From: Sphingomonas sp. Root710
Lineage (GTDB): Bacteria > Pseudomonadota > Alphaproteobacteria > Sphingomonadales > Sphingomonadaceae
Direction of reading: 5' to 3'
NCBI RefSeq assembly: GCF_001429065.1
Contig: NZ_LMIB01000001.1
Coordinates: forward strand, 629,933 to 693,932
Length of the DNA: 64,000 nucleotides
In this document: in pieces, positions 1 through 64,000 of the stretch
Layout of the letters: every line of letters begins with the position of its first letter
Numbering within the stretch: position 1 is the stretch's first letter
Made by a program: the position numbers and the translations under genes
The notes under the pieces: generated by a model
Told to the model about the DNA's origin: nothing
Databases searched by the model: none
What the model saw: the letters and a program-made list of their open reading frames with translations, nothing else

Positions 1-608
1 CCGACCGCCTGATCGTGGTCGACGACAATGGCAAGGTGATCGATGGCGATCAATTGATGGCGCTGGTCGCGGGCGGCGCGCATCAGCGCGGCGAGCTCAA
101 GGGCGGCGGCATCGTCGCCACCGTGATGTCGAATCTCGGGCTGGAGCGCTTCCTTGGCGGCAAGGGGCTGTCCCTGCACCGCACCCAGGTCGGCGACCGC
201 TATGTCGTCGAGGCGATGCGCGCTGAGGGGTATAATATCGGCGGCGAGCAGTCGGGCCATATCGTCATGTCCGACCATGCGACCACCGGGGACGGGCTCG
301 TCGCAGCTCTTCAGGTGCTCGCCCAGCTTGTCGAGAAAGGCCGCCCGGCGCACGAACTCCTGCACCAGTTCGATCCGCTGCCGCAATTGCTCAAGAATGT
401 CCGCTTCGCGGGCGGCGAGCCGCTGAAGGACGACAAGGTGATCGCCGCGATCGCCGACGCCGAGGAGAAGCTGAACGGCACCGGACGACTGGTGATCCGC
501 AAGTCGGGGACCGAGCCGCTGATCCGGGTGATGGCCGAGGGCGAGGACCGCAAGCTGGTCGAAACGATGGTCGATCAGATTTGCGAGGCGGTGCGCAAGG
601 CGGCGTGA
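1..608 (+). CDS. glmM: phosphoglucosamine mutase GlmM, C-terminal part (5' end outside window)
   Basis: GlmM isomerises glucosamine-6-phosphate to glucosamine-1-phosphate, feeding UDP-GlcNAc to peptidoglycan and lipid A. The gene runs in from the left edge with its first full codon at base 3, so about 200 codons remain and the phosphoserine and metal loop are not visible. What remains carries the sugar-binding motif GEQSGHI and, near the end, the phosphate-binding loop [12 protein letters not shown], both typical of this alpha-D-phosphohexomutase family. thiD follows 4 bases after the stop and is probably co-transcribed. The assignment to GlmM rather than another phosphohexomutase rests on these motifs. 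Confidence 0.93.
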
Positions 609-612
609 CCCC

Positions 613-1401
613 ATGACGATCGCCCGCGTCCTCGTCATCGCCGGGTCGGATTCGGGCGGCGGTGCTGGTATCCAGGCCGATATCAAAACGGTCACCCTGT
701 TGGGCGGCCATGCGATGACCGCGATAACCGCGATCACCGCACAGAACACGCTGGGCGTCACCGGCGTCCATCCCATTCCCGTCGAGATGGTAATCGCGCA
801 GATCGACGCGGTCGCATCCGACATCGGGGTCGATGCGGTGAAGATCGGGATGATCGGATCGGCGGCGACCGTCGAGGCGGTGGCCGACCGGCTCGACCGG
901 CCCGATCTCGTCGGCGTGCCGGTCGTATTCGATCCGGTGATGATAGCGACCAGCGGCAGCCGCCTGGCCGATGATGCGACGATCGCGGCCTTTGGACGAT
1001 TGATGCGCCGGGCGACGGTGTCGACGCCCAATCTCGATGAACTGGAGGCTTTGGCCGGCGAGTCCCTTACCGGCGAGAGTGCTATCGCGACAGCCGCCGA
1101 GCGCCTTATCGCGGGAGGAAGCGGCGCAATCCTGGCGACGGGCACCCGGTCGGGCAATGGATTGCGCGATATGTTGTTTCAGGCGGGAAGCGCCGAGCAG
1201 CGCTGGGAAGCCGGATGGATCGATACGATCCACGACCATGGTACGGGTTGCACGCTCGCAAGCGGGATCGCGACGGGACTGGCGCAGGGCATGGGTTTGC
1301 CAGACGCCATCGCGCGAGCGCGAGCGTTCGTCCGCGCGGCGTTGCTCGCCGCGCCGGGGCTAGGGCAGGGGCGCGGCCCCATGGGGCACCGCGCCCTCTG
1401 A
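613..1401 (+). CDS. thiD: hydroxymethylpyrimidine/phosphomethylpyrimidine kinase ThiD
   Basis: ThiD phosphorylates HMP and then HMP-phosphate in thiamine biosynthesis. The protein has 262 residues, the family's usual size. It opens with the ribokinase-fold signature VIAGSDSGGGAGIQADIKT and has the C-terminal anion-hole motif HGTGCTLASGIATGLAQG, which holds the catalytic Asp/Gly-Ala-Gly-like region. No thiamine-pyrophosphate riboswitch is visible in front, and it sits 4 bases behind glmM. Its last 42 bases overlap, on the opposite strand, the 3' end of the nsrR-like gene, so the two transcripts converge and overlap. Confidence 0.93.
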   Translation: MTIARVLVIAGSDSGGGAGIQADIKTVTLLGGHAMTAITAITAQNTLGVTGVHPIPVEMVIAQIDAVASDIGVDAVKIGMIGSAATVEAVADRLDRPDLVGVPVVFDPVMIATSGSRLADDATIAAFGRLMRRATVSTPNLDELEALAGESLTGESAIATAAERLIAGGSGAILATGTRSGNGLRDMLFQAGSAEQRWEAGWIDTIHDHGTGCTLASGIATGLAQGMGLPDAIARARAFVRAALLAAPGLGQGRGPMGHRAL

Positions 1402-1827
1402 CGCCAAAGCTGGCAGGCCGAGCAGCGCGGCGAGATCGGTTCGCCGCCGGGTGACGTCAGCGATCGTGTACCGGTCGAGCACCGCCAGGAAGGCGCCGAG
1501 CGCTTCGCCCAGCGCGCCGTTGAGCCCACAGGCGGGTGCGATCACACAGCTACCGCAGTCGGCCAGAACGAGGTCGGGTTCGCCATGGCGGACAACGTCG
1601 CCGACGCCGATCGTCTCGGGCGCGCGGGCGAGGGTGATGCCGCCGCCGCGGCCGCGCACCGTGCGGATGAAGCCGGCGCGGCCGAGCATGTGGACGACCT
1701 TCATCAGATGGTTCTCGGAAATCGCATAAGCACGCGCGATCTCGGCGATCGACGCCCGTCGATCGGGATCGACGGCAAGGTGCATCAGGACGCGCAGGGC
1801 ATAGTCGGTATGGCGGGACAGACGCAT
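1360..1827 (-). CDS. nsrR: Rrf2-family nitric-oxide sensor, NsrR-like
   Basis: This 155-residue protein is an Rrf2-family winged-helix repressor. The N-terminal helix-turn-helix covers about residues 1-60 and starts MRLSRHTDYALRVLMHLA, the usual NsrR/Rrf2 opening. Three cysteines, C91, C94 and C100 in the segment ADCGSCVIAPACGL, match the NsrR iron-sulfur cluster ligands. NsrR proteins lose their cluster when nitric oxide binds and then release detoxification genes. A globin gene is divergently transcribed next door, and two dyads lie between them, which supports NsrR rather than IscR or CymR. Its last 42 bases overlap thiD tail-to-tail. Confidence 0.88.
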   Translation of the reverse strand: MRLSRHTDYALRVLMHLAVDPDRRASIAEIARAYAISENHLMKVVHMLGRAGFIRTVRGRGGGITLARAPETIGVGDVVRHGEPDLVLADCGSCVIAPACGLNGALGEALGAFLAVLDRYTIADVTRRRTDLAALLGLPALASEGAVPHGAAPLP

Positions 1828-1847
1828 GCCGCATCATAGGGCGTTTT

Positions 1848-1872
1848 AAAGATAGATTCAAATTGCATCTTT
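1848..1872. promoter_or_regulatory. NsrR-type operator, nsrR-proximal
   Basis: A 25-base imperfect dyad has outer arms AAAGAT and ATCTTT, and an AT-rich core containing ATT and AAAT. This resembles the 11-1-11 NsrR consensus (AAGATGCATTT and its mirror). It lies 21 bases upstream of the nsrR start codon, which fits autoregulation. Confidence 0.7.
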
Positions 1873-1884
1873 AATCGACTCAAT

Positions 1885-1909
1885 ATAGGTGCATTTGAAT
1901 TACATCTTT
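1885..1909. promoter_or_regulatory. NsrR-type operator, globin-proximal
   Basis: A second 25-base dyad has half-sites AGGTGCATTT and AATTACATCTTT. Its centre is 37 bases from the centre of the first site, and its right end is 13 bases before the globin start codon. It would cover the globin promoter and transcription start, so repression until nitric oxide appears is the expected behaviour (inference). Confidence 0.72.
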
Positions 1910-1922
1910 AGAGGGGTGTTTC

Positions 1923-2369
1923 ATGACAAAGCCGCTTTCCGCCGAGACCATCGCCATCGTGAAATCCACTGCGCCCGCGTTGCAACAGCATGGCGTCGCG
2001 ATCACCAGCCGCATGTATGAGCGGCTGTTCGTCGATCCGGAGATCAAGAAACTGTTCGACATGGCGGCGCAGGAATCGGGCGAGCAGCCCAAGCGGCTGG
2101 CGGGCGCGATTCTTGCCTTCTCGAAGAATGTCGACAATCTCGGTGCGCTGACCCAGGCGGTCGAGCGGATGACGACCCGCCATGTCGAGACCGGCGTGAA
2201 GCCCGAACATTATCCGGCGGTCGCGGCGGCGCTGCTGCCCGCGATCAAGGATGTGCTGGGCGACGCGGTGAACGATCAGGTGCTGGAAGCCTGGGGCGAG
2301 GCCTATTGGTTCCTCGCGGATATCCTGATCGGGGTCGAGAAGGCGAAGTACGAGGCGGTAGCAGCGTGA
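1923..2369 (+). CDS. single-domain haemoglobin (flavohaemoglobin-type globin)
   Basis: A 148-residue cytoplasmic globin of the Vitreoscilla-haemoglobin/Hmp globin-domain class. Visible haem-pocket residues are Tyr32 at B10 (MYERLF), Gln55 at E7 (EQPKRLA), the proximal His87 in RHVETG, and Tyr97 and Glu139, which match the Tyr/Glu that hydrogen-bond the proximal His in this class. It lacks the FAD/NAD(P)H reductase domain of Hmp, so a separate reductase would have to recycle it; fpr at 21667 is one candidate (inference). The role is probably nitric-oxide dioxygenation or oxygen supply under low oxygen. A good Shine-Dalgarno run, AGAGGGG, precedes the start. Expression is probably under NsrR. 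Confidence 0.92.
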   Translation: MTKPLSAETIAIVKSTAPALQQHGVAITSRMYERLFVDPEIKKLFDMAAQESGEQPKRLAGAILAFSKNVDNLGALTQAVERMTTRHVETGVKPEHYPAVAAALLPAIKDVLGDAVNDQVLEAWGEAYWFLADILIGVEKAKYEAVAA

Positions 2370-2376
2370 CTTCTCC

Positions 2377-2398
2377 CTCTCCCGCGAAGGCGGGAGAG
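2377..2398 (+). terminator. hairpin behind the globin gene
   Basis: A perfect 9-base-pair stem, CTCTCCCGC with GCGGGAGAG, closes on a GAAG loop 8 bases after the globin stop. It has no T tract. It resembles the GAAA-loop repeat hairpins near fabG, so it may be a related repeat as well as an RNA-stabilising end. Confidence 0.5.
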
Positions 2399-2413
2399 CG
2401 CTTTAAGGAAACA

Positions 2414-2447
2414 AAAAGGCCGCCCGGATCGCTCCGGACGGCCTTTT
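2414..2447. terminator. bidirectional intrinsic terminator between globin and rplI
   Basis: The stem AAAAGGCCGcCCGGA with TCCGGaCGGCCTTTT closes on a 4-base loop and is flanked by A and T runs on both sides. It can end globin transcripts on the plus strand and the rpsF-rpsR-rplI message on the minus strand. Confidence 0.85.
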
Positions 2448-2467
2448 CGTTTGTCTGTCCCGAAGGA

Positions 2468-3076
2468 TCAGGCTTCTTCAGAAGCCTCGGCGGCGGGCGC
2501 CTCGTCCTGCAGGTCGGTCGGGATTTCGCCCGGCTCTGCGTTCGGATCATATTCCTCGGTGAAGCCGGCTTCGTCACGCTCGAACATCGAGGCCATGACG
2601 TCGACGCCCTGCGCCTGCAGCTCGGCCTCTTCGGGCGAGCGGGCGACGTTGACCTTGATCGAGCGGCTGACCTCGGCGTGAAGAGTGATCTTCACCTCGT
2701 GGACGCCGATCGTCTTGATCGGGCGGGCCAGAACGATTGCCGACTTGGCGACCTTGATGCCGTCCTCGGCGAGCGCCTCGGCGACGTCACGGGTTGAAAC
2801 CGAACCGTAGAGCTGGCCGGTGTTCGACGCCTGGCGGATCAGCGTGACCGACTTGTCGTCGAGCGCACCGGCTTCCTTTTCGGCGTTGACGCGGCGGTTG
2901 GCGTTGTCGGCCTCGATCTGGGCGCGGTTCGCCTCGAAGACCTTCTTATTGGCTTCGTTGGCGCGCAGCGCCTTCTTGCGCGGCAGCAGATAGTTGCGCG
3001 CGAAGCCGGCCTTGACCGAGACGACGTCGCCGATCTGGCCCAGCTTTTCAACGCGTTCGAGCAGGATCACGTCCAT
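2468..3076 (-). CDS. rplI: 50S ribosomal protein L9
   Basis: L9 binds 23S rRNA at the base of the L1 stalk and helps keep reading frame. The N-terminal domain shows the family signature ([22 protein letters not shown] followed by [13 protein letters not shown]), then a long central helix of alternating Ala, Glu and Asn, then the C-terminal domain. At 202 residues it is longer than the roughly 150 of E. coli L9. The extra part is an acidic, Ala/Glu/Pro-rich tail after about residue 150, a usual trait of alphaproteobacterial L9. It is the last gene of the rpsF-rpsR-rplI operon, 18 bases behind rpsR. Confidence 0.97.
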
Positions 3077-3094
3077 GTTGGCGGTCCTCCCTTC

Positions 3095-3319
3095 TTACTT
3101 GACGATGTACGGAAGCAGCCCGATGTGACGGGCGCGCTTGATCGCCTTGGCGAGTTCGCGCTGCTTCTTGGCGGAAACCGCGGTGATGCGGCTCGGGACG
3201 ATCTTGCCACGCTCGGACACGAAGCCCTGCAGCAGACGAACGTCCTTATAATCGATCCGGGGAGCGTCCTTCGCGGAGAAGGGGCAGCTCTTGCGGCGGC
3301 GGAAAAATGCGCGTGCCAT
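3095..3319 (-). CDS. rpsR: 30S ribosomal protein S18
   Basis: S18 pairs with S6 on the platform of the small subunit. The 74-residue protein has the family core, with an RRRKSCPFS start, [22 protein letters not shown], and [22 protein letters not shown]. It lies between rpsF and rplI in the standard bacterial order, 14 bases after rpsF. Confidence 0.98.
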
Positions 3320-3333
3320 GTGTCTCTATCTCC

Positions 3334-3756
3334 TTACGCGAATTCGCGGTCTTCGCGGCGGGGGCGATCACCCCGGTCACCACGATCGCCACGATCACCG
3401 CGGTCGCCACGGCCGTCGCGGCGGCCATCGCGGTCGCCACGGCGCATCATCGCGGACGGGCCCTGCTCGAGCTCGTCGACGCGGATGGTCATGTAGCGGA
3501 TCACGTCTTCGTTGATCGCCGTCTGGCGCTCGAGCTCGGCGACGACGCCCGCGGGGCCGTCGATCTGGAGCATGACATAATGCGCCTTGCGGTTCTTCGC
3601 GATGCGATAGGCGAGGCTGCGAAGGCCCCAGGTCTCGGTCTTCACGACCTTGCCATTGCCTTCCTCGACGATCTTGGTGGCGGCTTCCGCCAGCGCGTCG
3701 ACCTGGGCTTGTGCCAGATCCTGACGCGCGAGAAACACATGCTCGTAGAGAGCCAT
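3334..3756 (-). CDS. rpsF: 30S ribosomal protein S6 with an Arg-Gly-Asp repeat tail
   Basis: S6 binds the central domain of 16S rRNA together with S18. The start chosen is the ATG encoding [13 protein letters not shown], with AAGGAAGA 7 bases upstream; the open frame continues further upstream but has no family similarity there. The protein is 140 residues. The ferredoxin-like fold covers about residues 1-100 ([19 protein letters not shown] is diagnostic). After it comes a tail of about 30 residues of repeated GDR/RGD units, a charged low-complexity extension. E. coli S6 also has a modified C-terminal tail, but of glutamates. The tail is encoded by a nine-base DNA repeat. Confidence 0.96.
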
Positions 3757-4024
3757 GTTCGCGTCTTCCTTCATTTGGCCGATCGCTGACGCCGTGCCAA
3801 TCACGGACGCCCCTCCGGCTTTCTTCCAAAATGAGCAGGGGGCGGAGAACGAGTCTCCACCCCGGCTGTCGCTGCCTATGGCGGAATATCCCGTCGAAGG
3901 CAAGGCTGCGCGAACGTCTTGGCGAAGCGGCCGGAAGGGCGTACATGCGCGCTGCCTTCGTTTCGGCCACGCAGCGTAGCGTTGCCGGCGGTGATGACCG
4001 CTACGGGGGCCGGAGACGTGCCGG

Positions 4025-4825
4025 GTGATAAAAGCGTTGGGCATGATGGCGGTCGGAGCGGTCGTCGCAGCTGTCGTCATCCGGTCCAATCGAGCGGGTC
4101 CACACCATCTGGCGATCACGATCGCAGCGATCACCACGCTCCTTGGCGGGGCGGTGGGCTATGTCGCCTATCTCGGCTACTTCGGCGGCGAGCTCTTCCG
4201 GGAGACACCGGCGAAATATGCGCCCGGTCCGGGGAAGCCTGCGCGCGCCGTGGTCATCTTTTCCGGGGATATGGGCTTCAACACGGGCATGGGCCCCGCG
4301 ATCGAGAAACGGCTATCCGCCGATGGCATAGCCGTGGTCAGCGTGAACTCGCTCAGCTTTTTCCGGTCACGGCGCGACCCGCGGCAGGCAGCGGACCTCA
4401 TCGCGGCGGCGATGGCGCGGGCGATGGCGCTCGGCCGTGTCGACCGCGTCGCCCTGATTGGTCAGTCCTTCGGTGCGGACATGCTGCAGGCGGGGCTTTC
4501 GGTTGCGCCGCCTGAACTGCGCAGGCACGTCGCGATGGTCGCCCTCGTAGTCCCGGGCGAAACGCTCTCCTTCCGCGCCTCCCCATCGAACCTGTTCAGT
4601 TTCGGTGATGCGGAACAGGATGCCGTTCCTTCCGCCCGGCAGCTGGGCTGGGTCCCCACCATCTGCATTTTCGGCAGCGAGGAAACCGACAGTCTTTGCC
4701 CGCATCTGCCGGAAACGGCGGCCCGACGAGTGGAATTGCCGGGCGGTCATCCGCTTCACCATGATGACGCGGCAGTTTATGCAGTGCTGCGGCGCGCTAT
4801 CGACAAGGCGCTGCCGACCCGATGA
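4025..4825 (+). CDS. VirJ/AcvB-family alpha/beta hydrolase, membrane-anchored
   Basis: A 266-residue protein of the bacterial virulence protein (VirJ/AcvB) family. The likely nucleophile is Ser148 in IGQSFGAD; Asp222 in [11 protein letters not shown] and a histidine in GGHPLHHD complete a plausible triad. The N-terminus has a hydrophobic stretch at about 28-55 that would act as a signal anchor, placing the hydrolase in the periplasm. In Agrobacterium, AcvB hydrolyses lysyl-phosphatidylglycerol and is encoded with the synthase LpiA. Here the next gene is mprF, overlapping by 4 bases (ATGA), so the same pairing and role are inferred. The start is a GTG with a weak GGAG upstream; ATG codons at 4043 and 4046 are alternatives. 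No other vir genes are nearby. Confidence 0.82.
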
Positions 4826-7380
4826 CCGCACTGAACCACGCGCGGTGGACGGAGGTTTTCCGCCGTCACCGGGCCAAGGCAAATGTCGTGGCGGTGCTGC
4901 TGATCACGACATTCGGTTTCGGAGCGCTCCACCGCCTGACCGAGGAAGTGGCGCTGTCGGATGTCCGCCGCGCGTTCCACGCCCTGCCAGCCACGCATGT
5001 CGCCGGCGCCATCGCGTTGACCGTGATGAGCTATCTCGCATTGACGCTTTACGACGTGGTCGCGCTCCGCGTGATCGGGCGTCGGCTGCCGTGGCGAACC
5101 GCCGCCTATGCCTCGTTCGCGAGTTATACGCTCAGCCATAATCTCGGTCTCTCCCTGCTCACCGGCGGGTCGGCACGCTTTCACATCTATAGCAGGGCCG
5201 GCCTCGACAGCACCGACGTCGCGCGCGTCATCGCCATCGCATCGATCGCCTTCTGGACGGGCGTGTTCACCGTTGCCGCGATCACGATGCTGATGGGATG
5301 GGGAACGCTCGACATGGCCGGCTACGCCGTTCCCCGCGCGCTGCAGATATTGGCCGGGGGAGCGTTCGTCGGCGTGATCGCGCTGTCGCTGGCCGCCCTG
5401 ATGCGCTGGCGCTCGGCCAGCCTGTTCGGGTGGCGGGTGGCGCTGCCATCTCCCGGGCAGGGCGTCGCGATCATCGCCGTGTCGGCCGTCGATCTGTCGG
5501 TGGCGAGCGCGGCGCTGTTCATCCTGCTCCCCGGCGCGACCTTTGCGGCCTGGCCCGACTTCTTCCTCGGCTATGCGATGGCGATCATCATCGCCCTGAT
5601 CAGCCATGTTCCGGGGGGGATCGGTGTCTTCGAAGCGGTGATCATCGCAACGACACCAGGCGATCCCACCGATATCGCCGCGGCGCTGATCGCCTATCGG
5701 CTCATCTATTATATCCTGCCGCTGATCGGTGCGGCGGCGCTGATGGCCTGGGTGGAGGGAAAGCGCTGGCAGGCAAGGATCGGCCAGGCGCTGTCGGATG
5801 CGCGCCTCATCGCCGACGGCATCGTGCCGCTGCTGGCCAGCACGATAATATTCCTGGCGGGCGCCGTGCTGCTGGTGTCGGGATCGCTGCCGGCGGTGCC
5901 GGGACGGATGCGCGACTTGCACGATATCATAGCGTTGCCGCTGATCGAAATGGCCCATGTCTTCGCCAGCATGACGGGTACGGCGCTGCTGCTGATGACG
6001 CCCGGGCTATACCGCCGGCTCGATGGCGCTTTCTATGCGACCCGCCTGCTACTGCTCGCCGGAGCGATATTATCCCTGCTCAAAGGGCTGGATTATGAAG
6101 AGGCGACGGCGATGCTCGCCGCAGCCGGCCTGCTGCAATTCTCGCGGTGCGCCTTTTATCGCAAGACCGCGCTGATTGCGGCCCCCTTCACCCCGAAATG
6201 GATCGCGGCGGTGCTTTCGGTGCTGTTGCTGTCGCTGTGGATCGGCTTTTTCGCGTTCAAGCATGTCGCCTATCGCGACGACCTCTGGTTGGAATTTGCA
6301 CTGCGGGGCGACGCCTCCCGCTTCCTGCGCGCCACCGTCGCCGCCGGGGCGCTGCTGATCTTCTGGTCCATATGGCGATTGTTCGCCCCGGCCCCGATCA
6401 CCCACGCCGTCCAGGCCCTGCCGCCCGAAACCGCCGAAAGGGCGATTGCGGAAAGCAATCGTACGGATGCGATGCTGGCCTTCACCGGCGACAAGCGCTT
6501 TCTGGTATCGCCCGGCAACGACGCGTTCCTGATGTATCAGATCAAGGGTGCGAGCTGGATCGTGATGGGTGATCCGATCGGTCCTACCGAAAGCTGGGCC
6601 GACCTGTTCTGGGAGATGCGTACGCTGGTCGACGCGGCGCAGGGACGGCTGCTTTTCTATCAGATCAGCGAGAAATCCTTGCCGATGATGATCGAGATGG
6701 GTTTGCAGATCGTCAAATTCGGGGAATCGGCCAGCGTCGATCTTGAAGGCTTCACGCTCGAGGGCCCCGAACGGCGGCCGTTGCGCCACGCGGTTCGCCG
6801 GGCCGAGCGCGAGGGCCTGAGCTTCACCATCGTCCCTGCCGCTCAGGTGCCAGCCATCTTCGACCAGCTCGCGGAGATTTCCGACGAATGGATGCGGAGC
6901 AAGGGCGCGGCCGAGAAGGGATTCAGTATCGGCCGGTTCGGGCGTGACTATATGACCCGTTTTGATTGTGCGCTGGTGTCGCATCACGGACGAGCCGTCG
7001 CCTTCGCGAACATCTGGGCCACCCCGAACCATGCCGAGCTTTCGGTCGACCTGATGCGGCACCGCGCCGAGATGCCCTATGGCGTGATGGATTTCCTGTT
7101 TGTCGAACTCATGGTGTGGGGAAAGGCGAATGGGTATCGAAGCTTCTCGCTCGGCATGGCGCCGCTGTCGGGCATCGAAGCGCGGCAATTGTCGCCGGCC
7201 TGGTCAAAGGCCGCGGCGCTCGTCGTGCGGTATGGCAACAGCTTCTATGGTTTCGACGGCTTGCGCGCCTATAAGAGCAAGTTCACGCCGACCTGGAGCC
7301 CTCGATATGTGGCGAGCCAGGGCGGGCTCGGCTTTCTGATGGCGCTGGGCGATGTGAAGGCGCTGATCGGCAACGACTGA
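4822..7380 (+). CDS. mprF: bifunctional lysylphosphatidylglycerol flippase/synthetase MprF (LpiA-like)
   Basis: MprF transfers lysine from lysyl-tRNA to phosphatidylglycerol and flips the product outward, lowering surface charge and raising resistance to cationic peptides and acid. The 852-residue protein has many membrane helices over about residues 20-530, including an YbhN/UPF0104-type part (residues 20-330, with NLGLSLLTGGSARFHIYSRAG and SHVPGGIGVFEAVI). A soluble C-terminal DUF2156/GNAT-like synthase domain follows from about 550 to 850 (GDPIGPTESWADLFWEMR, SLGMAPLSGIEARQ, ENG-type KSKFTPTWSPRYV). Size and order match full-length MprF. It overlaps the VirJ/AcvB-like gene by 4 bases and is translationally coupled to it. 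The lipid headgroup specificity, Lys versus Ala, cannot be read from sequence. Confidence 0.92.
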   Translation: MTALNHARWTEVFRRHRAKANVVAVLLITTFGFGALHRLTEEVALSDVRRAFHALPATHVAGAIALTVMSYLALTLYDVVALRVIGRRLPWRTAAYASFASYTLSHNLGLSLLTGGSARFHIYSRAGLDSTDVARVIAIASIAFWTGVFTVAAITMLMGWGTLDMAGYAVPRALQILAGGAFVGVIALSLAALMRWRSASLFGWRVALPSPGQGVAIIAVSAVDLSVASAALFILLPGATFAAWPDFFLGYAMAIIIALISHVPGGIGVFEAVIIATTPGDPTDIAAALIAYRLIYYILPLIGAAALMAWVEGKRWQARIGQALSDARLIADGIVPLLASTIIFLAGAVLLVSGSLPAVPGRMRDLHDIIALPLIEMAHVFASMTGTALLLMTPGLYRRLDGAFYATRLLLLAGAILSLLKGLDYEEATAMLAAAGLLQFSRCAFYRKTALIAAPFTPKWIAAVLSVLLLSLWIGFFAFKHVAYRDDLWLEFALRGDASRFLRATVAAGALLIFWSIWRLFAPAPITHAVQALPPETAERAIAESNRTDAMLAFTGDKRFLVSPGNDAFLMYQIKGASWIVMGDPIGPTESWADLFWEMRTLVDAAQGRLLFYQISEKSLPMMIEMGLQIVKFGESASVDLEGFTLEGPERRPLRHAVRRAEREGLSFTIVPAAQVPAIFDQLAEISDEWMRSKGAAEKGFSIGRFGRDYMTRFDCALVSHHGRAVAFANIWATPNHAELSVDLMRHRAEMPYGVMDFLFVELMVWGKANGYRSFSLGMAPLSGIEARQLSPAWSKAAALVVRYGNSFYGFDGLRAYKSKFTPTWSPRYVASQGGLGFLMALGDVKALIGND

Positions 7381-7485
7381 AGGGTGGCCGAAACGGCGGG
7401 GCCGTGCCCACCGGCATGCGATCAGACCGTTGCCGATTGCGAGGACAGGCCCTAAGGGCGCACGCCAGAACATAGGGAGCTCCCG

Positions 7486-8421
7486 ATGCGTGCATTCATC
7501 TTCCCCGGACAGGGCAGCCAGGCTGTCGGCATGGGTCAGGCGCTCGCCGCCGCGAGTCCGGTGGCGCGTGAAGTCTTTCAGGAGGTCGACGATGCGCTCG
7601 GCCAGAACCTGTTCCGGCTGATGGCCGAAGGGCCCGCCGACGAGTTGACCCTGACCGAAAACGCCCAGCCCGCGATCATGGCCAACGCCATTGCTACCTT
7701 CCGGGTGTTGCAGAAGGAAGGCGGCATCAGCCTGGCCGACAAGGCGGCGTTCGTCGCGGGTCACAGCCTGGGCGAATATAGCGCGCTGTGCGCCGCGGAG
7801 GCGATAGACCTTGCTACCACAGCACGGCTGCTCAAGCTGCGCGGCCAGTCGATGCAGGCGGCGGTGCCGGTCGGTGTCGGCGCGATGGCGGTGTTCCTCG
7901 GCCTCGACTTCGATGGCGCCCGCGCGGTTGCCGAGGAAGCTGCCCAGGGCGAGGTATGCCAGGCTGCCAACGACAACAGCAACCGTCAGGTCGTCGTGTC
8001 GGGGCACAAAGGCGCGGTCGAGCGCGCCATCGAGATTGCCAAGGCGAAGGGCGCCAAGCGCGCGCTGCTGCTGCCGGTCTCCGCGCCGTTCCATTGCTCG
8101 CTGATGCAGCCCGCCGCCGAGGCGATGGCCGAGGCGCTGGGCAAGACCGCGGTGCAGAGCCCGCTGGTGCCGGTCTATGCCAATGTCACCGCCGCGCCGG
8201 TCGCCGATCCGCACGATATCGTGAAACTGCTCGTCCAGCAGGTGACGGGCACGGTGCGCTGGCGCGAGAGTGTCGCGGCCATGGCCGATGCGGGCGTCGA
8301 ACAGTTCGTGGAGTTCGGCGGCAAGGTCGTCGGTCCGATGGTCAAGGACATCACCGACAAGGCGGCCGCGACCAGCGTCGTCAGCATGGACGATATCGAA
8401 GCTCTGGTGGCTTCGCTCTAA
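7486..8421 (+). CDS. fabD: malonyl-CoA:ACP transacylase FabD
   Basis: FabD moves malonyl from CoA to acyl carrier protein to start type II fatty-acid elongation. The 311-residue protein has the N-terminal FIFPGQGSQ motif, the nucleophile Ser94 in GHSLGE, and His203 in SAPFHCSLM. Gly-rich ANDNSNRQVVVSG is also characteristic. It heads a fabD-fabG-acpP-fabF cluster on the same strand. A repeat pair separates it from fabG by 133 bases, so fabG may have its own message ends or be spaced by stable hairpins. Confidence 0.97.
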   Translation: MRAFIFPGQGSQAVGMGQALAAASPVAREVFQEVDDALGQNLFRLMAEGPADELTLTENAQPAIMANAIATFRVLQKEGGISLADKAAFVAGHSLGEYSALCAAEAIDLATTARLLKLRGQSMQAAVPVGVGAMAVFLGLDFDGARAVAEEAAQGEVCQAANDNSNRQVVVSGHKGAVERAIEIAKAKGAKRALLLPVSAPFHCSLMQPAAEAMAEALGKTAVQSPLVPVYANVTAAPVADPHDIVKLLVQQVTGTVRWRESVAAMADAGVEQFVEFGGKVVGPMVKDITDKAAATSVVSMDDIEALVASL

Positions 8422-8440
8422 TCAACCGCTCCATCTCGGT

Positions 8441-8534
8441 CGTCATTCCCGCGAAAGCGGGAATCCATGGACGGCGGCGCGCTGGAGCTTCTATTGAATC
8501 GTGACCGTGGATTCCCGCTTTCGCGGGAATGACG
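8441..8534. repeat. REP-like inverted repeat pair (BIME-type) between fabD and fabG
   Basis: Two 27-base copies, at 8441-8467 and 8508-8534, are exact reverse complements of each other. Each copy is itself a hairpin with an 8-base-pair stem, ATTCCCGC and GCGGGAAT, and a GAAA or TTTC loop. About 40 bases separate them. This is the layout of REP doublets. The right copy has an open frame in phase with fabG and would give a false N-terminal extension if a start upstream at 8501 were used. Confidence 0.85.
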
Positions 8535-8554
8535 GGAAGGGGAAGGCGAGGACT

Positions 8555-9295
8555 ATGTTCGATCTTTCAGGCATGACCGCACTGGTCACCGGCGCATCGG
8601 GCGGCATCGGCTCGGCGATCGCCAAGGCGCTGGCCGGGCAGGGTGCGAAGGTCGCGCTTTCGGGCACGCGTGAGGATGCGCTGAAGGCGGTGGCGGCGGA
8701 GATCGGCGGCGATGCCGTCATTCTGCCGTGCAACCTGGGCGATGCCGAGGCGGTTGACGGATTGGTGCCCCGCGCGGTCGAGGCGCTGGGCGGCAAGCTC
8801 GATATCCTCGTCAATAACGCCGGCGTCACCCGCGACAATCTGATCATGCGGATGAAGGACGAGGAATGGGATCAGGTGATCTCGGTCAACCTCGAAGCCG
8901 CCTTCCGACTGATCCGCGCGTCGACCAAGCCGATGATGAAGGCGCGCTTCGGGCGCGTCATCACGATCACGTCGGTCGTCGGGACCACCGGCAATCCGGG
9001 GCAGGCCAATTATGCCGCGTCGAAGGCGGGGCTGGTTGGCATGTCCAAAGCGCTGGCGCAGGAACTGGCGAGCCGCAACATCACCGTGAATTGCGTCGCG
9101 CCGGGCTTCATTTCCTCGGCCATGACCGATGTCCTACCCGATGCGCAGAAGGAGGCCCTGCTCGGCAAGATCCCGGCGGGCAAGCTGGGTGAGGGCGGCG
9201 ACATCGCCGCGGCGGTGGTCTATCTGGCCAGCCAGGAAGCCGCCTATGTCACTGGTCAGACGCTGCACGTCAACGGCGGGATGGCCATGATCTGA
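8555..9295 (+). CDS. fabG: 3-oxoacyl-[ACP] reductase FabG
   Basis: FabG reduces 3-oxoacyl-ACP with NADPH in fatty-acid elongation. From the chosen start (MFDLSGMTALVTG) it is 246 residues, the standard length. Visible features are the nucleotide motif TGASGGIG (12-19), NNAG (87-90), catalytic Ser140, Tyr153 and Lys157 in YAASK, and the C-terminal TGQTLHVNGGMAMI. The earlier start at 8501 is rejected because its extra 18 residues are encoded by the repeat. GGGGAAGGCGAGG precedes the ATG as a ribosome-binding site. Confidence 0.97.
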   Translation: MFDLSGMTALVTGASGGIGSAIAKALAGQGAKVALSGTREDALKAVAAEIGGDAVILPCNLGDAEAVDGLVPRAVEALGGKLDILVNNAGVTRDNLIMRMKDEEWDQVISVNLEAAFRLIRASTKPMMKARFGRVITITSVVGTTGNPGQANYAASKAGLVGMSKALAQELASRNITVNCVAPGFISSAMTDVLPDAQKEALLGKIPAGKLGEGGDIAAAVVYLASQEAAYVTGQTLHVNGGMAMI

Positions 9296-9422
9296 GCCGG
9301 GGGCAATCGACCTCTGGCGCGAAAACCCCACATCACCGTTGCACCCGTCATCAAAGCAAGCTTGCAAGCTTTGTCGGCCCTCGTTAGGGCAGGCGAAAGA
9401 GACCCTAAGGAAGGTTTAGAAC

Positions 9423-9659
9423 ATGAGCGAGACCGCCGAGCGCGTTAAGAAGATCGTTGTCGAGCATCTGGGCGTGGAGGCCGAGAAGGTCACCGAGGAA
9501 GCCAGCTTCATCGACGATCTGGGCGCGGACAGCCTCGACATCGTCGAGCTGGTTATGGCCTTCGAAGAAGAGTTCGGCGTGGAAATCCCCGACGACGCGG
9601 CCGAGAAGATCGCGACCGTCAAGGACGCCATCAGCTATATCGATAGCAACAAGGGCTGA
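9423..9659 (+). CDS. acpP: acyl carrier protein AcpP
   Basis: The 78-residue acidic protein carries growing acyl chains on a phosphopantetheine arm attached to Ser37 in [10 protein letters not shown]. Sequence is conserved over the whole length ([38 protein letters not shown]). It sits between fabG and fabF in the usual order. AAGGAAGGTTTAGAAC precedes the start. A 6-base-pair dyad CAAAGC/GCTTTG lies about 50 bases upstream at 9352-9373, in the leader region; whether it binds a regulator is unknown. Confidence 0.98.
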
Positions 9660-9808
9660 TCATTCCGCCGGCCGGCCGTTGATCGACCGGGGCAGGTGAT
9701 AGAGCCGAGCAGTTTCAGCGGCTCCCCGACCCCGGACTATCCGATGGGACGGGGGGCCGCTTTGCCGTTCGAGACGTGGGGCGCAGGCCCCGAATGCAGG
9801 AGAATGCC

Positions 9809-11074
9809 ATGCGCCGCGTGGTCGTAACCGGATTGGGCCTTGTCACGCCGCTGGGCGCGGACGTCGAGACCGCATGGGCCAACATCATCGCCGGCAAATC
9901 GGGCGCGGGCCCCATCACCCGCTTCGATACCACCGAACAGGTCTGCAAGATCGCCTGCGAGGTGAAGCCCGCCGACCACCCCTATGGCTTTGATCCCAAC
10001 AAGCGCGTCGACCATAAGGTGCAGCGCCAGGTCGACCCCTTCATCATCTATGGCATCGACGCCGCAGGCCAGGCGCTCGAAGACGCTGGCCTGACCGAGA
10101 TGAGCGAAGAGGAAAGCTATCGCGCCGGTCTGTCGATCGGTTCGGGCATCGGCGGCCTGCCGGGCATCGCCAGCGAATCGATCGTCTGCGAGACCAAGGG
10201 CCCGAAGCGCGTTTCGCCGCACTTCGTCCATGGCCGGCTGATCAACTTGATCTCGGGTCAGGTATCGATCAAATATGGTCTGCGTGGCCCGAATCACGCG
10301 GTCGTCACCGCCTGCTCGACCGGCGCGCATGCGATCGGCGACGCTGCGCGGATGATAGCGATGGATGATGCCGACGTGATGCTGGCGGGCGGCGCGGAAG
10401 GTGCGATCTGCCCGCTCGGCATCGCCGGTTTCGCCCAGGCGCGCGCGCTATCGACCGATTTCAACGACGAGCCCGAAAAGGCCTCGCGCCCCTATGACAA
10501 GCGCCGTGATGGCTTCGTCATGGGCGAGGGCGCGGGCATCGTCGTGCTCGAGGAATATGAGCATGCCAAGGCGCGCGGTGCGAAGATCTACGCCGAGGTG
10601 ATCGGCTATGGCCTGTCGGGCGACGCCTATCATGTCACCGCGCCGCACCCCGAAGGTTCGGGCGCCTATCGTTCGATGGCGATGGCGCTGAAGAAGTCGG
10701 GGCTGCAGCCGTCTGACATCGACTATATCAACGCGCATGGCACCTCGACCCCGCTCGGCGACGAGCTGGAGGCCGGGGCGGTCCGCCGCCTGTTCGGCGA
10801 CGCGCTCAAGACGGTGTCGATGAGCTCTACCAAGTCGGCGATCGGCCATCTCCTCGGCGGCGCGGGCGCGGTCGAATCGATCTTCTGCATCCTGGCGATG
10901 CGCGATCAGATCGTGCCGCCGACGCTGAATCTCGAAGACCCGAGTGACGGTCTGGAGGATTTCGACCTCGTCCCGCTCAAAGCCAAGAAGCGCAAGGTGA
11001 AGGCCGTACTGAACAACAGCTTCGGCTTCGGCGGCACCAACGCCAGCCTGATCATGCGCGCTGTAGAGGATTGA
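9809..11074 (+). CDS. fabF: 3-oxoacyl-[ACP] synthase II FabF
   Basis: FabF condenses malonyl-ACP with acyl-ACP. The 421-residue protein starts MRRVVVTGLGLVTPLG; AGGAG lies 4-5 bases upstream. The catalytic triad of the condensing enzymes is visible as Cys169 (VTACSTGAH), His310 (NAHGTSTPLGD) and His347 (SAIGHLLGGAG), and the C-terminus has NNSFGFGGTNASL. The open frame begins 11 codons earlier but that extension is not family-like. The mltG frame begins at or just after its stop. Confidence 0.97.
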   Translation: MRRVVVTGLGLVTPLGADVETAWANIIAGKSGAGPITRFDTTEQVCKIACEVKPADHPYGFDPNKRVDHKVQRQVDPFIIYGIDAAGQALEDAGLTEMSEEESYRAGLSIGSGIGGLPGIASESIVCETKGPKRVSPHFVHGRLINLISGQVSIKYGLRGPNHAVVTACSTGAHAIGDAARMIAMDDADVMLAGGAEGAICPLGIAGFAQARALSTDFNDEPEKASRPYDKRRDGFVMGEGAGIVVLEEYEHAKARGAKIYAEVIGYGLSGDAYHVTAPHPEGSGAYRSMAMALKKSGLQPSDIDYINAHGTSTPLGDELEAGAVRRLFGDALKTVSMSSTKSAIGHLLGGAGAVESIFCILAMRDQIVPPTLNLEDPSDGLEDFDLVPLKAKKRKVKAVLNNSFGFGGTNASLIMRAVED

Positions 11075-11097
11075 GCCGCCGCCGCAGGAAGCCGTCG

Positions 11098-12069
11098 ATG
11101 ATTCGCCGCGCCATAGCCCTGGTCCTGATCCTCGCGTTGATCGGGGGCGGGGCGGCGGCTTGGATATCACGCGACTGGTGGAGCGACGGACCCTCCAATG
11201 AGGAGGTGAGCGTCGTCGTCGCCAAGGGCGATACGCTCGCGTCGGCGGCACGTGCCCTGGAAAAGGCGGGCGCGATCCGTTCGACCACCAACTTCCTGCG
11301 CTTCGCCCGCCGCTTCGGCCCCGACGCGCCGATCCGCGCAGGCGAGTTTACGATTCCGGCGCGCGCCAGCGGCCGGGCGATCCTCGACATCCTGCAGAAC
11401 GGCAAGCCGGTTCAGCATCTGGTGACGATCCCAGAGGGCATGCCCTCGATCCTCGTCTATGAGCGGCTGATGGCCGAGCCGCAGCTGACCGGCCAGATCG
11501 ACGTTCCCGCCGAAGGATCGGTGCTACCCGACAGCTACAGCTTCGAAGCCGGCGAACCGCGCGCGGCGGTGCTCGCCCGGATGCAGGCGGCGATGCGCAC
11601 CGCGCTGGACGAAGCCTGGGCCGCGCGCAAGCCGACGAGCGTGGCGCGCACCCCGCGAGAAGCGGTCATCCTCGCCTCGATCGTCGAGAAGGAAACCGCG
11701 ATCGCCTCCGAACGGCCGATGGTCGCGTCGGTCTATTCGAACCGGGTGCGCGAGGGGATGAAGCTGCAGGCCGATCCGACGGTGATCTACCCGATCACCA
11801 AGGGCAAGCCGCTGGGCCGCCGGATCAAGCGGTCCGAGCTCAATGCGGTCAACGGCTACAACACCTATGCCTCGGCGGGTCTGCCCGCGGGACCGATCGC
11901 CAATCCCAGCCGCGCCGCGATCGAAGCGGTGCTTGATCCGGCCAAGAGCACGGCGCTCTATTTCGTGGCGGACGGCAAGGGCGGGCATGTCTTCGCCAAC
12001 ACGCTGGCGGAGCATAATGCCAATGTGCAGCGCTTCTACGCGATCCGCCGCGCGCGGGGCGAGATGTAG
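11098..12069 (+). CDS. mltG: endolytic murein transglycosylase MltG
   Basis: MltG (YceG) cleaves nascent glycan strands at the inner membrane and helps set glycan chain length. From the ATG at 11098 it has 323 residues: a membrane anchor at about 5-24, a LysM-like region (VVAKGDTLASAARALEKAGAI), and the YceG catalytic domain with Glu197 in ASIVEKETA, the E. coli catalytic position. GLPAGPIANP and YFVADGKGGHVFANTLAEHN close the domain. AGGAAG lies 8 bases before the ATG. A TTG at 11071 overlapping the fabF stop is the alternative start. Association with the fab cluster follows a common bacterial order. Confidence 0.93.
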   Translation: MIRRAIALVLILALIGGGAAAWISRDWWSDGPSNEEVSVVVAKGDTLASAARALEKAGAIRSTTNFLRFARRFGPDAPIRAGEFTIPARASGRAILDILQNGKPVQHLVTIPEGMPSILVYERLMAEPQLTGQIDVPAEGSVLPDSYSFEAGEPRAAVLARMQAAMRTALDEAWAARKPTSVARTPREAVILASIVEKETAIASERPMVASVYSNRVREGMKLQADPTVIYPITKGKPLGRRIKRSELNAVNGYNTYASAGLPAGPIANPSRAAIEAVLDPAKSTALYFVADGKGGHVFANTLAEHNANVQRFYAIRRARGEM

Positions 12070-12112
12070 GCGAAGACCGTCATCCCAGCTTTGCTGGATC
12101 GGCGGTGGCGGA

Positions 12113-12556
12113 TCAGACGATCCAGCCTTTCTTCTTAGCGGACGTTGCGAACCATAGCTCGATTATCGCCATCGCGATGATGAAGGCGGGGAAGGCCGCC
12201 GCGCCCCAGCCCATGATGTCCTGAATTTTGGCGACGCCGAAGCTGTGGCCGAACTGGATGATCACCGCGGCCAGCGAGAGCAAATAGAGCGGCTGCGCCC
12301 AGGCGCGGCGCAGCAGCAGCGCAACGCTGCCGAAGGTCCCGCTCCACACCGCGACGCCATAGACCCACCACAGCCATTGCGGCATGGCGGCGATGCAATC
12401 GGCACCTGCCTTGCCCATCTGTGCCACGAGCTGCTCATAAGGTGTCGTGAGCTGCGAATAGAAGGCGTAGATACCGGCCAGGCCCCACAGCAGGAACAGG
12501 ACGCCAACGGCCATGAACCAATTTGGAGCAGCCGCTGTTTCGCTCGTATCGCTCAT
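12113..12556 (-). CDS. small four-helix membrane protein, paralogue A
   Basis: About 147 residues with four hydrophobic stretches (roughly 12-35, 62-82, 88-106 and 117-140), a Trp-rich loop (AMPQWLWWVYGVAV) and a C-terminal KKKGWIV. I do not recognise a named family beyond uncharacterised sphingomonad-type membrane proteins. The next gene at 12632-13048 has the same layout and aligns over the whole length (an AMPxxxxxxYxVAV segment, then a helix, then an IIQFGxxF segment, then AAFPxFIAI), so the two arose by tandem duplication. The second ATG is chosen because GGGGAG is 7 bases upstream of it. Confidence 0.75.
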   Translation of the reverse strand: MSDTSETAAAPNWFMAVGVLFLLWGLAGIYAFYSQLTTPYEQLVAQMGKAGADCIAAMPQWLWWVYGVAVWSGTFGSVALLLRRAWAQPLYLLSLAAVIIQFGHSFGVAKIQDIMGWGAAAFPAFIIAMAIIELWFATSAKKKGWIV

Positions 12557-12631
12557 CATTCATCTCCCCATGTTCAGGTGCGGTGCCGTGACGACGATGG
12601 GCATCGCTGTGATCCGACAAAGATCGTGAAT

Positions 12632-13048
12632 TCAACTCAGCCAGCCATGCGCCTTGGCGGCGCAGGCGAAGGCGATCTGGCCCAAGGCTACGATGGCGAT
12701 GAAGCCGGGAAAGGCCGCCGAGGACGCGCCGAGTTTCGACCAGCCCTTGTAGACGATGAAGAACCAGCCGAATTGTACGATCACACCGACCAGTGACGCT
12801 ATGAACAGCGGGCCCGCCGCAACGCTGCGCAACAGCAGCGCGATCGCGCCGAGCAGTCCCGCGCCGACCGCGACGACATAGGCGATCTTCGCCGTGGCGG
12901 GCATGGCGAGCCAGGCGTCGCGCTGTTGGTCGGGCAGGGCGGCGATCTTGTCGGGGGGCATCCGCATCTGGTTGGCACAGGCGCCGCAGCCGATCAGGTT
13001 CCAGATCAACAGGATAGCCGAAACCACCCAATACCAGATGGGAACCAT
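12632..13048 (-). CDS. small four-helix membrane protein, paralogue B
   Basis: A 138-residue membrane protein with four predicted helices, starting MVPIWYWVVSAILLIWNLIG and ending AKAHGWLS. GGGAGG lies 5 bases before the ATG; an in-frame TTG at 13063 is less likely. It shares the spacing and several motifs (PATAKIAYVVAVGAG, VGVIVQFGWFF, AAFPGFIAIVALGQIAFA) with paralogue A, 72 bases downstream. Function is unknown. The pair is probably transcribed together, and no soluble partner is adjacent apart from argC upstream. Confidence 0.75.
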   Translation of the reverse strand: MVPIWYWVVSAILLIWNLIGCGACANQMRMPPDKIAALPDQQRDAWLAMPATAKIAYVVAVGAGLLGAIALLLRSVAAGPLFIASLVGVIVQFGWFFIVYKGWSKLGASSAAFPGFIAIVALGQIAFACAAKAHGWLS

Positions 13049-13145
13049 GGCGACCTCCCCCAATCGCTATCGACGTGGGGAGGATGCGCCTGTTCCTCAG
13101 CGATGACAATGGCACAGTTGAGAGAGGTGCTGCGACCCTTCGGGA

Positions 13146-13171
13146 CGTCCTCCTGAACGTTCAGGAGGACG
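13146..13171. repeat. 26-base perfect palindrome behind argC
   Basis: The sequence around CCTCCTGAAC/GTTCAGGAGG is a perfect palindrome from 13146 to 13171. As RNA it would form a 10-base-pair stem with a 6-base loop, 11 bases after the argC stop. It lacks a T tract on either side, so it is either an RNA-stability element or a protein-binding site rather than a classical terminator. Confidence 0.8.
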
Positions 13172-13182
13172 CTCGTCTTCAG

Positions 13183-14124
13183 CTATAGCTTTAGTCCTTC
13201 GGCTTCGTCGAACCCGAGCGCGATATTGAGGTTCTGAACCGCTGCGCCCGCTGCACCCTTGCCGAGATTGTCCAGCGCTGCGATCATGCGGGCCTGCCCG
13301 GCCTCATCGTCGGCATAGACGAACAGGTCGAGGCGGTCTGTGCCGGCGGCCTGCTCGATCGTCAGGAAGCCCGGATTGTCGCTGGCGACGCGCACGACCC
13401 GGCTGCCGGCATAAGCTTCGGCCAGCGTATCGCGGATCGCAGCACCAGTCGGCCGTCCCGGCAACAGATGCAGGTGCAGCGGTATTTCGACGAGCATCCC
13501 GCGATAGGTGCGCGCGACCGAAGGGAAGAAGATCGGGGGATGGGCGAGACCCGCCCGCTTCTGCATCTCGGGTACATGCTTATGGCCGAGGCCGAGCGCA
13601 TAAGCGCGAAAGGCGGTGTCGGTCGCGTCGGGTGAGGCGGGATCCTCAAACATCGCGATCATCGACTTGCCGCCACCCGAATAGCCCGAGACGGCGTTGA
13701 TCGAGACCGGGGTGGCGGGGGGCAGCAGCCCGGCGCGCACCAGCGGGCGCACCAGCGCGAGGAAGCCGGTGGGATAGCAGCCTGGGTTGGAGATGCGCGT
13801 CGCGTTGCGCAATATATCACGCTGGCCCGGATTGAGCTCGGCGAAGCCGTAGGTCCAGTCGGCGGCGGTGCGGTGCGCGGTCGACGCGTCGATCACCCGG
13901 GTCGCCGGATTGTCGATCAGCGCCACGGCCTCGCGCGCGGCGTCGTCGGGCAAGCACAGGATCACCGCGTCGGCAGCATTGAGCACCTCCGCGCGCGCGG
14001 AGGCATCCTTGCGCCGGTCCTCGGCGATGGTGAGCAGTTCGATGTCGCTGCGCCCCGAAAGCCGGTCGCGGATTTCCAGACCCGTGGTGCCAGCGGCACC
14101 GTCGATGAAGACCTTCGCGGTCAT
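13183..14124 (-). CDS. argC: N-acetyl-gamma-glutamyl-phosphate reductase, type 2 ArgC
   Basis: ArgC reduces N-acetylglutamyl-phosphate to the semialdehyde in arginine synthesis. The 313-residue length and the start VFIDGAAGTTGLEIRDRL mark the shorter type-2 form. The catalytic cysteine is Cys116 in SNPGCYPTG. Other conserved parts are IDASTAHRT, YGFAELNPGQR, and GYSGGGKSMI. It overlaps the NlpC/P60 gene by 4 bases (ATGA), so it is translated as part of a minus-strand operon. No other arg gene is adjacent. Confidence 0.94.
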   Translation of the reverse strand: MTAKVFIDGAAGTTGLEIRDRLSGRSDIELLTIAEDRRKDASARAEVLNAADAVILCLPDDAAREAVALIDNPATRVIDASTAHRTAADWTYGFAELNPGQRDILRNATRISNPGCYPTGFLALVRPLVRAGLLPPATPVSINAVSGYSGGGKSMIAMFEDPASPDATDTAFRAYALGLGHKHVPEMQKRAGLAHPPIFFPSVARTYRGMLVEIPLHLHLLPGRPTGAAIRDTLAEAYAGSRVVRVASDNPGFLTIEQAAGTDRLDLFVYADDEAGQARMIAALDNLGKGAAGAAVQNLNIALGFDEAEGLKL

Positions 14125-15053
14125 GCGTTTTCGATCCTTCGCCGGCTCAGTATCGGCCGGTCATGATTGGGGGCAAGGCGGGCCACGACGTCGGCGAGGG
14201 GCTCGACGACGACGCTCATCCAATGCGCATTGGCATGGATCAGCAGCGTCTCGTCCACCATCAGCCCGACATGGCCAGGGAAATTGACGATGTCCCCTCG
14301 TCGGAGGCGGGCCTCCGCGGCGAGGTTTTCGCCGACGGTCTCGCGTTGCATGTCGGTATCGCGCGGCGCGGCGATGCCGGTCGCTGCGAGCGCGACCTGC
14401 ACCAGCCCCGAACAATCGATGCCATCCTGGCCCCGGCCACCCCATAGGTAGGGCATGCCCAGGAAAAGTTCGGCCACGGCAACCGCGTCGGGCGCATGGG
14501 CACCGATGGGGGCGAGATGGCGGATGTGGACGAAACCCGCGCCGGTGGCGACGAAGCCGTCCTGCGCTTCGCCGGCAAGGCGCGCGCTGAAGGGCAGGGT
14601 GCCCACCATCGGCGTCTTGATCGACGGTCCTGCGAAGAGCAGCGCCTCACGTACCGCGACGCGGTGCGTCGGCTCGACCGGCGCGCCGAGGCTGTCCGCG
14701 GCGACATAGCCGACATAATGATCGTGCCGCGAATAGCCCCAGGCCCAGCCGCCCGCGAGATCGAGCACCGCGAATTCCTCGCCGGGCAGAAGCTGCGATG
14801 CGGCCTCGGCATGATGGCTCGCGGCGGTGCGGATCATCGCGGCGCTGGTTGCCATGCGGACCATCGGCGCGGCATAATGCGGTGCGAACAGAGTGCCCGC
14901 CAACGCGACGTCGGCGATGTCGGGGCGAAAGGCGTTGGTTCGCGCGTCGAGCCGCCGCGTCGGGCCATCGAGATAAAAGGCGGTCGCGGGCGCGCAGCCG
15001 CCGGAGGAATCAGCCGCGTATCTTCTCGAGATCGATGGACTTTCCGAATGCAT
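14121..15053 (-). CDS. NlpC/P60-family peptidase with SH3-type domains
   Basis: A cell-wall-type cysteine peptidase. The C-terminal NlpC/P60 domain has the nucleophile Cys in DGIDCSGLV, His in FPGHVGLM and a third polar/His residue in LIHANAHWM. In front lie two SH3-like parts (LPGEEFAVLDLAGGWAWGYSRHDHYVGYVAA and the segment ending in GFVHIRHLAPIG) that would bind peptidoglycan. It resembles the YkfC/dipeptidyl-peptidase VI layout. No signal peptide is visible, so it may act on recycled peptides in the cytoplasm. The start is uncertain: the ATG at 15053 lies 44 bases inside the MarR gene and has no good ribosome-binding site; no other start exists before the conserved YLDGPTRRLDAR region. Confidence 0.82.
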   Translation of the reverse strand: MHSESPSISRRYAADSSGGCAPATAFYLDGPTRRLDARTNAFRPDIADVALAGTLFAPHYAAPMVRMATSAAMIRTAASHHAEAASQLLPGEEFAVLDLAGGWAWGYSRHDHYVGYVAADSLGAPVEPTHRVAVREALLFAGPSIKTPMVGTLPFSARLAGEAQDGFVATGAGFVHIRHLAPIGAHAPDAVAVAELFLGMPYLWGGRGQDGIDCSGLVQVALAATGIAAPRDTDMQRETVGENLAAEARLRRGDIVNFPGHVGLMVDETLLIHANAHWMSVVVEPLADVVARLAPNHDRPILSRRRIENA

Positions 15054-15339
15054 CGAGGAAGGCGGCCCCTTTATCGGTCTTTGCGACGAATATGTTGCGA
15101 CGATCATTATCGTCACGCTCGCGGCGCAGATAGCCGAGCGAGCCCAGGGTATTCAAGGCGCGCGTGATGACGGGCTTGGAGACACCAAGTTGCTGGGCAA
15201 GACCGCGGACCGTGTGGGGGCCGGGGGTGATGTAGCTGATCAGCAGCAGTGCCATTTGCCGGTTGGTGAGGTCGGGCTGACCCGACCGGACATAAGAGAC
15301 CAAGGCTCGCATCCACTGGGAAAGCTGAGAATCGGCCAT
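15010..15339 (-). CDS. MarR-family transcriptional regulator
   Basis: A short 109-residue winged-helix protein. The helix-turn-helix is GLAQQLGVSKPVITRALNTLGSLGYLRRERDDNDRRN, where the last part is the MarR wing with its DxRR motif. It is shorter than typical MarR proteins of about 140 residues, mostly because the C-terminal dimerisation helix is short. It lies directly upstream of, and overlaps, the NlpC/P60 gene, so local control of that operon is likely. The ligand is unknown. Confidence 0.85.
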   Translation of the reverse strand: MADSQLSQWMRALVSYVRSGQPDLTNRQMALLLISYITPGPHTVRGLAQQLGVSKPVITRALNTLGSLGYLRRERDDNDRRNIFVAKTDKGAAFLDAFGKSIDLEKIRG

Positions 15340-15469
15340 TTTGCAGCGCCCTTTACATGTTACTCGTTGCGGTTGATCACCCCTTCAACAAGAACACATG
15401 CGAACGCTTTTCGTTTCACCACAGCATTATGTTTTTTCGCGCCTTGCCGCTAGAATCTTGCGTCTGGCC

Positions 15470-16858
15470 TCAGGGCGTAACGAATCTGGCAAGCAACATC
15501 GCGAAAGCTGCGCGTAGGCCGAGCGCATCGCCGCCCTTCGGTCTTCCCGGTTTCGGCGACGGACGCCAGGCGAAGGTATCGAAATGTGCCCAGGCCGTGC
15601 CGTCAGGCACGAATCTCTGCAGGAACAAGGCGGCGGTTACCGCGCCGGCCATGCCGCCTTCGCCCGCATTGTTGATGTCGGCCGCGGTCGACTTCAGCAT
15701 GTCGGCATAGTCACCCCACAGCGGTAGCCGCCAGACGGGGTCGGATGCGGCGCTTGCCGCTGCGGCTATGTCGGCCGCCAGCGTATCGTCATTCGCGAAG
15801 AGCGCGGGCAGATCGGGCCCCAGCGCCACGCGGGCGGCCCCGGTCAGCGTGGCGAAATCGAGGATGAGTTCGGGCTTGTCCTCCCCGGCCCGGGTCAGCG
15901 CGTCGCCCAGCACGAGCCGCCCTTCGGCGTCGGTGTTGCCGATCTCGACCGATATTCCCTTGCGGCTGCGCAGGATATCGCCGGGGCGGAAGGCATCGCC
16001 CGCCACGGCATTCTCGACCGCCGGTATGAGAAGGTGCAACCGTACCGGGAGCCGCGCGTGCATCACGAGCTGGGCGAGCGCCAGTGCATGCGCAGCGCCG
16101 CCCATATCCTTTTTCATCAGCAGCATCGCCGAGGAAGGTTTGAGATCAAGCCCGCCCGAATCGAAACAGACGCCCTTGCCGATGATCGCGATGCGCGGGT
16201 GCTTGGGATTGCCCCATTCGAGTTCGATCAGCCGTGGCGCGCGTTCGCGGACTGCAGCTCGGCCGACCGCCGCGATCATCGGATAACCCTGTTCCAGCGT
16301 GTCGCCCTGGGTAAGGCGATAATCCGCGCTGTACGCTTTCGCGACGCCCTCTGATGCGGCGGCGAGTTCGGCGGGCCCCATATCGGCGGCGGGCGTGTCG
16401 ACGAGATCGCGGACCAGCGCCACGGCTTCCGCCAGCGCTATCTGAGCCGGAATCGCCGCCGGGTCGCTGGTCAGCAATATGCGCTGCGGGATGGGATCGG
16501 GCTTCGCCAGATAGCGATCGAAGCGGTGATGCGCGAGCAGCCAGCCCAGCGCGCTTTCGGCCGGCCAGTTGCCGTCGATGCGATAGCTGCCTGCGGGCAG
16601 CTTCTGTGCGACGGCGGCGAGATCCCAGGGACTGGATGTCTTGGTCTGGCCATAGACCGCCGACCATTCTCCATCCTTCCGACCCGGCAGGATCAGCACC
16701 TCGCCCGGCTTGGCCTTGAACTGCCCGGCCGCCGCCAATGTGCGGGTCTGCGGGGGCTGCGCCTTCAGCCAGGCATCGAAGCCATCGGCGGCAACCGGCG
16801 TCAGGCTGTGCGCGGTTTCGCCGCGATCGGGAACGAACAGGCTGGCGAAGTCGGTCAT
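15470..16858 (-). CDS. M17 family leucyl aminopeptidase
   Basis: A 462-residue dinuclear-metal aminopeptidase of the PepA/PepB family. Metal ligands and catalytic residues are visible as Lys228 (IGKGVCFDSGG), Asp233, Lys240, Asp251 (KKDMGGAA), Asp310 and Glu312 in NTDAEGRLVLGDAL, with Arg314. The start is MTDFASLFVPDRGE, with AAAGG 8 bases upstream; the open frame extends 31 codons further without similarity. N-terminal substrate-independent domain is degenerate compared with PepA, as in the shorter cytosol aminopeptidase subfamily. It lies 13 bases behind the first of two thioesterase genes. Confidence 0.93.
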   Translation of the reverse strand: MTDFASLFVPDRGETAHSLTPVAADGFDAWLKAQPPQTRTLAAAGQFKAKPGEVLILPGRKDGEWSAVYGQTKTSSPWDLAAVAQKLPAGSYRIDGNWPAESALGWLLAHHRFDRYLAKPDPIPQRILLTSDPAAIPAQIALAEAVALVRDLVDTPAADMGPAELAAASEGVAKAYSADYRLTQGDTLEQGYPMIAAVGRAAVRERAPRLIELEWGNPKHPRIAIIGKGVCFDSGGLDLKPSSAMLLMKKDMGGAAHALALAQLVMHARLPVRLHLLIPAVENAVAGDAFRPGDILRSRKGISVEIGNTDAEGRLVLGDALTRAGEDKPELILDFATLTGAARVALGPDLPALFANDDTLAADIAAAASAASDPVWRLPLWGDYADMLKSTAADINNAGEGGMAGAVTAALFLQRFVPDGTAWAHFDTFAWRPSPKPGRPKGGDALGLRAAFAMLLARFVTP

Positions 16859-16871
16859 GGCCGTACCTTTT

Positions 16872-17264
16872 TCAGCGATCGATGAGGAAATGCATGCGGC
16901 CTGTCGCGATCGGCATATTGCGGTCGTCCTGCCAGCAGGATGCCGCCGCATTAGCGACCCGTTTGCCGATACGCACGATCTGCGCCAGAGCGTGCATGTC
17001 GGTCATCACGCCGCCGCGCAGATAATCGACCGAGACGTTGATCGGCTTGAAACCCGGCAGGGCGATGTCTGGGAATTCCTGGCTCAGCGCTTCGTGGAGA
17101 GCCTGGTAGCAAGCCATTTCGAGCAGTCCGGCGATGACGCCGCCATGGAAGAAGCCGGGGCGTCCCTCCATCTCTGCGCGCCAATTGACCGTTAGAATCG
17201 GCTCGGCGCCATCGGCACGGCGCGCGCCGATCATTTCTGCATAGGGAGCCTTGCTGGTCATCAT
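16872..17264 (-). CDS. PaaI-type hotdog thioesterase, copy B
   Basis: A 130-residue single hotdog-fold protein of the PaaI thioesterase family. The diagnostic segment GRPGFFHGGVIAGLLEMACYQA carries the HGG motif and the catalytic acidic residue Glu on the central helix. It would hydrolyse an acyl-CoA, substrate unknown. It overlaps the next upstream gene by 4 bases, and that gene encodes a second PaaI-type protein, so the two may form a hetero-oligomer (inference). Confidence 0.85.
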   Translation of the reverse strand: MMTSKAPYAEMIGARRADGAEPILTVNWRAEMEGRPGFFHGGVIAGLLEMACYQALHEALSQEFPDIALPGFKPINVSVDYLRGGVMTDMHALAQIVRIGKRVANAAASCWQDDRNMPIATGRMHFLIDR

Positions 17265-17692
17265 TCCGTCGTGAAGTAGAAGCTGCCCATCGCGGTCGCG
17301 ACGAGATCGCCGGGGTCGCCGTCATGCGCTTCGCAGCGCACGAAGGCGATGTTGCGTGCGACACGGTGACACGTCGCGCGGGCGTGCATCGTCCGCCCCG
17401 GCATCGCGGCACGCATATAGTCGACCCGCAGGTCGAGCGTGGCCATCGACTGCATTCCGGCATTGGTCGATATGATGGCCGCGCCGGACGCGGTGTCGAT
17501 CAGCGAAACGATGGGTCCCGAAGCGAGGATGCCGGTTTCAGCGCTGCTGGCCAGCCGCGGATCATAATCGAAGGCAAGCTCCGCCCAGTTGTCGCCATGG
17601 GCGACCAGCCGAAGGCCGATGTCTTTCGTATGCCCACCGGCGCTCAAACGCGCATTCAAGAGGTCGAGCGTTTCGGTCATCCTATCCCGCAT
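17261..17692 (-). CDS. PaaI-type hotdog thioesterase, copy A
   Basis: A 143-residue hotdog-fold protein (LRLVAHGDNWAELAFDYDPRL, then ILASGPIVSLIDTASGAA, then ATLDLRVDYMRAAMPGRTMHARA). In the position of the HGG motif it has SGPIVSLIDTASG, where the Asp on the central helix is the likely catalytic residue. An inner ATG at 17680 is an alternative start. It is coupled by ATGA overlap to copy B and lies 27 bases downstream of kup. Confidence 0.83.
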   Translation of the reverse strand: MRDRMTETLDLLNARLSAGGHTKDIGLRLVAHGDNWAELAFDYDPRLASSAETGILASGPIVSLIDTASGAAIISTNAGMQSMATLDLRVDYMRAAMPGRTMHARATCHRVARNIAFVRCEAHDGDPGDLVATAMGSFYFTTE

Positions 17693-17719
17693 AGGGCGTT
17701 ATCTCGTCCGCGCAACCCT

Positions 17720-19666
17720 TCAGATCGTCATCTGTGAGCCGAGTTCGACTACGCGGTTTGGCGGAATTCGGAAGAAGTCGGTGGGGTCCGACGCATTGCG
17801 ATGCAGGAAGATGAACAGCAGATCCTGCCAGAAAGGCATGCCGCTGTTCTTCGAGGGGCGCAGAGTGGAGCGGCCGATGAAATAGCTCGTCTGCATCGGC
17901 TCGAGCTTGTTGTCGCTCAGCCGCAGCGCATAAGCCAGGTCCCGCGGAACATCGGGGCTTTCCATGAAGCCGTAATTGAGCACCGCGCGGGTGAAATTCT
18001 CGTCGATGTTGATCAGTTCGAGCCGCTTGGCGGCATCGACCGTCGGCACATTCGTCGTCTTGATGGTGAGCGCCAGGTTGCGCTCGTGGAGAATCTTGTT
18101 GTGCTTGAGATTGTGGAGGAGCGCGCTCGGCGCGGCCTCCATGTCGGACGACAGGAAGATCGCCATGCCGGGAACACGCTCTGGCGGGCGCACGCGCAGC
18201 ATGCGGGCGAGCTCTTCGAGCGCGATCGCCTGGCTCTGGTCGATCGCCAGCAGCAGCTTGCGGCCGCGAACCCATGTCAGGATCAGGATGCCGACGCCGC
18301 CCGCGACGATGAGCGGCGCCCAGCCGCCTTCGTAGATACGCAGGACGTTGGCGCCGAAGAAGAAGAGGTCGAGCACCAGCAGCGGCGCGATCACCGCCAG
18401 CGCCAGCGGCAGCCGCCAGCCCCAAGTTCGCCGTATCACCATGAAGCCGAGGCAGGTCGTCACGACCATCGTCCCCGAGACCGCGATGCCATAGGCTGCC
18501 GCCATCGCCGATGAAGAGCCGAAGCCCAGGACGAGAACCATGACGCCAAAGAACAACAAGCCGGTGATCGAAGGCAGATAGATCTGGCCTGCGGCATGTT
18601 CGGAGGTCTGGCGGATCTTGAGGCGGGGCAGCAGGCCAAGCTGGATCGCCTGCTGGGTCAGCGAATAGGCTCCGGTGATCACTGCCTGGCTGGCGATGAC
18701 GGTGGCACAGGTGGCGAGCATCACCAGCGGTATGCGCGCGACGCCCGGCGCCATCAGGAAGAACCAGTCCTGGTTGGTGAATTCGGTGCCGTTGGCCGCT
18801 GCCACCTCAAGACCGTGCAACGCGAAGGCCCCCTGGCCGAGATAGTTGAGCGCAAGCGCCGGAAAGACGATGGCGAGCCAGCCAATGCGGATGGGCTTGG
18901 CCCCGAAATGGCCCATGTCGGCGGTCAGCGCCTCCGCGCCGGTCACGGTCAGGAACACCGCACCCAGCACGAACATGCCCGCGACGCCGTGATTGGCCAT
19001 GAAAAGCACCGCGTTGTGCGGCAGGAAGGCCATCAATATCGCAGGTTCGTCGAAGATGTGGATGCAGCCGATCGCCGCGATCGTCATGAACCACAGCAGG
19101 CAGACCGGACCGAACAGCCGCGCGACGATAGCGGTGCCGCGCGCCTGCATCAGGAACAGGCCGATGATGATGCCCGAGGTGATCAGGATGATCTCGCCGC
19201 GCGAGATGGCATGTTCGAGGCCGGGAATCGTCTTGAGGCCTTCGACCGCCGACAGCACCGAGAGAGCTGGGGTGATGATCCCGTCACCGTAGAAGAGCGC
19301 CGCGCCCGCTGCGCCGAGCGCCATGACCAATGTCCGCCGCCTGCGGGTCGATCGCTGGGCGAGCGCCATCAGCGCCAGCACCCCGCCTTCGCCGCCATTG
19401 TCGGCGCGCATCAGGAACAGGACGTATTTGCAGGTGACGACGAGGATAAGCGCCCAGAGCGCCAGGCTGAGAACGCCCAGTATCTCGCCCGCGACTATGC
19501 CGTCGGCGGCCGCCTGACCGAGCGCCTCGCGAAAGGCGTAGATCGGGCTGGTGCCGATATCGCCGAACACCACGCCGAGCGCCCCGAGCGTCAGCGCAGC
19601 CATCGTGTCCTTGCGACGCCGGGTGCGCGGTTGTCCCGCCCTGGCGTCGGCCTCATCACTCTGCAT
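17720..19666 (-). CDS. kup: KUP-family potassium transporter
   Basis: A 648-residue proton-coupled potassium uptake protein of the inner membrane. The first helix has the family signature GALGVVFGDIGTSPIYAFREA. About 12 membrane helices span residues 25-470 (for example YGDGIITPALSVLSAVEGL and GAEALTADMGHFG), followed by a cytoplasmic C-terminal domain of about 170 residues that ends PPNRVVELGSQMTI. Length is typical. The gene heads a minus-strand run with the two thioesterases and the aminopeptidase. The functional link between them is not evident. Confidence 0.95.
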   Translation of the reverse strand: MQSDEADARAGQPRTRRRKDTMAALTLGALGVVFGDIGTSPIYAFREALGQAAADGIVAGEILGVLSLALWALILVVTCKYVLFLMRADNGGEGGVLALMALAQRSTRRRRTLVMALGAAGAALFYGDGIITPALSVLSAVEGLKTIPGLEHAISRGEIILITSGIIIGLFLMQARGTAIVARLFGPVCLLWFMTIAAIGCIHIFDEPAILMAFLPHNAVLFMANHGVAGMFVLGAVFLTVTGAEALTADMGHFGAKPIRIGWLAIVFPALALNYLGQGAFALHGLEVAAANGTEFTNQDWFFLMAPGVARIPLVMLATCATVIASQAVITGAYSLTQQAIQLGLLPRLKIRQTSEHAAGQIYLPSITGLLFFGVMVLVLGFGSSSAMAAAYGIAVSGTMVVTTCLGFMVIRRTWGWRLPLALAVIAPLLVLDLFFFGANVLRIYEGGWAPLIVAGGVGILILTWVRGRKLLLAIDQSQAIALEELARMLRVRPPERVPGMAIFLSSDMEAAPSALLHNLKHNKILHERNLALTIKTTNVPTVDAAKRLELINIDENFTRAVLNYGFMESPDVPRDLAYALRLSDNKLEPMQTSYFIGRSTLRPSKNSGMPFWQDLLFIFLHRNASDPTDFFRIPPNRVVELGSQMTI

Positions 19667-19869
19667 CGAGCAGCCCTCATCGGCGAATCGGCGGGCGGAG
19701 TAGGCCTGTCAGGGGTATAATGCACGCGAAATGTTGTTGCGATGCGGCATTGTTTGCGTGGCGGGATCAATCGGGGTAAAGGCGGCTTCGAACTGCCCCG
19801 GTGGCGCGTCCGAATCGACGTTGTCTCCGGGGCTTCTCTGTTTCCCGCGCCTCCGGAGGCCCGACCAAG

Positions 19870-20646
19870 ATGACCCGCCGCCGCCAAATCTACGAAGGCA
19901 AGGCCAAGATCCTGTACGAGGGTCCCGAGCCCGGCACGCTGATCCAGTATTTCAAGGACGACGCGACCGCGTTCAATGCCCAGAAGAAGGGCACGATCAA
20001 CGGCAAGGGCGTCCTGAACAACCGCATCTCCGAGCATATCTTCACGCTCCTCAGCACGATCGGCGTGCCGACCCATTTCATCCGCCGCCTGAACATGCGC
20101 GAGCAACTGATCCGGCAGGTCGAGATCGTCCCGATCGAGGTGGTGGTGCGTAACGTCGCCGCAGGATCGATCGTCAAGCGGCTGGGGATCGAGGAGGGGA
20201 CGCAGCTGCCCCGCACGATCATCGAATATTATTACAAGGACGATGCGCTGGGCGATCCGATGGTCGCCGACGAGCATATCGCCTGCTTCGGCTGGGCGAG
20301 CCAGGAGGAGATGCACGACATCGCCGATATGGCGATCCGCGTGAACGACTTCATGTGCGGCCTGTTCGCCGGGATCGGCATCCGCCTCGTCGACTTCAAG
20401 CTCGAATTCGGCCGTTTCTGGGACAATGACTATAGTCGCGTCATCCTGGCCGACGAGATCAGTCCGGACGGTTGCCGCCTGTGGGACATGACCACCGGCG
20501 AGAAGCTGGACAAGGACCGTTTCCGCCAGGATCTGGGCGGCGAGGTCGAAGCCTATCAGGAAATCGCCCGCCGCCTCGGCCTGATGCCCGATGGCGACAA
20601 TATGATCCTCGACCTGGAAACCCACCGCAAGAATCGCGGCAAGTGA
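19870..20646 (+). CDS. purC: phosphoribosylaminoimidazole-succinocarboxamide synthase PurC
   Basis: PurC joins CAIR and aspartate in purine synthesis. From [18 protein letters not shown] the protein is 258 residues, the family's usual size; the start is supported by GGAGG about 10 bases upstream. Conserved parts include the [12 protein letters not shown] loop, [36 protein letters not shown] and [12 protein letters not shown]. The open frame starting at 19801 adds 23 residues with no similarity. The message ends in a strong hairpin at 20662-20696. Confidence 0.97.
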
Positions 20647-20661
20647 TTTCAAGAGCTTGAG

Positions 20662-20696
20662 CGGAGCCGGTTGAGAGGCTGTCTCAACCGGCTCCG
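20662..20696 (+). terminator. perfect 15-base-pair hairpin after purC
   Basis: CGGAGCCGGTTGAGA and its exact complement close on a GGCTG loop, 16 bases after the purC stop. No T run follows, so it is a strong RNA 3'-end structure but not a textbook intrinsic terminator. Confidence 0.7.
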
Positions 20697-20811
20697 GCTC
20701 GCCGCAATCCTGCCGCATTTGGGCGCAGCCGCTATTTACAACTCACATGCTAGAGATAGTCTCCCTCCCCGAACTTAGGGTATTTCATCCCGAGTCGGAG
20801 AGGACCGAAGC

Positions 20812-21486
20812 ATGGCGACGTCCCGTTTCGAGCATCGCACATCGGCGCCCTTGGCGCTCCTGCTCCCCGACCTCGATTGCGGGGGACGATCTTATTGGCA
20901 GGATCATTGGGCGGAGACGCGGATCGACTGCCGCACGGTGGATCTCGGCCATGCCCGCATTCCCGATCGCAACGCCTGCGTTTCGCGGCTCGATCATGCA
21001 TTGCGTGGGATCGATGCGCCGCTGATATTGGTGGGCCATGGGCTCGGCGCGCTGACGATCGCGGCCTGGGCCGGACTGATGAGCAGCGAAGACGAAGGAG
21101 CGATCGCGGGCGCGCTGCTGATTGGGCCCAGCGACCCGGCGGCGGAAGGTGCCGATCCGCGGCTTCAATCCTTCGCGCCGTTGCCGTCGGCGATCTTTTC
21201 GTTTCCCGCGCTGGTGGTCGCCAGCGACGATGACCCCGCCATCTCGCCCGAGCGGTGTTTCAGCCTCGCACGGCAATGGGGGGCGGGGTTCGCGCGCTTC
21301 GGCACGTGCGGCCATTTCGGTCCGCAGGATGGCCTGGGCTGGTGGCCAGAGGGCGAGGAACTGCTCGACCGTTTCATCGATCTGGCCGAGCCGGGGCATG
21401 CTCCGGCGCTCCGGGGCATCGATCATATCGCGCTCGGCGTCGCCGGTGCGCCGCGCGGCGCTTCGCCGCCCCTGTTCCGTCCCTAG
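20812..21486 (+). CDS. RBBP9/YdeN-family alpha/beta hydrolase lacking the nucleophile serine
   Basis: A 224-residue protein of the RBBP9/YdeN (serine hydrolase) family. The nucleophile-elbow sequence is VGHGLGAL, where the family has GHSxG or AHSxG; the codon at position 77 is GGG (Gly). Asp in ASDDDP (140-142) and His169 in CGHFGPQDGLGWWPEGEELL are kept, the latter in the exact family context. The protein therefore looks like a catalytically altered or dead homologue, or a sequencing error at that codon. AGAGGA lies 7 bases before the start. It stands alone between purC and fpr. Confidence 0.82.
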   Translation: MATSRFEHRTSAPLALLLPDLDCGGRSYWQDHWAETRIDCRTVDLGHARIPDRNACVSRLDHALRGIDAPLILVGHGLGALTIAAWAGLMSSEDEGAIAGALLIGPSDPAAEGADPRLQSFAPLPSAIFSFPALVVASDDDPAISPERCFSLARQWGAGFARFGTCGHFGPQDGLGWWPEGEELLDRFIDLAEPGHAPALRGIDHIALGVAGAPRGASPPLFRP

Positions 21487-21498
21487 GACGGTTTCGCG

Positions 21499-21532
21499 CC
21501 CCGTCCGTCCCATCTCCGGGGGGCGGACGGGG
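21499..21532 (+). terminator. hairpin after the RBBP9-type gene
   Basis: A perfect 9-base-pair stem, CCCCGTCCG and CGGACGGGG, closes on a 16-base loop 12 bases after the stop and is followed by TTGCATCATT. A short T-containing tail makes it a moderate terminator candidate. Confidence 0.55.
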
Positions 21533-21666
21533 TTGCATCATTCAAAGTCGATGAAGCTAAGCTGTCCGGCTTCCAAAATAATCCGATGTGGCGTGGGCCC
21601 GTCCGGGGCTCTATGGGAGCGCGCATATTGGCGTCGCGCCACGGATTTTAAGAAGGAAGCGGAATA

Positions 21667-22476
21667 ATGAGCAGCCGTACGGAAGCGGTAAAGATCGCGC
21701 CGAACGATGCCTTCAACACCCAGACGGTGCTCTGGGTGAAGCATTGGAACGATCATCTGTTCAGTTTCGCGGTCGACCGGCCGGCTTCGCTGCGCTTCCG
21801 GTCGGGCGAATTCGTGATGATCGGCCTGCCGACCGAAGCCCGGCCGCTGCTGCGCGCCTATTCGATCGCCAGCCCATCCTATTCGGACGAGATCGAGTTC
21901 CTGTCGATCGCGGTCGAGGACGGCCCGCTCACCTCACGCCTGCGCCACATCATCGCCGGCGACGAAATCTATGTCGCGCGTAAGACCACCGGCACGCTGG
22001 TCGCCGACGCGCTCACGCCGGGCAAGCGCCTGTTCCTGCTCGCGACCGGCACCGGACTCGCGCCATTCCTGTCGATCATGCGTGATCCCGACATCTATGA
22101 GCGCTACGAACAGGTCGTCATCGTCCACAGCGTCCGCCGGGTGAGCGATCTTGCCTTCCGCGACGTGCTGGAGAGCAAGCTTGCCGGCGATCCGCTGGTT
22201 GAGGAAGAGGCCGCCGCCAAGTTCCGCTACGTTCCCACCGTCACCCGTGAGCCGTTCGAACGGCAGGCGCGCATCACCACGATGATGGAGGATGGCGGGC
22301 TGTTCGCGGGCGTCGATGGCGAAGCGAAGCTCGACCCGGCCACCGACCGGGTGATGATGTGCGGCAGCATGGACATGATCCGCGACTGTTCGGCGATCCT
22401 CGAGCGTCTGGGCTTCGAGGAAGGCTCGAACGCCAAGCCGGCCGACTTCGTGATCGAAAAGGCGTTCGTCGGCTGA
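21667..22476 (+). CDS. fpr: ferredoxin--NADP+ reductase
   Basis: A 269-residue FAD-containing reductase that exchanges electrons between NADPH and ferredoxin or flavodoxin. The FAD-binding motif RAYSIASPSY, the pyrophosphate/NADP region LLATGTGLAPFLSIMRDP, and the NADP-ribose region MCGSMDMIRDCSAIL are all visible; it ends in FVIEKAFVG, the typical bacterial type with a C-terminal aromatic/short tail. AGAAGGAAG lies 5-10 bases upstream. As a stand-alone reductase it could also serve the single-domain globin (inference). Confidence 0.95.
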   Translation: MSSRTEAVKIAPNDAFNTQTVLWVKHWNDHLFSFAVDRPASLRFRSGEFVMIGLPTEARPLLRAYSIASPSYSDEIEFLSIAVEDGPLTSRLRHIIAGDEIYVARKTTGTLVADALTPGKRLFLLATGTGLAPFLSIMRDPDIYERYEQVVIVHSVRRVSDLAFRDVLESKLAGDPLVEEEAAAKFRYVPTVTREPFERQARITTMMEDGGLFAGVDGEAKLDPATDRVMMCGSMDMIRDCSAILERLGFEEGSNAKPADFVIEKAFVG

Positions 22477-22491
22477 ACCGGCGGCGCCCGC

Positions 22492-24420
22492 TTATTTTCG
22501 GGGCTGCAGCAGCTGATCGAGCCAGCCCGGCGCGTTGCCGGTGCGCTCGAGCCGTGGATAGCGGTTGCCGCCATAATAGGCGATCGACACTGTGCGATAT
22601 TGATCGCCTCGGCGGACCAGCAGCTCAATAGGCTTGCGGGTCGTTGCGGCGGTCGCGATCCGTTGCGAAAGTTCTGCCGAGTCGAAGGTTTCGCCGTCGA
22701 GTGCCACGAGTGTGTCGCTATTGGTGAGGCCGGCCTCGAACGCCGGGCTGTCCCAGATCACCTGCTCGATACCCTTGTCGCTATTGTCGACGACGATGCC
22801 GAGCGAATAGCTGAAGTCAGCCTGTTTGCGACGCCGCTCTTCGGTTCGCCAGAAACTGGTCGGCTCCCCGGCGAAGACCAAGCGGTAGCCGCCTCTGGCA
22901 AAGCCTGCCAGCGGCGCGTGGGATTGCGTCCGGTCGACGCGCTCGCGCAGGAAGGCGGCCCAGTCGAAGGGTGCGATGGCCTGAAGCGCGTTCACGACAT
23001 CTTCGAAGTCATAGGTCAGAATACCGAGATCGCCATCGCGCGCGCCGAAAAAGGCGCTGGCGAAATCGTCGAGCGAACGCCGTCCGCCGGTCAGTTCGCG
23101 CAATTGCATGTCGGTGTCGAGCCACACCAGCATGCCCTCGTTATAATAATCTTCCGATCGTTGAAGGCTGAGCCACGGCTGGGGCCGCCGGGCGGCGATG
23201 ATCGGATCATTTGTGGTGTCGATCAGCGGCCGCCACTGCCGGCCAGGCCGCGTATCGAGCGCCGCCGCGATCATCGCGAGACTGGCGAGCGTATCGTCGG
23301 CCGAGACCAGCCCCGAGCGCGCCTGCAGGACATAACCCCAGAATTGGGTTTGGCCCTCATAGACCCAGAGCAGCGAATTGCGCATCGGCACGCTGTAATC
23401 GGGGGTGTAGAGGTCGGCGCCGCGGCGATATTTTCCGTTCCAGCTGTGCGTATATTCATGCGGCAGAAGATTGCGGCGCGCGGTCTGTTCGTCCCAACGG
23501 GTGAAATAGCCGGTGGCGACGCCGTTTTCGCTCGACCGTTGATGTTCCAGCCCGATCCCGCCGAGCCGGTCGCTGATCGAGAGCAGAAATTCGTAGCGGT
23601 CATAATGTTTGCCGCCGAACAGCTTGCCCGCCTGTTCGACCAAGCGGCGATGCGCCGTTAGCTGGGCATCGGTGGCGGCCAGTTCCTCGGGCCGGTCGGC
23701 GGCGATGTTGAGGCGCTCCTTCGCGCCGAGTTGGACCTGGCGGAAATAGCGGCCCGCCAGCATGGGGCTGTCGACCAGCGTCTCGAAATCGACCGGCCGG
23801 AAGCCGATAGGCCCGGCCGTCTTGCCTGGAAGCGGTTCGAGCGCCGTTCCGAAGTTCCAGCCGGCAGGCAGGGTGACGCTGGGCTGGACCATGATCCGCC
23901 GGGTGAAATAGCCGGCGGGATAGAAGGCGGTCAGATTCCACTGGAGGCTGAGCATCTCGCGGGTCATCACCACGCGGCCCTGCGCGGACGAAACCGGCGA
24001 GACATAATCGAAGGCGAGGTCGATCGCCTGCACGCCTTCGGGCACATCGACCTGGATTGCATAGACGTCCACTGGATCGCGCCGCCAGTCCAGCGGGCGC
24101 CCGTTGGCCGAGATGGTGAGGCCAGCGACATCGTCGATGGGCCCGCGCGGCGCATGATTGCCCGGAAGCCATTGTGGATAAAGCAGGTGGAATTTGCCCG
24201 AAGCAGGAACGGGAATTCGTTCCTGCACCCGGAAGATGCCGCGCGCGACATCGGTGGCGTCCACGGCAAGGCCGATCACGCCCGGATAGGGGATGTCGCG
24301 GGCAGCAGGCACCTGCCGTTCGATCGGAAGCGGCTGTGGCCGGCTCTGGTCTGTCGCGTGGGCGGGTTGGGAAGGGGGCAGCGTAAGGATGGCCAGGGTA
24401 AGCAGGGAGTAACAACGCAT
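22492..24420 (-). CDS. M61 family metallopeptidase (glycyl aminopeptidase type) with PDZ domain
   Basis: A 642-residue exported zinc peptidase. The start MRCYSLLTLAILTLPPSQPAHA is a signal peptide with a plausible cleavage site near residue 22; the longer open frame upstream is not family-like. The zinc motif is HEYTH (321-325), with the third ligand Glu355 in VYEGQTQFW. GLEHQRSS, the N-terminal beta-rich domain and a C-terminal PDZ domain (about 550-630, with GIVVDNSDKGIEQV, DSPAFEAGLTNSDTLVALDGE) complete the M61 plan. It probably degrades peptides in the periplasm with preference for N-terminal small residues (family knowledge). Confidence 0.92.
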   Translation of the reverse strand: MRCYSLLTLAILTLPPSQPAHATDQSRPQPLPIERQVPAARDIPYPGVIGLAVDATDVARGIFRVQERIPVPASGKFHLLYPQWLPGNHAPRGPIDDVAGLTISANGRPLDWRRDPVDVYAIQVDVPEGVQAIDLAFDYVSPVSSAQGRVVMTREMLSLQWNLTAFYPAGYFTRRIMVQPSVTLPAGWNFGTALEPLPGKTAGPIGFRPVDFETLVDSPMLAGRYFRQVQLGAKERLNIAADRPEELAATDAQLTAHRRLVEQAGKLFGGKHYDRYEFLLSISDRLGGIGLEHQRSSENGVATGYFTRWDEQTARRNLLPHEYTHSWNGKYRRGADLYTPDYSVPMRNSLLWVYEGQTQFWGYVLQARSGLVSADDTLASLAMIAAALDTRPGRQWRPLIDTTNDPIIAARRPQPWLSLQRSEDYYNEGMLVWLDTDMQLRELTGGRRSLDDFASAFFGARDGDLGILTYDFEDVVNALQAIAPFDWAAFLRERVDRTQSHAPLAGFARGGYRLVFAGEPTSFWRTEERRRKQADFSYSLGIVVDNSDKGIEQVIWDSPAFEAGLTNSDTLVALDGETFDSAELSQRIATAATTRKPIELLVRRGDQYRTVSIAYYGGNRYPRLERTGNAPGWLDQLLQPRK

Positions 24421-24508
24421 CGCGGACTGGTCCGTTGTGATTTCGACGGGACCATGCCGCCTTATCCCGCGTTCGTCACCCCCCGCAGCATTGCATAGCA
24501 AATCATCA

Positions 24509-24670
24509 TCAGCCGCAGGTCGACCGGTGGCGATCGATGCGAATCTCATCGGTCGCCGGCCATGCCTGATGTTCGGCCCACCATTTCATCCCGCTGGCGA
24601 CCTTCTGCCGCAGCGTTTCAAAGCGGCTCCGAAAGTCTTCGTGCTGATTATATGCCTTTATCTGTTCCAT
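24509..24670 (-). CDS. 53-residue small protein, divergent from the LysR gene
   Basis: This micro-ORF has 53 codons from an ATG at 24670 (MEQIKAYNQHEDFRSR...) to a TGA at 24509. GGAG lies 6 bases upstream of the ATG. The protein is hydrophilic, with a basic/acidic helix-like first half (EDFRSRFETLRQKVASG) and a Trp-rich centre (MKWWAEHQAWPATDEIRI). No transmembrane segment is present. I do not recognise a family. It lies between the M61 gene, 88 bases downstream on the same strand, and the divergent LysR gene; the LysR dyad at 24745-24767 could control both. Confidence 0.55.
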   Translation of the reverse strand: MEQIKAYNQHEDFRSRFETLRQKVASGMKWWAEHQAWPATDEIRIDRHRSTCG

Positions 24671-24744
24671 GGTCGTCTCCATCGTTTCGACGACCCTTTA
24701 AATATGAATATTCCATCGGCGACGCCAATCGGTTATCGGGCGCC

Positions 24745-24767
24745 ATAGATAAGGTGAGTTTATCTAT
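24745..24767. promoter_or_regulatory. operator dyad at the LysR start codon
   Basis: A perfect inverted repeat, ATAGATAA, 7-base spacer, TTATCTAT, ends exactly one base before the ATG of the LysR gene at 24768. It contains the TATC-type arms and a T/A pair 11 bases apart as in LysR-type sites. It would allow autoregulation and control of the divergent 53-codon gene (inference). Confidence 0.65.
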
Positions 24768-25652
24768 ATGGCGCGACAGATTCCTCCCCTCAGCGCGGTC
24801 AGGGTGTTCGAGGCCGCGGCCCGCCATCTGAACTTCACGCGCGCCGCCGAGGAACTGGCGATGACCCAGGCCGCGGTCAGCTATCAGATCAGGATGATCG
24901 AGGACCGGCTGGGCGCGAGCCTGTTCGTGCGGTCCGGCCGGCGGGTGTCGCTGAGCCCGGCGGGGCAGCGGCTCGCGCCGCAGATTTCGGCTGCATTCGA
25001 CCTGCTCGACGAGGCCTTCGCCAAGGTGCGCGAGTCCGAAAGCGGGGTGCTGACGATCAGTGCTGCGCCGGGAATCGCGGCAAGCTGGCTCGGTCCACGG
25101 CTCGCACGTTTCCAGATGAAGAAACCCGACATCGCAATCCGCCTGCTGGCGACCGGCGATCTCGCCGATTTCAGCCATGATGGCGTCGATGTCGCGATCC
25201 GCATCGGTCGGGGCGAGTGGCCCGGCCTGCGCGCGGTCGAGATGTTCCCGGCGGATTACACGCCGATGTGCAGCCCGGCCTATGTCGAGCGGATGGGCCC
25301 GTTCGACGATCCGGCGCGATTGCTCGACGTGTTGCGGCTGAACTCGGACGATGTGTGGTGGCGCGCCTGGTTCACCCAGCTCGGCGTCCCGATCCCCGAC
25401 GACCTGACCCAGAAGTCGCTCCACGTCGACTCTCAGGTGATCGAGGGCATGGCCGCGATTGCGGGCGAAGGGGTGGCGATGCTCACGCCGCGCTTCTGGC
25501 CCTATGAGCTGGAGACCGGTCGGCTGGTGCAGCTTTTTCCACATATCGGCGCGGGCAGCAGCTTCTGGCTGGTATGCCCGGAGCATCGCTATGGTTCGGC
25601 CAAGGTGAAGGCGTTTCGCGAGTGGCTTTTGAGCGAGGTTGCGGCATCGTGA
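24768..25652 (+). CDS. LysR-family regulator (GcvA/AmpR type)
   Basis: A 294-residue LysR-type activator. The winged helix-turn-helix spans about 5-65 (LSAVRVFEAAARHLNFTRAAEELAMTQAAVSYQIRMIEDRLGASLFVRSGRRVSLS), which has the GcvA/AmpR-style YQIRxLE pattern. The effector domain follows (about 90-290). Related proteins act on beta-lactamase or glycine-cleavage genes, but neither is present here. The leader is extremely short: a dyad touches the start codon. Target could be the divergent small gene and M61 peptidase. Confidence 0.9.
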   Translation: MARQIPPLSAVRVFEAAARHLNFTRAAEELAMTQAAVSYQIRMIEDRLGASLFVRSGRRVSLSPAGQRLAPQISAAFDLLDEAFAKVRESESGVLTISAAPGIAASWLGPRLARFQMKKPDIAIRLLATGDLADFSHDGVDVAIRIGRGEWPGLRAVEMFPADYTPMCSPAYVERMGPFDDPARLLDVLRLNSDDVWWRAWFTQLGVPIPDDLTQKSLHVDSQVIEGMAAIAGEGVAMLTPRFWPYELETGRLVQLFPHIGAGSSFWLVCPEHRYGSAKVKAFREWLLSEVAAS

Positions 25653-25708
25653 TTTCGGGCGCTCAACAAGGCTTCCCCGGCGCGCCCTTTTCCCGCTAGA
25701 GCTTGGCC

Positions 25709-27961
25709 ATGACCGATCTCGCCGAGTTGCCCGACGACAGCATCCGCAATACCCCCTTCGACAGTGCGCTTTCCGACCGCTATCTGGTCTATGCGTTGTC
25801 GACGATCACCGCGCGCTCGCTGCCCGACGTCCGCGACGGGCTGAAGCCGGTTCATCGGCGGCTGCTCTGGGCGATGCGGCTGCTGCGGCTCGACCCGGCG
25901 TCTGGCTACAAGAAATGCGCGCGCGTCGTCGGCGACGTCATCGGCAAATATCACCCGCATGGCGACCAGTCAGTCTACGACGCGATGGTCCGCCTCGCCC
26001 AGACCTTCTCGCTGCGCTATCCGCTGGTCGACGGGCAGGGCAATTTCGGCAATGTCGATGGCGATAACGCCGCGGCGATGCGTTATACCGAAGCCCGGCT
26101 GACCGCCGCCGCGGGCGAGCTGATGGCCGGGCTCGACGAAGGCACGGTCGATTTCCGTCCAACTTATAACGGTGAGGAGGAAGAGCCCGAGATCTTCCCC
26201 GGCCTGTTCCCGAACCTGCTCGCCAACGGCGCCAGCGGTATCGCCGTCGGCATGGCGACCTCGATCCCGCCGCATAATGTCACCGAGCTGATCGATGCCG
26301 CCGTTCTGCTGATCGACAAGCCGGAAGCCGAGAATGCCGAACTGCTCCAGTTCGTTCGCGGCCCCGATTTCCCGACCGGCGGCGTGCTGGTCGACAATGC
26401 AGCAGTGATCGCCGAGGCCTATGCGAGCGGACGGGGCGCGTTCCGTGTCCGCGCGCTGATCGAGAAAGTCGACGAGAAGGGCGGCGGCTGGCACCTCGTC
26501 GTCAGCCAGATTCCATTTCAGGTTCAGAAGTCGAAGCTGATCGAGCAGATCGCCGAACTGATCAACGACAAGAAGCTGCCGATCCTCGCCGATGTCCGTG
26601 ACGAGAGCGACGAGGATATCCGCATCGTCCTCGAACCGCGCAGCCGCACGGTCGATCCCGACACGCTCACCGAAAGCCTGTTCCGGCTGACCGATCTAGA
26701 AGTGCGCGTTCCGCTCAACATGAACGTGCTCGACGACAGCCGTACCCCGGGCGTGATGAGCCTCAAGGATGTGCTGACCGCCTGGCTCAAGCATCAGTTC
26801 GAAGTGCTGGTCCGCCGCTCTAAGCACCGTCTGGCCAAGATCGCCGACCGGATCGAACTGCTCGACGGCTATCTGATAACCTATCTGAACCTCGACCGGG
26901 TGATCCAGATCATTCGGGAGGAGGACGAGCCCAAGCCGGTGATGATCGCCGAATTCGGGCTGACCGACCGCCAGGCCGAGGCGATCCTCAACATGCGGCT
27001 GCGCAGCCTGCGCCGGCTCGAGGAATATGAGATCAAGAAGGAGCGCGACGCGCTCGACGCCGAGGGCAAGGGCCTTGAGGCGCTGATCGAGAGCCCCGCG
27101 CGGCAGCGCACCCGTATGAAGCGCGACCTGTCCGCGCTGCGCGAGCGCTATGGCCCCGAGACCGCGCTCGGCGCACGGCGAACGATATTGTCCGAAGCGG
27201 GCCCCGCGCGCGAGATTCCGCTCGAAGCGATGATCGAACGCGAGCCGGTGACGGTGATCCTGTCGCAGCGCGGCTGGATCCGCGCGATGAAGGGTCATGT
27301 CGACGAAGCCGCGATCGCGGGCGTGAAGTTCAAGGAGGGCGACGGCCCGTCCTATGCGATCCGGGCGCAAACCACCGACCGCATCCTGCTGGCCACCGAC
27401 CAGGGGCGTTTCTACACGCTCCCGGCGGACAAGCTGCCCGGCGGGCGCGGCTTTGGCGAGCCCGTCCGGCTGTTCGCCGATATCGACGCCGACGCGCGGA
27501 TATCGGCGTTGCTCGTCGCGCGCGCCGGCCACGAACTGCTGCTTGCCTCTGCCGACGGCAAGGGCTTCGTCGTCGACATGGGGGAGGTGACCGCCGAGAC
27601 CCGCAAGGGCAAGCAGGTGGTGAACCTGCGCGAGGGCGGACGGCTCCGCGTCGTCCATCCGGTCGCGCCCGAAGACGATTATGTCGCGGCGATCGGCGAG
27701 AACCGCAAGATGGTGGTCTTTCCGCTCAGCGAGCTGCCACGCATGGCGCGCGGGCAGGGTGTTACGATCCAGCGCTACAAGGATGGCGGTCTGTCCGACG
27801 CGATCAGCTTCAGGCTGGAAAACGGCTTGAGCTGGGCGATGGGCGGCGACACTGGCCGAACCCGCACCGAGGCGGATCTGACGCCTTGGCGCGCGGCGCG
27901 CGGCGCGGCGGGGCGCATGCCGCCGGTCGGCTTTCCGCGCGACAACCGCTTTGGTGGATGA
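25709..27961 (+). CDS. parC: DNA topoisomerase IV subunit A
   Basis: ParC is the cleavage subunit of the decatenating topoisomerase IV. The 750-residue protein has the catalytic Tyr126 in [10 protein letters not shown], the [31 protein letters not shown] start, and a C-terminal beta-propeller in about the last 250 residues. The quinolone-determining loop reads [12 protein letters not shown]; position equivalent to E. coli Ser80 is Gln87, as is common in alphaproteobacteria. The ATG at 25709 is preferred over TTG at 25703. parE is not adjacent in this window. Confidence 0.96.
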
Positions 27962-28050
27962 GCGTTTCGGCTAAGTCTACTGTCCAGTAAGCAAAACGCT
28001 AACTCTTTCGAAACAGTGCGTTAACCCTGGCCTGCTAATGCCGTCAGACC

Positions 28051-29835
28051 ATGCGGGCGGCGAAAACCCAGATTGTCATACCCAGCGGAGAGGGCGAAGC
28101 GCCCGCCGCATCGCCGTCGCACATCCTGCCCGTCGCCTTTCAGGAACTGCTCGATACGCCCCGCAGCGCCGAGCGGCAGGAATTCATCGACACGCTGCCG
28201 ATCGCGATAGCGATCGTCGCATTGGTCGACCGCAAAGCCACGATATTGAGCAGAAACCGGAGCTTTTTGCAGCTCGCCGATCGCCGCGGCAGCTTCATCG
28301 AGGTCGATGCAGGACGCGACCTCTGCACCGGCATCGCGCTGCCGCTGCTCCCCGTGATCGAAGACTTCCTGCTCTCCGAAGAGCGGGAAAGCTCGTTCGA
28401 CATGGAAGAAGGCGACGGCATCAGCGGCCGCCATTTCGCGATACGCCTGGCCCGTCTGAGCGGTGACGAATCACATGCGCCGCGTTGCATCGTGTCGCTG
28501 ATCGACCGCACCCAGCAGGTCGAGGGTGAGCGTTCGCTGCGCTCGCAGATGATGCGAGACAGCCTGACCGGCCTGCCGAATCGCGCCGCCTTCGCCGAGC
28601 AGGTCGAAGGCGCGATGCAGAATTTCGAGACCGAGGGCCGCCAGTTCGCAGTCCTGCTCGTCGACCTTACGCGCTTCAGCCGGGTCAACGAAGGCGTCGG
28701 ATCGCTGGCGGGCGACGAACTGATCATCACCGTGGCGCGCCGGCTGATCTCGGCACTACGCGCGGGCGATCTGCTTGCCCGGCTGGCGGGCGACGAATTC
28801 GCGGTGCTGCTGAGCGTCGCAGACGACAGTTCCGAAGCGATGCGCGCCGCGCGCCGCATGCAGGCCTGTCTGTCGACGCCGATCCGCCTTGGCGACCTGG
28901 AGATCAAGATCGACTGCGCCGTGGGCGTCGCGATGATGTCGTCGTCGATCGACGCTGCCGAAGACCTGATCCGCAACGCCCAGTTCGCGATGAAGCGCGC
29001 CAAGCATTCGGGCCATGCCGAAATCTATCAGGCTTGCGACAGCACCGCCGCGCGCCAGCGGTTCAGCCTCGAAACCGAACTTCGGCGCGCGATCGAACGT
29101 GATCAACTGCAACTGGCATTTCAGCCGCTGATCGATCTGCAGACCGGCAAGGTTTCGGGTTTCGAGGCGCTTGCCCGCTGGGAACATGCAGAAAAGGGAA
29201 CCATCTCCCCGGTCGAATTCATTCCGGTCGCCGAGGAATCAGGTCTGATCGTGCCGCTAGGCCGTTGGGCGCTGCGCGCCGCGACCCGCACCCTGGCCGA
29301 ATGGGACCGCAAGGCGGGGATGGCCCTGCCGGTGCACATGGCGGTCAACGTCTCCGCGGTGCAGTTTCAGCGCGACGACGTCGTTGCCGCGGTCAATGCT
29401 GCGCTCACCGAAAGCGGCATCGCGGGCAACCGGCTCAAGATCGAGCTGACAGAAAGCTGTATCGTCAGCGATCCAGACGGCATCGCCAATGTCCTGCGGG
29501 CGATCCACGATCTCGACGTGCTGATCGCGATGGACGATTTCGGTACCGGCTATTCGAGCCTCGCCTATCTCCAGCGCCTGCCGATCGACGTGCTCAAGAT
29601 CGACCGCAGCTTCATCGCGCCGATGCTAGAGGATCGTGATTCTGTGGCGATCGTCCGCGCGGTGCTCGGGCTTGCCTCGGCGCTCGGCATGAGCACGACG
29701 GCCGAGGGCGTCGAGACGCAGGAACTGGTCGAGACGCTGATCGGGCTGGGCTGCGACGTGGCGCAGGGCTATTATTTTGCCCGTCCGCTGCCGTCGGACG
29801 AGGCCTATGACTATCTGCGTGCGCGGATAGTCTGA
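28051..29835 (+). CDS. PAS-GGDEF-EAL cyclic-di-GMP protein
   Basis: A 594-residue cytoplasmic signalling protein. A PAS-like region covers about 40-155. The GGDEF domain (about 165-325) has AGDEF at 246-250 and an intact RAGD I-site at 237-240, exactly five residues ahead. The EAL domain (about 340-594) keeps EALAR (372-376), ELTES (465-469), DDFGTGYSSL (495-504), Lys516 and QGYYFARPL. All metal and catalytic residues of a phosphodiesterase are present, so c-di-GMP hydrolysis is likely. AGDEF variants can be active, so it may be bifunctional or GTP-controlled (inference). Its last 25 bases overlap the cca gene tail-to-tail. Confidence 0.93.
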   Translation: MRAAKTQIVIPSGEGEAPAASPSHILPVAFQELLDTPRSAERQEFIDTLPIAIAIVALVDRKATILSRNRSFLQLADRRGSFIEVDAGRDLCTGIALPLLPVIEDFLLSEERESSFDMEEGDGISGRHFAIRLARLSGDESHAPRCIVSLIDRTQQVEGERSLRSQMMRDSLTGLPNRAAFAEQVEGAMQNFETEGRQFAVLLVDLTRFSRVNEGVGSLAGDELIITVARRLISALRAGDLLARLAGDEFAVLLSVADDSSEAMRAARRMQACLSTPIRLGDLEIKIDCAVGVAMMSSSIDAAEDLIRNAQFAMKRAKHSGHAEIYQACDSTAARQRFSLETELRRAIERDQLQLAFQPLIDLQTGKVSGFEALARWEHAEKGTISPVEFIPVAEESGLIVPLGRWALRAATRTLAEWDRKAGMALPVHMAVNVSAVQFQRDDVVAAVNAALTESGIAGNRLKIELTESCIVSDPDGIANVLRAIHDLDVLIAMDDFGTGYSSLAYLQRLPIDVLKIDRSFIAPMLEDRDSVAIVRAVLGLASALGMSTTAEGVETQELVETLIGLGCDVAQGYYFARPLPSDEAYDYLRARIV

Positions 29836-31016
29836 TCGACCTCTTCGGCGGCGATCGCGGCGACGCGATCGGCATCCGGAAAATCCTCGTCGATCCAGCG
29901 CCGTTCGATCGCCTGCAGCGTCGCGGCAACCAGCGGTCCGGCGCTCAACCCCTGCGCGATCAGGTCACCGCCGCCTATGGGCAGGCGAGGGCGCGTCCAG
30001 TCGCCAAGATGTCCCAGCCCCAGCCGGGTCGCGTCATGGTCTCCGCGCAGCAGGACGTCTGCCGCCACCTCGGGGCCATAGCGATAGGCGAGGGCGCGCG
30101 CCGGGGCATCATCTGCTGACGCCGCCTGTTCGAGACGGCGGGTAGCGGCCTTCGAAAGCTTCAGGCGTTGCGCGATCGACACCGCGGTGGCGGCGTCGCG
30201 CGGAAGCAGCGCGCCGAGACGGCGCAGCGCATCGCCCGTGACACCCGCCGCCCGTTCGCGGTTGATCAGCCGCGCCAGCCGATCGACCCCGGCGTCGTCG
30301 ATCTCCGGGACGATCGGACGAAATATGCCGCTTTCTGCCATCAGCCGGACGGTCGGGCCCGGATCGGTGCAGGCGAGCAGCTTGAGCAGTTCGTCAGCGA
30401 TCCGCTCGCGCGACAGCGCCATCAGGTCGTTGGCGCGGGCGATGCAGGCGGCGAGCGCCTTCGCGTCGGGTTCTCCCCGGCCGAAGCGGGCATGGAAACG
30501 GAACAGGCGCAAAATCCGCAGATGATCTTCGGCGATGCGTTTGAGCGGATCGCCGATGAAGCGGACCGTTCCCTTCTCCAGATCGGCTAGGCCGTCGAAA
30601 TAATCTTGGACGTCGCCGGTCAGCGGATCGGCTGAGAGCGCGTTGATCGTAAAGTCGCGCCGTGCCGCATCCTCGCGCCATTCGTCGGTGAAGGCGACGA
30701 TGGCGCGGCGGCCATCGGTGGAGATATCGCGCCGCAAGGTGGTAACCTCGACCGGGCCCGAGGGAAGCAGCGCAGTAACCGTGCCATGGGCGATGCCGGT
30801 GGGGATCGCCTTGAAGCCCGCTGCGGCGATCCGGCGGCTGCTCTCTTCGGGCAGCAGCCGGGTGGCGCAATCGATATCCTTGACTGGGATACCGAGCAGC
30901 GTGTCGCGCACCGCGCCGCCGACGAAGCGGACGTCGCCGTCGTCCGCGCCGAGCGCATCCATCAGCCTGTCGAGCGCCGGATTGTCGCGCCAGCCGGCCT
31001 TGGGAAGCCGCGTCAT
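29811..31016 (-). CDS. cca: CCA tRNA nucleotidyltransferase (poly(A)-polymerase/CCA-adding family)
   Basis: The enzyme adds or repairs the CCA end of tRNAs. The 401-residue protein starts MTRLPKAGWRDNPALDRLM and shows the nucleotidyltransferase core VGGAVRDTLLGIPVKDIDCAT (GG, RD and the two catalytic aspartates), then the RNA-binding helix region (RRDFTINALSADPLTGDVQDYFDG, EDHLRILRLFRFHARFG). It overlaps the upstream Nudix gene by 4 bases and the GGDEF-EAL gene by 25 bases on the other strand. tRNA-Val at 54 kb encodes its own CCA, so Cca here is probably for repair. Confidence 0.94.
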   Translation of the reverse strand: MTRLPKAGWRDNPALDRLMDALGADDGDVRFVGGAVRDTLLGIPVKDIDCATRLLPEESSRRIAAAGFKAIPTGIAHGTVTALLPSGPVEVTTLRRDISTDGRRAIVAFTDEWREDAARRDFTINALSADPLTGDVQDYFDGLADLEKGTVRFIGDPLKRIAEDHLRILRLFRFHARFGRGEPDAKALAACIARANDLMALSRERIADELLKLLACTDPGPTVRLMAESGIFRPIVPEIDDAGVDRLARLINRERAAGVTGDALRRLGALLPRDAATAVSIAQRLKLSKAATRRLEQAASADDAPARALAYRYGPEVAADVLLRGDHDATRLGLGHLGDWTRPRLPIGGGDLIAQGLSAGPLVAATLQAIERRWIDEDFPDADRVAAIAAEEVDQTIRARR

Positions 31017-31624
31017 GCCGGCCAACCCAGGGCGTCCCGCAGGCGCGGCGCCAGGTTGACGATCAGGCCCGCGGTCACGCCCCATATCCGCTCGGCCGGC
31101 CAGTCGATCTCGTAGAAATGCCGTTCGGTTCCTTCCCGGATGACCGAGTTCGGCCGGTGATTGCTCTCGGCGACGAGATGGTCGAGCGGCACTTCGAACA
31201 GGCCTGCGACCTCGGCTTCGTGTGGCGTCAGCACCAGCCCCTCCGGGATCACGCCGACGACCGGGGTGATGAGATAGCCCGAGCCGGTGCCGTAGGAGCG
31301 CGCGGGACCGATCACGTCGACCTGATCGGCGGGAAGACCGACTTCTTCCCAGGCCTCACGCAGCGCCGCGCCGACCGGGCCGTCGTCGCCGGGGTCGATC
31401 CGCCCGCCGGGAAAGGCGACCTGTCCCGCGTGCGAGCGCAGCCCGGCGTGACGAACGGTGAGCAGGACGCGCGGGGCCGCTGCGTCGATGATCGGCACGA
31501 GCACCGCGGCGCGAATCAGTTGCGCGACGTCGCCAATGAGGTCGCTATGGTGGAGAAAGGGTTCAGCGTCGGCTTCGGGATGCGCGGCGAAGCTGCGCCG
31601 CAGGCGCTCGGCAAGGCTGCTCAT
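31013..31624 (-). CDS. CoA-type Nudix hydrolase
   Basis: A 203-residue Nudix protein of the coenzyme A pyrophosphatase group. From MSSLAERLRRSF it carries VAFPGGRIDPGDDGPVGAALREAWEEVGL, the Nudix box REAWEEVG with the CoA-pyrophosphatase-type Asp where other families have Glu. It would cleave CoA or a related nucleotide diphosphate. The upstream 12 codons from 31660 are not family-like. It overlaps both neighbours by 4 bases, so it is tightly coupled to DUF1285 and cca. Confidence 0.9.
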   Translation of the reverse strand: MSSLAERLRRSFAAHPEADAEPFLHHSDLIGDVAQLIRAAVLVPIIDAAAPRVLLTVRHAGLRSHAGQVAFPGGRIDPGDDGPVGAALREAWEEVGLPADQVDVIGPARSYGTGSGYLITPVVGVIPEGLVLTPHEAEVAGLFEVPLDHLVAESNHRPNSVIREGTERHFYEIDWPAERIWGVTAGLIVNLAPRLRDALGWPA

Positions 31625-32187
31625 TGCGCCTCGAGCGCGAAGAAATGGCCTTCGCTCCACAGGCCCGGGGTCGCAAGGTCCTCTTCGAGCGCAAGATTGA
31701 CCAGTTCATAATAGACCGGCCTGGCGATGAGCGCGTCGAGTCCTTTGCGCACGGCGACGTAGGGATGCGGGCCGTCGGGCTTGTCGACGACGCGCAGCGG
31801 ATGATCGCCATCGGCGATGACGAGGTCGCCGGTGTTCAGCCGGAAGGCGAGGCGGCGGCTTTCCCCCGCGCCTTCGCTTTTGAGCTCCACCGCGACGAAG
31901 GGGGCGTCGTCGACCTCGATCGAGAGCTTTTCGGCCGGGGTGACCAGCACATAGCCGCCATCGGGTTCGCGCCGCAGGATCGTCGAGAAAAGGCGGACCA
32001 TCGCGAGGCGGCCGATGGGCGAGCCCTCATGAAACCAGGTGCCGTCGCTGGCGATGCGCATCTGGCTGTCGCCGCAATGGGCGGGATTCCATTGGTCGAC
32101 CGGAGGCAGCTTGTTCTGCGCGCCGAGCGCCGCGATGTCGCTGAGCGACAGGCCGGCGAAGTCTTGGGGCGGGTGTGTCTCGGGCAT
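31621..32187 (-). CDS. DUF1285 family protein
   Basis: A 188-residue cytoplasmic protein of the DUF1285 family, whose function is not known. Conserved segments are DGTWFHEGSPIGRLAMVRLFSTILRREPDGGYVLVTPAEKLSIEVDDAPFVAVEL and GRPVYYELVNLA-like ALIARPVYYELV. There are no membrane segments. It is commonly next to Nudix/cca in alphaproteobacteria, and the same order is seen here with 4-base overlaps. Confidence 0.88.
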   Translation of the reverse strand: MPETHPPQDFAGLSLSDIAALGAQNKLPPVDQWNPAHCGDSQMRIASDGTWFHEGSPIGRLAMVRLFSTILRREPDGGYVLVTPAEKLSIEVDDAPFVAVELKSEGAGESRRLAFRLNTGDLVIADGDHPLRVVDKPDGPHPYVAVRKGLDALIARPVYYELVNLALEEDLATPGLWSEGHFFALEAQ

Positions 32188-32202
32188 GACGGCGATGTGC
32201 CG

Positions 32203-32757
32203 TCAATCGCGCCCCGGCACAAGCTCGGCGGCGTGGCGCGGACCGAGAACGGCGCTGGCCGGGACCGACTGGCCGGGGCGAAGACGCGCGAGCAGGCGGT
32301 CGCGATCGACCGGACCGGGCAGGGTCCAGCCGCCGGTGTGGTGGGCGGAGAAACCGAAGAAGCGCCCATAATAGCTTGCATCGCCGATCAGCGTCATCGG
32401 CGCACTGCCGGCGCCGTCGGCCCGGGCGAGCGATGCTTCCATCAGCATGCGGCCGATGCCGTCGCGCTGCCGGTCGGGCCGCACCGCGACCGGGCCGACG
32501 AGGATCAGAGGCGTGGCCGCGCCCTCGGCCTCTGTCAGCTGGACCGGCCAGCATTGGATCGATCCCACCAGCATCCCGTCGTCGACCGCGGCCAGGCTCA
32601 GTCCGGCGACCGGATCGGTTCCCGCGCGCAGGCGATAGGCGGTGCGCTGGTGGCGGTCCGTGCCGAAGGCCTGATCGAGAAGCGCCTCTACGTCGGAGGA
32701 AGCGACAGAGGCGATAGGAACGAGCGTGATCAATTCGAAGGAGGATCCTTGCGTCAT
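32203..32757 (-). CDS. GNAT-family N-acetyltransferase
   Basis: A 184-residue GNAT acetyltransferase. The CoA-binding motif V-x-RP-x-R-Q-x-x-G-I-G-x-x-L is visible as VRPDRQRDGIGRMLMEASL, after LILVGPVAV. It starts MTQGSSFELITLVPI and ends ELVPGRD. The acceptor is unknown. It lies 15 bases ahead of DUF1285, which suggests one operon of four genes. The YhbS-like family is the nearest guess. Confidence 0.85.
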   Translation of the reverse strand: MTQGSSFELITLVPIASVASSDVEALLDQAFGTDRHQRTAYRLRAGTDPVAGLSLAAVDDGMLVGSIQCWPVQLTEAEGAATPLILVGPVAVRPDRQRDGIGRMLMEASLARADGAGSAPMTLIGDASYYGRFFGFSAHHTGGWTLPGPVDRDRLLARLRPGQSVPASAVLGPRHAAELVPGRD

Positions 32758-32842
32758 GAAGATGCCGCGCCGTCTGGACGGAGCGGACGGGCGCGTTTAG
32801 CGGTTCACAGATGAATGCCAAGCAAATTCGAGTTGCGCTTTT

Positions 32843-33478
32843 ATGAAGCTTTTCGATGCCGATTGGGCCCCGAGCCCCCGCCGGGTGCGAATCTATCTCG
32901 CCGAGAAGGAAATCCCGGTCGAACGGGTTCAGATCGACATCAAGGGCGGCGAACATCTCCAGCCCGGTTATGTCGCGCTGAACCCGCAGCGGCAGATGCC
33001 GGCGCTGCTGCTCGACGACGGCACGCTGATCGACGATTCGCTCGGTATATGCCGCTATTTCGAGGCGCTTCAGCCCGATCCGCCGCTGTTCGGCAGAACG
33101 CCGTTGGAAATAGGCCTGGTCGAGTCGTGGCTGCGCAGGGTGGAGCATGACTGTTTTCAGGCGGTCGCGGCGGCGTTCCGCAACAAGGTGAGCGCCTTCG
33201 CCGGTCGCGCGGTGAGCGGCGAATGGCCGCCGATCGAGCAGATTCCTGAGATGGTCGACCGCGGGCGCCTGATGTGGGCCGCCTTCGCCGACGTGCTGGA
33301 CGCGCATTTTGCAAAACATATTTTCCTCGTCGGCGATTATTTCTCGATGGCCGATATCGCCGCTCTGGTGGCGATCGACTTCGGGATCGGCACACGCCTG
33401 CCAGACCCGCGCGAGGATCATCCCGCGCTGGCGCGCTGGCATTGCGCGGTATCCGCCCGGCCATCGGCCGCGGCATGA
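32843..33478 (+). CDS. glutathione S-transferase family protein
   Basis: A 211-residue GST. The thioredoxin-like N-terminal domain runs about 1-80 (MKLFDADWAPSPRRVRIYLAEKEIPVERVQIDI, with the conserved PQRQMPALLLDDG cis-proline loop and DDSLGICRYFE), and the helical domain follows. The substrate is unknown. It is divergent from the GNAT operon. The following 123 bases hold two DnaA boxes before the folM-like gene. Confidence 0.9.
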   Translation: MKLFDADWAPSPRRVRIYLAEKEIPVERVQIDIKGGEHLQPGYVALNPQRQMPALLLDDGTLIDDSLGICRYFEALQPDPPLFGRTPLEIGLVESWLRRVEHDCFQAVAAAFRNKVSAFAGRAVSGEWPPIEQIPEMVDRGRLMWAAFADVLDAHFAKHIFLVGDYFSMADIAALVAIDFGIGTRLPDPREDHPALARWHCAVSARPSAAA

Positions 33479-33506
33479 GCTTTTTCCCCACCGATCGTGG
33501 AAAGCC

Positions 33507-33526
33507 TGTGGATAAGCTGTGGATAA
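33507..33526 (+). promoter_or_regulatory. tandem DnaA boxes upstream of the folM-folB operon
   Basis: Two exact copies of the high-affinity DnaA box TGTGGATAA occur in the same orientation at 33507-33515 and 33518-33526, 11 bases apart, about one helical turn. They lie in the 123-base gap between the GST gene and the folM-like gene. The region lacks the AT-rich melting element and the array expected of oriC. A DnaA-controlled promoter or titration site is plausible. Confidence 0.6.
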
Positions 33527-33601
33527 GGACTATGCGAAGTCGCTATCGGGCGATGGCCACCGGCTTGCCCGATTTTCGGGCAGCGCTTATCGCAGATAGC
33601 C

Positions 33602-34363
33602 ATGACGCCTGAATTCGGCACCAGCAGAACCGCTATCGTTACCGGCGCCGCGAGGCGAATCGGCGCGGAAATGGCGCGGGCGCTGGCGGCCGACGGCTGG
33701 GACGTCCTGATACACTACCGCAATTCGGAAACGGAAGCGCGGGCGCTCGCCGCCAGCCTGCCGCGTGCGCGGACGGTCCAGGCCGACCTCGCCGTGGCGG
33801 ACGGGGCGGAGAGGGTGGTCGCCGCGCTCGACGGCATGCCGCCGCCGGGATTGCTGGTGAACAGCGCGTCGAGCTTCGTTTATGACAGTTTCGACGACTT
33901 TTCGGTCGACGCCTGGGACATGCACATGGCGGCGAATGCGCGGGGACCAGCGCTTCTGGCGCGTGCTTTCGCCGGGGCGGTGCCGGCGGGGTCGGGTGCG
34001 CTGATCGTCAACATGCTCGATGCCAAGCTGTCTGCGCTCAATCCGGATTTCTTCACCTACACCATCTCCAAGATCGCTTTTGCCGGGGTGCATGAACTGA
34101 TCGCGCGCAGTCTTGCGGCGTCAAAGGTGCGGGTGAATGCGATCGCGCCGTCGGTTACGCTGGTGTCGGGGCCGCAGAGCCGTGAGAATTTCGACAAGGT
34201 CCATGATCTCAATGCCTTGGGACGCGGAGTCGACGTTACGGAAATCGTTGCCGCGCTTCGCTTTCTCATCGCTGTGCCGACCATCACCGGGCAGACGATC
34301 ACCCTCGACGGCGGTCAGCGCTTTCTCGGCCTGCCGCGCGACGTTCAATATATGGAGTCCTGA
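33602..34363 (+). CDS. folM: FolM/PTR1-type pteridine reductase (short-chain dehydrogenase)
   Basis: A 253-residue SDR. The cofactor motif is TGAARRIG (15-22). In place of the usual catalytic Ser it has Asp140 in NMLDAKLSALNPDFFTYTISK, with Tyr153 and Lys157; this Asp-Tyr-Lys pattern, together with VNSASSF in place of NNAG, is typical of pteridine reductases and FolM-type dihydrofolate/dihydromonapterin reductases. folB begins on the last base of its stop codon, so a folate/pterin operon is likely. It may be an alternative dihydrofolate reductase. Confidence 0.88.
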   Translation: MTPEFGTSRTAIVTGAARRIGAEMARALAADGWDVLIHYRNSETEARALAASLPRARTVQADLAVADGAERVVAALDGMPPPGLLVNSASSFVYDSFDDFSVDAWDMHMAANARGPALLARAFAGAVPAGSGALIVNMLDAKLSALNPDFFTYTISKIAFAGVHELIARSLAASKVRVNAIAPSVTLVSGPQSRENFDKVHDLNALGRGVDVTEIVAALRFLIAVPTITGQTITLDGGQRFLGLPRDVQYMES

Positions 34364-34761
34364 TGGATCCCGTTTCGCTCGACGGGCTCGTGCCCGAATT
34401 ACTGCTGCCCCGCACGCGGCGCATCCTGCTTCAGGATTTCTCGGTACCGGTGGACATCGGCTTTCACGAGTTCGAGGTCGGCAATCCCCAGCGCATCTTC
34501 GTGTCCGTCGAAATCTGGCTCGACGAGGCCAGTTTCGCCGCCGAGGACGTGGTCTCGACCGCATGGGACTACGACTTCCTGCGCACCGAGATCCTCCGCC
34601 TCGTCGAAGGGCGGCGCTACAATCTGCAGGAAACGCTCGCGCGCGAGATTTATACGCTGGTGGCAGCCCGGGCGGGGGTCAAAGGCCTGCGGGTCGCGAC
34701 CAGCAAGCCCGACGTGTATCCGGATTGTGCGGCGGTCGGGGTCGAACTCAGTTCATTCTGA
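34363..34761 (+). CDS. folB: dihydroneopterin aldolase FolB
   Basis: FolB cleaves dihydroneopterin to hydroxymethyl-dihydropterin in folate synthesis. The 132-residue protein has the family core (FSVPVDIGFHEFEVGNPQRIFVSVEI, VVSTAWDYDFLRTEILRLVEGRRYNLQETLAREI) and the conserved SKPDVYPDCAAVGVEL, with the catalytic Lys in SKP. A short N-terminal extension of about 18 residues (DPVSLDGLVPELLLPRTRR) precedes it. It shares one base with folM's stop (TGATG). Its last 9 bases overlap the next gene, on the other strand. Confidence 0.9.
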   Translation: MDPVSLDGLVPELLLPRTRRILLQDFSVPVDIGFHEFEVGNPQRIFVSVEIWLDEASFAAEDVVSTAWDYDFLRTEILRLVEGRRYNLQETLAREIYTLVAARAGVKGLRVATSKPDVYPDCAAVGVELSSF

Positions 34762-35655
34762 GGCGGGACCGGTGCCGATCGTCCGGCCGCACGCGCCCAA
34801 CTGCTCCAGGACATAGCGATAATCGGCGCGCACGGCGGTTGCGTCGGCCTCGGACAGCGCCGCGACGCTGCGCGCCGGCAGATGCGACGGCAGGAAGCAG
34901 GCGAGGCGATACCAAAGCAGCGTGTCACGCGCGGGCGTCGTCGCACTGTCGTCGACCATTTCGCCGAGGGCGACCGACCAGTTCGGCTGCTCGCCGGGGC
35001 GGCGGAGGATCGACAGCGAAATCGGCCGGTTGTCTGGCGTCGTCAGAAAGATCTGGGATTCGCTTTCACCTGGAATCGCGCCCGGAACATGAAAGGCATT
35101 GCCGATTCCCGTGACATAGGGCGGGCTCGATGCTGCGCTGGCTTCGGTAAGAATCGCGCGGAGACGCGATTCGTTGGCTTGCGTCCGTTCCAGCTGGGAA
35201 AAGGGCGAAGTCAGGCGGATTTCTTGCGGACGTCCGACGACCCGGTCAGCGAACAGGATGAACCGACTCTTCTTCAACTTAGGCGCTTTGCCCTTCGCAT
35301 CGAGCGCAATGTCGACGATATAGCTGACCGCGCCGGGCATCCCGCCTGCTCCGCGCAGCAACATATCGGTGCTTGCCTGGACCAGGAATCGTGCTTTGCC
35401 GGGCGCCAGACCGGGAGCGAGCTCCCCCTTAAGGCGCTCGGCTTTGACGATCGTCACCCCGGCGACGAGTTGCGCGGGCAGTGCCAGATCAGCAAGATCT
35501 GCATAAGAAAAGGCCCGAAATTCGGGGCTCGGCGCTGTCTGGGCGGAGATCGGAGCAAGCGGGACGGCGAGCGCGCTCGCGACAATTGGCAGGCCAGCTA
35601 AAGCAAAAGTCGTACCAAAAGTTAATCTCGGACGGGTTCTACCCGGTCGACGCAT
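34753..35655 (-). CDS. exported protein of unknown function
   Basis: A 300-residue protein. The start MRRPGRTRPRLTFGTTFALAGLPIVASALAVPLAPISAQ is a signal peptide with AQ/A cleavage near residue 38. GAGGA lies 8 bases before the chosen ATG at 35655; an earlier ATG at 35670 lacks one. The mature protein is beta-rich with KARFLVQASTDMLLRG, KKSRFILFADRVV and ALVLEQL-like YRYVLEQLGACGRT. No cysteine cluster or catalytic motif is evident. It sits on the opposite strand just upstream of the TonB genes, sharing their 250-base upstream region. I do not recognise a named family. Confidence 0.78.
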   Translation of the reverse strand: MRRPGRTRPRLTFGTTFALAGLPIVASALAVPLAPISAQTAPSPEFRAFSYADLADLALPAQLVAGVTIVKAERLKGELAPGLAPGKARFLVQASTDMLLRGAGGMPGAVSYIVDIALDAKGKAPKLKKSRFILFADRVVGRPQEIRLTSPFSQLERTQANESRLRAILTEASAASSPPYVTGIGNAFHVPGAIPGESESQIFLTTPDNRPISLSILRRPGEQPNWSVALGEMVDDSATTPARDTLLWYRLACFLPSHLPARSVAALSEADATAVRADYRYVLEQLGACGRTIGTGPASE

Positions 35656-35905
35656 TGGTGAAATCCTCATTGCCGCAACAAGACGGTCATCAATAACCTT
35701 TAGAGCGCGGCGGAGCCATGCCTGAAAACCGTAAGCCGCTTGGCGTTTGGGTTATTGCGTCCGTCGAACTGTCGCGATAAGGACACACCTCCGCTAAATA
35801 TTAGAACATGTGTGGCGGGTGTGGGGCCGGAGCACCGATGGAGGACCATTGGGGCTATCCGGCGCCTTTTGCAGGCTTATGGATTGGAGGGAGTGCAGTT
35901 CCTTA

Positions 35906-36550
35906 ATGGCTTATGCTGATCAATCGATGAGCACGCGCAAGGCCGTGTCGATCGGCCTGGTGATCCTGCTTCATGCAATCATCGGCTACGCGTTCGTTAC
36001 CGGGCTTGCGTACAACGTCGTGAAGAAGGTCGCCCGCGACCTGAAGACGTTCGACGTGGAAGAAGAGGCTCCTCCGCCGCCGGACCAGCCGCCCCCGCCG
36101 CCGCCCGAACAGGTCGTCGAGCCGCCGCCCGTCGTGGCGCCGCCGCCGATCGTCCAGGTCGCGCCGACGGTTGCTCCGCCGATCGTCTCGGTGCCGGTCG
36201 CTCCGCCGCCGGTCATCACGCCCACTGCGCCACCGGCTCCGCCGGTTAGCCAGGCGGTTCGCGTGACGCCCAAGGGTAATTTCCAATCCCTGATGTCGAC
36301 CGAGGATTATCCGTCGTCGTCGCTTCGTAACAACGAAGAGGGAACGGTGGCCTACAGGCTTGACGTCGGAACCGACGGCAAGGTGACGGCGTGTACGGTT
36401 ACGGCAAGCAGCGGGTTTCCCGCGCTTGATACCACGGCCTGCCGTCTGCTGCAGCGCCGCGCCCGGTTCAACATCGGCAAGGACGCTGCAGGTAACCCGG
36501 TTACCGGTGTCTACAACGGCCGCTTCACTTGGCGAATCCCGAAGGATTGA
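35906..36550 (+). CDS. tonB: energy transducer TonB
   Basis: TonB transmits proton-motive energy from ExbB/ExbD to outer-membrane receptors. The 214-residue protein starts MAYADQSMSTRKAV, has one membrane anchor (about 13-35, SIGLVILLHAIIGYAFVTGLAYNVV), then a long Pro-rich spacer with PPPPDQPPPPPPEQ and repeated VAPPPIV units, and a C-terminal TonB domain (about 130-214, with YPSSSLRNNEEGTVAYRLDVGTDGKVTACTV and GVYNGRFTWRIP). The start at the ATG encoding MAYADQ is chosen for family fit. It heads tonB-exbB-exbD-exbD. Confidence 0.95.
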   Translation: MAYADQSMSTRKAVSIGLVILLHAIIGYAFVTGLAYNVVKKVARDLKTFDVEEEAPPPPDQPPPPPPEQVVEPPPVVAPPPIVQVAPTVAPPIVSVPVAPPPVITPTAPPAPPVSQAVRVTPKGNFQSLMSTEDYPSSSLRNNEEGTVAYRLDVGTDGKVTACTVTASSGFPALDTTACRLLQRRARFNIGKDAAGNPVTGVYNGRFTWRIPKD

Positions 36551-36628
36551 TCGGACAGGTCCGGCCCAGTCCCGGGCTGGACCTCACGACATTAATTTAG
36601 ACAAGATTCAGAGAAGGAAATTCAGTTT

Positions 36629-37351
36629 ATGGCTAGTCCCGCAGCCGCCGGTTCCAACCCTTATGGCCTGATGGCCGCTCTCGAGCAGGGTGGCACGATC
36701 GCCTGGACCGTCTTCATCATCCTCGTCGTCATGTCGGCGGCGTCCTGGTACATCATGTTCACCAAGCTGCTCGAGCAGCAGAAGATTCTGAACCAGGGCA
36801 AGAAGGCTCGCGCGACCTTCTGGACCGCGCCGAGCCTGAAGGACGGCCAGGCCAAGCTCGAGAAGAACTCGGCATACCGTCAGGTCGTCGACGACGGCCT
36901 GATCGCACAGGAGCAGCACACCAAGCTGACCGATCCGGTCGACCAGCATGAGTGGCTGACCGGCTCGCTGGCCCGCAGCCAGGCCGCGATCAACTCGAAG
37001 CTCGGCAACGGCCTGGCGGTTCTCGCGACCGTTGGCTCGACCTCGCCGTTCATCGGTCTGTTCGGTACGGTTATCGGCATCTACCGCGCGCTCATCAAGA
37101 TTGGCGCCGCCGGTCAGGCCTCGATCGACGCCGTCGCCGGCCCGGTCGGTGAAGCGCTGATCATGACCGCGCTCGGTCTCGCCGTGGCCGTTCCGGCCGT
37201 GCTCGGCTACAATTGGCTGATCCGCCGCAATAAGGTCGTCGCCGAAGAGCTGTCGGCCTTCGCGACCGACCTGCACGGCTACATGGTCTCGGCCGGTGCG
37301 GTGAAGCCCGCCGCTCCGGTGAAGGCCGCTCCGGTTGCCGTCAAGAAGTAA
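36629..37351 (+). CDS. exbB: ExbB/MotA/TolQ-type proton channel protein
   Basis: A 240-residue inner-membrane protein that forms the proton channel scaffold with ExbD. Three helices are visible: near the start (GTIAWTVFIILVVMSAASWYIMF), then FIGLFGTVIGIYRAL in the core, and ALIMTALGLAVAVPAVLGYNWL. It starts MASPAAAGSNPYGLMAALEQGG; AGAAGGAAATTC precedes the ATG. The C-terminal tail has Ala-Pro repeats (APVKAAPVAVKK). Confidence 0.96.
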   Translation: MASPAAAGSNPYGLMAALEQGGTIAWTVFIILVVMSAASWYIMFTKLLEQQKILNQGKKARATFWTAPSLKDGQAKLEKNSAYRQVVDDGLIAQEQHTKLTDPVDQHEWLTGSLARSQAAINSKLGNGLAVLATVGSTSPFIGLFGTVIGIYRALIKIGAAGQASIDAVAGPVGEALIMTALGLAVAVPAVLGYNWLIRRNKVVAEELSAFATDLHGYMVSAGAVKPAAPVKAAPVAVKK

Positions 37352-37473
37352 GCGGCCGACGAATAGGGGCGGGCGCGAAAGCGTCCGCCGTGTTCGATTA
37401 GGAATGAGAAGGCCAGGACCGGCGGCCACGCTGGTGATCCGCTGAGCCGCCCAAGTAGATAGGATTTGTGCCG

Positions 37474-37956
37474 ATGGCCATGAGTGCGGGCCCCGCCGAA
37501 GACGACAGCCCGATGTCGGACATCAACACGACGCCGCTCGTCGACGTCATGCTGGTGCTGCTCATCATCTTCCTCATCACCGTTCCGGTCGTGATCCAGA
37601 CGGTCCCCGTCAAGCTTCCCAATGTGGTGTTCGAGCCGACCACGACCAAGCCCGAGAATGTCGCGCTGAGCGTGCGCGCCGCTCCGAACGGCGCTTGTGA
37701 GGTCTATTGGGGCCAGACCCGGGTTACTGCTCAAGAGCTGATCGACCGCGCGGTCGTCAAGCTCAAGAAGGAAATCGACAAGCAGGGCGGTCCGACCGCA
37801 CCGGGCCTCGAGCTTCCCGAAGTCCATATCCGCGGGGATATCAACACGCCCTACCGTTGCATCGGGGGCGCTGTGTTCACCATGCAGCGTGCCGGTTTCA
37901 CCCGCGTGGGCTTCATCTCCGAGCCGCCAGCCGGCTATGCCACCGCGCGTCTCTGA
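37474..37956 (+). CDS. exbD: ExbD biopolymer transport protein, copy 1
   Basis: A 160-residue single-pass ExbD. DINTTPLVDVMLVLLIIFLITVPVV carries the essential Asp on the membrane helix that conducts protons. The periplasmic domain (about 60-160) follows, ending AGYATARL. The ATG at 37474 is preferred; GTG at 37468 and ATG at 37480 are alternatives. A longer periplasmic part with KEIDKQGGPTAPGLELPEV distinguishes it from copy 2. Confidence 0.95.
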   Translation: MAMSAGPAEDDSPMSDINTTPLVDVMLVLLIIFLITVPVVIQTVPVKLPNVVFEPTTTKPENVALSVRAAPNGACEVYWGQTRVTAQELIDRAVVKLKKEIDKQGGPTAPGLELPEVHIRGDINTPYRCIGGAVFTMQRAGFTRVGFISEPPAGYATARL

Positions 37957-37980
37957 TATCGCTTTCGAGGAGTTTTAGTC

Positions 37981-38409
37981 ATGGCAATGGCCGCAAGTAC
38001 GACCGAAGGCGAGCCCATGATGGACATCAACACCACGCCGTTGATCGACGTGATGCTGGTGCTTCTGATCATGTTCATCATCACCATTCCGATCCAGACT
38101 CACGCGGTGAAGCTCGACCTTCCGGTCGACTCGGGTGACAACACCCCGCCGCCGGTCGATCCGGTGAAGAACAAGGTCGTGATCACGCCCGGTGGTGAGA
38201 TCCTCTGGAATGGTTCGCCGATCTCGAAAGTCCAGCTGCGTCAGTATCTGGACATCACCCAGACGATGAACCCGATTCCCGAGCTGCATCTGCAGCCCGA
38301 TCCGCAGGCGCGGTATGTGCTGGTCGACGAAGTGCTCGCGATCACCAAGCGCGCGCAGGTCGAGAAGATGGGCTTCGTCGGCAACGAGGCTTATGGTGGC
38401 GCCTTCTAA
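37981..38409 (+). CDS. exbD: ExbD biopolymer transport protein, copy 2
   Basis: A 142-residue ExbD paralogue. It has the same MMDINTTPLIDVMLVLLIMFIITIPI membrane core with the conserved Asp and a shorter periplasmic domain. Two ExbD copies behind one ExbB is the arrangement known from Xanthomonas, where the second copy is needed only for some uptake or virulence functions. It ends the operon, 25 bases before a strong terminator. Confidence 0.95.
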   Translation: MAMAASTTEGEPMMDINTTPLIDVMLVLLIMFIITIPIQTHAVKLDLPVDSGDNTPPPVDPVKNKVVITPGGEILWNGSPISKVQLRQYLDITQTMNPIPELHLQPDPQARYVLVDEVLAITKRAQVEKMGFVGNEAYGGAF

Positions 38410-38433
38410 GGCGTTTCCCTCCGTCTGAATCAG

Positions 38434-38467
38434 AAAGGGCGGCCTCTCGGGGCCGCCCTTTTTGTTT
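38434..38467. terminator. intrinsic terminator after exbD copy 2
   Basis: An 11-base-pair stem, AAAGGGCGGCC and GGCCGCCCTTT, closes on a short TCTCGG loop and is followed by TTTTGTTTG. It can also end the convergent PfkB-kinase transcript. Confidence 0.9.
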
Positions 38468-38488
38468 GTCCGGTGGCTGGTCAGGGTC

Positions 38489-39475
38489 TTATGCTAGCCC
38501 GGCATATTCGCGCAGCGGCGTCTCCGGCCGAGCGCCGAAATGCGAGATGACCTCCGCCGCGGCGAGTCCCGCGATCCGCGCGCATTCCGCAAGCGGCTGA
38601 TCCCGGGTGAGCCCATAGAGGAAGCCGGCGGCGTAAAGATCGCCCGCGCCGGTTGTGTCGACGACGCGCTCCACCCTGGCGGCCGGGCTCTTGATCCGCT
38701 CATCGCCGCACACGACGACCGAACCTTCCGAACCGAGCGTAACCGCTGCGAGTTCGACCATCGCGGCGAGCTTCGCAAAAGCGCTGTCGAGATCGTTGCT
38801 CTCGAACAACGAGGCAATCTCGGTCTCGTTGGCGAAGAGGATGTCGACGCGATTTTGGACCAGGTCGAGGAAGTCGGCGCGGTGGCGCTCCACGCAAAAG
38901 GCATCGGACAGCGACAGCGCGACCTTGCGGCCCGCGGCGTGGGCGATGTCCGCCGCACGGTGGAAGGCGGCCTTGGCCTGGGGATCGTCGTAGAGATAAC
39001 CCTCGAGATAGGTGACCTTGGCCGATGCGACGAGTGCTTCGTCGATATCGTCGGCGGTCAGGTTCACGCAGGCGCCAAGATAGGTGTTCATCGTCCGCTC
39101 GCCGTCCGAGGTGACAAAGATGATGCAGCGAGCGGTGGCGGGGCCGTCGGTCGCCATCGCGGTGGTGAAGCGAACGCCCGCGGCAAGGAGGTCATGGCGA
39201 TAGGCTGCGCCGAGTTCGTCGTCGCGCAGTTTGCCGATATAGCCGCAGGCCGCTCCCAGCGAGCCGAGACCGGCGATCGTGTTGCCCGCCGAACCGCCCG
39301 AGGCCCGCGTGACCGGGCCCATCGCGGCGTAAAGGCGTTCGGCCGTTGCCTCATCGATCAGCGTCATCGCGCCCCGGGCCAGCTGGTGGCGCTCGAGGAA
39401 TTTGTCATCGGCATGGGTGAGCAGATCGATGATCGCGTTGCCGATTCCGACGACGTCGAGGGTCGCTTCGGTCAT
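38489..39475 (-). CDS. PfkB-family carbohydrate/nucleoside kinase (adenosine kinase-like)
   Basis: A 328-residue PfkB-fold kinase. ASGGSAGNTIAGLGSLGA is the PfkB signature 1 and DTTGAGDLYAAGFLYGL is signature 2, with the catalytic Asp in DTTGAGD. The start VVGIGNAIIDLLTHADD and the FGARPET tail match alphaproteobacterial adenosine kinase-like proteins. Substrate specificity between adenosine and ribose-type sugars is not readable. It is convergent with exbD and stands alone. Confidence 0.85.
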   Translation of the reverse strand: MTEATLDVVGIGNAIIDLLTHADDKFLERHQLARGAMTLIDEATAERLYAAMGPVTRASGGSAGNTIAGLGSLGAACGYIGKLRDDELGAAYRHDLLAAGVRFTTAMATDGPATARCIIFVTSDGERTMNTYLGACVNLTADDIDEALVASAKVTYLEGYLYDDPQAKAAFHRAADIAHAAGRKVALSLSDAFCVERHRADFLDLVQNRVDILFANETEIASLFESNDLDSAFAKLAAMVELAAVTLGSEGSVVVCGDERIKSPAARVERVVDTTGAGDLYAAGFLYGLTRDQPLAECARIAGLAAAEVISHFGARPETPLREYAGLA

Positions 39476-39588
39476 GAACGGGCCTTTATGGTGGGCGGGT
39501 GCGCCGGTGGAAATTTTGTGGCAAAGCCGCTGTTCCCATGCCGCGCGCCGCGCGTGGCGGCAAGCCCCGGACGTGATTGACCGAATCT

Positions 39589-40524
39589 ATGCTCGACGAA
39601 CTTGACGACCTGATGCGCAGCGCGCGCGCTTGGCGGGAGGCCGGCCATGGCGTCGCCATCGCCACCGTGATCCAGACCTGGGGCTCGGCCCCGCGCCGCC
39701 GGGGATCACACGCGATCATCCGCGACGACGGGCTGTTCGAAGGATCGGTAAGCGGCGGCTGCGTCGAAGGCGACGTCATCGTCGCGGCGCAGGCGCTGTT
39801 GCGCACCGGCGGCGGTTTCGAGCGGCGCGACTATGGCGTGCAGGATGAAAGCGCCTGGACCTTCGGGCTGGCCTGCGGCGGCACCATATCGGTGCTGATC
39901 CAGACGGTCGACGCGGCGCATTTTTCGCCCGGACTGCTCGACCGGGTCATTGAGGAGCGTGCGCTGGGACGCGCGATCCCGATCACGACCGACCTGTCGG
40001 CGGGTGCAAGCGTCGAGGGCGAAGCCGGTGATACCCAGGGCTTTTTCACCAATCTCTACCCGCCGCCGCTGCGGATGATGATCGTGGGCGCGGTCCATGT
40101 CAGCCAGGCGCTGGTGCCGCTGGCGCGGCAGCTCGGCTACCGGGTTTTGCTCGTCGATCCGCGCGACAGCTTCGCCGCGGCGAGCCGCTTCGCCGATATC
40201 GACGTCGACACGCGCTGGCCCGACGAGGCTTTCGCTGACTGGAAGCCCGATGGCGGCACCGCGGTCGTCACCCTGACCCACGACCCGAAGATCGACGACC
40301 CCGCGCTCGCTGCGGCGCTAGGCAGCGAAGCCTTCTACATCGCCGCCTTGGGATCGCGCCGTACCCACGCCGCACGGCTCGACCGGCTCCGCGCACAAGG
40401 TTTCGACGAAGCGGTGCTCGAGCGGATCGATGGCCCCGCCGGACTGGCGATAGGCGCGGCGACCCCGGCTGAAATCGCGCTGTCGATCCTGGCTGGGGCG
40501 ACCGCCGCGCTGCGCATGGCGTGA
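39589..40524 (+). CDS. XdhC/CoxI family molybdenum-cofactor chaperone
   Basis: A 311-residue XdhC/CoxI protein, which inserts sulfurated molybdenum cofactor into xanthine dehydrogenase-type enzymes. The N-terminal CoxI part has SVSGGCVEGDV; the C-terminal Rossmann part has MMIVGAVHVSQALVPLARQLGYRVLLVDPR and ends with AALRMA. The nucleotide-binding Gly-His pair is written GAVH, typical. The next gene encodes a MocA-type cytidylyltransferase, coupled by a 4-base overlap (GTGA). No molybdo-flavoenzyme subunits are seen in the window. Confidence 0.88.
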   Translation: MLDELDDLMRSARAWREAGHGVAIATVIQTWGSAPRRRGSHAIIRDDGLFEGSVSGGCVEGDVIVAAQALLRTGGGFERRDYGVQDESAWTFGLACGGTISVLIQTVDAAHFSPGLLDRVIEERALGRAIPITTDLSAGASVEGEAGDTQGFFTNLYPPPLRMMIVGAVHVSQALVPLARQLGYRVLLVDPRDSFAAASRFADIDVDTRWPDEAFADWKPDGGTAVVTLTHDPKIDDPALAAALGSEAFYIAALGSRRTHAARLDRLRAQGFDEAVLERIDGPAGLAIGAATPAEIALSILAGATAALRMA

Positions 40525-41099
40525 CCGTCGGCGCGATCCTGCTCGCCGCGGGCGGCGCGCGCCGGATGGGCGAGGACAAGCTGCTCGCCGATCTTGGCGG
40601 CAAGCCGCTGCTCCTGCATGCCTTCGAGGCGATCATGGCGGCGGGGCTCGGCCAGCCGGTCGTCGCGGTTTCGCCTGGCAGCGCCGTGGTTCCGCTGATC
40701 GCGGGGCGCGCCGCCCTGGTCGAGGTCGAGAATCATGCGCTGGGCATGGGCCACTCGCTCGCGGCGGCGATCCGCGCGGCGCCGCTGGACTGGAGCGCGG
40801 CGATCATCTGCCTGGGGGATATGCCCTTCGTTTGCCCCGGCACGCTGGCGATGCTTGTCGACAGGGCGACGCCGGATAGCATCGTCAGGCCGCGGTTCAA
40901 TTCCCGGGCCGGCAATCCAGTCCTGTGGGGGCGGAGCTTCTTCGCCGCGCTCGCGCGTTCGACCGGCGATACCGGCGGACGAGCCCTGCTGGCGCATCAC
41001 GAGACGCAATGGCTCGACTGCGACGACCCCGGGGTGCTGTACGATATCGACACGCCCGACGCGCTGGCGGAGGCGCGAGCCCGGTCAGAGCGTCCGTAG
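40521..41099 (+). CDS. MocA/MobA-like nucleotidyltransferase
   Basis: A 192-residue molybdopterin nucleotidyltransferase-like protein starting at GTG 40521. LLAAGGARRMGEDKLLADLGGKPLL is the family's nucleotide-binding motif. LGDMPFVCPGTLAML and GNPVLWGRSFF are also conserved. MocA-type enzymes attach CMP to the cofactor for xanthine dehydrogenase-type proteins, which fits the XdhC neighbour. Its last 15 bases overlap the ABC permease gene on the other strand. Confidence 0.86.
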   Translation: MTVGAILLAAGGARRMGEDKLLADLGGKPLLLHAFEAIMAAGLGQPVVAVSPGSAVVPLIAGRAALVEVENHALGMGHSLAAAIRAAPLDWSAAIICLGDMPFVCPGTLAMLVDRATPDSIVRPRFNSRAGNPVLWGRSFFAALARSTGDTGGRALLAHHETQWLDCDDPGVLYDIDTPDALAEARARSERP

Positions 41100-43580
41100 C
41101 GCTGCCGCCGGGCGTGCCGCCAGCGCCGGGAGCGCGCCGAGCAGGCCGATGCCGAGCGTACCCAGCGCACCGACGACGAGCGTGATGAACACGACCGCCC
41201 AGTCAGGTGCCCATTTCATCTCGAAGATCGAGGTGACGATGTACCAGCCCGCGACACTGCCCGCCGCAAGCGCGAGGCCCGAGATGATCAGCGCGAGCAA
41301 CGCATATTCGATCGCCTGGGCAGCGAGAATCTGGCGACGGTTCGCGCCGAGCAGCTTGAGCAGCACGGCATCGTAGAGCCGCGCCCGGCGCGACGCTGCG
41401 ATCGCGCCGACCAGCACGGCGATGCCCGCCGCCAGGGTCACCGACGCGGCGGCGCGGATCGCGGTGGCGAGCTGACCGAAGATCGTCGAAACCTGCCCGA
41501 CCACATCCTTCACCCTGATCAGCGAAACTGCCGGAAAATCGGCGATAACCGCGCGGTTGACCGCAGCCTCGCGCGCGTCGGGGATGGTGATCGTCGCCAT
41601 ATAGCTGTGCGGCGCGCCCTCAAGAGTCCCCGGCGCGAAGACGATGCCGAAGTTGAAGCCCATCGTTTCCCAGTTCACCCGCCGGATCGAGGCGATCCTC
41701 GCGTCGATCTCGACCCCCAGCACCGACAGGGTCATCCTGTCGCCCGGCTTGAGGCTGAGCGCCTCGGCGGCCTGCTCCTCAATCGAGATCAGCGGCGGGC
41801 CGGCATAATCGGCGGGCCACCATTTTCCCGCGACGATCTCATTGCCCTCGGCCAGCTTCGTCGAATAGGTCAGCCCCCGGTCGCCGTTGAGGATCCAGGC
41901 ACCCTTGGGGATCGGCTTGATGTCGGTGACGGGCACGCCGCGCACGGCGACGACAGAACCGCGCAGCGACGGAACGCTGTCGATCACCGCTTCGGGCGCG
42001 CGGGCCTTCACGACGGCACGGAAGCGATCGATATCCTCGGTGCTGATATCCAGCGCGAAGAAGTTTGGCGCGGCGGCGGGGATGGTTCGCTCGATCTGAT
42101 TGGCCAGGTTGCTCTGGAGCACCGCCAGCATCACGAACAGGGTGAGGCCGAGGCCGAGCGCTACTATCAGCCGGTCGGTCTGCGCCGCCGGGCGATGGAG
42201 GTTGGCGATGGCGAGCCGAAGCAGCGGTCGGCGCGGGCGGGGCAGCGCACGCGCGCCACGCCGGACTAGGCGGCCTATCAGTCCGAGTAGGGCGAAGACC
42301 GCGACCATCCCGCCGAGGAAGCCCGCGCTGAGCAGCGGCTGCCGCGCGGTGCCGATGGCGAGCGTGGCGATGCCGAGCGCCGCGACGCCCATTACCAGCA
42401 GCACGCGCCAGCGCGGCAGGCCAAAGGGTTCGATCCGCGCACGGAAGATCGCCGCCGGGCTGATCTCTCCCGCGCGGGCGAGCGGGGCAAGGCTGAACAG
42501 TAGCGCGGCAAGCAGGCCATAGGCCGCGCTCACCAGCAGCGGCACCGGGAAGAGCGCGAATTTGGGCTGAACGGGCAGGGCGTCTCCGGCGATCTGCCCG
42601 ACGATCGCGGGGACCGCAGCGCCGACGGCGAGGCCACCGAGGATCGCCGCCGTGGCGACGACCGCGATCTGAATCAGATAGATCTGGAAGATCGTCTGCG
42701 AAGATGCGCCGAGGATCTTGAGCGTGGCGATGCCGGGCCGCCGCTGGTCGAGCCAGGACGACACGCCGTTGCCGACGCCGATCCCGGCGACGATCAGCGC
42801 GGTGAGCCCGACGAGAATCAGGAACTGGCCAAGCTGATCGACGAAGCGGCGCAGGCCGCGCGCCGCGTTGGTGCGGTCGCTGACCTCCCAATTGGCGTTG
42901 CGGTAGCGGTCGGCGAGGCCATCGGCGAGTATGCGGATATCGGGATTGCCAGCCAGGCGGATGCGGTAGCGCGCGGCGTAGAGGCTGCCGGGCTGGACGA
43001 GTCGGGTGGCGTCGAGCCCCTGTTGCGACGTGATGATCGACGGGCCAAGAGTGAAGCCTTCGCCGACCCGATCGGGTTCGTCGTCGATCAGCCCGATCAC
43101 GCGCAGCTTCGTCTCGCCGACGCGTACGTTGTCGCCCACGCGCAGGGACAGCCGTTCGGCCAGCGCTGGCGCGATGGCCGCGTCCAAGCCGGTGGGGCGC
43201 GTGGCGAGTGCGCCAGGTGCGACGGTGAAATTGCCATAGAGCGGCCAGCGCGTGTCGACGCCCTTCAGTTCGGCGAGCACCGACGCGCTCGCATCGAGCC
43301 GCGACACCATCGCGCGCATCTTGATCGTCTCGGATACCGCGCCAAGCCGCGCGAAAGCCGCGCGTTCGGCGGGATCGGCGGTGCGCTGGGCGACGCGCAT
43401 CTCGATGTCGCCGCCCAATATCTCACGGCCGCGCGCGTCGAGCTCGGCGGTGATCGCCTGACTCAGACTGCCGACGCCCGCCAGACCGGCCACGCCGAGG
43501 AACAGGCAGATGATCAGCAGGCGCAGCCCGCGAAGACCCCCACGCAGATCGCGCAGCGCCAGCGTCCAGGCGGTTCTCAT
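41085..43580 (-). CDS. ABC transporter permease of the FtsX/YbbP type
   Basis: An 831-residue permease with two FtsX domains (PF02687-like) and a large periplasmic part (about 40-250). The repeats of membrane helices occur around 270-460 and 700-820. LGVAGLAGVGSLSQAI starts the first helix and LGTLGIGLLGALPALAAR the last. It resembles YbbP, the partner of YbbA, thought to handle lipid or lysophospholipid substrates. It overlaps the ATPase gene by 4 bases. Confidence 0.88.
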   Translation of the reverse strand: MRTAWTLALRDLRGGLRGLRLLIICLFLGVAGLAGVGSLSQAITAELDARGREILGGDIEMRVAQRTADPAERAAFARLGAVSETIKMRAMVSRLDASASVLAELKGVDTRWPLYGNFTVAPGALATRPTGLDAAIAPALAERLSLRVGDNVRVGETKLRVIGLIDDEPDRVGEGFTLGPSIITSQQGLDATRLVQPGSLYAARYRIRLAGNPDIRILADGLADRYRNANWEVSDRTNAARGLRRFVDQLGQFLILVGLTALIVAGIGVGNGVSSWLDQRRPGIATLKILGASSQTIFQIYLIQIAVVATAAILGGLAVGAAVPAIVGQIAGDALPVQPKFALFPVPLLVSAAYGLLAALLFSLAPLARAGEISPAAIFRARIEPFGLPRWRVLLVMGVAALGIATLAIGTARQPLLSAGFLGGMVAVFALLGLIGRLVRRGARALPRPRRPLLRLAIANLHRPAAQTDRLIVALGLGLTLFVMLAVLQSNLANQIERTIPAAAPNFFALDISTEDIDRFRAVVKARAPEAVIDSVPSLRGSVVAVRGVPVTDIKPIPKGAWILNGDRGLTYSTKLAEGNEIVAGKWWPADYAGPPLISIEEQAAEALSLKPGDRMTLSVLGVEIDARIASIRRVNWETMGFNFGIVFAPGTLEGAPHSYMATITIPDAREAAVNRAVIADFPAVSLIRVKDVVGQVSTIFGQLATAIRAAASVTLAAGIAVLVGAIAASRRARLYDAVLLKLLGANRRQILAAQAIEYALLALIISGLALAAGSVAGWYIVTSIFEMKWAPDWAVVFITLVVGALGTLGIGLLGALPALAARPAAALRTL

Positions 43581-44263
43581 GCGGCGGTGCGATCGGAGAC
43601 GATCAAGCCGTCGCGCATTTCCACGACCCGCGCGCAGCGCTGCGCCAGCGCGGGATCATGGGTGATGACCAGCAGCGTCGCGCCGGTCTCGCGCTGGCGA
43701 TCGAACAGCAGGCCCATGATCGCGGTGCCGGTCGCGGCGTCGAGGTTGCCGGTGGGTTCGTCGGCGAACAGGATCGCCGGTCGCGGCGCGGTGGCGCGGG
43801 CGATGGCGACGCGCTGCTGCTCGCCGCCCGAAAGCTGCGCGGGATAGTGGTCGAGGCGGTGGCCGAGGCCGACCGCTTCCAGCTCGGCTCTGGCGCGATC
43901 GAAGGCGTCAGCCTCCCCGGCGAGTTCGAGCGGCACCGCGACATTTTCGAGCGCGGTCATGGTGGGGAGCAGGTGGAAGGCCTGGAGGATGATGCCGATT
44001 CGTCCCCGCCGGGCGGCGGCGAGCGCGTCCTCATCAAGGCGGGAGAAGTCCAGACCCGCGATCATGATCCGCCCGTCGTCGGCGCGTTCGAGCCCGGACA
44101 GAATCGCCATCAGCGAGGATTTGCCCGATCCCGACGGACCGAGCAGTGCCACGGTTTCCCCGGTGCCGATTGCCAGATCAATGCCTTTGAGGATGTCGAC
44201 CCGCGCCGGACCCTTGCCAAGCGCGAGACGGACCGCGCCGGCGTCGATGATGGGGGAAGTCAT
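43577..44263 (-). CDS. ABC transporter ATP-binding protein (YbbA/LolD-like)
   Basis: A 228-residue ATPase. The Walker A motif is LLGPSGSGKSSLMAILSG, the Q-loop is GIILQAFHLLPTMTALENV, the signature is LSGGEQQRVAIARA, and Walker B is ILFADEPTGNLD. It belongs to the MacB/LolD/YbbA group of exporter ATPases. It overlaps the permease gene by ATGA, so they form one complex. Upstream, the 120 bases to sthA hold no clear site. Confidence 0.93.
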   Translation of the reverse strand: MTSPIIDAGAVRLALGKGPARVDILKGIDLAIGTGETVALLGPSGSGKSSLMAILSGLERADDGRIMIAGLDFSRLDEDALAAARRGRIGIILQAFHLLPTMTALENVAVPLELAGEADAFDRARAELEAVGLGHRLDHYPAQLSGGEQQRVAIARATAPRPAILFADEPTGNLDAATGTAIMGLLFDRQRETGATLLVITHDPALAQRCARVVEMRDGLIVSDRTAA

Positions 44264-44385
44264 GCGGGTGGGGCATTCCTCTGTCGTTGCTGTAGTGCAA
44301 CATGAGGATCGCCTGCCCGACTATCAATGGCCCAGAGCCGAATTTACCGTATCATAGGCGTAATACGGTTCGTGTCCCGCTAGGC

Positions 44386-45867
44386 TCAGGCGGCCTTCGC
44401 CGCGAGGCTCTGGGCCTTGGCCTTCAGCCGCTTGAGTTCGGGTAGCGCCCGATCGAGCGCGCTCTGGTGATGGTCGTCGCAGCGCGGCATGCGGTTCCAG
44501 GCGTCGAGCGCGGCAATCTTGTAGGCCTCGGCGAGAGTCGGATAGTTGAAGGTGTTCTCGACGAAATAGTCGATCGTCCCGCCCAGGTTCAGCACCGCCT
44601 GGCCGATGTGGATCAGCTCGGTCGCGCTTTCGCCGATGATGTGCACGCCGAGCAGACGGCGATCCTCCAGCGCGAAGATCAGCTTCATCATGCCGGCCTG
44701 CATACCCATGATATGACCGCGCGAGGTCTCGCGGAAGCGGGCGATGCCGCATTCATAGGGAATGCCCTTCTCGCGCACTTCCTGTTCGGACAGGCCCACC
44801 GTCGAGATTTCGGGCACCGCGTAGATACCATAGGGGAAATAGGCGGGGGCGGGGGGCATGGGGGCGCCAAAGGCGTGGCAGGCAGCGATGCGGCCTTGCT
44901 CCATCGAGGTCGAGGCGAGGCTGGGGAAGCCGATCACGTCACCGGCGGCGTAGATGTGCGGCACGCTGGTCTGCAGCGTCACCGGATCGACGGTGAGACG
45001 TCCGCGGCTGTCCGCTTCCAGCCCACAATTCTCCAGACCCAGCGGAGCGGTCGCGCCGATCCGACCGGCGGCGTAGAGCAGCATCTCCGAACGGATGCGG
45101 CGGCCGTCTTCGAGCACCGAAATCGCCCAGCCCTGGCCGTCGATCTCGACGCGGTCGACCTTCGCGCCGAGGCGGATCGCCATGCCGCGGTCGCGGAGCT
45201 GATGGACGAAATCGTCGATGATCTCGCGGTCGACGAAGTCGAGGAAGCTGTCGCGCGGCTCGATCAGCGTGACGGGGACATCGAGCGCCGAGAAGATCGT
45301 CGCATATTCGATCCCGATCACGCCCGCGCCGATCACGGTCAGGCTGCGCGGCACGCGCGGCTCGGAGATCAGGTCGTCGCTGTCGAGGATATTAGTGCCG
45401 TTGAAAGGGATCGATGAGGGACGGTAGGGGGTGGTACCCACCGCGATCAGCACGCGCTCAGCCTCGAAGATATGCACCTCGCCCTTCGGCCCGGTGACAG
45501 CGATCTCATGTGGACCGCGAAACTGGGCCACGCCTTCGATGGTGCGCACGCCGTTGCGGGTGAACTGATGTTCGAGCACGTCGATCTCATGATCGAGGGT
45601 CATCTGGAGCCGGGCATTGAGATCCTTGCCCTCGATGTCTTTCTTCACGCGATAGGCGCGGCCGTAGAAGCCTCGCTCGCGCCAGCCGGTCAGGTTGAGG
45701 ACGGTCTCGCGCAGCGTCTTGGAGGGAATGGTGCCTGTGTGGACCGACACGCCGCCGACGCGATAGCGATTCTCGACAACGAGCACCGACTTGCCCAGCT
45801 TGGCGGCCTGAATGGCGGCGCGGCGTCCCGCCGGTCCGCTGCCTATCACGATCAATTCGTAGCGCAT
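44386..45867 (-). CDS. sthA: soluble pyridine nucleotide transhydrogenase SthA
   Basis: SthA transfers hydride between NADPH and NAD+. The 493-residue flavoprotein starts MRYELIVIGSGPAGRRAAIQAAKLG, the FAD dinucleotide motif. In place of the redox-active CxxxxC of lipoamide dehydrogenase relatives it has GGVSVHTGTIPSKTLRE, so both cysteines are absent; this matches known transhydrogenases. NAD-binding motif GAGVIGIEYATIF and the dimerisation domain follow. The 8 codons before the ATG at 45867 are not family-like. Confidence 0.92.
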   Translation of the reverse strand: MRYELIVIGSGPAGRRAAIQAAKLGKSVLVVENRYRVGGVSVHTGTIPSKTLRETVLNLTGWRERGFYGRAYRVKKDIEGKDLNARLQMTLDHEIDVLEHQFTRNGVRTIEGVAQFRGPHEIAVTGPKGEVHIFEAERVLIAVGTTPYRPSSIPFNGTNILDSDDLISEPRVPRSLTVIGAGVIGIEYATIFSALDVPVTLIEPRDSFLDFVDREIIDDFVHQLRDRGMAIRLGAKVDRVEIDGQGWAISVLEDGRRIRSEMLLYAAGRIGATAPLGLENCGLEADSRGRLTVDPVTLQTSVPHIYAAGDVIGFPSLASTSMEQGRIAACHAFGAPMPPAPAYFPYGIYAVPEISTVGLSEQEVREKGIPYECGIARFRETSRGHIMGMQAGMMKLIFALEDRRLLGVHIIGESATELIHIGQAVLNLGGTIDYFVENTFNYPTLAEAYKIAALDAWNRMPRCDDHHQSALDRALPELKRLKAKAQSLAAKAA

Positions 45868-45977
45868 CACATCCCCCGGATTGCCCGCCATCGCGAGTCC
45901 GACGCACCCTTCTGCACGCGAAGGTTGGAGATATGGTTAACGCGGCAAGAGGGGTGGGACGAACGATCGGGCAGGGC

Positions 45978-46010
45978 AAAGAAGAAGGCCCGCCTCTTTC
46001 GAGACGGGCC
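45978..46010 (-). terminator. intrinsic terminator of clpA
   Basis: On the minus strand, a stem of GGCCCGtCTC and GAGgCGGGCC with a GAAA loop is followed by TTCTTCTTTG. It lies 22 bases after the clpA stop, in the 164-base gap between clpA and sthA, ending clpA transcripts. Confidence 0.85.
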
Positions 46011-46031
46011 CACTTCATTTGCTCCGGAGGG

Positions 46032-48347
46032 TTATGCCTTAACCTTCGGTTTGGCGCTGCCGCCTTTTTTCGGGCGCTTCGGCGCGGCCGGGACGATCTC
46101 GAAGGCGAGCGTCTCATCCTTGAGCTTCACCTTGACCTCGCCGCCATGGACGAGCTTGCCGAACAGCAGCTCCTCGGCCAGCGGCTGCTTGATCTTCTCC
46201 TGGATCAGCCGGCCCATCGGACGGGCGCCATAGAGCTTGTCATAGCCCTTGGCGGTCAGCCAGGTCTTGGCGTCGTCGTCGAGGCTGATGTGCACGTCGC
46301 GGTCCGCCAGCTGCAGTTCGAGCTGGAGGATGAACTTCTCGACCACGCGCGAGACGACCTCGGTCGGCAGATAGCCGAAGGGGACGATCGCATCGAGACG
46401 GTTGCGGAATTCCGGCGTGAACATCTTCTTGACCGCTTCCTCATCCTCGCCTTCGCGGGTGAGGTTGCCGAAGCCCAGGCTCTCGCGCGCCATGTCGGAC
46501 GCGCCGGCATTGGTGGTCATGATCAGGATCGTATTGCGGAAATCGACCGTCTTGCCGTGGTGATCGGTCAGCTTCCCGTTGTCCATCACCTGCAGCAGGA
46601 TGTTGAACAGGTCGGGATGCGCCTTCTCGATCTCGTCGAGCAGCAGCACGCAATGCGGATGCTGGTCGACCGCATCGGTCAGCAGGCCGCCCTGATCATA
46701 GCCGACATAGCCCGGAGGCGCGCCGATCAGGCGGCTGACCGAATGGCGCTCCATATATTCGGACATGTCGAAGCGCTGGAGCGGAATGCCCAGGATCGAG
46801 GCGAGTTGACGCGCGACCTCGGTCTTGCCGACACCGGTGGGCCCCGAGAACAGATAGTTGCCGATCGGCTTGTCCGGATCGCGCAGACCCGCGCGGCTCA
46901 GCTTGATTGCCGAGCTGAGCAGTTCGATAGCCTTGTCCTGGCCGAAGACGACGCGTTTGAGATCGGTCTCAAGCGAGCCAAGCACCTTCTTGTCGTCGGT
47001 CGACACCGACTTGGCCGGGATGCGCGCCATCGTCGCGATCACCGCCTCGATCTCCTTCGGGGTAATAACCTTCTTGCGCTTGGCCGGGGGCACCAACATC
47101 TGCGACGCACCGACCTCGTCGATCACGTCGATCGCCTTGTCGGGCTGCTTACGGTCGTTGATGTAGCGCGACGACAGCTCGACCGCCGCCTTGATCGCAT
47201 CGGGCGTGTACTTGACGTTGTGATGCTCCTCGAACGCCGAACGCAGGCCCGAGATGATCTTGATCGTATCCTCGTTGGTCGGCTCGTTCACGTCGATCTT
47301 CTGGAAGCGCCGCAGCAGCGCGCGATCCTTCTCGAAATGGTTGCGGAACTCCTTGTAGGTGGTCGATCCGATGCAGCGGATCGTACCGCCCGAGAGCGCC
47401 GGCTTGAGCAGGTTCGACGCATCCATCGCGCCGCCGCTGGTCGCGCCCGCGCCAATCACGGTGTGGATCTCGTCGATGAACAGAACCGCGTGGGGCAGCT
47501 TCTCGAGCTCGGTCACGACCTGCTTCAGCCGTTCCTCGAAATCGCCGCGGTAGCGGGTGCCGGCGAGCAGCGCGCCCATGTCGAGCGAATAGATGACCGC
47601 GGGCAGCAGCACTTCGGGCACGTCGCCTTCGACGATCTTGCGTGCCAGACCCTCGGCGATTGCGGTCTTGCCGACGCCTGGATCGCCCACATAGAGCGGG
47701 TTGTTCTTCGAGCGGCGGCACAGGATCTGGACGGTGCGATCGACCTCGGGGCCGCGGCCGATCAGCGGATCGACCTTGCCGTTCTTGGCTTTCTCGTTGA
47801 GATTGACGCAGAACTGCTTGAGCGCGCTTTCGCCCTTCTTGCCGTCGGACTTGGCCTGGCTCTTCTCTTCTTCGGCGCCCTTCACTTCGCGTTGCTCCGT
47901 GGGTTGTCCGGCCTTGCCGACACCGTGGCTGATGAAGCTGACCGCATCGAGGCGGCTCATATCCTGCTGCTGCAGGAAGAAGACGGCGTAGCTCTCGCGC
48001 TCGCTGAACAGGGCGACGAGAACGTTGGCGCCGGTCACTTCCTCGCGGCCCGAAGACTGGACATGGAGGATCGCGCGCTGAACGACGCGCTGGAAGCCGC
48101 TGGTCGGCGACGGATCGGTCTCACCCTCGACCTTGAGCGCGTCGAGCTCCGTGTCGAGATAGTTCGTCACTGCGTTGCGAAGCTCGGTCAGTTCGACGCC
48201 ACAGGCGGTCATCACCTTCGACGCATGCTCATCGGCGATCAGCGCGAGCAGAAGATGCTCGAGCGTCGCATATTCATGGCGCCGGCTGCTGGCTGCGCTC
48301 AGCGCATTGTGCAGCGTCTGTTCGAGTTCGCGGGCGAAGGAAGGCAT
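46032..48347 (-). CDS. clpA: ATP-dependent Clp protease ATP-binding subunit ClpA
   Basis: ClpA unfolds proteins and feeds them to ClpP. The 771-residue protein has the N-domain (1-150, MPSFARELEQTLHNALSAASSRRHEYATLEHLLLAL), two Walker A motifs, GDPGVGKT (221-228) and GPTGVGKT (502-509), and a ClpP-docking SLGF loop near 620. The central linker (about 155-175) is charged. The adaptor gene clpS, often upstream of clpA, is not present in the adjacent 120-base gap. A heat-shock-like promoter is proposed upstream. Confidence 0.97.
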   Translation of the reverse strand: MPSFARELEQTLHNALSAASSRRHEYATLEHLLLALIADEHASKVMTACGVELTELRNAVTNYLDTELDALKVEGETDPSPTSGFQRVVQRAILHVQSSGREEVTGANVLVALFSERESYAVFFLQQQDMSRLDAVSFISHGVGKAGQPTEQREVKGAEEEKSQAKSDGKKGESALKQFCVNLNEKAKNGKVDPLIGRGPEVDRTVQILCRRSKNNPLYVGDPGVGKTAIAEGLARKIVEGDVPEVLLPAVIYSLDMGALLAGTRYRGDFEERLKQVVTELEKLPHAVLFIDEIHTVIGAGATSGGAMDASNLLKPALSGGTIRCIGSTTYKEFRNHFEKDRALLRRFQKIDVNEPTNEDTIKIISGLRSAFEEHHNVKYTPDAIKAAVELSSRYINDRKQPDKAIDVIDEVGASQMLVPPAKRKKVITPKEIEAVIATMARIPAKSVSTDDKKVLGSLETDLKRVVFGQDKAIELLSSAIKLSRAGLRDPDKPIGNYLFSGPTGVGKTEVARQLASILGIPLQRFDMSEYMERHSVSRLIGAPPGYVGYDQGGLLTDAVDQHPHCVLLLDEIEKAHPDLFNILLQVMDNGKLTDHHGKTVDFRNTILIMTTNAGASDMARESLGFGNLTREGEDEEAVKKMFTPEFRNRLDAIVPFGYLPTEVVSRVVEKFILQLELQLADRDVHISLDDDAKTWLTAKGYDKLYGARPMGRLIQEKIKQPLAEELLFGKLVHGGEVKVKLKDETLAFEIVPAAPKRPKKGGSAKPKVKA

Positions 48348-48391
48348 ATTCTAATACTCCTCGCGACATGGAAGGGACCATGCCGGTAACG

Positions 48392-48423
48392 CATATGTCG
48401 GGTGCCCAGGGCCGTTCATCAAG
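48392..48423 (-). promoter_or_regulatory. candidate heat-shock-type promoter of clpA
   Basis: On the minus strand, CTTGAT (48418-48423), a 17-base gap, and CGACATATG (48392-48400) resemble the sigma-32 -35 (CTTGAA) and -10 (CCCCATAT) boxes. The site is about 50 bases upstream of the clpA start codon. The -10 match is partial. Confidence 0.35.
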
Positions 48424-48471
48424 AACCGGCCTCTGCCGAGACAGCGAAGCGCCGATCTCGACAGCGCGCCT

Positions 48472-48669
48472 TCATCGCTTGAATAGGCTTTCAGCGGTTG
48501 CGCGATGGTTAACGGCATTTTTAATTTTTGTCCGGCAGCGGGCGATTTCGCCTTCCAGCGCGGTGATCCGCGCCTCGAGTTCGTCCACGGAAAGATGATC
48601 GATATCCTGCCGGGTGAGTTGATTCACCGGATCATCGGGGCGCTTCGCGAAAAGATCGTCTGGCTCCAT
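48472..48669 (-). CDS. DUF1192 small protein
   Basis: A 65-residue protein of the DUF1192 family, common in alphaproteobacteria. It begins MEPDDLFAKRPDDPVNQLTRQDIDHLSVDELEARITALEGEIARCRTKIKNA, with a short coiled-coil-like helix, and has no membrane segment. Function is unknown. The start chosen is the ATG at 48669. It is divergent from the quinone oxidoreductase gene, 84 bases away. Confidence 0.85.
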   Translation of the reverse strand: MEPDDLFAKRPDDPVNQLTRQDIDHLSVDELEARITALEGEIARCRTKIKNAVNHRATAESLFKR

Positions 48670-48753
48670 GGACACAGCGTTGACCGCAGCGGGCCGCATG
48701 TCAATAAACCCTTCGTCGAATCCGGCCGGTTCGGCGCGAAAATGGGGGACTTT

Positions 48754-49764
48754 ATGGCCGAAATTCCCGAATGGATGACGGCGATCGACCCTGCCGAGAA
48801 GGGCGGACCAGAGGTGTTGGCACCGGTGCAGCGGCCCGTGCCCCGCCCAGGGCGCGATCAGTTGCTCATCCGAGTCGCCGCCGCTGGCGTCAATCGGCCC
48901 GATGTCTCGCAACGCATGGGCGCCTATCCGCCGCCGCCGGGCGCGCCATCGATACCCGGCCTCGAAGTCGCGGGTGAGGTGGTAGCGCTGGGCGAGGGGA
49001 CGCTGCCTGAACTGCTCGGCCAGCCGGTCTGCGCGCTGGTCGCGGGCGGCGGTTATGCCGAATATGTCGTCGCCGACGCCGGGCTATGCCTGCCGGTACC
49101 GAACACATTGTCGATGATCGAGGCGGCGGCGATCCCCGAGACGCTGTTCACCGTGTGGAGCAATGTCTTCGAGCGCGCCTATGTCGCTGACGGCGACAGC
49201 GTCCTTGTCCATGGCGGCACGAGCGGGATCGGTACGATGGCGATCATGCTCGGCAGGATCTTTCAGGTGAAGATGATCGTCACCGCCGGATCGGACGAGA
49301 AATGCGCGGCGGCCGTGACGCTCGGCGCGGCGCATGCGATCAACTACCGCACCCAGGATTATGTCGAAGAGGTGAAGCGGATCACGGGCGGAAAAGGTGT
49401 CGATGCGGTGCTCGACATGGTCGGCGGCGACTATCTGCCGCGCAATCTGGACTGCCTGGCCGATGACGGCCGCCATGTTTCTATCGCGGTGCTGGGTGGT
49501 GCGAAGGCCGAAATCCCGATCTGGAAGATCATGCAGAAGCGGTTGACCTTGACCGGATCGACGCTGCGGCCGCGCAATGTCGCGTTCAAGACCGCGGTGG
49601 CCGAGGAGATCGCGGCGGTCGTATGGCCGCATGTCGAGGAAGGGCGGCTGAAGCCGGTGATCGACGCTACCTTTCCGCTCGCACAGGCCGCCGACGCGCA
49701 CCGTCGGCTCGAGCAGGACCATATCGGCAAGATCGTGCTGCTGGTCGGGGAACAGGCCGGCTAG
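48754..49764 (+). CDS. zinc-free quinone oxidoreductase, PIG3/QOR-type medium-chain dehydrogenase
   Basis: A 336-residue NAD(P)H quinone oxidoreductase of the PIG3 (TP53I3-like) group. It starts MAEIPEWMTAIDPAEKGGPEV; GGGGGA is 5 bases upstream. The cofactor-binding motif is VLVHGGTSGIGTMAIML, and GLEVAGEVVALGEG is the catalytic-domain signature. The QOR family lacks zinc-binding residues, as here. The upstream part of the open frame overlaps the DUF1192 gene and is not used. Confidence 0.93.
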   Translation: MAEIPEWMTAIDPAEKGGPEVLAPVQRPVPRPGRDQLLIRVAAAGVNRPDVSQRMGAYPPPPGAPSIPGLEVAGEVVALGEGTLPELLGQPVCALVAGGGYAEYVVADAGLCLPVPNTLSMIEAAAIPETLFTVWSNVFERAYVADGDSVLVHGGTSGIGTMAIMLGRIFQVKMIVTAGSDEKCAAAVTLGAAHAINYRTQDYVEEVKRITGGKGVDAVLDMVGGDYLPRNLDCLADDGRHVSIAVLGGAKAEIPIWKIMQKRLTLTGSTLRPRNVAFKTAVAEEIAAVVWPHVEEGRLKPVIDATFPLAQAADAHRRLEQDHIGKIVLLVGEQAG

Positions 49765-49777
49765 GCTGGCGGGATCG

Positions 49778-49807
49778 AAAAGGCCGGACCCCGGGGACCC
49801 GGCCTTT
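49778..49807. terminator. bidirectional hairpin between quinone oxidoreductase and DUF4142
   Basis: Arms AAAGGCCGG and CCCGGCCTTT around a CCCCGGGG-containing loop form a strong stem flanked by A and T runs, suitable for ending both convergent genes. Confidence 0.75.
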
Positions 49808-49817
49808 CGACGTCAGG

Positions 49818-50423
49818 CTACTTGTCGAGCATCTTCGCATGGTCGAGATGCTTTTGGACCACCGGGGCGATCTCGCCTGCGGCGGTCTTGAGCGACGCCG
49901 TGTCGCCATGCTCGGCATAGTCGCGCATCAACGCCAGTGCAGTTTGATGCGCGTCCACCTGGCCATCGACATAACGTTCGTCAAACTCCGCGCCCTTCCG
50001 TGCGCGTAGCTCGGCCAGGTCCTCATTCTGGTCTTCGGTCAGCGTCGCATTGGGCGTAAGCGCCGGGCTAGCGGCGGCGGCGGCGGCCTTGATCTTGGCG
50101 GTCGATTCGGTGTGCGCCTTGATCATCTCCGCCGCGAAGTCCTTGACCGCCTGCGACGCGGCGTTGGTCGCTGCGATCTTGGCCGCGGCGATTTCGAAGG
50201 CGTCGGACTGGGCTGCCTGGTCGACGAAGCCCTGGCCGTTGGGCGTAGGCGTCATCGCCTGCTGGACATCGACCATCGCATTGGACGCCATCGCGCCGGC
50301 GGTATCGGCGGTCTCCATCGCGCTGTTGGTTGCGGATTCGGCGGTGTTCTGGGCCTTCTGGCCACAGCTCGCGAGGCCCAGCGACAGGATGCCGGCCGAC
50401 GCGATCAATATAATTTTATTCAT
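49818..50423 (-). CDS. DUF4142 lipoprotein (stress-associated)
   Basis: A 201-residue lipoprotein. The signal MNKIILIASAGILSLGLASC ends in a lipobox, LASC, so it is attached at Cys20. An Ala/Thr/Met-rich linker is followed by a four-helix DUF4142 domain (ferritin-like, about 60-200, with QSDAFEIAAAKIAATNAASQAVKDFAAEMIKAHTES and DGQVDAHQTALALMRDYAEHG). The function is unknown. The EcfG-type promoter upstream puts it in the general stress response (inference). The AGGAGAGTTTC ribosome-binding site is strong. Confidence 0.9.
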   Translation of the reverse strand: MNKIILIASAGILSLGLASCGQKAQNTAESATNSAMETADTAGAMASNAMVDVQQAMTPTPNGQGFVDQAAQSDAFEIAAAKIAATNAASQAVKDFAAEMIKAHTESTAKIKAAAAAASPALTPNATLTEDQNEDLAELRARKGAEFDERYVDGQVDAHQTALALMRDYAEHGDTASLKTAAGEIAPVVQKHLDHAKMLDK

Positions 50424-50452
50424 GAAACTCTCCTAGGTGTCGTCGGCGCGCC

Positions 50453-50477
50453 AACGATCGGGAGATCGAGCCGTTCC
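50453..50477 (-). promoter_or_regulatory. EcfG (general stress sigma factor) promoter for DUF4142
   Basis: On the minus strand, GGAAC at 50473-50477, a 16-base spacer, then CGTT at 50453-50456, an exact match to the EcfG consensus GGAAC-N16-CGTT. The start codon of DUF4142 lies 30 bases downstream of the -10 element. Confidence 0.8.
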
Positions 50478-50493
50478 CTGCATTAACCTGAGT

Positions 50494-51219
50494 TTAGGCC
50501 AGGATTTCACGAAGACGCAGAGCGTTGCCGAGCGCCGCCATGCTGGCGGTGTTGTCGAAGATGCACCAGGAGGCCTCATAGGCGGCCGGCCTGCCGATTA
50601 GGTCCGCATAGGTTCGCAACCGCGCCTCTTCATAGGACGATCGGTAGATAACTGGCGAGCCATGGAGACGGAAGTAGCAGCGCGAAGTGGTTCCCCCGGG
50701 TAGCTCCGCTCCGGCCACACGGGCGGGATCGGCGGCGACCCGCGCGACGCGCGCATTGCGAAGCAGTTCGTCTGCGACGGGGGCAAACCAGCTCGCATGC
50801 CGCGGTTCGCATGCGATCGATGCCGGTATCGCGGTGTGAAGCGCGTCGAAGAAGTCACCCGCCACAGCCGGGTCGAAAGTAAGGCTCGGCGGTAACTGCA
50901 CCAATATCGTGCCGAGCTTTTCACCCAGCCCGCCGATCTCTTCGGCGAAGGAGGTTATCAATGCATTGGCGCCGGCCAGGCGATGTTCATGGGTGATGCT
51001 GCGCGGGAGCTTTACCGAGAAACGGAACGTCGGCGGTACGCTTGCCGCCCAGCGTTCATAGGTGGTGCGGCGATGCGGCCTGTAGAAGCTGCTGTTGATC
51101 TCGACCGCGTTGAATCGCGCGGCATAGCGCTCGAGATGGGAGTGTTCGTGGGGAAAGGCGTCGCGATATCGCGATGGGATCGACCAGCCCGCTGTCCCGA
51201 CATAGATCGCCTGCGTCAC
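50494..51219 (-). CDS. DUF72/YecE family protein
   Basis: A 241-residue TIM-barrel protein of the DUF72 (YecE) family. It starts YVGTAGWSIPSRYRDAFP and has YAARFNAVEINSSFYRPHRRTTYERWA, FSVKLPRSITHEHRL and EPRHASWF as signature parts. Function is unproven. It overlaps the KTSC gene by 4 bases, and lies downstream of DUF488 and KTSC in one operon. Confidence 0.9.
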   Translation of the reverse strand: MTQAIYVGTAGWSIPSRYRDAFPHEHSHLERYAARFNAVEINSSFYRPHRRTTYERWAASVPPTFRFSVKLPRSITHEHRLAGANALITSFAEEIGGLGEKLGTILVQLPPSLTFDPAVAGDFFDALHTAIPASIACEPRHASWFAPVADELLRNARVARVAADPARVAGAELPGGTTSRCYFRLHGSPVIYRSSYEEARLRTYADLIGRPAAYEASWCIFDNTASMAALGNALRLREILA

Positions 51220-51413
51220 GGCTTGCGCGTAAAGGCGAAATGGTCGCGGATCCGGGCGTTGAAGAACTGCCCCTTCGACCGCGCGGACCGCATCGCCGCG
51301 ACGATCCGCGCCGGAACATCGTGATAGCTGTAACGCCGGCCGGTCACGAACTGGATGTCGAGACGCCGTTCTTCCGGATCATAATCGAAGCTTCGGATGA
51401 CGGTAGATGGCAT
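51216..51413 (-). CDS. KTSC domain protein
   Basis: A 65-residue KTSC-domain protein. It starts MPSTVIRSFDYDPEERRLDIQFVTGRRYSYHDVPARIV, and its second half has KGQFFNARIRDHFAFTRKP, the KTSC core (here KGQFF in place of KTSCF). An ATG at 51449 would add 12 residues. It lies between DUF488 and DUF72 and overlaps the latter by 4 bases (ATGA). Function is unknown; related domains occur in RNA- or DNA-associated proteins. Confidence 0.75.
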   Translation of the reverse strand: MPSTVIRSFDYDPEERRLDIQFVTGRRYSYHDVPARIVAAMRSARSKGQFFNARIRDHFAFTRKP

Positions 51414-51451
51414 GCGAACCAAACGCCGCGCCGCCGCCGATGATCCCATGA

Positions 51452-51883
51452 TCAGACGAAGAGGTCGACGACTTCCGCATCGGGCATCACCGCTTCGACC
51501 AGTAGCGAGCGGTGGCAACAAGCGGGTTCGCGCTCGAAGCAAAGCAGCGCGGTAGGCCGTTCCGTCGCCATATCCAGCAGTTGTGCGGCCTGGACCATCG
51601 CCTCGGGCAGTTCGAGCTGGCCCATATAGATATGGCGCAACCGGGCGAGATCATGCTTGCGTGCGGCTTCGCGCCCCTCGGGCGGTGTGCCCAGCGCCTT
51701 CAGGCCGACATAATCGATCCCCGCCTCGCGAAGCCCCGCGGCCAGAATGTTCTTCGAGAAGCCGGGGCGGCGGGATAGCGGCACCGCGCGGACGTCGGCG
51801 AGCAGTTTTATCCCGGCCTCCCGAAGCCGCGCGATGAACTCGCCCTGGGTCGCGCCTTCATAACCGATGGTGAAGATCTTCAT
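51452..51883 (-). CDS. DUF488 family protein
   Basis: A 143-residue DUF488 protein. The start MKIFTIGYEGATQGEFIARLREAGIKLLADVRAVPLSRRPGFSK and LLCFEREPACCHRSLL are the family's conserved regions; the Cys-Cys-His cluster (about 121-123) and an Arg/Asp-rich loop mark a likely active site. Function is unknown. It heads the DUF488-KTSC-DUF72 operon on the minus strand. Confidence 0.87.
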   Translation of the reverse strand: MKIFTIGYEGATQGEFIARLREAGIKLLADVRAVPLSRRPGFSKNILAAGLREAGIDYVGLKALGTPPEGREAARKHDLARLRHIYMGQLELPEAMVQAAQLLDMATERPTALLCFEREPACCHRSLLVEAVMPDAEVVDLFV

Positions 51884-51927
51884 CGGGCAGAGGTGGGAAA
51901 GGGGCGCGGGAATTGCACCCCTCCGGC

Positions 51928-52092
51928 TCAGTTCTTGTTGCCGCCGCGGTTGGCGTAGAGCAGCGCTGCGACGATCGCGGCGGATCCGATGCCGATCGCC
52001 GCGCCGACGACCGCTGTCTTCTTGGTGATCTTGGGCACCGAGGGGAGCTTCCGCTTGCTCGTTTCGGCCTTCGGTGTGCTGCTGTCGTCCAA
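51928..52092 (-). CDS. 54-residue single-pass membrane micro-protein (TTG start)
   Basis: Minus-strand ORF from a TTG at 52092 to a TGA at 51928: 54 residues, MDDSSTPKAETSKRKLPSVP then a basic stretch KITKKTAVVGAAIGIGSAAIVAALLYANRGG with one hydrophobic Gly/Ala helix. AGGAG lies 9 bases upstream of the TTG, good support for the start. No longer overlapping frame explains it. It sits 44 bases ahead of the DUF488 operon and could be its first gene. Function is unknown. Confidence 0.6.
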   Translation of the reverse strand: MDDSSTPKAETSKRKLPSVPKITKKTAVVGAAIGIGSAAIVAALLYANRGGNKN

Positions 52093-52271
52093 CGCAAAAC
52101 TCTCCTGATCATGCCGCCGCCATCGAAGCGCCGGCGGTTCGGAAAGGCAAGTGAGCCTCGCCGAGTCGTTCCGGCACCGTGGCGAACGGCTTTGGCGGAT
52201 TCACCATATTCGATCGGCGGGGCGTGGGGAATCCCCCACCGGGGTGCATGGGTAATAATCCGGAAGCGGCC

Positions 52272-53027
52272 TCAGCTCAGCGCTTGCCACAGCAGTTTGG
52301 CGGTGAGGGCGAGGCTGATCGTCACCAGCACCGGGCGGATCACCTTCGCGCCGAAGCGCATCGCGGTGTGCGAGCCGGTATAGGCGCCCGAGGCGGAGCC
52401 GATCGCCATGCAAAGGCCGAGCAGGATCAGCGCGTGCCCGCCGATCAGGAAGACGATCAGGCTGCCGACATTGCTGGCGAAGTTGAACGCTTTCGTGTGG
52501 GCGGTCGCCCGGATCAGGCCCATGCCGCGCAGCGAGACGAGGCTCGTCGCGAAGAAGCTGCCGGTGCCGGGCCCGAAGAAGCCGTCGTAAAAGCCGATCG
52601 CGCCGCCGACCGGCAGATAGGCCTTGGGTGTCAGCCGCTGGTGGACGTCCTCGTCGGTCATGCGCGGGCTGAGCAGCACATAAGCGGCGACCGCGACGAG
52701 CAGGACGGGCACGATGAGTTCGAGGACGTCGGTCTTGATCGACTGGACGATCCACGCCGCCAGACCCGACATCAAAGCGATGACCACTATCTGCGGCCAA
52801 TAGGTGCGCCAGTCGACCATCTTCTTCAGCGAGAAGCTGATTGTCGCGGTGCCCGAGCTGAAGCTGCCCTGTAACTTGTTGGTGGCCAGGGTCGCGACCG
52901 GCGGGATCCCGGCCGATAGCATCGCAGGGATGGTGAGCAATCCGCCGCCGCCGGCGATCGCGTCGATGAACCCCGCGATGAAGGCGATCAGCGTCAGGAT
53001 CGCATAGGTGTCGAGGCCGAAATCCAT
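52272..53027 (-). CDS. TauE/SafE-family sulfite or organosulfur exporter
   Basis: A 251-residue membrane protein with about eight helices. It starts [37 protein letters not shown], the family signature. [15 protein letters not shown] and [15 protein letters not shown] are the second repeat's matching part, so the protein shows the inverted repeat typical of TauE/SafE. Substrate is unknown (anion exporters). The 15 upstream codons from 53072 are ignored. It diverges from tgt. Confidence 0.9.
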
Positions 53028-53102
53028 ATTCCGCCCGTGCCGCACGGCGCGGCGCGGCGCAAGCCTTGGCACTGCGGAGCGCCGAGTCTATGGCCTGCGG
53101 CC

Positions 53103-54236
53103 ATGACAGCTCCCCGCTTCCAATTCTCGATCGCCGCGACCGACGGCAAGGCGCGCACCGGCACGATCAGCATGCAGCGCGGCGAGATTCGCACGCCCGC
53201 CTTCATGCCGGTGGGCACCGCCGCGACGGTGAAGGCGATGAAGCCCGCCGATGTCCGCGCGACCGGAGCGGACATCATCCTCGGCAACACCTATCATCTG
53301 ATGCTTCGCCCGGGCGCGGAGCGCGTCGCGCGGCTGGGCGGGTTGCACCAGTTCATGCGCTGGGATCGCCCGATCCTCACCGACAGCGGCGGCTATCAGG
53401 TGATGAGCCTGTCGGCGCTGACCAAACGGAGCGAGGAAGGCGTCGCCTTCAAGAGCCATCTCGACGGTTCGGCGCATATGCTGAGCCCCGAGCGGTCGAT
53501 GGAGATCCAGCGGCTGCTCGGCTCGGATATCGTCATGGCGTTCGACGAACTCGTGCCGACCACGTCCACGTCCCAGCAGCAGGCCGAGGCGATGGAGCGT
53601 TCGATGCGCTGGGCGCGGCGTTCACGCGCAGCTTTCGACGCGGGCGGCGAACATGCCGAACGCGCGGCGCTGTTCGGTATCCAGCAGGGCGCGCTCGACG
53701 AGAAGCTGCGCAAGGCATCGGCCGACGCGCTGCTCGACATCGGCTTCGACGGCTATGCGGTCGGCGGCCTTGCGGTGGGCGAGGGGCAGGAGGCGATGTT
53801 CGCCACGCTCGATTTCGCGCCCGGCCAGCTCGATCCGGCCAAGCCCCGTTATCTGATGGGCGTCGGCAAGCCCGACGACATCGTCGGTGCGGTCGAGCGC
53901 GGCATCGACATGTTCGATTGCGTGCTGCCGACCCGATCAGGCCGCAATGGCCAGGCGTTCACACGCTCGGGGCCGATCAACCTGCGCAACGCCAAGTTCG
54001 GCGAGGATCAGCGCCCACTCGACGAGCGATGCGCCTGTCCGGTCTGCGGCCAGTTCAGCCGCGCCTATATCCACCATCTGATCCGCGCGGGCGAGATTCT
54101 GGGCGCGATGCTGATGACCGAGCATAATCTGAGCTTCTACCAGGCGCTGATGGCAGACCTGCGCGCGGCGATCGGCGAGGGGCGGCTGGCTGACTTTTCT
54201 AACGAATTTCGGCGAGATTATTACCGCGGCGGATAA
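53103..54236 (+). CDS. tgt: queuine/7-aminomethyl-7-deazaguanine tRNA-ribosyltransferase
   Basis: Tgt swaps guanine 34 of certain tRNAs for preQ1. The 377-residue protein has Asp94 ([14 protein letters not shown]), the nucleophile Asp272 ([17 protein letters not shown]), and the zinc site Cys309, Cys311, Cys314 with His340 ([17 protein letters not shown], ending in MTEHN). The start [20 protein letters not shown] is used instead of a 22-codon longer frame. Confidence 0.97.
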
Positions 54237-54240
54237 ACGA

Positions 54241-54278
54241 AAAACCCCAGCAAACCGAAAGGCTTGCTGGGGTTTTTA
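54241..54278 (+). terminator. intrinsic terminator of tgt
   Basis: A 12-base-pair stem of AAAACCCCAGCAA with TTGCTGGGGTTTTT, with a small ACCGAAAGGC loop, ends in a T run 4 bases after the tgt stop. Confidence 0.92.
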
Positions 54279-54279
54279 A

Positions 54280-54354
54280 TGGTGGGCGTGGCAAGGATTG
54301 AACTTGCGACCCCTGCGATGTCAACACAGTGCTCTACCACTGAGCTACACGCCC
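54280..54354 (-). tRNA. tRNA-Val (GAC anticodon)
   Basis: Read on the minus strand, the 72-base cloverleaf starts GGGCGTG and ends CACGCCCA, and a CCA end is encoded. Acceptor 7 base pairs, D-arm GCTCAGTGGTAGAGC, anticodon stem CTGTG/CGCAG with loop TTGACAT (anticodon GAC, valine), T-arm with TTCAATC. It is convergent with tgt, whose terminator it almost touches. Confidence 0.97.
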
Positions 54355-54413
54355 AACGCGGGGCTCACTAGCGGAGCCTTTGCGGCCACGCAACCCCGCT
54401 AAAAAGCTTTTTA

Positions 54414-54788
54414 TCAGATGCCGGTCGCGCTGCCGATCTGGAACATGCGATCGACCTCGAGAACCAGGTCGCGCAGGTGAAAGGGCTTCGACAATACCTT
54501 GGCGTCGGGCGGCGTCGCTCCGGCCTTCAGCGTCACCGCCGCGAAGCCGGTGATGAACATCACCCGCATGTCGGGCGCGATCACGTTGGCGCGTTGGGCC
54601 AGCTCGATGCCGTCCATCTCGGGCATGACGATGTCGGTGAGCAGCAGATCGAAGCTGTCGCTTTCGAGCAGCGGGAGGGCCGCCGTGCCGCGATCGACGC
54701 TGGTCACCGCATAGCCGTTACGCTCCAGCGCGCGAGCGAGATACTCGCGCATCGAATCGTCGTCCTCGGCCAATAATATCCGGATCAT
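54414..54788 (-). CDS. cpdR: CpdR-like single-domain response regulator
   Basis: A 124-residue receiver-only protein close to Caulobacter CpdR, which places ClpXP at the cell pole and controls CtrA and PdeA degradation. The start MIRILLAEDDDSMREYLARALERNGYAV, phospho-acceptor Asp52 in LLLTDIVMPEMDGIELA, and the LSKPFHLRDLV end are characteristic. The 15 upstream codons from 54833 are not conserved. In the Caulobacter pathway the histidine phosphotransferase ChpT acts on it; neither ChpT nor CckA is in the window. Confidence 0.9.
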   Translation of the reverse strand: MIRILLAEDDDSMREYLARALERNGYAVTSVDRGTAALPLLESDSFDLLLTDIVMPEMDGIELAQRANVIAPDMRVMFITGFAAVTLKAGATPPDAKVLSKPFHLRDLVLEVDRMFQIGSATGI

Positions 54789-54945
54789 AGCCCTTGATCG
54801 CATCCCCCAACCGGCCTCGTGCCGGTGAAGCATGCTCCATTATGCGACAACCACTTAACAAATTCCAGCATGGAACGCAGAATTTGCGCCAGTCCGCCGG
54901 TCGCCGCGGTTGCGCGCTGACAAGCGCGGACCTAGCAATCGGGTA

Positions 54946-55806
54946 ATGACTGCCGAAGCCGCTTTCTCGATGCTGGGCCCCGCGACACCGCAATCGCCGG
55001 TGCTGCTCGCGGTGCCGCATGCCGGACGAAGCTATGCGCCCGACCTGGTCGCAGCGGCGCGGGTACCGATCGAGCGGCTGCGCGCGCTGGAGGATCGGCA
55101 CGCCGACCGGCTGGTCGAACAGGCGGTGGCCGGGGGTGCGACGGCCATCGTCGCCCGCACCGCCCGCGCGGCGATCGATCTCAACCGCGATCCGCGCGAG
55201 ATCGACCCCGCCATGATCGAGGACCGGGGCAGCGCTGAAGGCCTGGTGCTGAGCGGCAAGGTCCGCGCGGGGCTGGGCTTGTTTCCACGCCGTCTGCCGT
55301 CATGCGGCGAACTGTGGCGCACGCGGATGACGATGGCCGAGGCCGAACGCCGCATCGCCGTGGCGCATGTGCCCTATCATCGCGCAATCGCCGAGCGGCT
55401 GGAGGTCACCAGGGCGCTGTTCGGGGCGGCGGTGCTGATCGATTGCCATTCGATGCCGCCGCTGCCGGTGCGGCAGGCCGGCGGGCCGGTGCGGATCGTG
55501 GTCGGTGACAGGTTCGGGGCGGGCGCAGCTTCATCAGTGGTCGATGTCGCCATGGCGGTGATCGAAGGTGCGGGGCTGCGTGTCGCGCGAAACCATCCCT
55601 ATGCCGGCGGCTACACGATCGATCGGCATGGACGCCCGCGCAAGCAGGTGCATGCAATCCAGATAGAATATGACCGGTCGCTTTACCTGGATGCGAGTCT
55701 CGATGCTCCGGCGAGCAATCTTGACGGGTGTGCGCGCCTGCTGGCGCTGATTGTCGACAAAATCGCCGGATTGTTCGAGTCGAGTCTGCCGGTCGCAGCC
55801 GAATGA
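54946..55806 (+). CDS. N-formylglutamate amidohydrolase
   Basis: A 286-residue zinc-dependent N-formylglutamate deformylase-like protein. VPHAGRSYAPDL, IDLNRDPREIDP and DCHSMPPLP carry the metal- and substrate-binding residues, and HPYAGGYTIDRHG with HAIQIEYDRSLYLD close it. It may act in histidine degradation or as a general formyl-amino-acid hydrolase; no hut genes are close. The ATG at 54946 is chosen; TTG at 54910 adds 12 residues. The last 374 bases to SapC carry no coding gene. Confidence 0.9.
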   Translation: MTAEAAFSMLGPATPQSPVLLAVPHAGRSYAPDLVAAARVPIERLRALEDRHADRLVEQAVAGGATAIVARTARAAIDLNRDPREIDPAMIEDRGSAEGLVLSGKVRAGLGLFPRRLPSCGELWRTRMTMAEAERRIAVAHVPYHRAIAERLEVTRALFGAAVLIDCHSMPPLPVRQAGGPVRIVVGDRFGAGAASSVVDVAMAVIEGAGLRVARNHPYAGGYTIDRHGRPRKQVHAIQIEYDRSLYLDASLDAPASNLDGCARLLALIVDKIAGLFESSLPVAAE

Positions 55807-56180
55807 GCAGGTGGATGCGCGGGCAGACGACGCCCCTTTACGTAAAGGGATGGCTTCTTCCCCAGCCGTGATGGCCTTTGGTGAAGGCGCACACGGCATT
55901 ATTGCGTATACGAAACAAGGCCGGATGAAGCACGGCAAATGGCGGTGGAAACTGCTAAGTCGTTATACTCAAAAAAGAACCACCCCGTGCTTTCGCACGA
56001 GGTGGCCAAGGTTCAGGGAGGAACGCATCCCGGAGGATGCGCCGTACGAGGCCGCGAAAGGGGGGCACGACCGCCGTACACATGCAAGATAGGGGGGTTC
56101 ACCGGGCGTTTCAAGGATAGTTCGCCCTCATTGGGGAAATTCCTTATCTCGCCGGGTATTTAGGCGCTATTCCGGGCCTC
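55807..56180. other. 374-base gap without a credible protein gene
   Basis: The gap lies between two convergent genes. Short frames exist (for example 55939-56163) but show no conserved composition or ribosome-binding site. The middle third forms several hairpins and is proposed as an RNA gene (next entry). Around 55860-55960 it is AT-rich for this genome and holds TATACT at 55964-55969. The right third, 56100-56180, shows only a weak GGGCG/CGCCC hairpin. Confidence 0.7.
55971..56125 (+). ncRNA. candidate structured small RNA
   Basis: Just after TATACT (55964-55969) comes an 11-base-pair hairpin, 55980-55990 with 55995-56005, one C-A mismatch and a TTTC loop. A second hairpin, 56024-56030 with 56035-56041, has 7 perfect pairs and a CGGA loop. 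GGA triplets lie in the linker (CAGGGAGGAAC) and in the second loop. Extent is approximate and no clear T tract follows; a GGGCG/CGCCC hairpin lies near 56104-56127. The sequence matches no RNA family that I can name. Strand + is favoured by the -10-like box. Confidence 0.45.
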
Positions 56181-56957
56181 TCAGGCGGTGAGCGGCGGGT
56201 TCGGCGCCGGCGTCTTGCCCTGCTGCATCTGCATAGCGAACACGTCGCGAATCAACGACAGCGAGAAGAGATGCGCATGAATCAGCGGCAAGAGGCCGCT
56301 CTGGACCATCTTGCGCAGAACGTCGCCGCGCAGTTCCTTGAGCTTTTCCTCCGAAACGATCTGGAAGCCGCGATAGACGAAGGGCTGGTCAGCGCCTTCC
56401 GGTTCGATCGTCACTTCGCCATCGATCAGCAGCTTGTTCTGGATCAGCTCCTCCATGAACATGCCGGTGCGCATGCCGGCCTGTTCGAACTGCTCGCAGA
56501 AGCCCAGCGTGTTCTTGATCGCGTCGGAAGGCTCGCTGCCCTCGAACAGCGGGGCACCGTCCTCGAACTCGCCGATCACGCCCGAGCTGCTGTCGAAGCA
56601 GAGCGACAGATCATCGCTGTCGGGACGGAGCTTGGCGAGCATGAAAGGATAGCGGCGAACATAGGCCGGCACGTAGAGGTTGTTGGTCGGGATGCCATTT
56701 TCGTCGGTGAAGACGTTGACGCCCTCGTTCAGGCCGAACAGGCCGAGCGGCACCGGGTTCGGGCCTGCCGAGAAGACGATCGGGTAGTGGCGCTGCGCGA
56801 GGATGAACTCCTCAACCGTCAGCGGCACCGCATGCGCCTTGGCGAAAAAGGGCGCGGTTTCGAGGGTGCGGGCCTTCCAACCAGCGTGGAGCTGGCTCGA
56901 GAGCGGCTGCAGCTCATTGTAGAAAAGGGGCAGGGCGTTGGCCGGGGCGCTCGCCAT
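56181..56957 (-). CDS. SapC family protein
   Basis: A 258-residue SapC (PF07277) protein. It starts MASAPANALPLFYNELQPLSSQLHAGW and has FILAQRHYPIVFSAGP, the conserved core, then NLYVPAYVRRYPFML and LCFDSSSGVIGEF. In Campylobacter, SapC is named for the S-layer secretion locus, but in alphaproteobacteria its role is unproven. No other S-layer gene is near. There is no signal peptide. Confidence 0.9.
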   Translation of the reverse strand: MASAPANALPLFYNELQPLSSQLHAGWKARTLETAPFFAKAHAVPLTVEEFILAQRHYPIVFSAGPNPVPLGLFGLNEGVNVFTDENGIPTNNLYVPAYVRRYPFMLAKLRPDSDDLSLCFDSSSGVIGEFEDGAPLFEGSEPSDAIKNTLGFCEQFEQAGMRTGMFMEELIQNKLLIDGEVTIEPEGADQPFVYRGFQIVSEEKLKELRGDVLRKMVQSGLLPLIHAHLFSLSLIRDVFAMQMQQGKTPAPNPPLTA

Positions 56958-57059
56958 TGAGGATTCTCCTGAAAATGCCGGTCAGATTATCGAGAGGCGC
57001 AAAGCCCCATTTAATGCCCCCGCCGTCTATTGACCCTGATCGCCGGAAGCAAGGGCCTG

Positions 57060-58496
57060 TCATTCAGGCGGAACGAGCTTTCCGGGGTTCATGATGCCCA
57101 AGGGATCGAGCGCCCGCTTGATCGCCCGGAGAGTGTGGAGCCGGGGCTGGTCGGTCAGCCGGGCGAACTCGGCCAGCTTGGCTTGGCCGATGCCATGTTC
57201 GGCCGACAGCGAGCCGCCGGCCGCAGCAACGCGATCGTGGACCATCGCGCTTGCCTCCGCGCCATGCCGCGCGATCCACGCCAGCCGGTCTTCGCCGGGC
57301 GGGGGCAACAGGTTGAAGTGGATGTTGCCGTCGCCGAGATGGCCGAAGGCGATGATCCGCGATCCCGGAAAGTGCGCTTCCAGGCGGTCCCGCTCGCGAT
57401 CGAGAAAGGCGGGCATATCGAGCACCGGGACCGATATGTCGTGCTTGAGCGAGTGACCGTCGATTTTCTCGGCCGGAGAGATGGATTCGCGCAAAGTCCA
57501 CAGGGCTTCTGCCTGCGCTTCACTCGACGCGATGGTCGCATCCTGCACGAGCCCGTCCTCGATGGCGGCGGCAAGCCCCTGTTCCAGCATGGCCTCCGGA
57601 TCAGCGCCCCGTCCGCCGACGGCTTCGATAAGGACGTTCCACGCGTGGCTTGCGTCGAGCGGCGGCCGCGTGCCCGGAATGTTGCGCAGAACCAGCGCCA
57701 GAGCGTTGGCGGGCACCAGTTCGAACGATTCCACCGCTTCGCCGGTCCGTTCTTCGAGGCGGCGCAGCAGGGTGAGCGCATCGCGCGGGCTTGACAGGCC
57801 TGCCCAGGCGACGGCGCGTCCCGAAATGGCCGGCACCAGTCGCAGCGCAGCGGCAGTGACGACGCCGAGCGTGCCTTCCGCACCGGTCAGCAACTGGCGC
57901 AGATCATAACCGCGATTGTCCTTGCGAAGCGTCGCCAGCCCGTCGAACAGCGATCCGTCGGGCAACACTGCCTCGATCCCCAGAACCAGCGCGCGCATCG
58001 GGCCGAAGCGCAGTACCTGCGTCCCACCGGCATTGGTCGAGACGAGCCCGCCGATGGTCGCGGAGCCCTTCGCCGCCAGCGACAGCGGGAAGCGCCGCCC
58101 GATCGCAGCGGCGGCGTCGTGGAGGTCCGACAAGATCACCCCGGCCTCCGCAATCACCGAATTGTCGTCCGCGGAGATGGCGCGAAGCCGGTTCATTCGC
58201 CGCGTCGACAGCAGTAGCGCCGAGCCGTCGGCGGCGGGGGTCGCGCCCGCGACCGTACCGGTATTGCCCCCCTGCGGGACCAGCGCGACCCGCGCCTCGG
58301 CACACAGGCGGACGATCGCAGCGGTCTGTGCGGCGTCGGCCGGGGCGAGCAGCGCGGCACTCTCACCATGATAGCGATCCCGCCAGTCGACCAGCCACGG
58401 AGCGATCAGATCGCGGTCGGCGATGAAACCCTGCGGGCCGAGCAGGGTCGCGAGCTTGTCGAGCAGTTGCTTGTCGGGAAAGTTGAGGTCGGCCAT
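57060..58496 (-). CDS. FAD-binding oxidase (GlcD/D-2-hydroxyglutarate dehydrogenase type)
   Basis: A 478-residue flavoprotein of the FAD-linked oxidase family (GlcD, D-lactate or D-2-hydroxyglutarate dehydrogenase). VPQGGNTGTVAGATPAADG is the FAD-binding pyrophosphate loop, and the middle has RLVPAI and EGTLGVVTAAALRL. The C-terminal half contains the metal/substrate motif FGHLGDGNIHFNL and SAEHGIGQAKLAEF. It starts MADLNFPDKQLL; the 19 upstream codons are not conserved. Substrate cannot be fixed from sequence. Confidence 0.88.
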   Translation of the reverse strand: MADLNFPDKQLLDKLATLLGPQGFIADRDLIAPWLVDWRDRYHGESAALLAPADAAQTAAIVRLCAEARVALVPQGGNTGTVAGATPAADGSALLLSTRRMNRLRAISADDNSVIAEAGVILSDLHDAAAAIGRRFPLSLAAKGSATIGGLVSTNAGGTQVLRFGPMRALVLGIEAVLPDGSLFDGLATLRKDNRGYDLRQLLTGAEGTLGVVTAAALRLVPAISGRAVAWAGLSSPRDALTLLRRLEERTGEAVESFELVPANALALVLRNIPGTRPPLDASHAWNVLIEAVGGRGADPEAMLEQGLAAAIEDGLVQDATIASSEAQAEALWTLRESISPAEKIDGHSLKHDISVPVLDMPAFLDRERDRLEAHFPGSRIIAFGHLGDGNIHFNLLPPPGEDRLAWIARHGAEASAMVHDRVAAAGGSLSAEHGIGQAKLAEFARLTDQPRLHTLRAIKRALDPLGIMNPGKLVPPE

Positions 58497-58626
58497 GGCG
58501 GGAACATAATCTAGGCCCCGCGCGATTTGCCAGTTAATCCGCTGTTCAACCAATTGCGCCGAAGGATGAAAGGGTTAGGGTGATCGCGCACAAAGCCGGG
58601 GCCTTCGAAAGGGTGGATCTTCGATC

Positions 58627-59079
58627 GTGAAGCTGGGCCGTTTGCCGCGACTGCTGTGCGCCGGAGCCCCTTTGGCGATGTTCGCGGCAGTCGCCGTCGC
58701 GGCGCCGGGCGTCGATGGCGGACGCCCGCTCGCCTTCGCTCAGCTGACGATCGAGCAGTCGCTGATCGTTCGCGTGCCGCGTCGCACGCCGGCCAAGCCG
58801 CTCAAGTGGAAGTCGAAAAAAGGCCCGAAATGCGTGGCTATGTCGTCGATCGCTGGCGCCGCAGTGGTTGCCGATGACGCGATCGATCTGGCGCTGAGAG
58901 GCGGGCAGCGGCTGCGCGCGCAATTCTCGTCGCGATGCCCTGCGCTCGACTATTATTCGGGCTTCTACATCTTGCCGACCGAAGATGGCCGCATCTGCGC
59001 CGATCGAGACATGATCCGCACCCGCGCGGGCGGACAGTGCGAAATCAAGCGTTTTCGCAAGCTGGTACCGGACGATTGA
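58627..59079 (+). CDS. exported protein of unknown function
   Basis: A 150-residue protein with a GTG start and an N-terminal signal sequence (MKLGRLPRLLCAGAPLAMFAAVAVAAPG, cleavage near AVAA). The mature part has four cysteines (PKCVAMSS, SSRCPALDYYSGFYILPTEDGRICADRDMIRTRAGGQCEI), likely two disulfides. I do not recognise the family. It lies between the FAD oxidase, divergent, and the DEAD-box gene. Confidence 0.75.
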   Translation: MKLGRLPRLLCAGAPLAMFAAVAVAAPGVDGGRPLAFAQLTIEQSLIVRVPRRTPAKPLKWKSKKGPKCVAMSSIAGAAVVADDAIDLALRGGQRLRAQFSSRCPALDYYSGFYILPTEDGRICADRDMIRTRAGGQCEIKRFRKLVPDD

Positions 59080-59219
59080 TTTGATCCGTCCGACCTGATG
59101 GGCGCGCCAGGCCCGCGCAAACGAGCTTATACACCCCAATTACCTTGACAAATCGCGCCTCCGCGCCCAATCGCGGCGCTTCGAGCGGTGCGCCGTGCCG
59201 CCCTATTTCCGGATATAAT

Positions 59220-60617
59220 ATGTCGTTTGCCGATCTCGGCCTTTCCGATGAACTTCTCCGCGCTGTCGCGGAGTCCGGTTATAATGACCCGACGCCGATC
59301 CAGGCGCAGGCGATCCCCCCTGTCCTGATGATGAAGGACCTGATCGGCATCGCCCAGACGGGGACGGGCAAGACCGCCAGCTTCGTTTTGCCGATGATCG
59401 ACATCCTCGCCCATGGCCGCAGCCGCGCCCGCATGCCGCGGTCGCTAATTCTGGAGCCGACCCGCGAGCTTGCCGCGCAGGTGGCTGAGAATTTCGAGAA
59501 ATACGGTAAATATCACAAACTTAGCATGGCTCTGTTGATAGGCGGCGTTAACATGGGCGAACAGGTCGCCGCGCTCGAAAAAGGGGTCGACGTGTTGATC
59601 GCGACCCCGGGCCGGCTGATGGACCTGTTCCAGCGCGGCAAGATATTGCTGACCGGATGCAGCCTGCTCGTCATCGACGAGGCTGACCGGATGCTCGACA
59701 TGGGCTTCATCCCCGACATCGAGGAAATCTGCACCAAGCTGCCGGCGCAGCGGCAGACGCTGCTCTTCTCGGCCACGATGCCCGCGCCGATCAAGAAGCT
59801 GGCCGATAAGTTCCTGTCGAACCCGAAGCAGATCGAGGTTTCGCGCCCCGCGAGCGCCAATCTGTCGATCGATCAGGCGCTTGTCGAAACGTCGAGCCGG
59901 GGCAAGCGCGACACGCTGCGCGACCTGCTGCGCGCAGAGGATGTGACGACCGCGATCATCTTCTCGAACCGCAAGACGACGGTGCGCGATCTGGCGCAAA
60001 GCCTGGGCCGCCACGGCTTCCGAGCCGGACAGATTCATGGCGACATGGAGCAGCCGGAGAGGCTTCGCGAACTTGACCGGTTCAAGGGCGGCGAGATCAA
60101 CATCCTCGTCGCGTCCGACGTTGCAGCACGCGGGCTCGACATCAAAGGCGTGAGCCACGTTTTCAATTTCGACGTTCCCTGGCATCCCGATGATTATGTC
60201 CACCGTATCGGCCGCACCGGGCGCGGCGGTGCGACCGGCAAGGCGATTACCTTGGTAACGCCAGAGGACGCCGAGGCGATCGAAGCGATCGAGAAGCTGA
60301 CTGGGCACAAGATTGCTCGGACCGGCGGATCGAAGCCCGAGGCGGCGCGCGACGCGCGTGAGGATGCGCCGAAGCCCGCGCGTGGCCGTGGCCGCCGTTC
60401 GGAGACCAAGGCAGAGGCGAGCGAAGCGCCTGCCGCGCGCGAACCGAGAGACGCCCGGGAGCCTCGTGCTCCACGTGAGGCGCCGCGCGATACCCGCCCG
60501 CCGCGCGACTCCCGCAACGACGATCGCCGCCGTCCACGCCGTGATGAGCAGGATGATGGTCCCGACGATGGCTGGAACGGCCCGGTGCCGAGCTTCCTCG
60601 AGGTTCGGCTGAGCTGA
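59220..60617 (+). CDS. DEAD-box ATP-dependent RNA helicase (RhlE-like) with a charged C-terminal tail
   Basis: A 465-residue RNA helicase. AQTGTGKT (45-52), DEAD (153-156), SAT (184-186) and HRIGRTGRGG (328-336) are all visible. The RhlE-like order is followed by a tail after about residue 375 rich in Arg, Asp, Pro and Ala (PREAPRDTRPPRDSRND). From the ATG at 59220, upstream codons are not family-like. A TTGACA box at 59145 may start transcription. The tail suggests RNA binding or condensate formation (inference). Confidence 0.94.
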   Translation: MSFADLGLSDELLRAVAESGYNDPTPIQAQAIPPVLMMKDLIGIAQTGTGKTASFVLPMIDILAHGRSRARMPRSLILEPTRELAAQVAENFEKYGKYHKLSMALLIGGVNMGEQVAALEKGVDVLIATPGRLMDLFQRGKILLTGCSLLVIDEADRMLDMGFIPDIEEICTKLPAQRQTLLFSATMPAPIKKLADKFLSNPKQIEVSRPASANLSIDQALVETSSRGKRDTLRDLLRAEDVTTAIIFSNRKTTVRDLAQSLGRHGFRAGQIHGDMEQPERLRELDRFKGGEINILVASDVAARGLDIKGVSHVFNFDVPWHPDDYVHRIGRTGRGGATGKAITLVTPEDAEAIEAIEKLTGHKIARTGGSKPEAARDAREDAPKPARGRGRRSETKAEASEAPAAREPRDAREPRAPREAPRDTRPPRDSRNDDRRRPRRDEQDDGPDDGWNGPVPSFLEVRLS

Positions 60618-60650
60618 ATCCATTCCTCCTCGCCAGGACGAGGATGGGCG

Positions 60651-62033
60651 CTATTTGGCCAGATCGACCAACAGCGTCCGCATCATCAGCAGCGCGGGAT
60701 CGAGGCTGGCGACCGGCGCGCGTTCATTCAGGCCGTGGCTATAGTCGTCCTCCGGCTTGATGAACATGCCGATCACCCCGTAGCTGGGAATGCCGACGGC
60801 CCGGAAATAGAGGCTGTCAGTGGCACCCGCCGACATTTGGGGAATGATCGGCAGCCCGGGATAGCTGAGGTCGACGCCCTTGCGCAGCGCCTTCATCAGG
60901 TCCGGGCGCAAAGGCGAGGCGTCGCTCGCGACCGGACCGCCCAGCGTGGTGATCGTCGCCTGCGGATTGGCGATCACGTCGGCCAGTTTTGCCTTGACGC
61001 TCTCGATCGTCGTTCCCGGGAAGATGCGGCAATTAACGGAAACGCTGGCTTTCTGCGGCAGGGCGTTGAGCGCATGTCCGCCCGACAGCATTGTCGCGAC
61101 ACAGGTCGTGCCGGTTATGCCGATATATTCGGGATCGGCGCGTAATGTGGCGAGCGCGGCCTCGTTTTTCGGATTCTCCGCAAAAGCGTGCATCGCCGCG
61201 CCGAGCTGGCCGCCGACAAGCTTGCCCGTCGCCTGCCAATAAGCGCGGGTGAGTTCGCTGACCTGCGCCGGAAACTGATAAGCGGCGATGCGGTCGATCG
61301 CCTTGGCTAGATCGTAGATCGCGTTGGTCGCGCCGGGGCGGCTCGAATGGCCGCCCGGGTTGGTGATGCTGATCTCGAAATCGGCATAGGTCTTCTCGGC
61401 GCCCTGGACGTAGAAAGCGACCGGCTTGCCCTGCGCATCAAGCAGCCCGCCGCCGCCATCGGCATTGAGCAACAGTTCGGCGACGCCATATTGCTGGGCG
61501 AGCCGCCGGGTGGTCGCCATCTCGGTCTCTTCGTCGCCCGAGAGCAGCAGGATGATGTCGCGGCCTGGGCGGAATCCTTCCGCCTTCAGCTTCAGCAGCG
61601 TCGACACCAGCACCGCATCGCCGAACTTCATGTCGAGCGAACCGCGCCCGTAGAGATAGCCATTCTCCTCGACCGGCACGAAGGGGTCGCGGGTCCAGTC
61701 CGCGGCGCGCGCCTCGACCACGTCCATGTGGCCCGACAGCAGGATGGGTTTGCCTTTGCCGGTGCCACGATAGCGGGCGACCAGGCTTGTCGCATCGCCA
61801 TCCCCCTCGATGATCACGTCAGCCGCGGCGAACCCGCCCTTGCGAAGCAGCTCGGCCACATAGTTCGCCATCACCGGCATCTGGCCTCGGCCCTGGACGG
61901 TGGGGATCGACACCATCTTCTTCCATATGGCCAGCGTCTCGTCATGCTGATCGCGGCTGATGGTCGCGGCCGGCGCGGGCAGGGCTATCGCGCAGGCCAA
62001 TGCGGCGAGAAAGGGGCGGATGGCGCGGCGCAT
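60651..62033 (-). CDS. exported M20 family peptidase
   Basis: A 460-residue zinc peptidase. MRRAIRPFLAALACAIALPAPAATIS is a signal peptide. Metal ligands are His102 and Asp104 in LLSGHMDVVEA, Asp134 in GRGSLDMKFGDA, and Glu168/169 in GDEETEM. The inserted dimerisation domain is present (VYVQGAEKTYADFEISITNPGGHSSRPGATN). Substrate is unknown; it is near CPG70/carboxypeptidase G2 relatives. It is convergent with the DEAD-box gene. Confidence 0.92.
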   Translation of the reverse strand: MRRAIRPFLAALACAIALPAPAATISRDQHDETLAIWKKMVSIPTVQGRGQMPVMANYVAELLRKGGFAAADVIIEGDGDATSLVARYRGTGKGKPILLSGHMDVVEARAADWTRDPFVPVEENGYLYGRGSLDMKFGDAVLVSTLLKLKAEGFRPGRDIILLLSGDEETEMATTRRLAQQYGVAELLLNADGGGGLLDAQGKPVAFYVQGAEKTYADFEISITNPGGHSSRPGATNAIYDLAKAIDRIAAYQFPAQVSELTRAYWQATGKLVGGQLGAAMHAFAENPKNEAALATLRADPEYIGITGTTCVATMLSGGHALNALPQKASVSVNCRIFPGTTIESVKAKLADVIANPQATITTLGGPVASDASPLRPDLMKALRKGVDLSYPGLPIIPQMSAGATDSLYFRAVGIPSYGVIGMFIKPEDDYSHGLNERAPVASLDPALLMMRTLLVDLAK

Positions 62034-62088
62034 GAGATGCTTCCTGACAACAGTGAAAGCAGGAAGGTGACGCGCGATCGAGACTGCG

Positions 62089-63645
62089 TCAATCGCGATG
62101 CCCAGGCAGATGATGATGCTGGAGGAAATCGCGGAACTTGCGCTTCCAGCGCCCGCGATTGCGTTTGCGCCGCGCGCGGATCCTGTCGAACAGCTGCCGC
62201 GTACCGCGCCGCAGGAAGCCACGGAACAGGCCCCGGTTCGAGAGCGGCTCCCAGCGTTCGTCGACCGATTCCGGGTCGAGCAGTTCGCTTGCGCCGATCG
62301 CAAGGGTCGCGTCGCTCCATGCTCCGGGCTCGAACGGTACCAGTGTCTTGCCGTCGCCACGCAGACATTCGATCGTACCGATCAGCGAACCGATCTGCTC
62401 AAAGGCTCGGGCGACGATTTCGGGTGTCTTGCCGAGATGCTCGGCTATCAGCCGCTCGCGTAGCGCTCGGATCGCGGGATCGGGCTGGCTTTCATCCTCG
62501 GCGGTAAGGGCCAGGTCGCACTCGCTGTCGAGGCCCATCGACCGGTTGTTCATGTTGGACGAGCCGACCCGCAGAATGCGGTCGTCGACGATCATCAGCT
62601 TGGAATGGACGTAGATCGGATTACCGGCGGTGGTGACCGGTGTGTAGATCTGGAAGCGGTCATGCCGGTCGATTTCGGCGAGCGGGAAGAACAGGGCGGC
62701 GCGCGCGCTGCCCATCGCCGCCTCCTGGAGCCAGCCGTCGGCGCTGATCGGATTGACGATCACGATCTCCGGTCCGTCCTTCTCGGCTAGTCGCTGGGCC
62801 AGCGCCTCGGCGATCCGGCGTGACGCGAAATACTGATTGTCCGCGTAGATGAAATCCCGGGCGCGCTCGATCATATCCACATAGAGCTGCTCGATCTCGC
62901 GGACCTCCTCGACGCCTTCGGCCTTGGGGACCGTGCGCGCTATGGCGACGTTGCGATCGGTAAAGAGCGGATCGACTTGGTCCGGCCAGCATCCGTCGTG
63001 CCGGGTGGGGGCGGGCAATTCGAAACCGGTCGCACGCTGCCAGCGTTCGCGGGCGAGCTCGCCGAGGGCCGCTGCGGCATCGCCCTCGATCACGCCGGCG
63101 GTGTCGTGCCAGGGCATGTAGCGAATCCCGCTCGGCCGCTTGCGGCGCGGATCGGGATCGCGATGCTCGGGCGTATCCCAGCGGTCGGACGTCATGTCGA
63201 TGCCGCCGCACAGCGCCAGGCTGTCGTCGATCACCAATATCTTCTGATGATGGGTCGCGCCGAGCGGATGGCTGCTGTCGAAATGGATGCGGACATGCCG
63301 TGCCATCTTCCAACGGGCAAGGGTGAGGGCCGAGAGCCCCCGGGTGAGCATCTTGAGGAAGCCCATGTTCCAGATCAGCAGGTTGATCCGCAATTCGGGC
63401 CGCCGCTTCGCCAGCCAGGGGATGAACTCCGCGAGGCAATTTGGGGATCCGCCGTCGCCATCTTCCGGATCGAGCAATATGCGCGGATCGACGTCCCAGC
63501 CGACCAGCATGATCTGTTCGCGCGCCTGGAGCATCGCATCGCGCGCGACGCGGAAATAGTCGGCGGCATCGACGATCACGGCGATACGTTTGCCATGCTC
63601 GATCCGCCAGCAATTCGCCCCGGTCTGAAAGATTTCGCCCGACAT
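62089..63645 (-). CDS. phospholipase D-type enzyme (cardiolipin synthase-like)
   Basis: A 518-residue protein with two HKD motifs, HHQKILVIDD (His133, Lys135, Asp140) and HSKLMIVDDRILRVGSSNMNNRS (His347, Lys349, Asp354). No membrane segment is evident at the N-terminus, so it is a soluble or peripheral PLD-type enzyme that may hydrolyse or transphosphatidylate phospholipids. The C-terminal tail is Arg/Lys-rich (RIRARRKRNRGRWKRKF), likely membrane-contacting. It is the last gene before the heme oxygenase on the other strand. Confidence 0.9.
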   Translation of the reverse strand: MSGEIFQTGANCWRIEHGKRIAVIVDAADYFRVARDAMLQAREQIMLVGWDVDPRILLDPEDGDGGSPNCLAEFIPWLAKRRPELRINLLIWNMGFLKMLTRGLSALTLARWKMARHVRIHFDSSHPLGATHHQKILVIDDSLALCGGIDMTSDRWDTPEHRDPDPRRKRPSGIRYMPWHDTAGVIEGDAAAALGELARERWQRATGFELPAPTRHDGCWPDQVDPLFTDRNVAIARTVPKAEGVEEVREIEQLYVDMIERARDFIYADNQYFASRRIAEALAQRLAEKDGPEIVIVNPISADGWLQEAAMGSARAALFFPLAEIDRHDRFQIYTPVTTAGNPIYVHSKLMIVDDRILRVGSSNMNNRSMGLDSECDLALTAEDESQPDPAIRALRERLIAEHLGKTPEIVARAFEQIGSLIGTIECLRGDGKTLVPFEPGAWSDATLAIGASELLDPESVDERWEPLSNRGLFRGFLRRGTRQLFDRIRARRKRNRGRWKRKFRDFLQHHHLPGHRD

Positions 63646-63697
63646 TCCCCGCCTGATATACTGGCGGCGCCTGATTCTGGCACCGTAACTATTTCCT

Positions 63698-63722
63698 GGA
63701 CCCTAACGCGCCGTCGCACGTT
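63698..63722 (+). promoter_or_regulatory. EcfG-like promoter in front of the heme oxygenase gene
   Basis: GGACC at 63698-63702, a 17-base spacer, and GTT at 63720-63722 match the EcfG motif (GGAAC-N16-17-GTT) with one mismatch. It lies 65 bases before the heme oxygenase start, so general-stress control is possible but unproven. Confidence 0.35.
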
Positions 63723-63786
63723 TCGTTGCCTGAAAGGTTACGCAGATTTCGAACGGTCTGGGGGATTTTTGTCTGACGTCAACATC

Positions 63787-64000
63787 ATGCCATTGCGGGA
63801 CAGGCTCCGGCTTGAGACCGCCGACGCCCATGCGCGCGTCGACGCGCTGTTCGGTTCATGCGATTTCGCTGATGCGGAAGGTTACGGTCGCTTCCTGCTC
63901 GCCCAAGCGGCGGCCTGGGAGACGTTGAGGCCGATCCTCGACAGCGAATCGCTCGCGCGGGCGGAAGCGCTGCGGAGCGACCTTGAAACGCTGGGCCTGC
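63787..64000 (+). CDS. biliverdin-producing heme oxygenase, N-terminal part (cut by window edge)
   Basis: The first 71 codons, MPLRDRLRLETADAHARVDALFGSCDF, match the start of BphO-type bacterial heme oxygenases, where a histidine in the LRLETADAHARVDALF region is the haem ligand. Enzymes of this class make biliverdin for bacteriophytochromes; the partner phytochrome would lie beyond the right edge. Truncation prevents fuller checks. Confidence 0.75.
   Translation, partial: MPLRDRLRLETADAHARVDALFGSCDFADAEGYGRFLLAQAAAWETLRPILDSESLARAEALRSDLETLGL

Follow-up and report, generated by a model that had tools for sequence, protein, structure and literature searches.

The closest described systems are sRNAs of Alphaproteobacteria that pair with mRNAs, and what follows about them is taken from excerpts of the papers cited. 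SisA-D of Caulobacter crescentus are αR8 members with the sponge CrfA; SisA is found downstream of an FGase (N-formylglutamate amidohydrolase) gene, has the core UUUCCUCCCU, and with Hfq represses TonB-receptor mRNAs by pairing (PMC12559287). SuhB of Sphingopyxis granuli TFA is a 61-nt, Hfq-dependent repressor of thnR (PMC6563040). NfeR1 and the αr14 sRNAs form three hairpins, and their unpaired anti-Shine-Dalgarno stretches base-pair with mRNAs where translation starts (PMC10746234). In the excerpts, antisense pairing at translation starts is shown or inferred for relatives of the RNA that we describe here (PMC12559287, PMC7143759, PMC10746234, PMC6563040).

Layout of the locus

The window is the whole stretch of DNA that was analysed, 64,000 nucleotides in length. 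The gap under study (55807-56180) measures 374 bases from stop codon to stop codon, as the preliminary description had it. On one side is the FGase gene (54910-55806, plus strand; PF05013, E 1.4e-62), which is the convergent neighbour and serves as synteny anchor, and on the other a SapC-family gene (56181-56957, minus strand; PF07277, E 4.6e-61), which is upstream of the sRNA promoter and on the same strand. The earlier statement that the gap holds no credible protein also stands, as the two open reading frames tested across it have no Pfam match. The FGase gene is immediately preceded by a tRNA gene (54283-54354, minus strand). Of the 27 FGase loci from other orders, 21 contain a tRNA as well, and for that reason the whole block looks old.

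In this gap we predict an sRNA of ~108 nt on the minus strand (56079-55972), with the 5’ end placed from the -10 box and the 3’ end from the terminator. All its parts are on the minus strand, in the order promoter, H1, H2, linker CCUCCCUGAACCUU, terminator, U-run. The promoter (56114-56086) has a -35 box TTGAAA at 56114-56109, a 17-base spacer and a -10 box TATCTT at 56091-56086. H1 (56079-56044) is a 5’ hairpin whose 13 pairs are interrupted by a single bulge; its 9-base loop, CCCCCCUUU, is at 56065-56057. H2 (56043-56022) is a hairpin of 9 pairs with loop UCCG. The linker (56021-56008) is unpaired in the fold, and the αr8-like core UUCCUCCCU (56023-56015), the presumed main seed of the predicted sRNA, joins its first bases to the final two of H2. 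H3 (56007-55972) is an intrinsic terminator, with a 13-pair stem (56007-55978, G-U counted) and a GAAA loop, followed by CUUUUU. Between 55700 and 56300, the TTGAAA/TATCTT pair is the single promoter-like site and H3 the single terminator-like site, both minus-strand, where shuffles average 0.2 promoter-like and 0.5 terminator-like sites. A covariance model has one strong match in this genome, at 125.6 bits, and the next best scores 24.3.

Synteny, conservation and relation to αr8

FGase was detected in 14/14 genomes of the genus and 194/199 of the family. We sampled 40 FGase loci, all 14 of the genus and then the best-scoring of the family, and found the RNA in 38, convergent with FGase in every case. 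The core was located by a motif script at most 1,400 bases downstream, and the covariance model, run on both strands, gave the same 38; neither found the RNA in L040 or L043. In two loci (L013 and L022) the RNA is more than 500 bases away from FGase, and one further FGase locus of the same family (L085) has no model match. Conversely, 25 of 28 further high-scoring loci of the family have FGase within 1.5 kb, all convergent. Of the 24 hits from the order’s other families, 13 likewise have FGase at that distance or less, again all convergent, and the remaining 11 have no FGase match within 1.5 kb. With stricter filters, 232 of the 296 genomes searched in the order have a match to R1, the model built in this analysis; R1 also finds RNAs in all 21 genomes of other families that we chose, each of them chosen because it had a match.

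The 66 homologues compared below comprise the 38 RNAs of the FGase loci and 28 of the model’s top hits. Their mean column identity is 0.71 for the H1 stem, 0.58 for the H2 stem and 0.90 for the H3 stem (full stem range 0.578-0.899), and reaches 0.994 in the linker and 0.93 in the H1 loop. All 66 have CUCCCUGAACC, and all 66 have CCCC in the H1 loop. Such constant loops on drifting stems would resemble pairing seeds. The exact 28-base pattern of linker plus terminator recurs in at least 119 stretches, and among the matches listed it is found in sphingomonads and erythrobacters, with one titled Alphaproteobacteria only. The T-run on the minus strand is conserved among the relatives. A promoter pair scoring at least 9 of 12 is just upstream of the RNA in 66/66 homologues, compared to 2.7% for shuffled upstreams; the reference is the window’s own pair, so the window’s score of 12/12 is by construction.

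This promoter bears on the possibility that the structure is an untranslated tail of sapC, whose transcript would either end at the hairpins and terminator or be cut to release the sRNA. The gene is indeed upstream on the same strand, and of the 40 FGase loci of genus and family, 34 have SapC. A sapC tail is nevertheless quite improbable, given that the promoter kept in all 66 homologues stands between sapC and the RNA, that the 24 loci of the order’s other families retain a related RNA and have no SapC match (0/24), and that the stems have changed far more than loop and linker, unlike in a plain terminator.

Rfam places the window RNA in αr8/mmgR/suhB (RF00519), on the minus strand, with 22.1 bits (E 0.045), under the gathering threshold of 41. 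The view that this is not a known RNA gives way here, as the RNA has this sub-threshold match and is tied to αr8 by position, orientation and sequence intermediates. Another Rfam match, to the ClpQY promoter (11.8 bits, E 8.4), was dismissed as chance. When six sphingomonad loci were rescanned, RF00519 was sub-threshold in three (32.3-33.6 bits) and had no match at E ≤ 0.5 in the other three (L009, L020 and L033). In the FGase loci of other orders (L086-L112), RF00519 is above threshold in 14/27 (47.7-74.8 bits), all convergent, and R1 matches the same 14 places with 15.6-38.7 bits; the other 13 have neither an RF00519 or R1 RNA nor UUCCUCCCU within 1,500 bases downstream. The αr8 10-mer UUUCCUCCCU is not exact in the window, which has GUUCCUCCCU, identical in 9/10 positions. 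The exact 10-mer occurs in 7 of the 66 homologues, in 22 of the 24 hits in the order’s other families, where it comes after an H2 of αr8 type, and in 14/14 in other orders. CCCC is in the apical loop of H1 in 3 of those 24 other-family hits by a crude fold (L134 was not parsed), and a C-rich H1 loop is uncommon in the order’s other families. With the 10-mer exact in 7/66 homologues and the CCCC loop in all of them, the sphingomonad form looks derived, judging by these sequences.

The window RNA has the αr8 layout (hairpin, unpaired C-rich core, intrinsic terminator) and the αr8 position next to the FGase gene. Because convergent, over-threshold RF00519 RNAs are found at 14/27 FGase loci of other orders, with R1 matching too, we read it as the sphingomonad form of the FGase-linked αr8. 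We do not file it as canonical αr8, since the Rfam threshold and the exact 10-mer were both tested and the RNA falls short of each. It is a variant, specific to this lineage, of the sRNA that accompanies FGase as αr8 (MmgR, SisA), and we are highly confident of its descent from that RNA. An unrelated new family, with a C-rich core and an FGase neighbourhood acquired by chance, would agree with the sub-threshold score and inexact 10-mer, with an H2 of different sequence and with the C-rich H1 loop. Such a coincidence has a very low probability in our judgement: 14 loci of other orders have over-threshold αr8 in the same place and orientation and with the same element order, R1 finds RNAs in 21/21 chosen genomes of other families, where 22 of 24 hits join the exact 10-mer to an αr8-type H2, and FGase adjoins 13 of those 24.

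The window has a second RF00519 match at 38394-38474 (plus strand; 39.3 bits, sub-threshold), with a fold z of -4.38. Its first hairpin holds an exbD stop codon, in an exbB-exbD-exbD cluster, and none of the other 13 aligned genomes of the genus has its CCCUCC core. We rejected it as a sibling RNA on account of this overlap with the end of exbD and of the core not being kept; it is probably an ordinary terminator resembling αr8 by chance. As this case makes clear, an RF00519 score of ~39 alone proves little, and the case for the sRNA next to FGase rests on synteny and covariation.

Covariation and strand

We compared the fold across homologues in alignments of two sorts. The model-fitted alignment of the 66 leans towards the structure, being fitted to the model and having 28 of its 66 rows picked by model score; in it, both sides change in 29 of the 35 pairs (13/13 in H1, 9/9 in H2, 7/13 in H3), with 421 double-change cells. 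There, 97.5% of cells are paired, compared to 78.2% when shuffled and 34.9-53.3% when slid, and covariation is 0.579, compared to 0.208 in shuffles and 0.054-0.150 when slid. In a sequence-only alignment of 22, double changes are found in 7/35 pairs, a number reached by 0/500 shuffles, and paired cells amount to 91.8%, compared to 37.4-49.4% when slid. The pair-type count of that alignment is not above shuffles (26 vs 27.6), and no pair of H2 changes there on both sides because H2 is misaligned by loop gaps. For a sequence-only alignment of 38, RNAalifold reports 26 pairs, comprising part of H1, H2 and H3, of which 15 have double changes. The compensating changes across sphingomonads that the preliminary description proposed to look for are thus found by all three comparisons.

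The minus-strand sequence at 56079-55972 folds with z -5.68, and 0/200 shuffles are as stable; for the plus strand at 55971-56125, z is -0.80 and 37/200 shuffles are as stable. A G-U cell in the alignment is a pair on the minus strand, and a C-A cell is a pair on the plus strand. The 66 homologues have 372 G-U cells vs 9 C-A cells, from which it follows that the RNA is on the minus strand, and the alignment of 22 has 128 vs 3. We are as good as certain that a real sRNA gene lies on the minus strand.

The structured small-RNA gene that the preliminary description placed between the convergent genes is therefore there, on the opposite strand. Both of the hairpins that it read on the plus strand are inverted repeats at those places: the one given a TTTC loop is the minus-strand terminator H3 with its GAAA loop, and the one given a CGGA loop is H2. 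The GGA triplets taken as exposed are complementary to CCU that is unpaired in the minus-strand RNA. The TATACT box does exist, at 55964-55969, just past the terminator tail of the minus-strand RNA, and its bases are not common to the relatives compared by sequence. A plus-strand sRNA starting from this box, which is 8 bases ahead of a repeat that like the other partly folds on the plus strand too, has next to no probability and was rejected for its poor fold, the lack of any plus-strand promoter- or terminator-like site in 55700-56300, the G-U against C-A counts, and a promoter and T-run that are conserved on the minus strand.

Predicted targets and comparison with known sRNAs

A free-standing gene on the minus strand would encode a trans-acting, base-pairing sRNA. 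Its unpaired UUCCUCCCUGAACC stretch would pair with purine-rich ribosome-binding sites and block translation, perhaps helped by the H1 loop, and probably on Hfq, as reported for relatives. By analogy with these relatives, antisense pairing at ribosome-binding sites is the likely mode of action. The best explanation overall, which we consider probable, is a form of the FGase-linked αr8 on the minus strand acting in trans; its computed part consists of the strand, the three-hairpin fold, the conservation of the promoter and of the unpaired C-rich stretches, and the position next to FGase. That TonB-dependent receptor genes are among the predicted targets would be a weaker inference, with about an even chance of being right.

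The receptor set derives from 90 Plug matches, of which the best-scoring 70 were used, with the 20 lowest-scoring left out, and 2 were dropped for having no start, which left 68. The controls are 215 genes called by script from the window and 20 stretches, in which any receptors were retained. A perfect 6-base match to either seed occurs in 39/68 receptor start regions vs 24/215 controls, and a 7-base match to the linker in 15/68 vs 4/215; a 6-base match to the 16S tail occurs in 2/68 vs 7/215. Matching the controls on 16S pairing reduces the excess without abolishing it (median p 0.01 for the linker and 0.009 for the H1 loop). The linker beats shuffles of its own letters (5/200), and the H1 loop is no better than its own (71/200). 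In the same 16S-matched test, the linker of L001, a likely sibling in the same genome, has p 0.00067. Against all 215 controls, a third C-rich linker, that of L004, which is probably not an sRNA, has 6-base matches in 17/68 vs 13/215. The TonB-receptor signal is not specific to the window copy. Given the p value of L001 and a loop no better than shuffles, we regard the receptors as a fair prediction for the αr8 siblings taken together. The receptor starts (L188-L257) are unusually G-rich, with AGGGG in 28/68 vs 13/215 control genes, and AAGGA is in 0/68 vs 20/215.

Across the 14 genus genomes, the complement of the linker precedes an ATG in 21 matches vs 1 for the reversed pattern, and that of the H1 loop in 32 rows (two sites are listed twice) vs 12; many of the matched ATGs open no convincing gene, and the reversed pattern, being no ribosome-binding site, makes a weak control. 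The H1-loop complement recurs before three TonB receptors, in G007 and G013. The MurJ genes of three genus genomes (L139, L143 and L144) start right after CAGGGAGGAA, a perfect complement of the linker, which was not seen at MurJ in the window’s genome.

A more speculative scenario, which we think doubtful, is that the sphingomonad FGase-linked αr8 fixed a second C-rich seed in the H1 loop and lengthened the linker seed, while the ribosome-binding sites of ~90 TonB receptors moved towards AGGGG/GGGAGG and away from the sequence that matches 16S rRNA best, such that one RNA family would set the whole outer-membrane uptake programme. The RNA is common in the order, as the R1 matches attest, yet the window copy scores too low for the Rfam threshold. 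Giving the RNA a name connects the carbon and nutrient circuits of SisA and MmgR with the sphingomonads, a group rich in TonB receptors and in pathways that degrade pollutants, and makes it possible to test directly whether an old sRNA acquired a second seed.

Our search of the open-access literature returned no paper on this sphingomonad RNA. The excerpt of PMC5107571 tabulates an sRNA of Paracoccus that has homologues among sphingomonads, several of which are listed, and going by that excerpt the table may be a prior notice of it.

Among the known systems, NfeR1/αr14 is similar to the window RNA in having three hairpins and unpaired anti-Shine-Dalgarno stretches. It differs in that all three αr14 loops carry CCUCCUCCC, which is absent from the window RNA and separates it from αr14/NfeR1. 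SuhB, as excerpted, is a sphingomonad sRNA bearing the name of the same Rfam family that the window RNA matches, and the ~108 nt predicted here from promoter and terminator do not match its 61 nt. In the same genome, RF00519 exceeds its threshold at three further places, where the core is AUCCUCUCCUAA (L001 1501-1577, L002 1501-1575, L003 1501-1577), and these copies are likely SuhB-type siblings; compared by size alone with the excerpted description, SuhB would fit these copies better than it fits the window RNA. SisA has the FGase link in common with the window RNA, whose core differs at one base. The closest correspondence is with αr8/MmgR of Sinorhizobium meliloti, which in the excerpts has the same FGase neighbourhood, convergent orientation and order of elements (PMC12559287, PMC7143759). 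With respect to MmgR, the window RNA has the core GUUCCUCCCU instead of UUUCCUCCCU, followed by an invariant GAACC, a predicted length of 108 nt rather than 77 nt, and an H1 with a C-rich loop.
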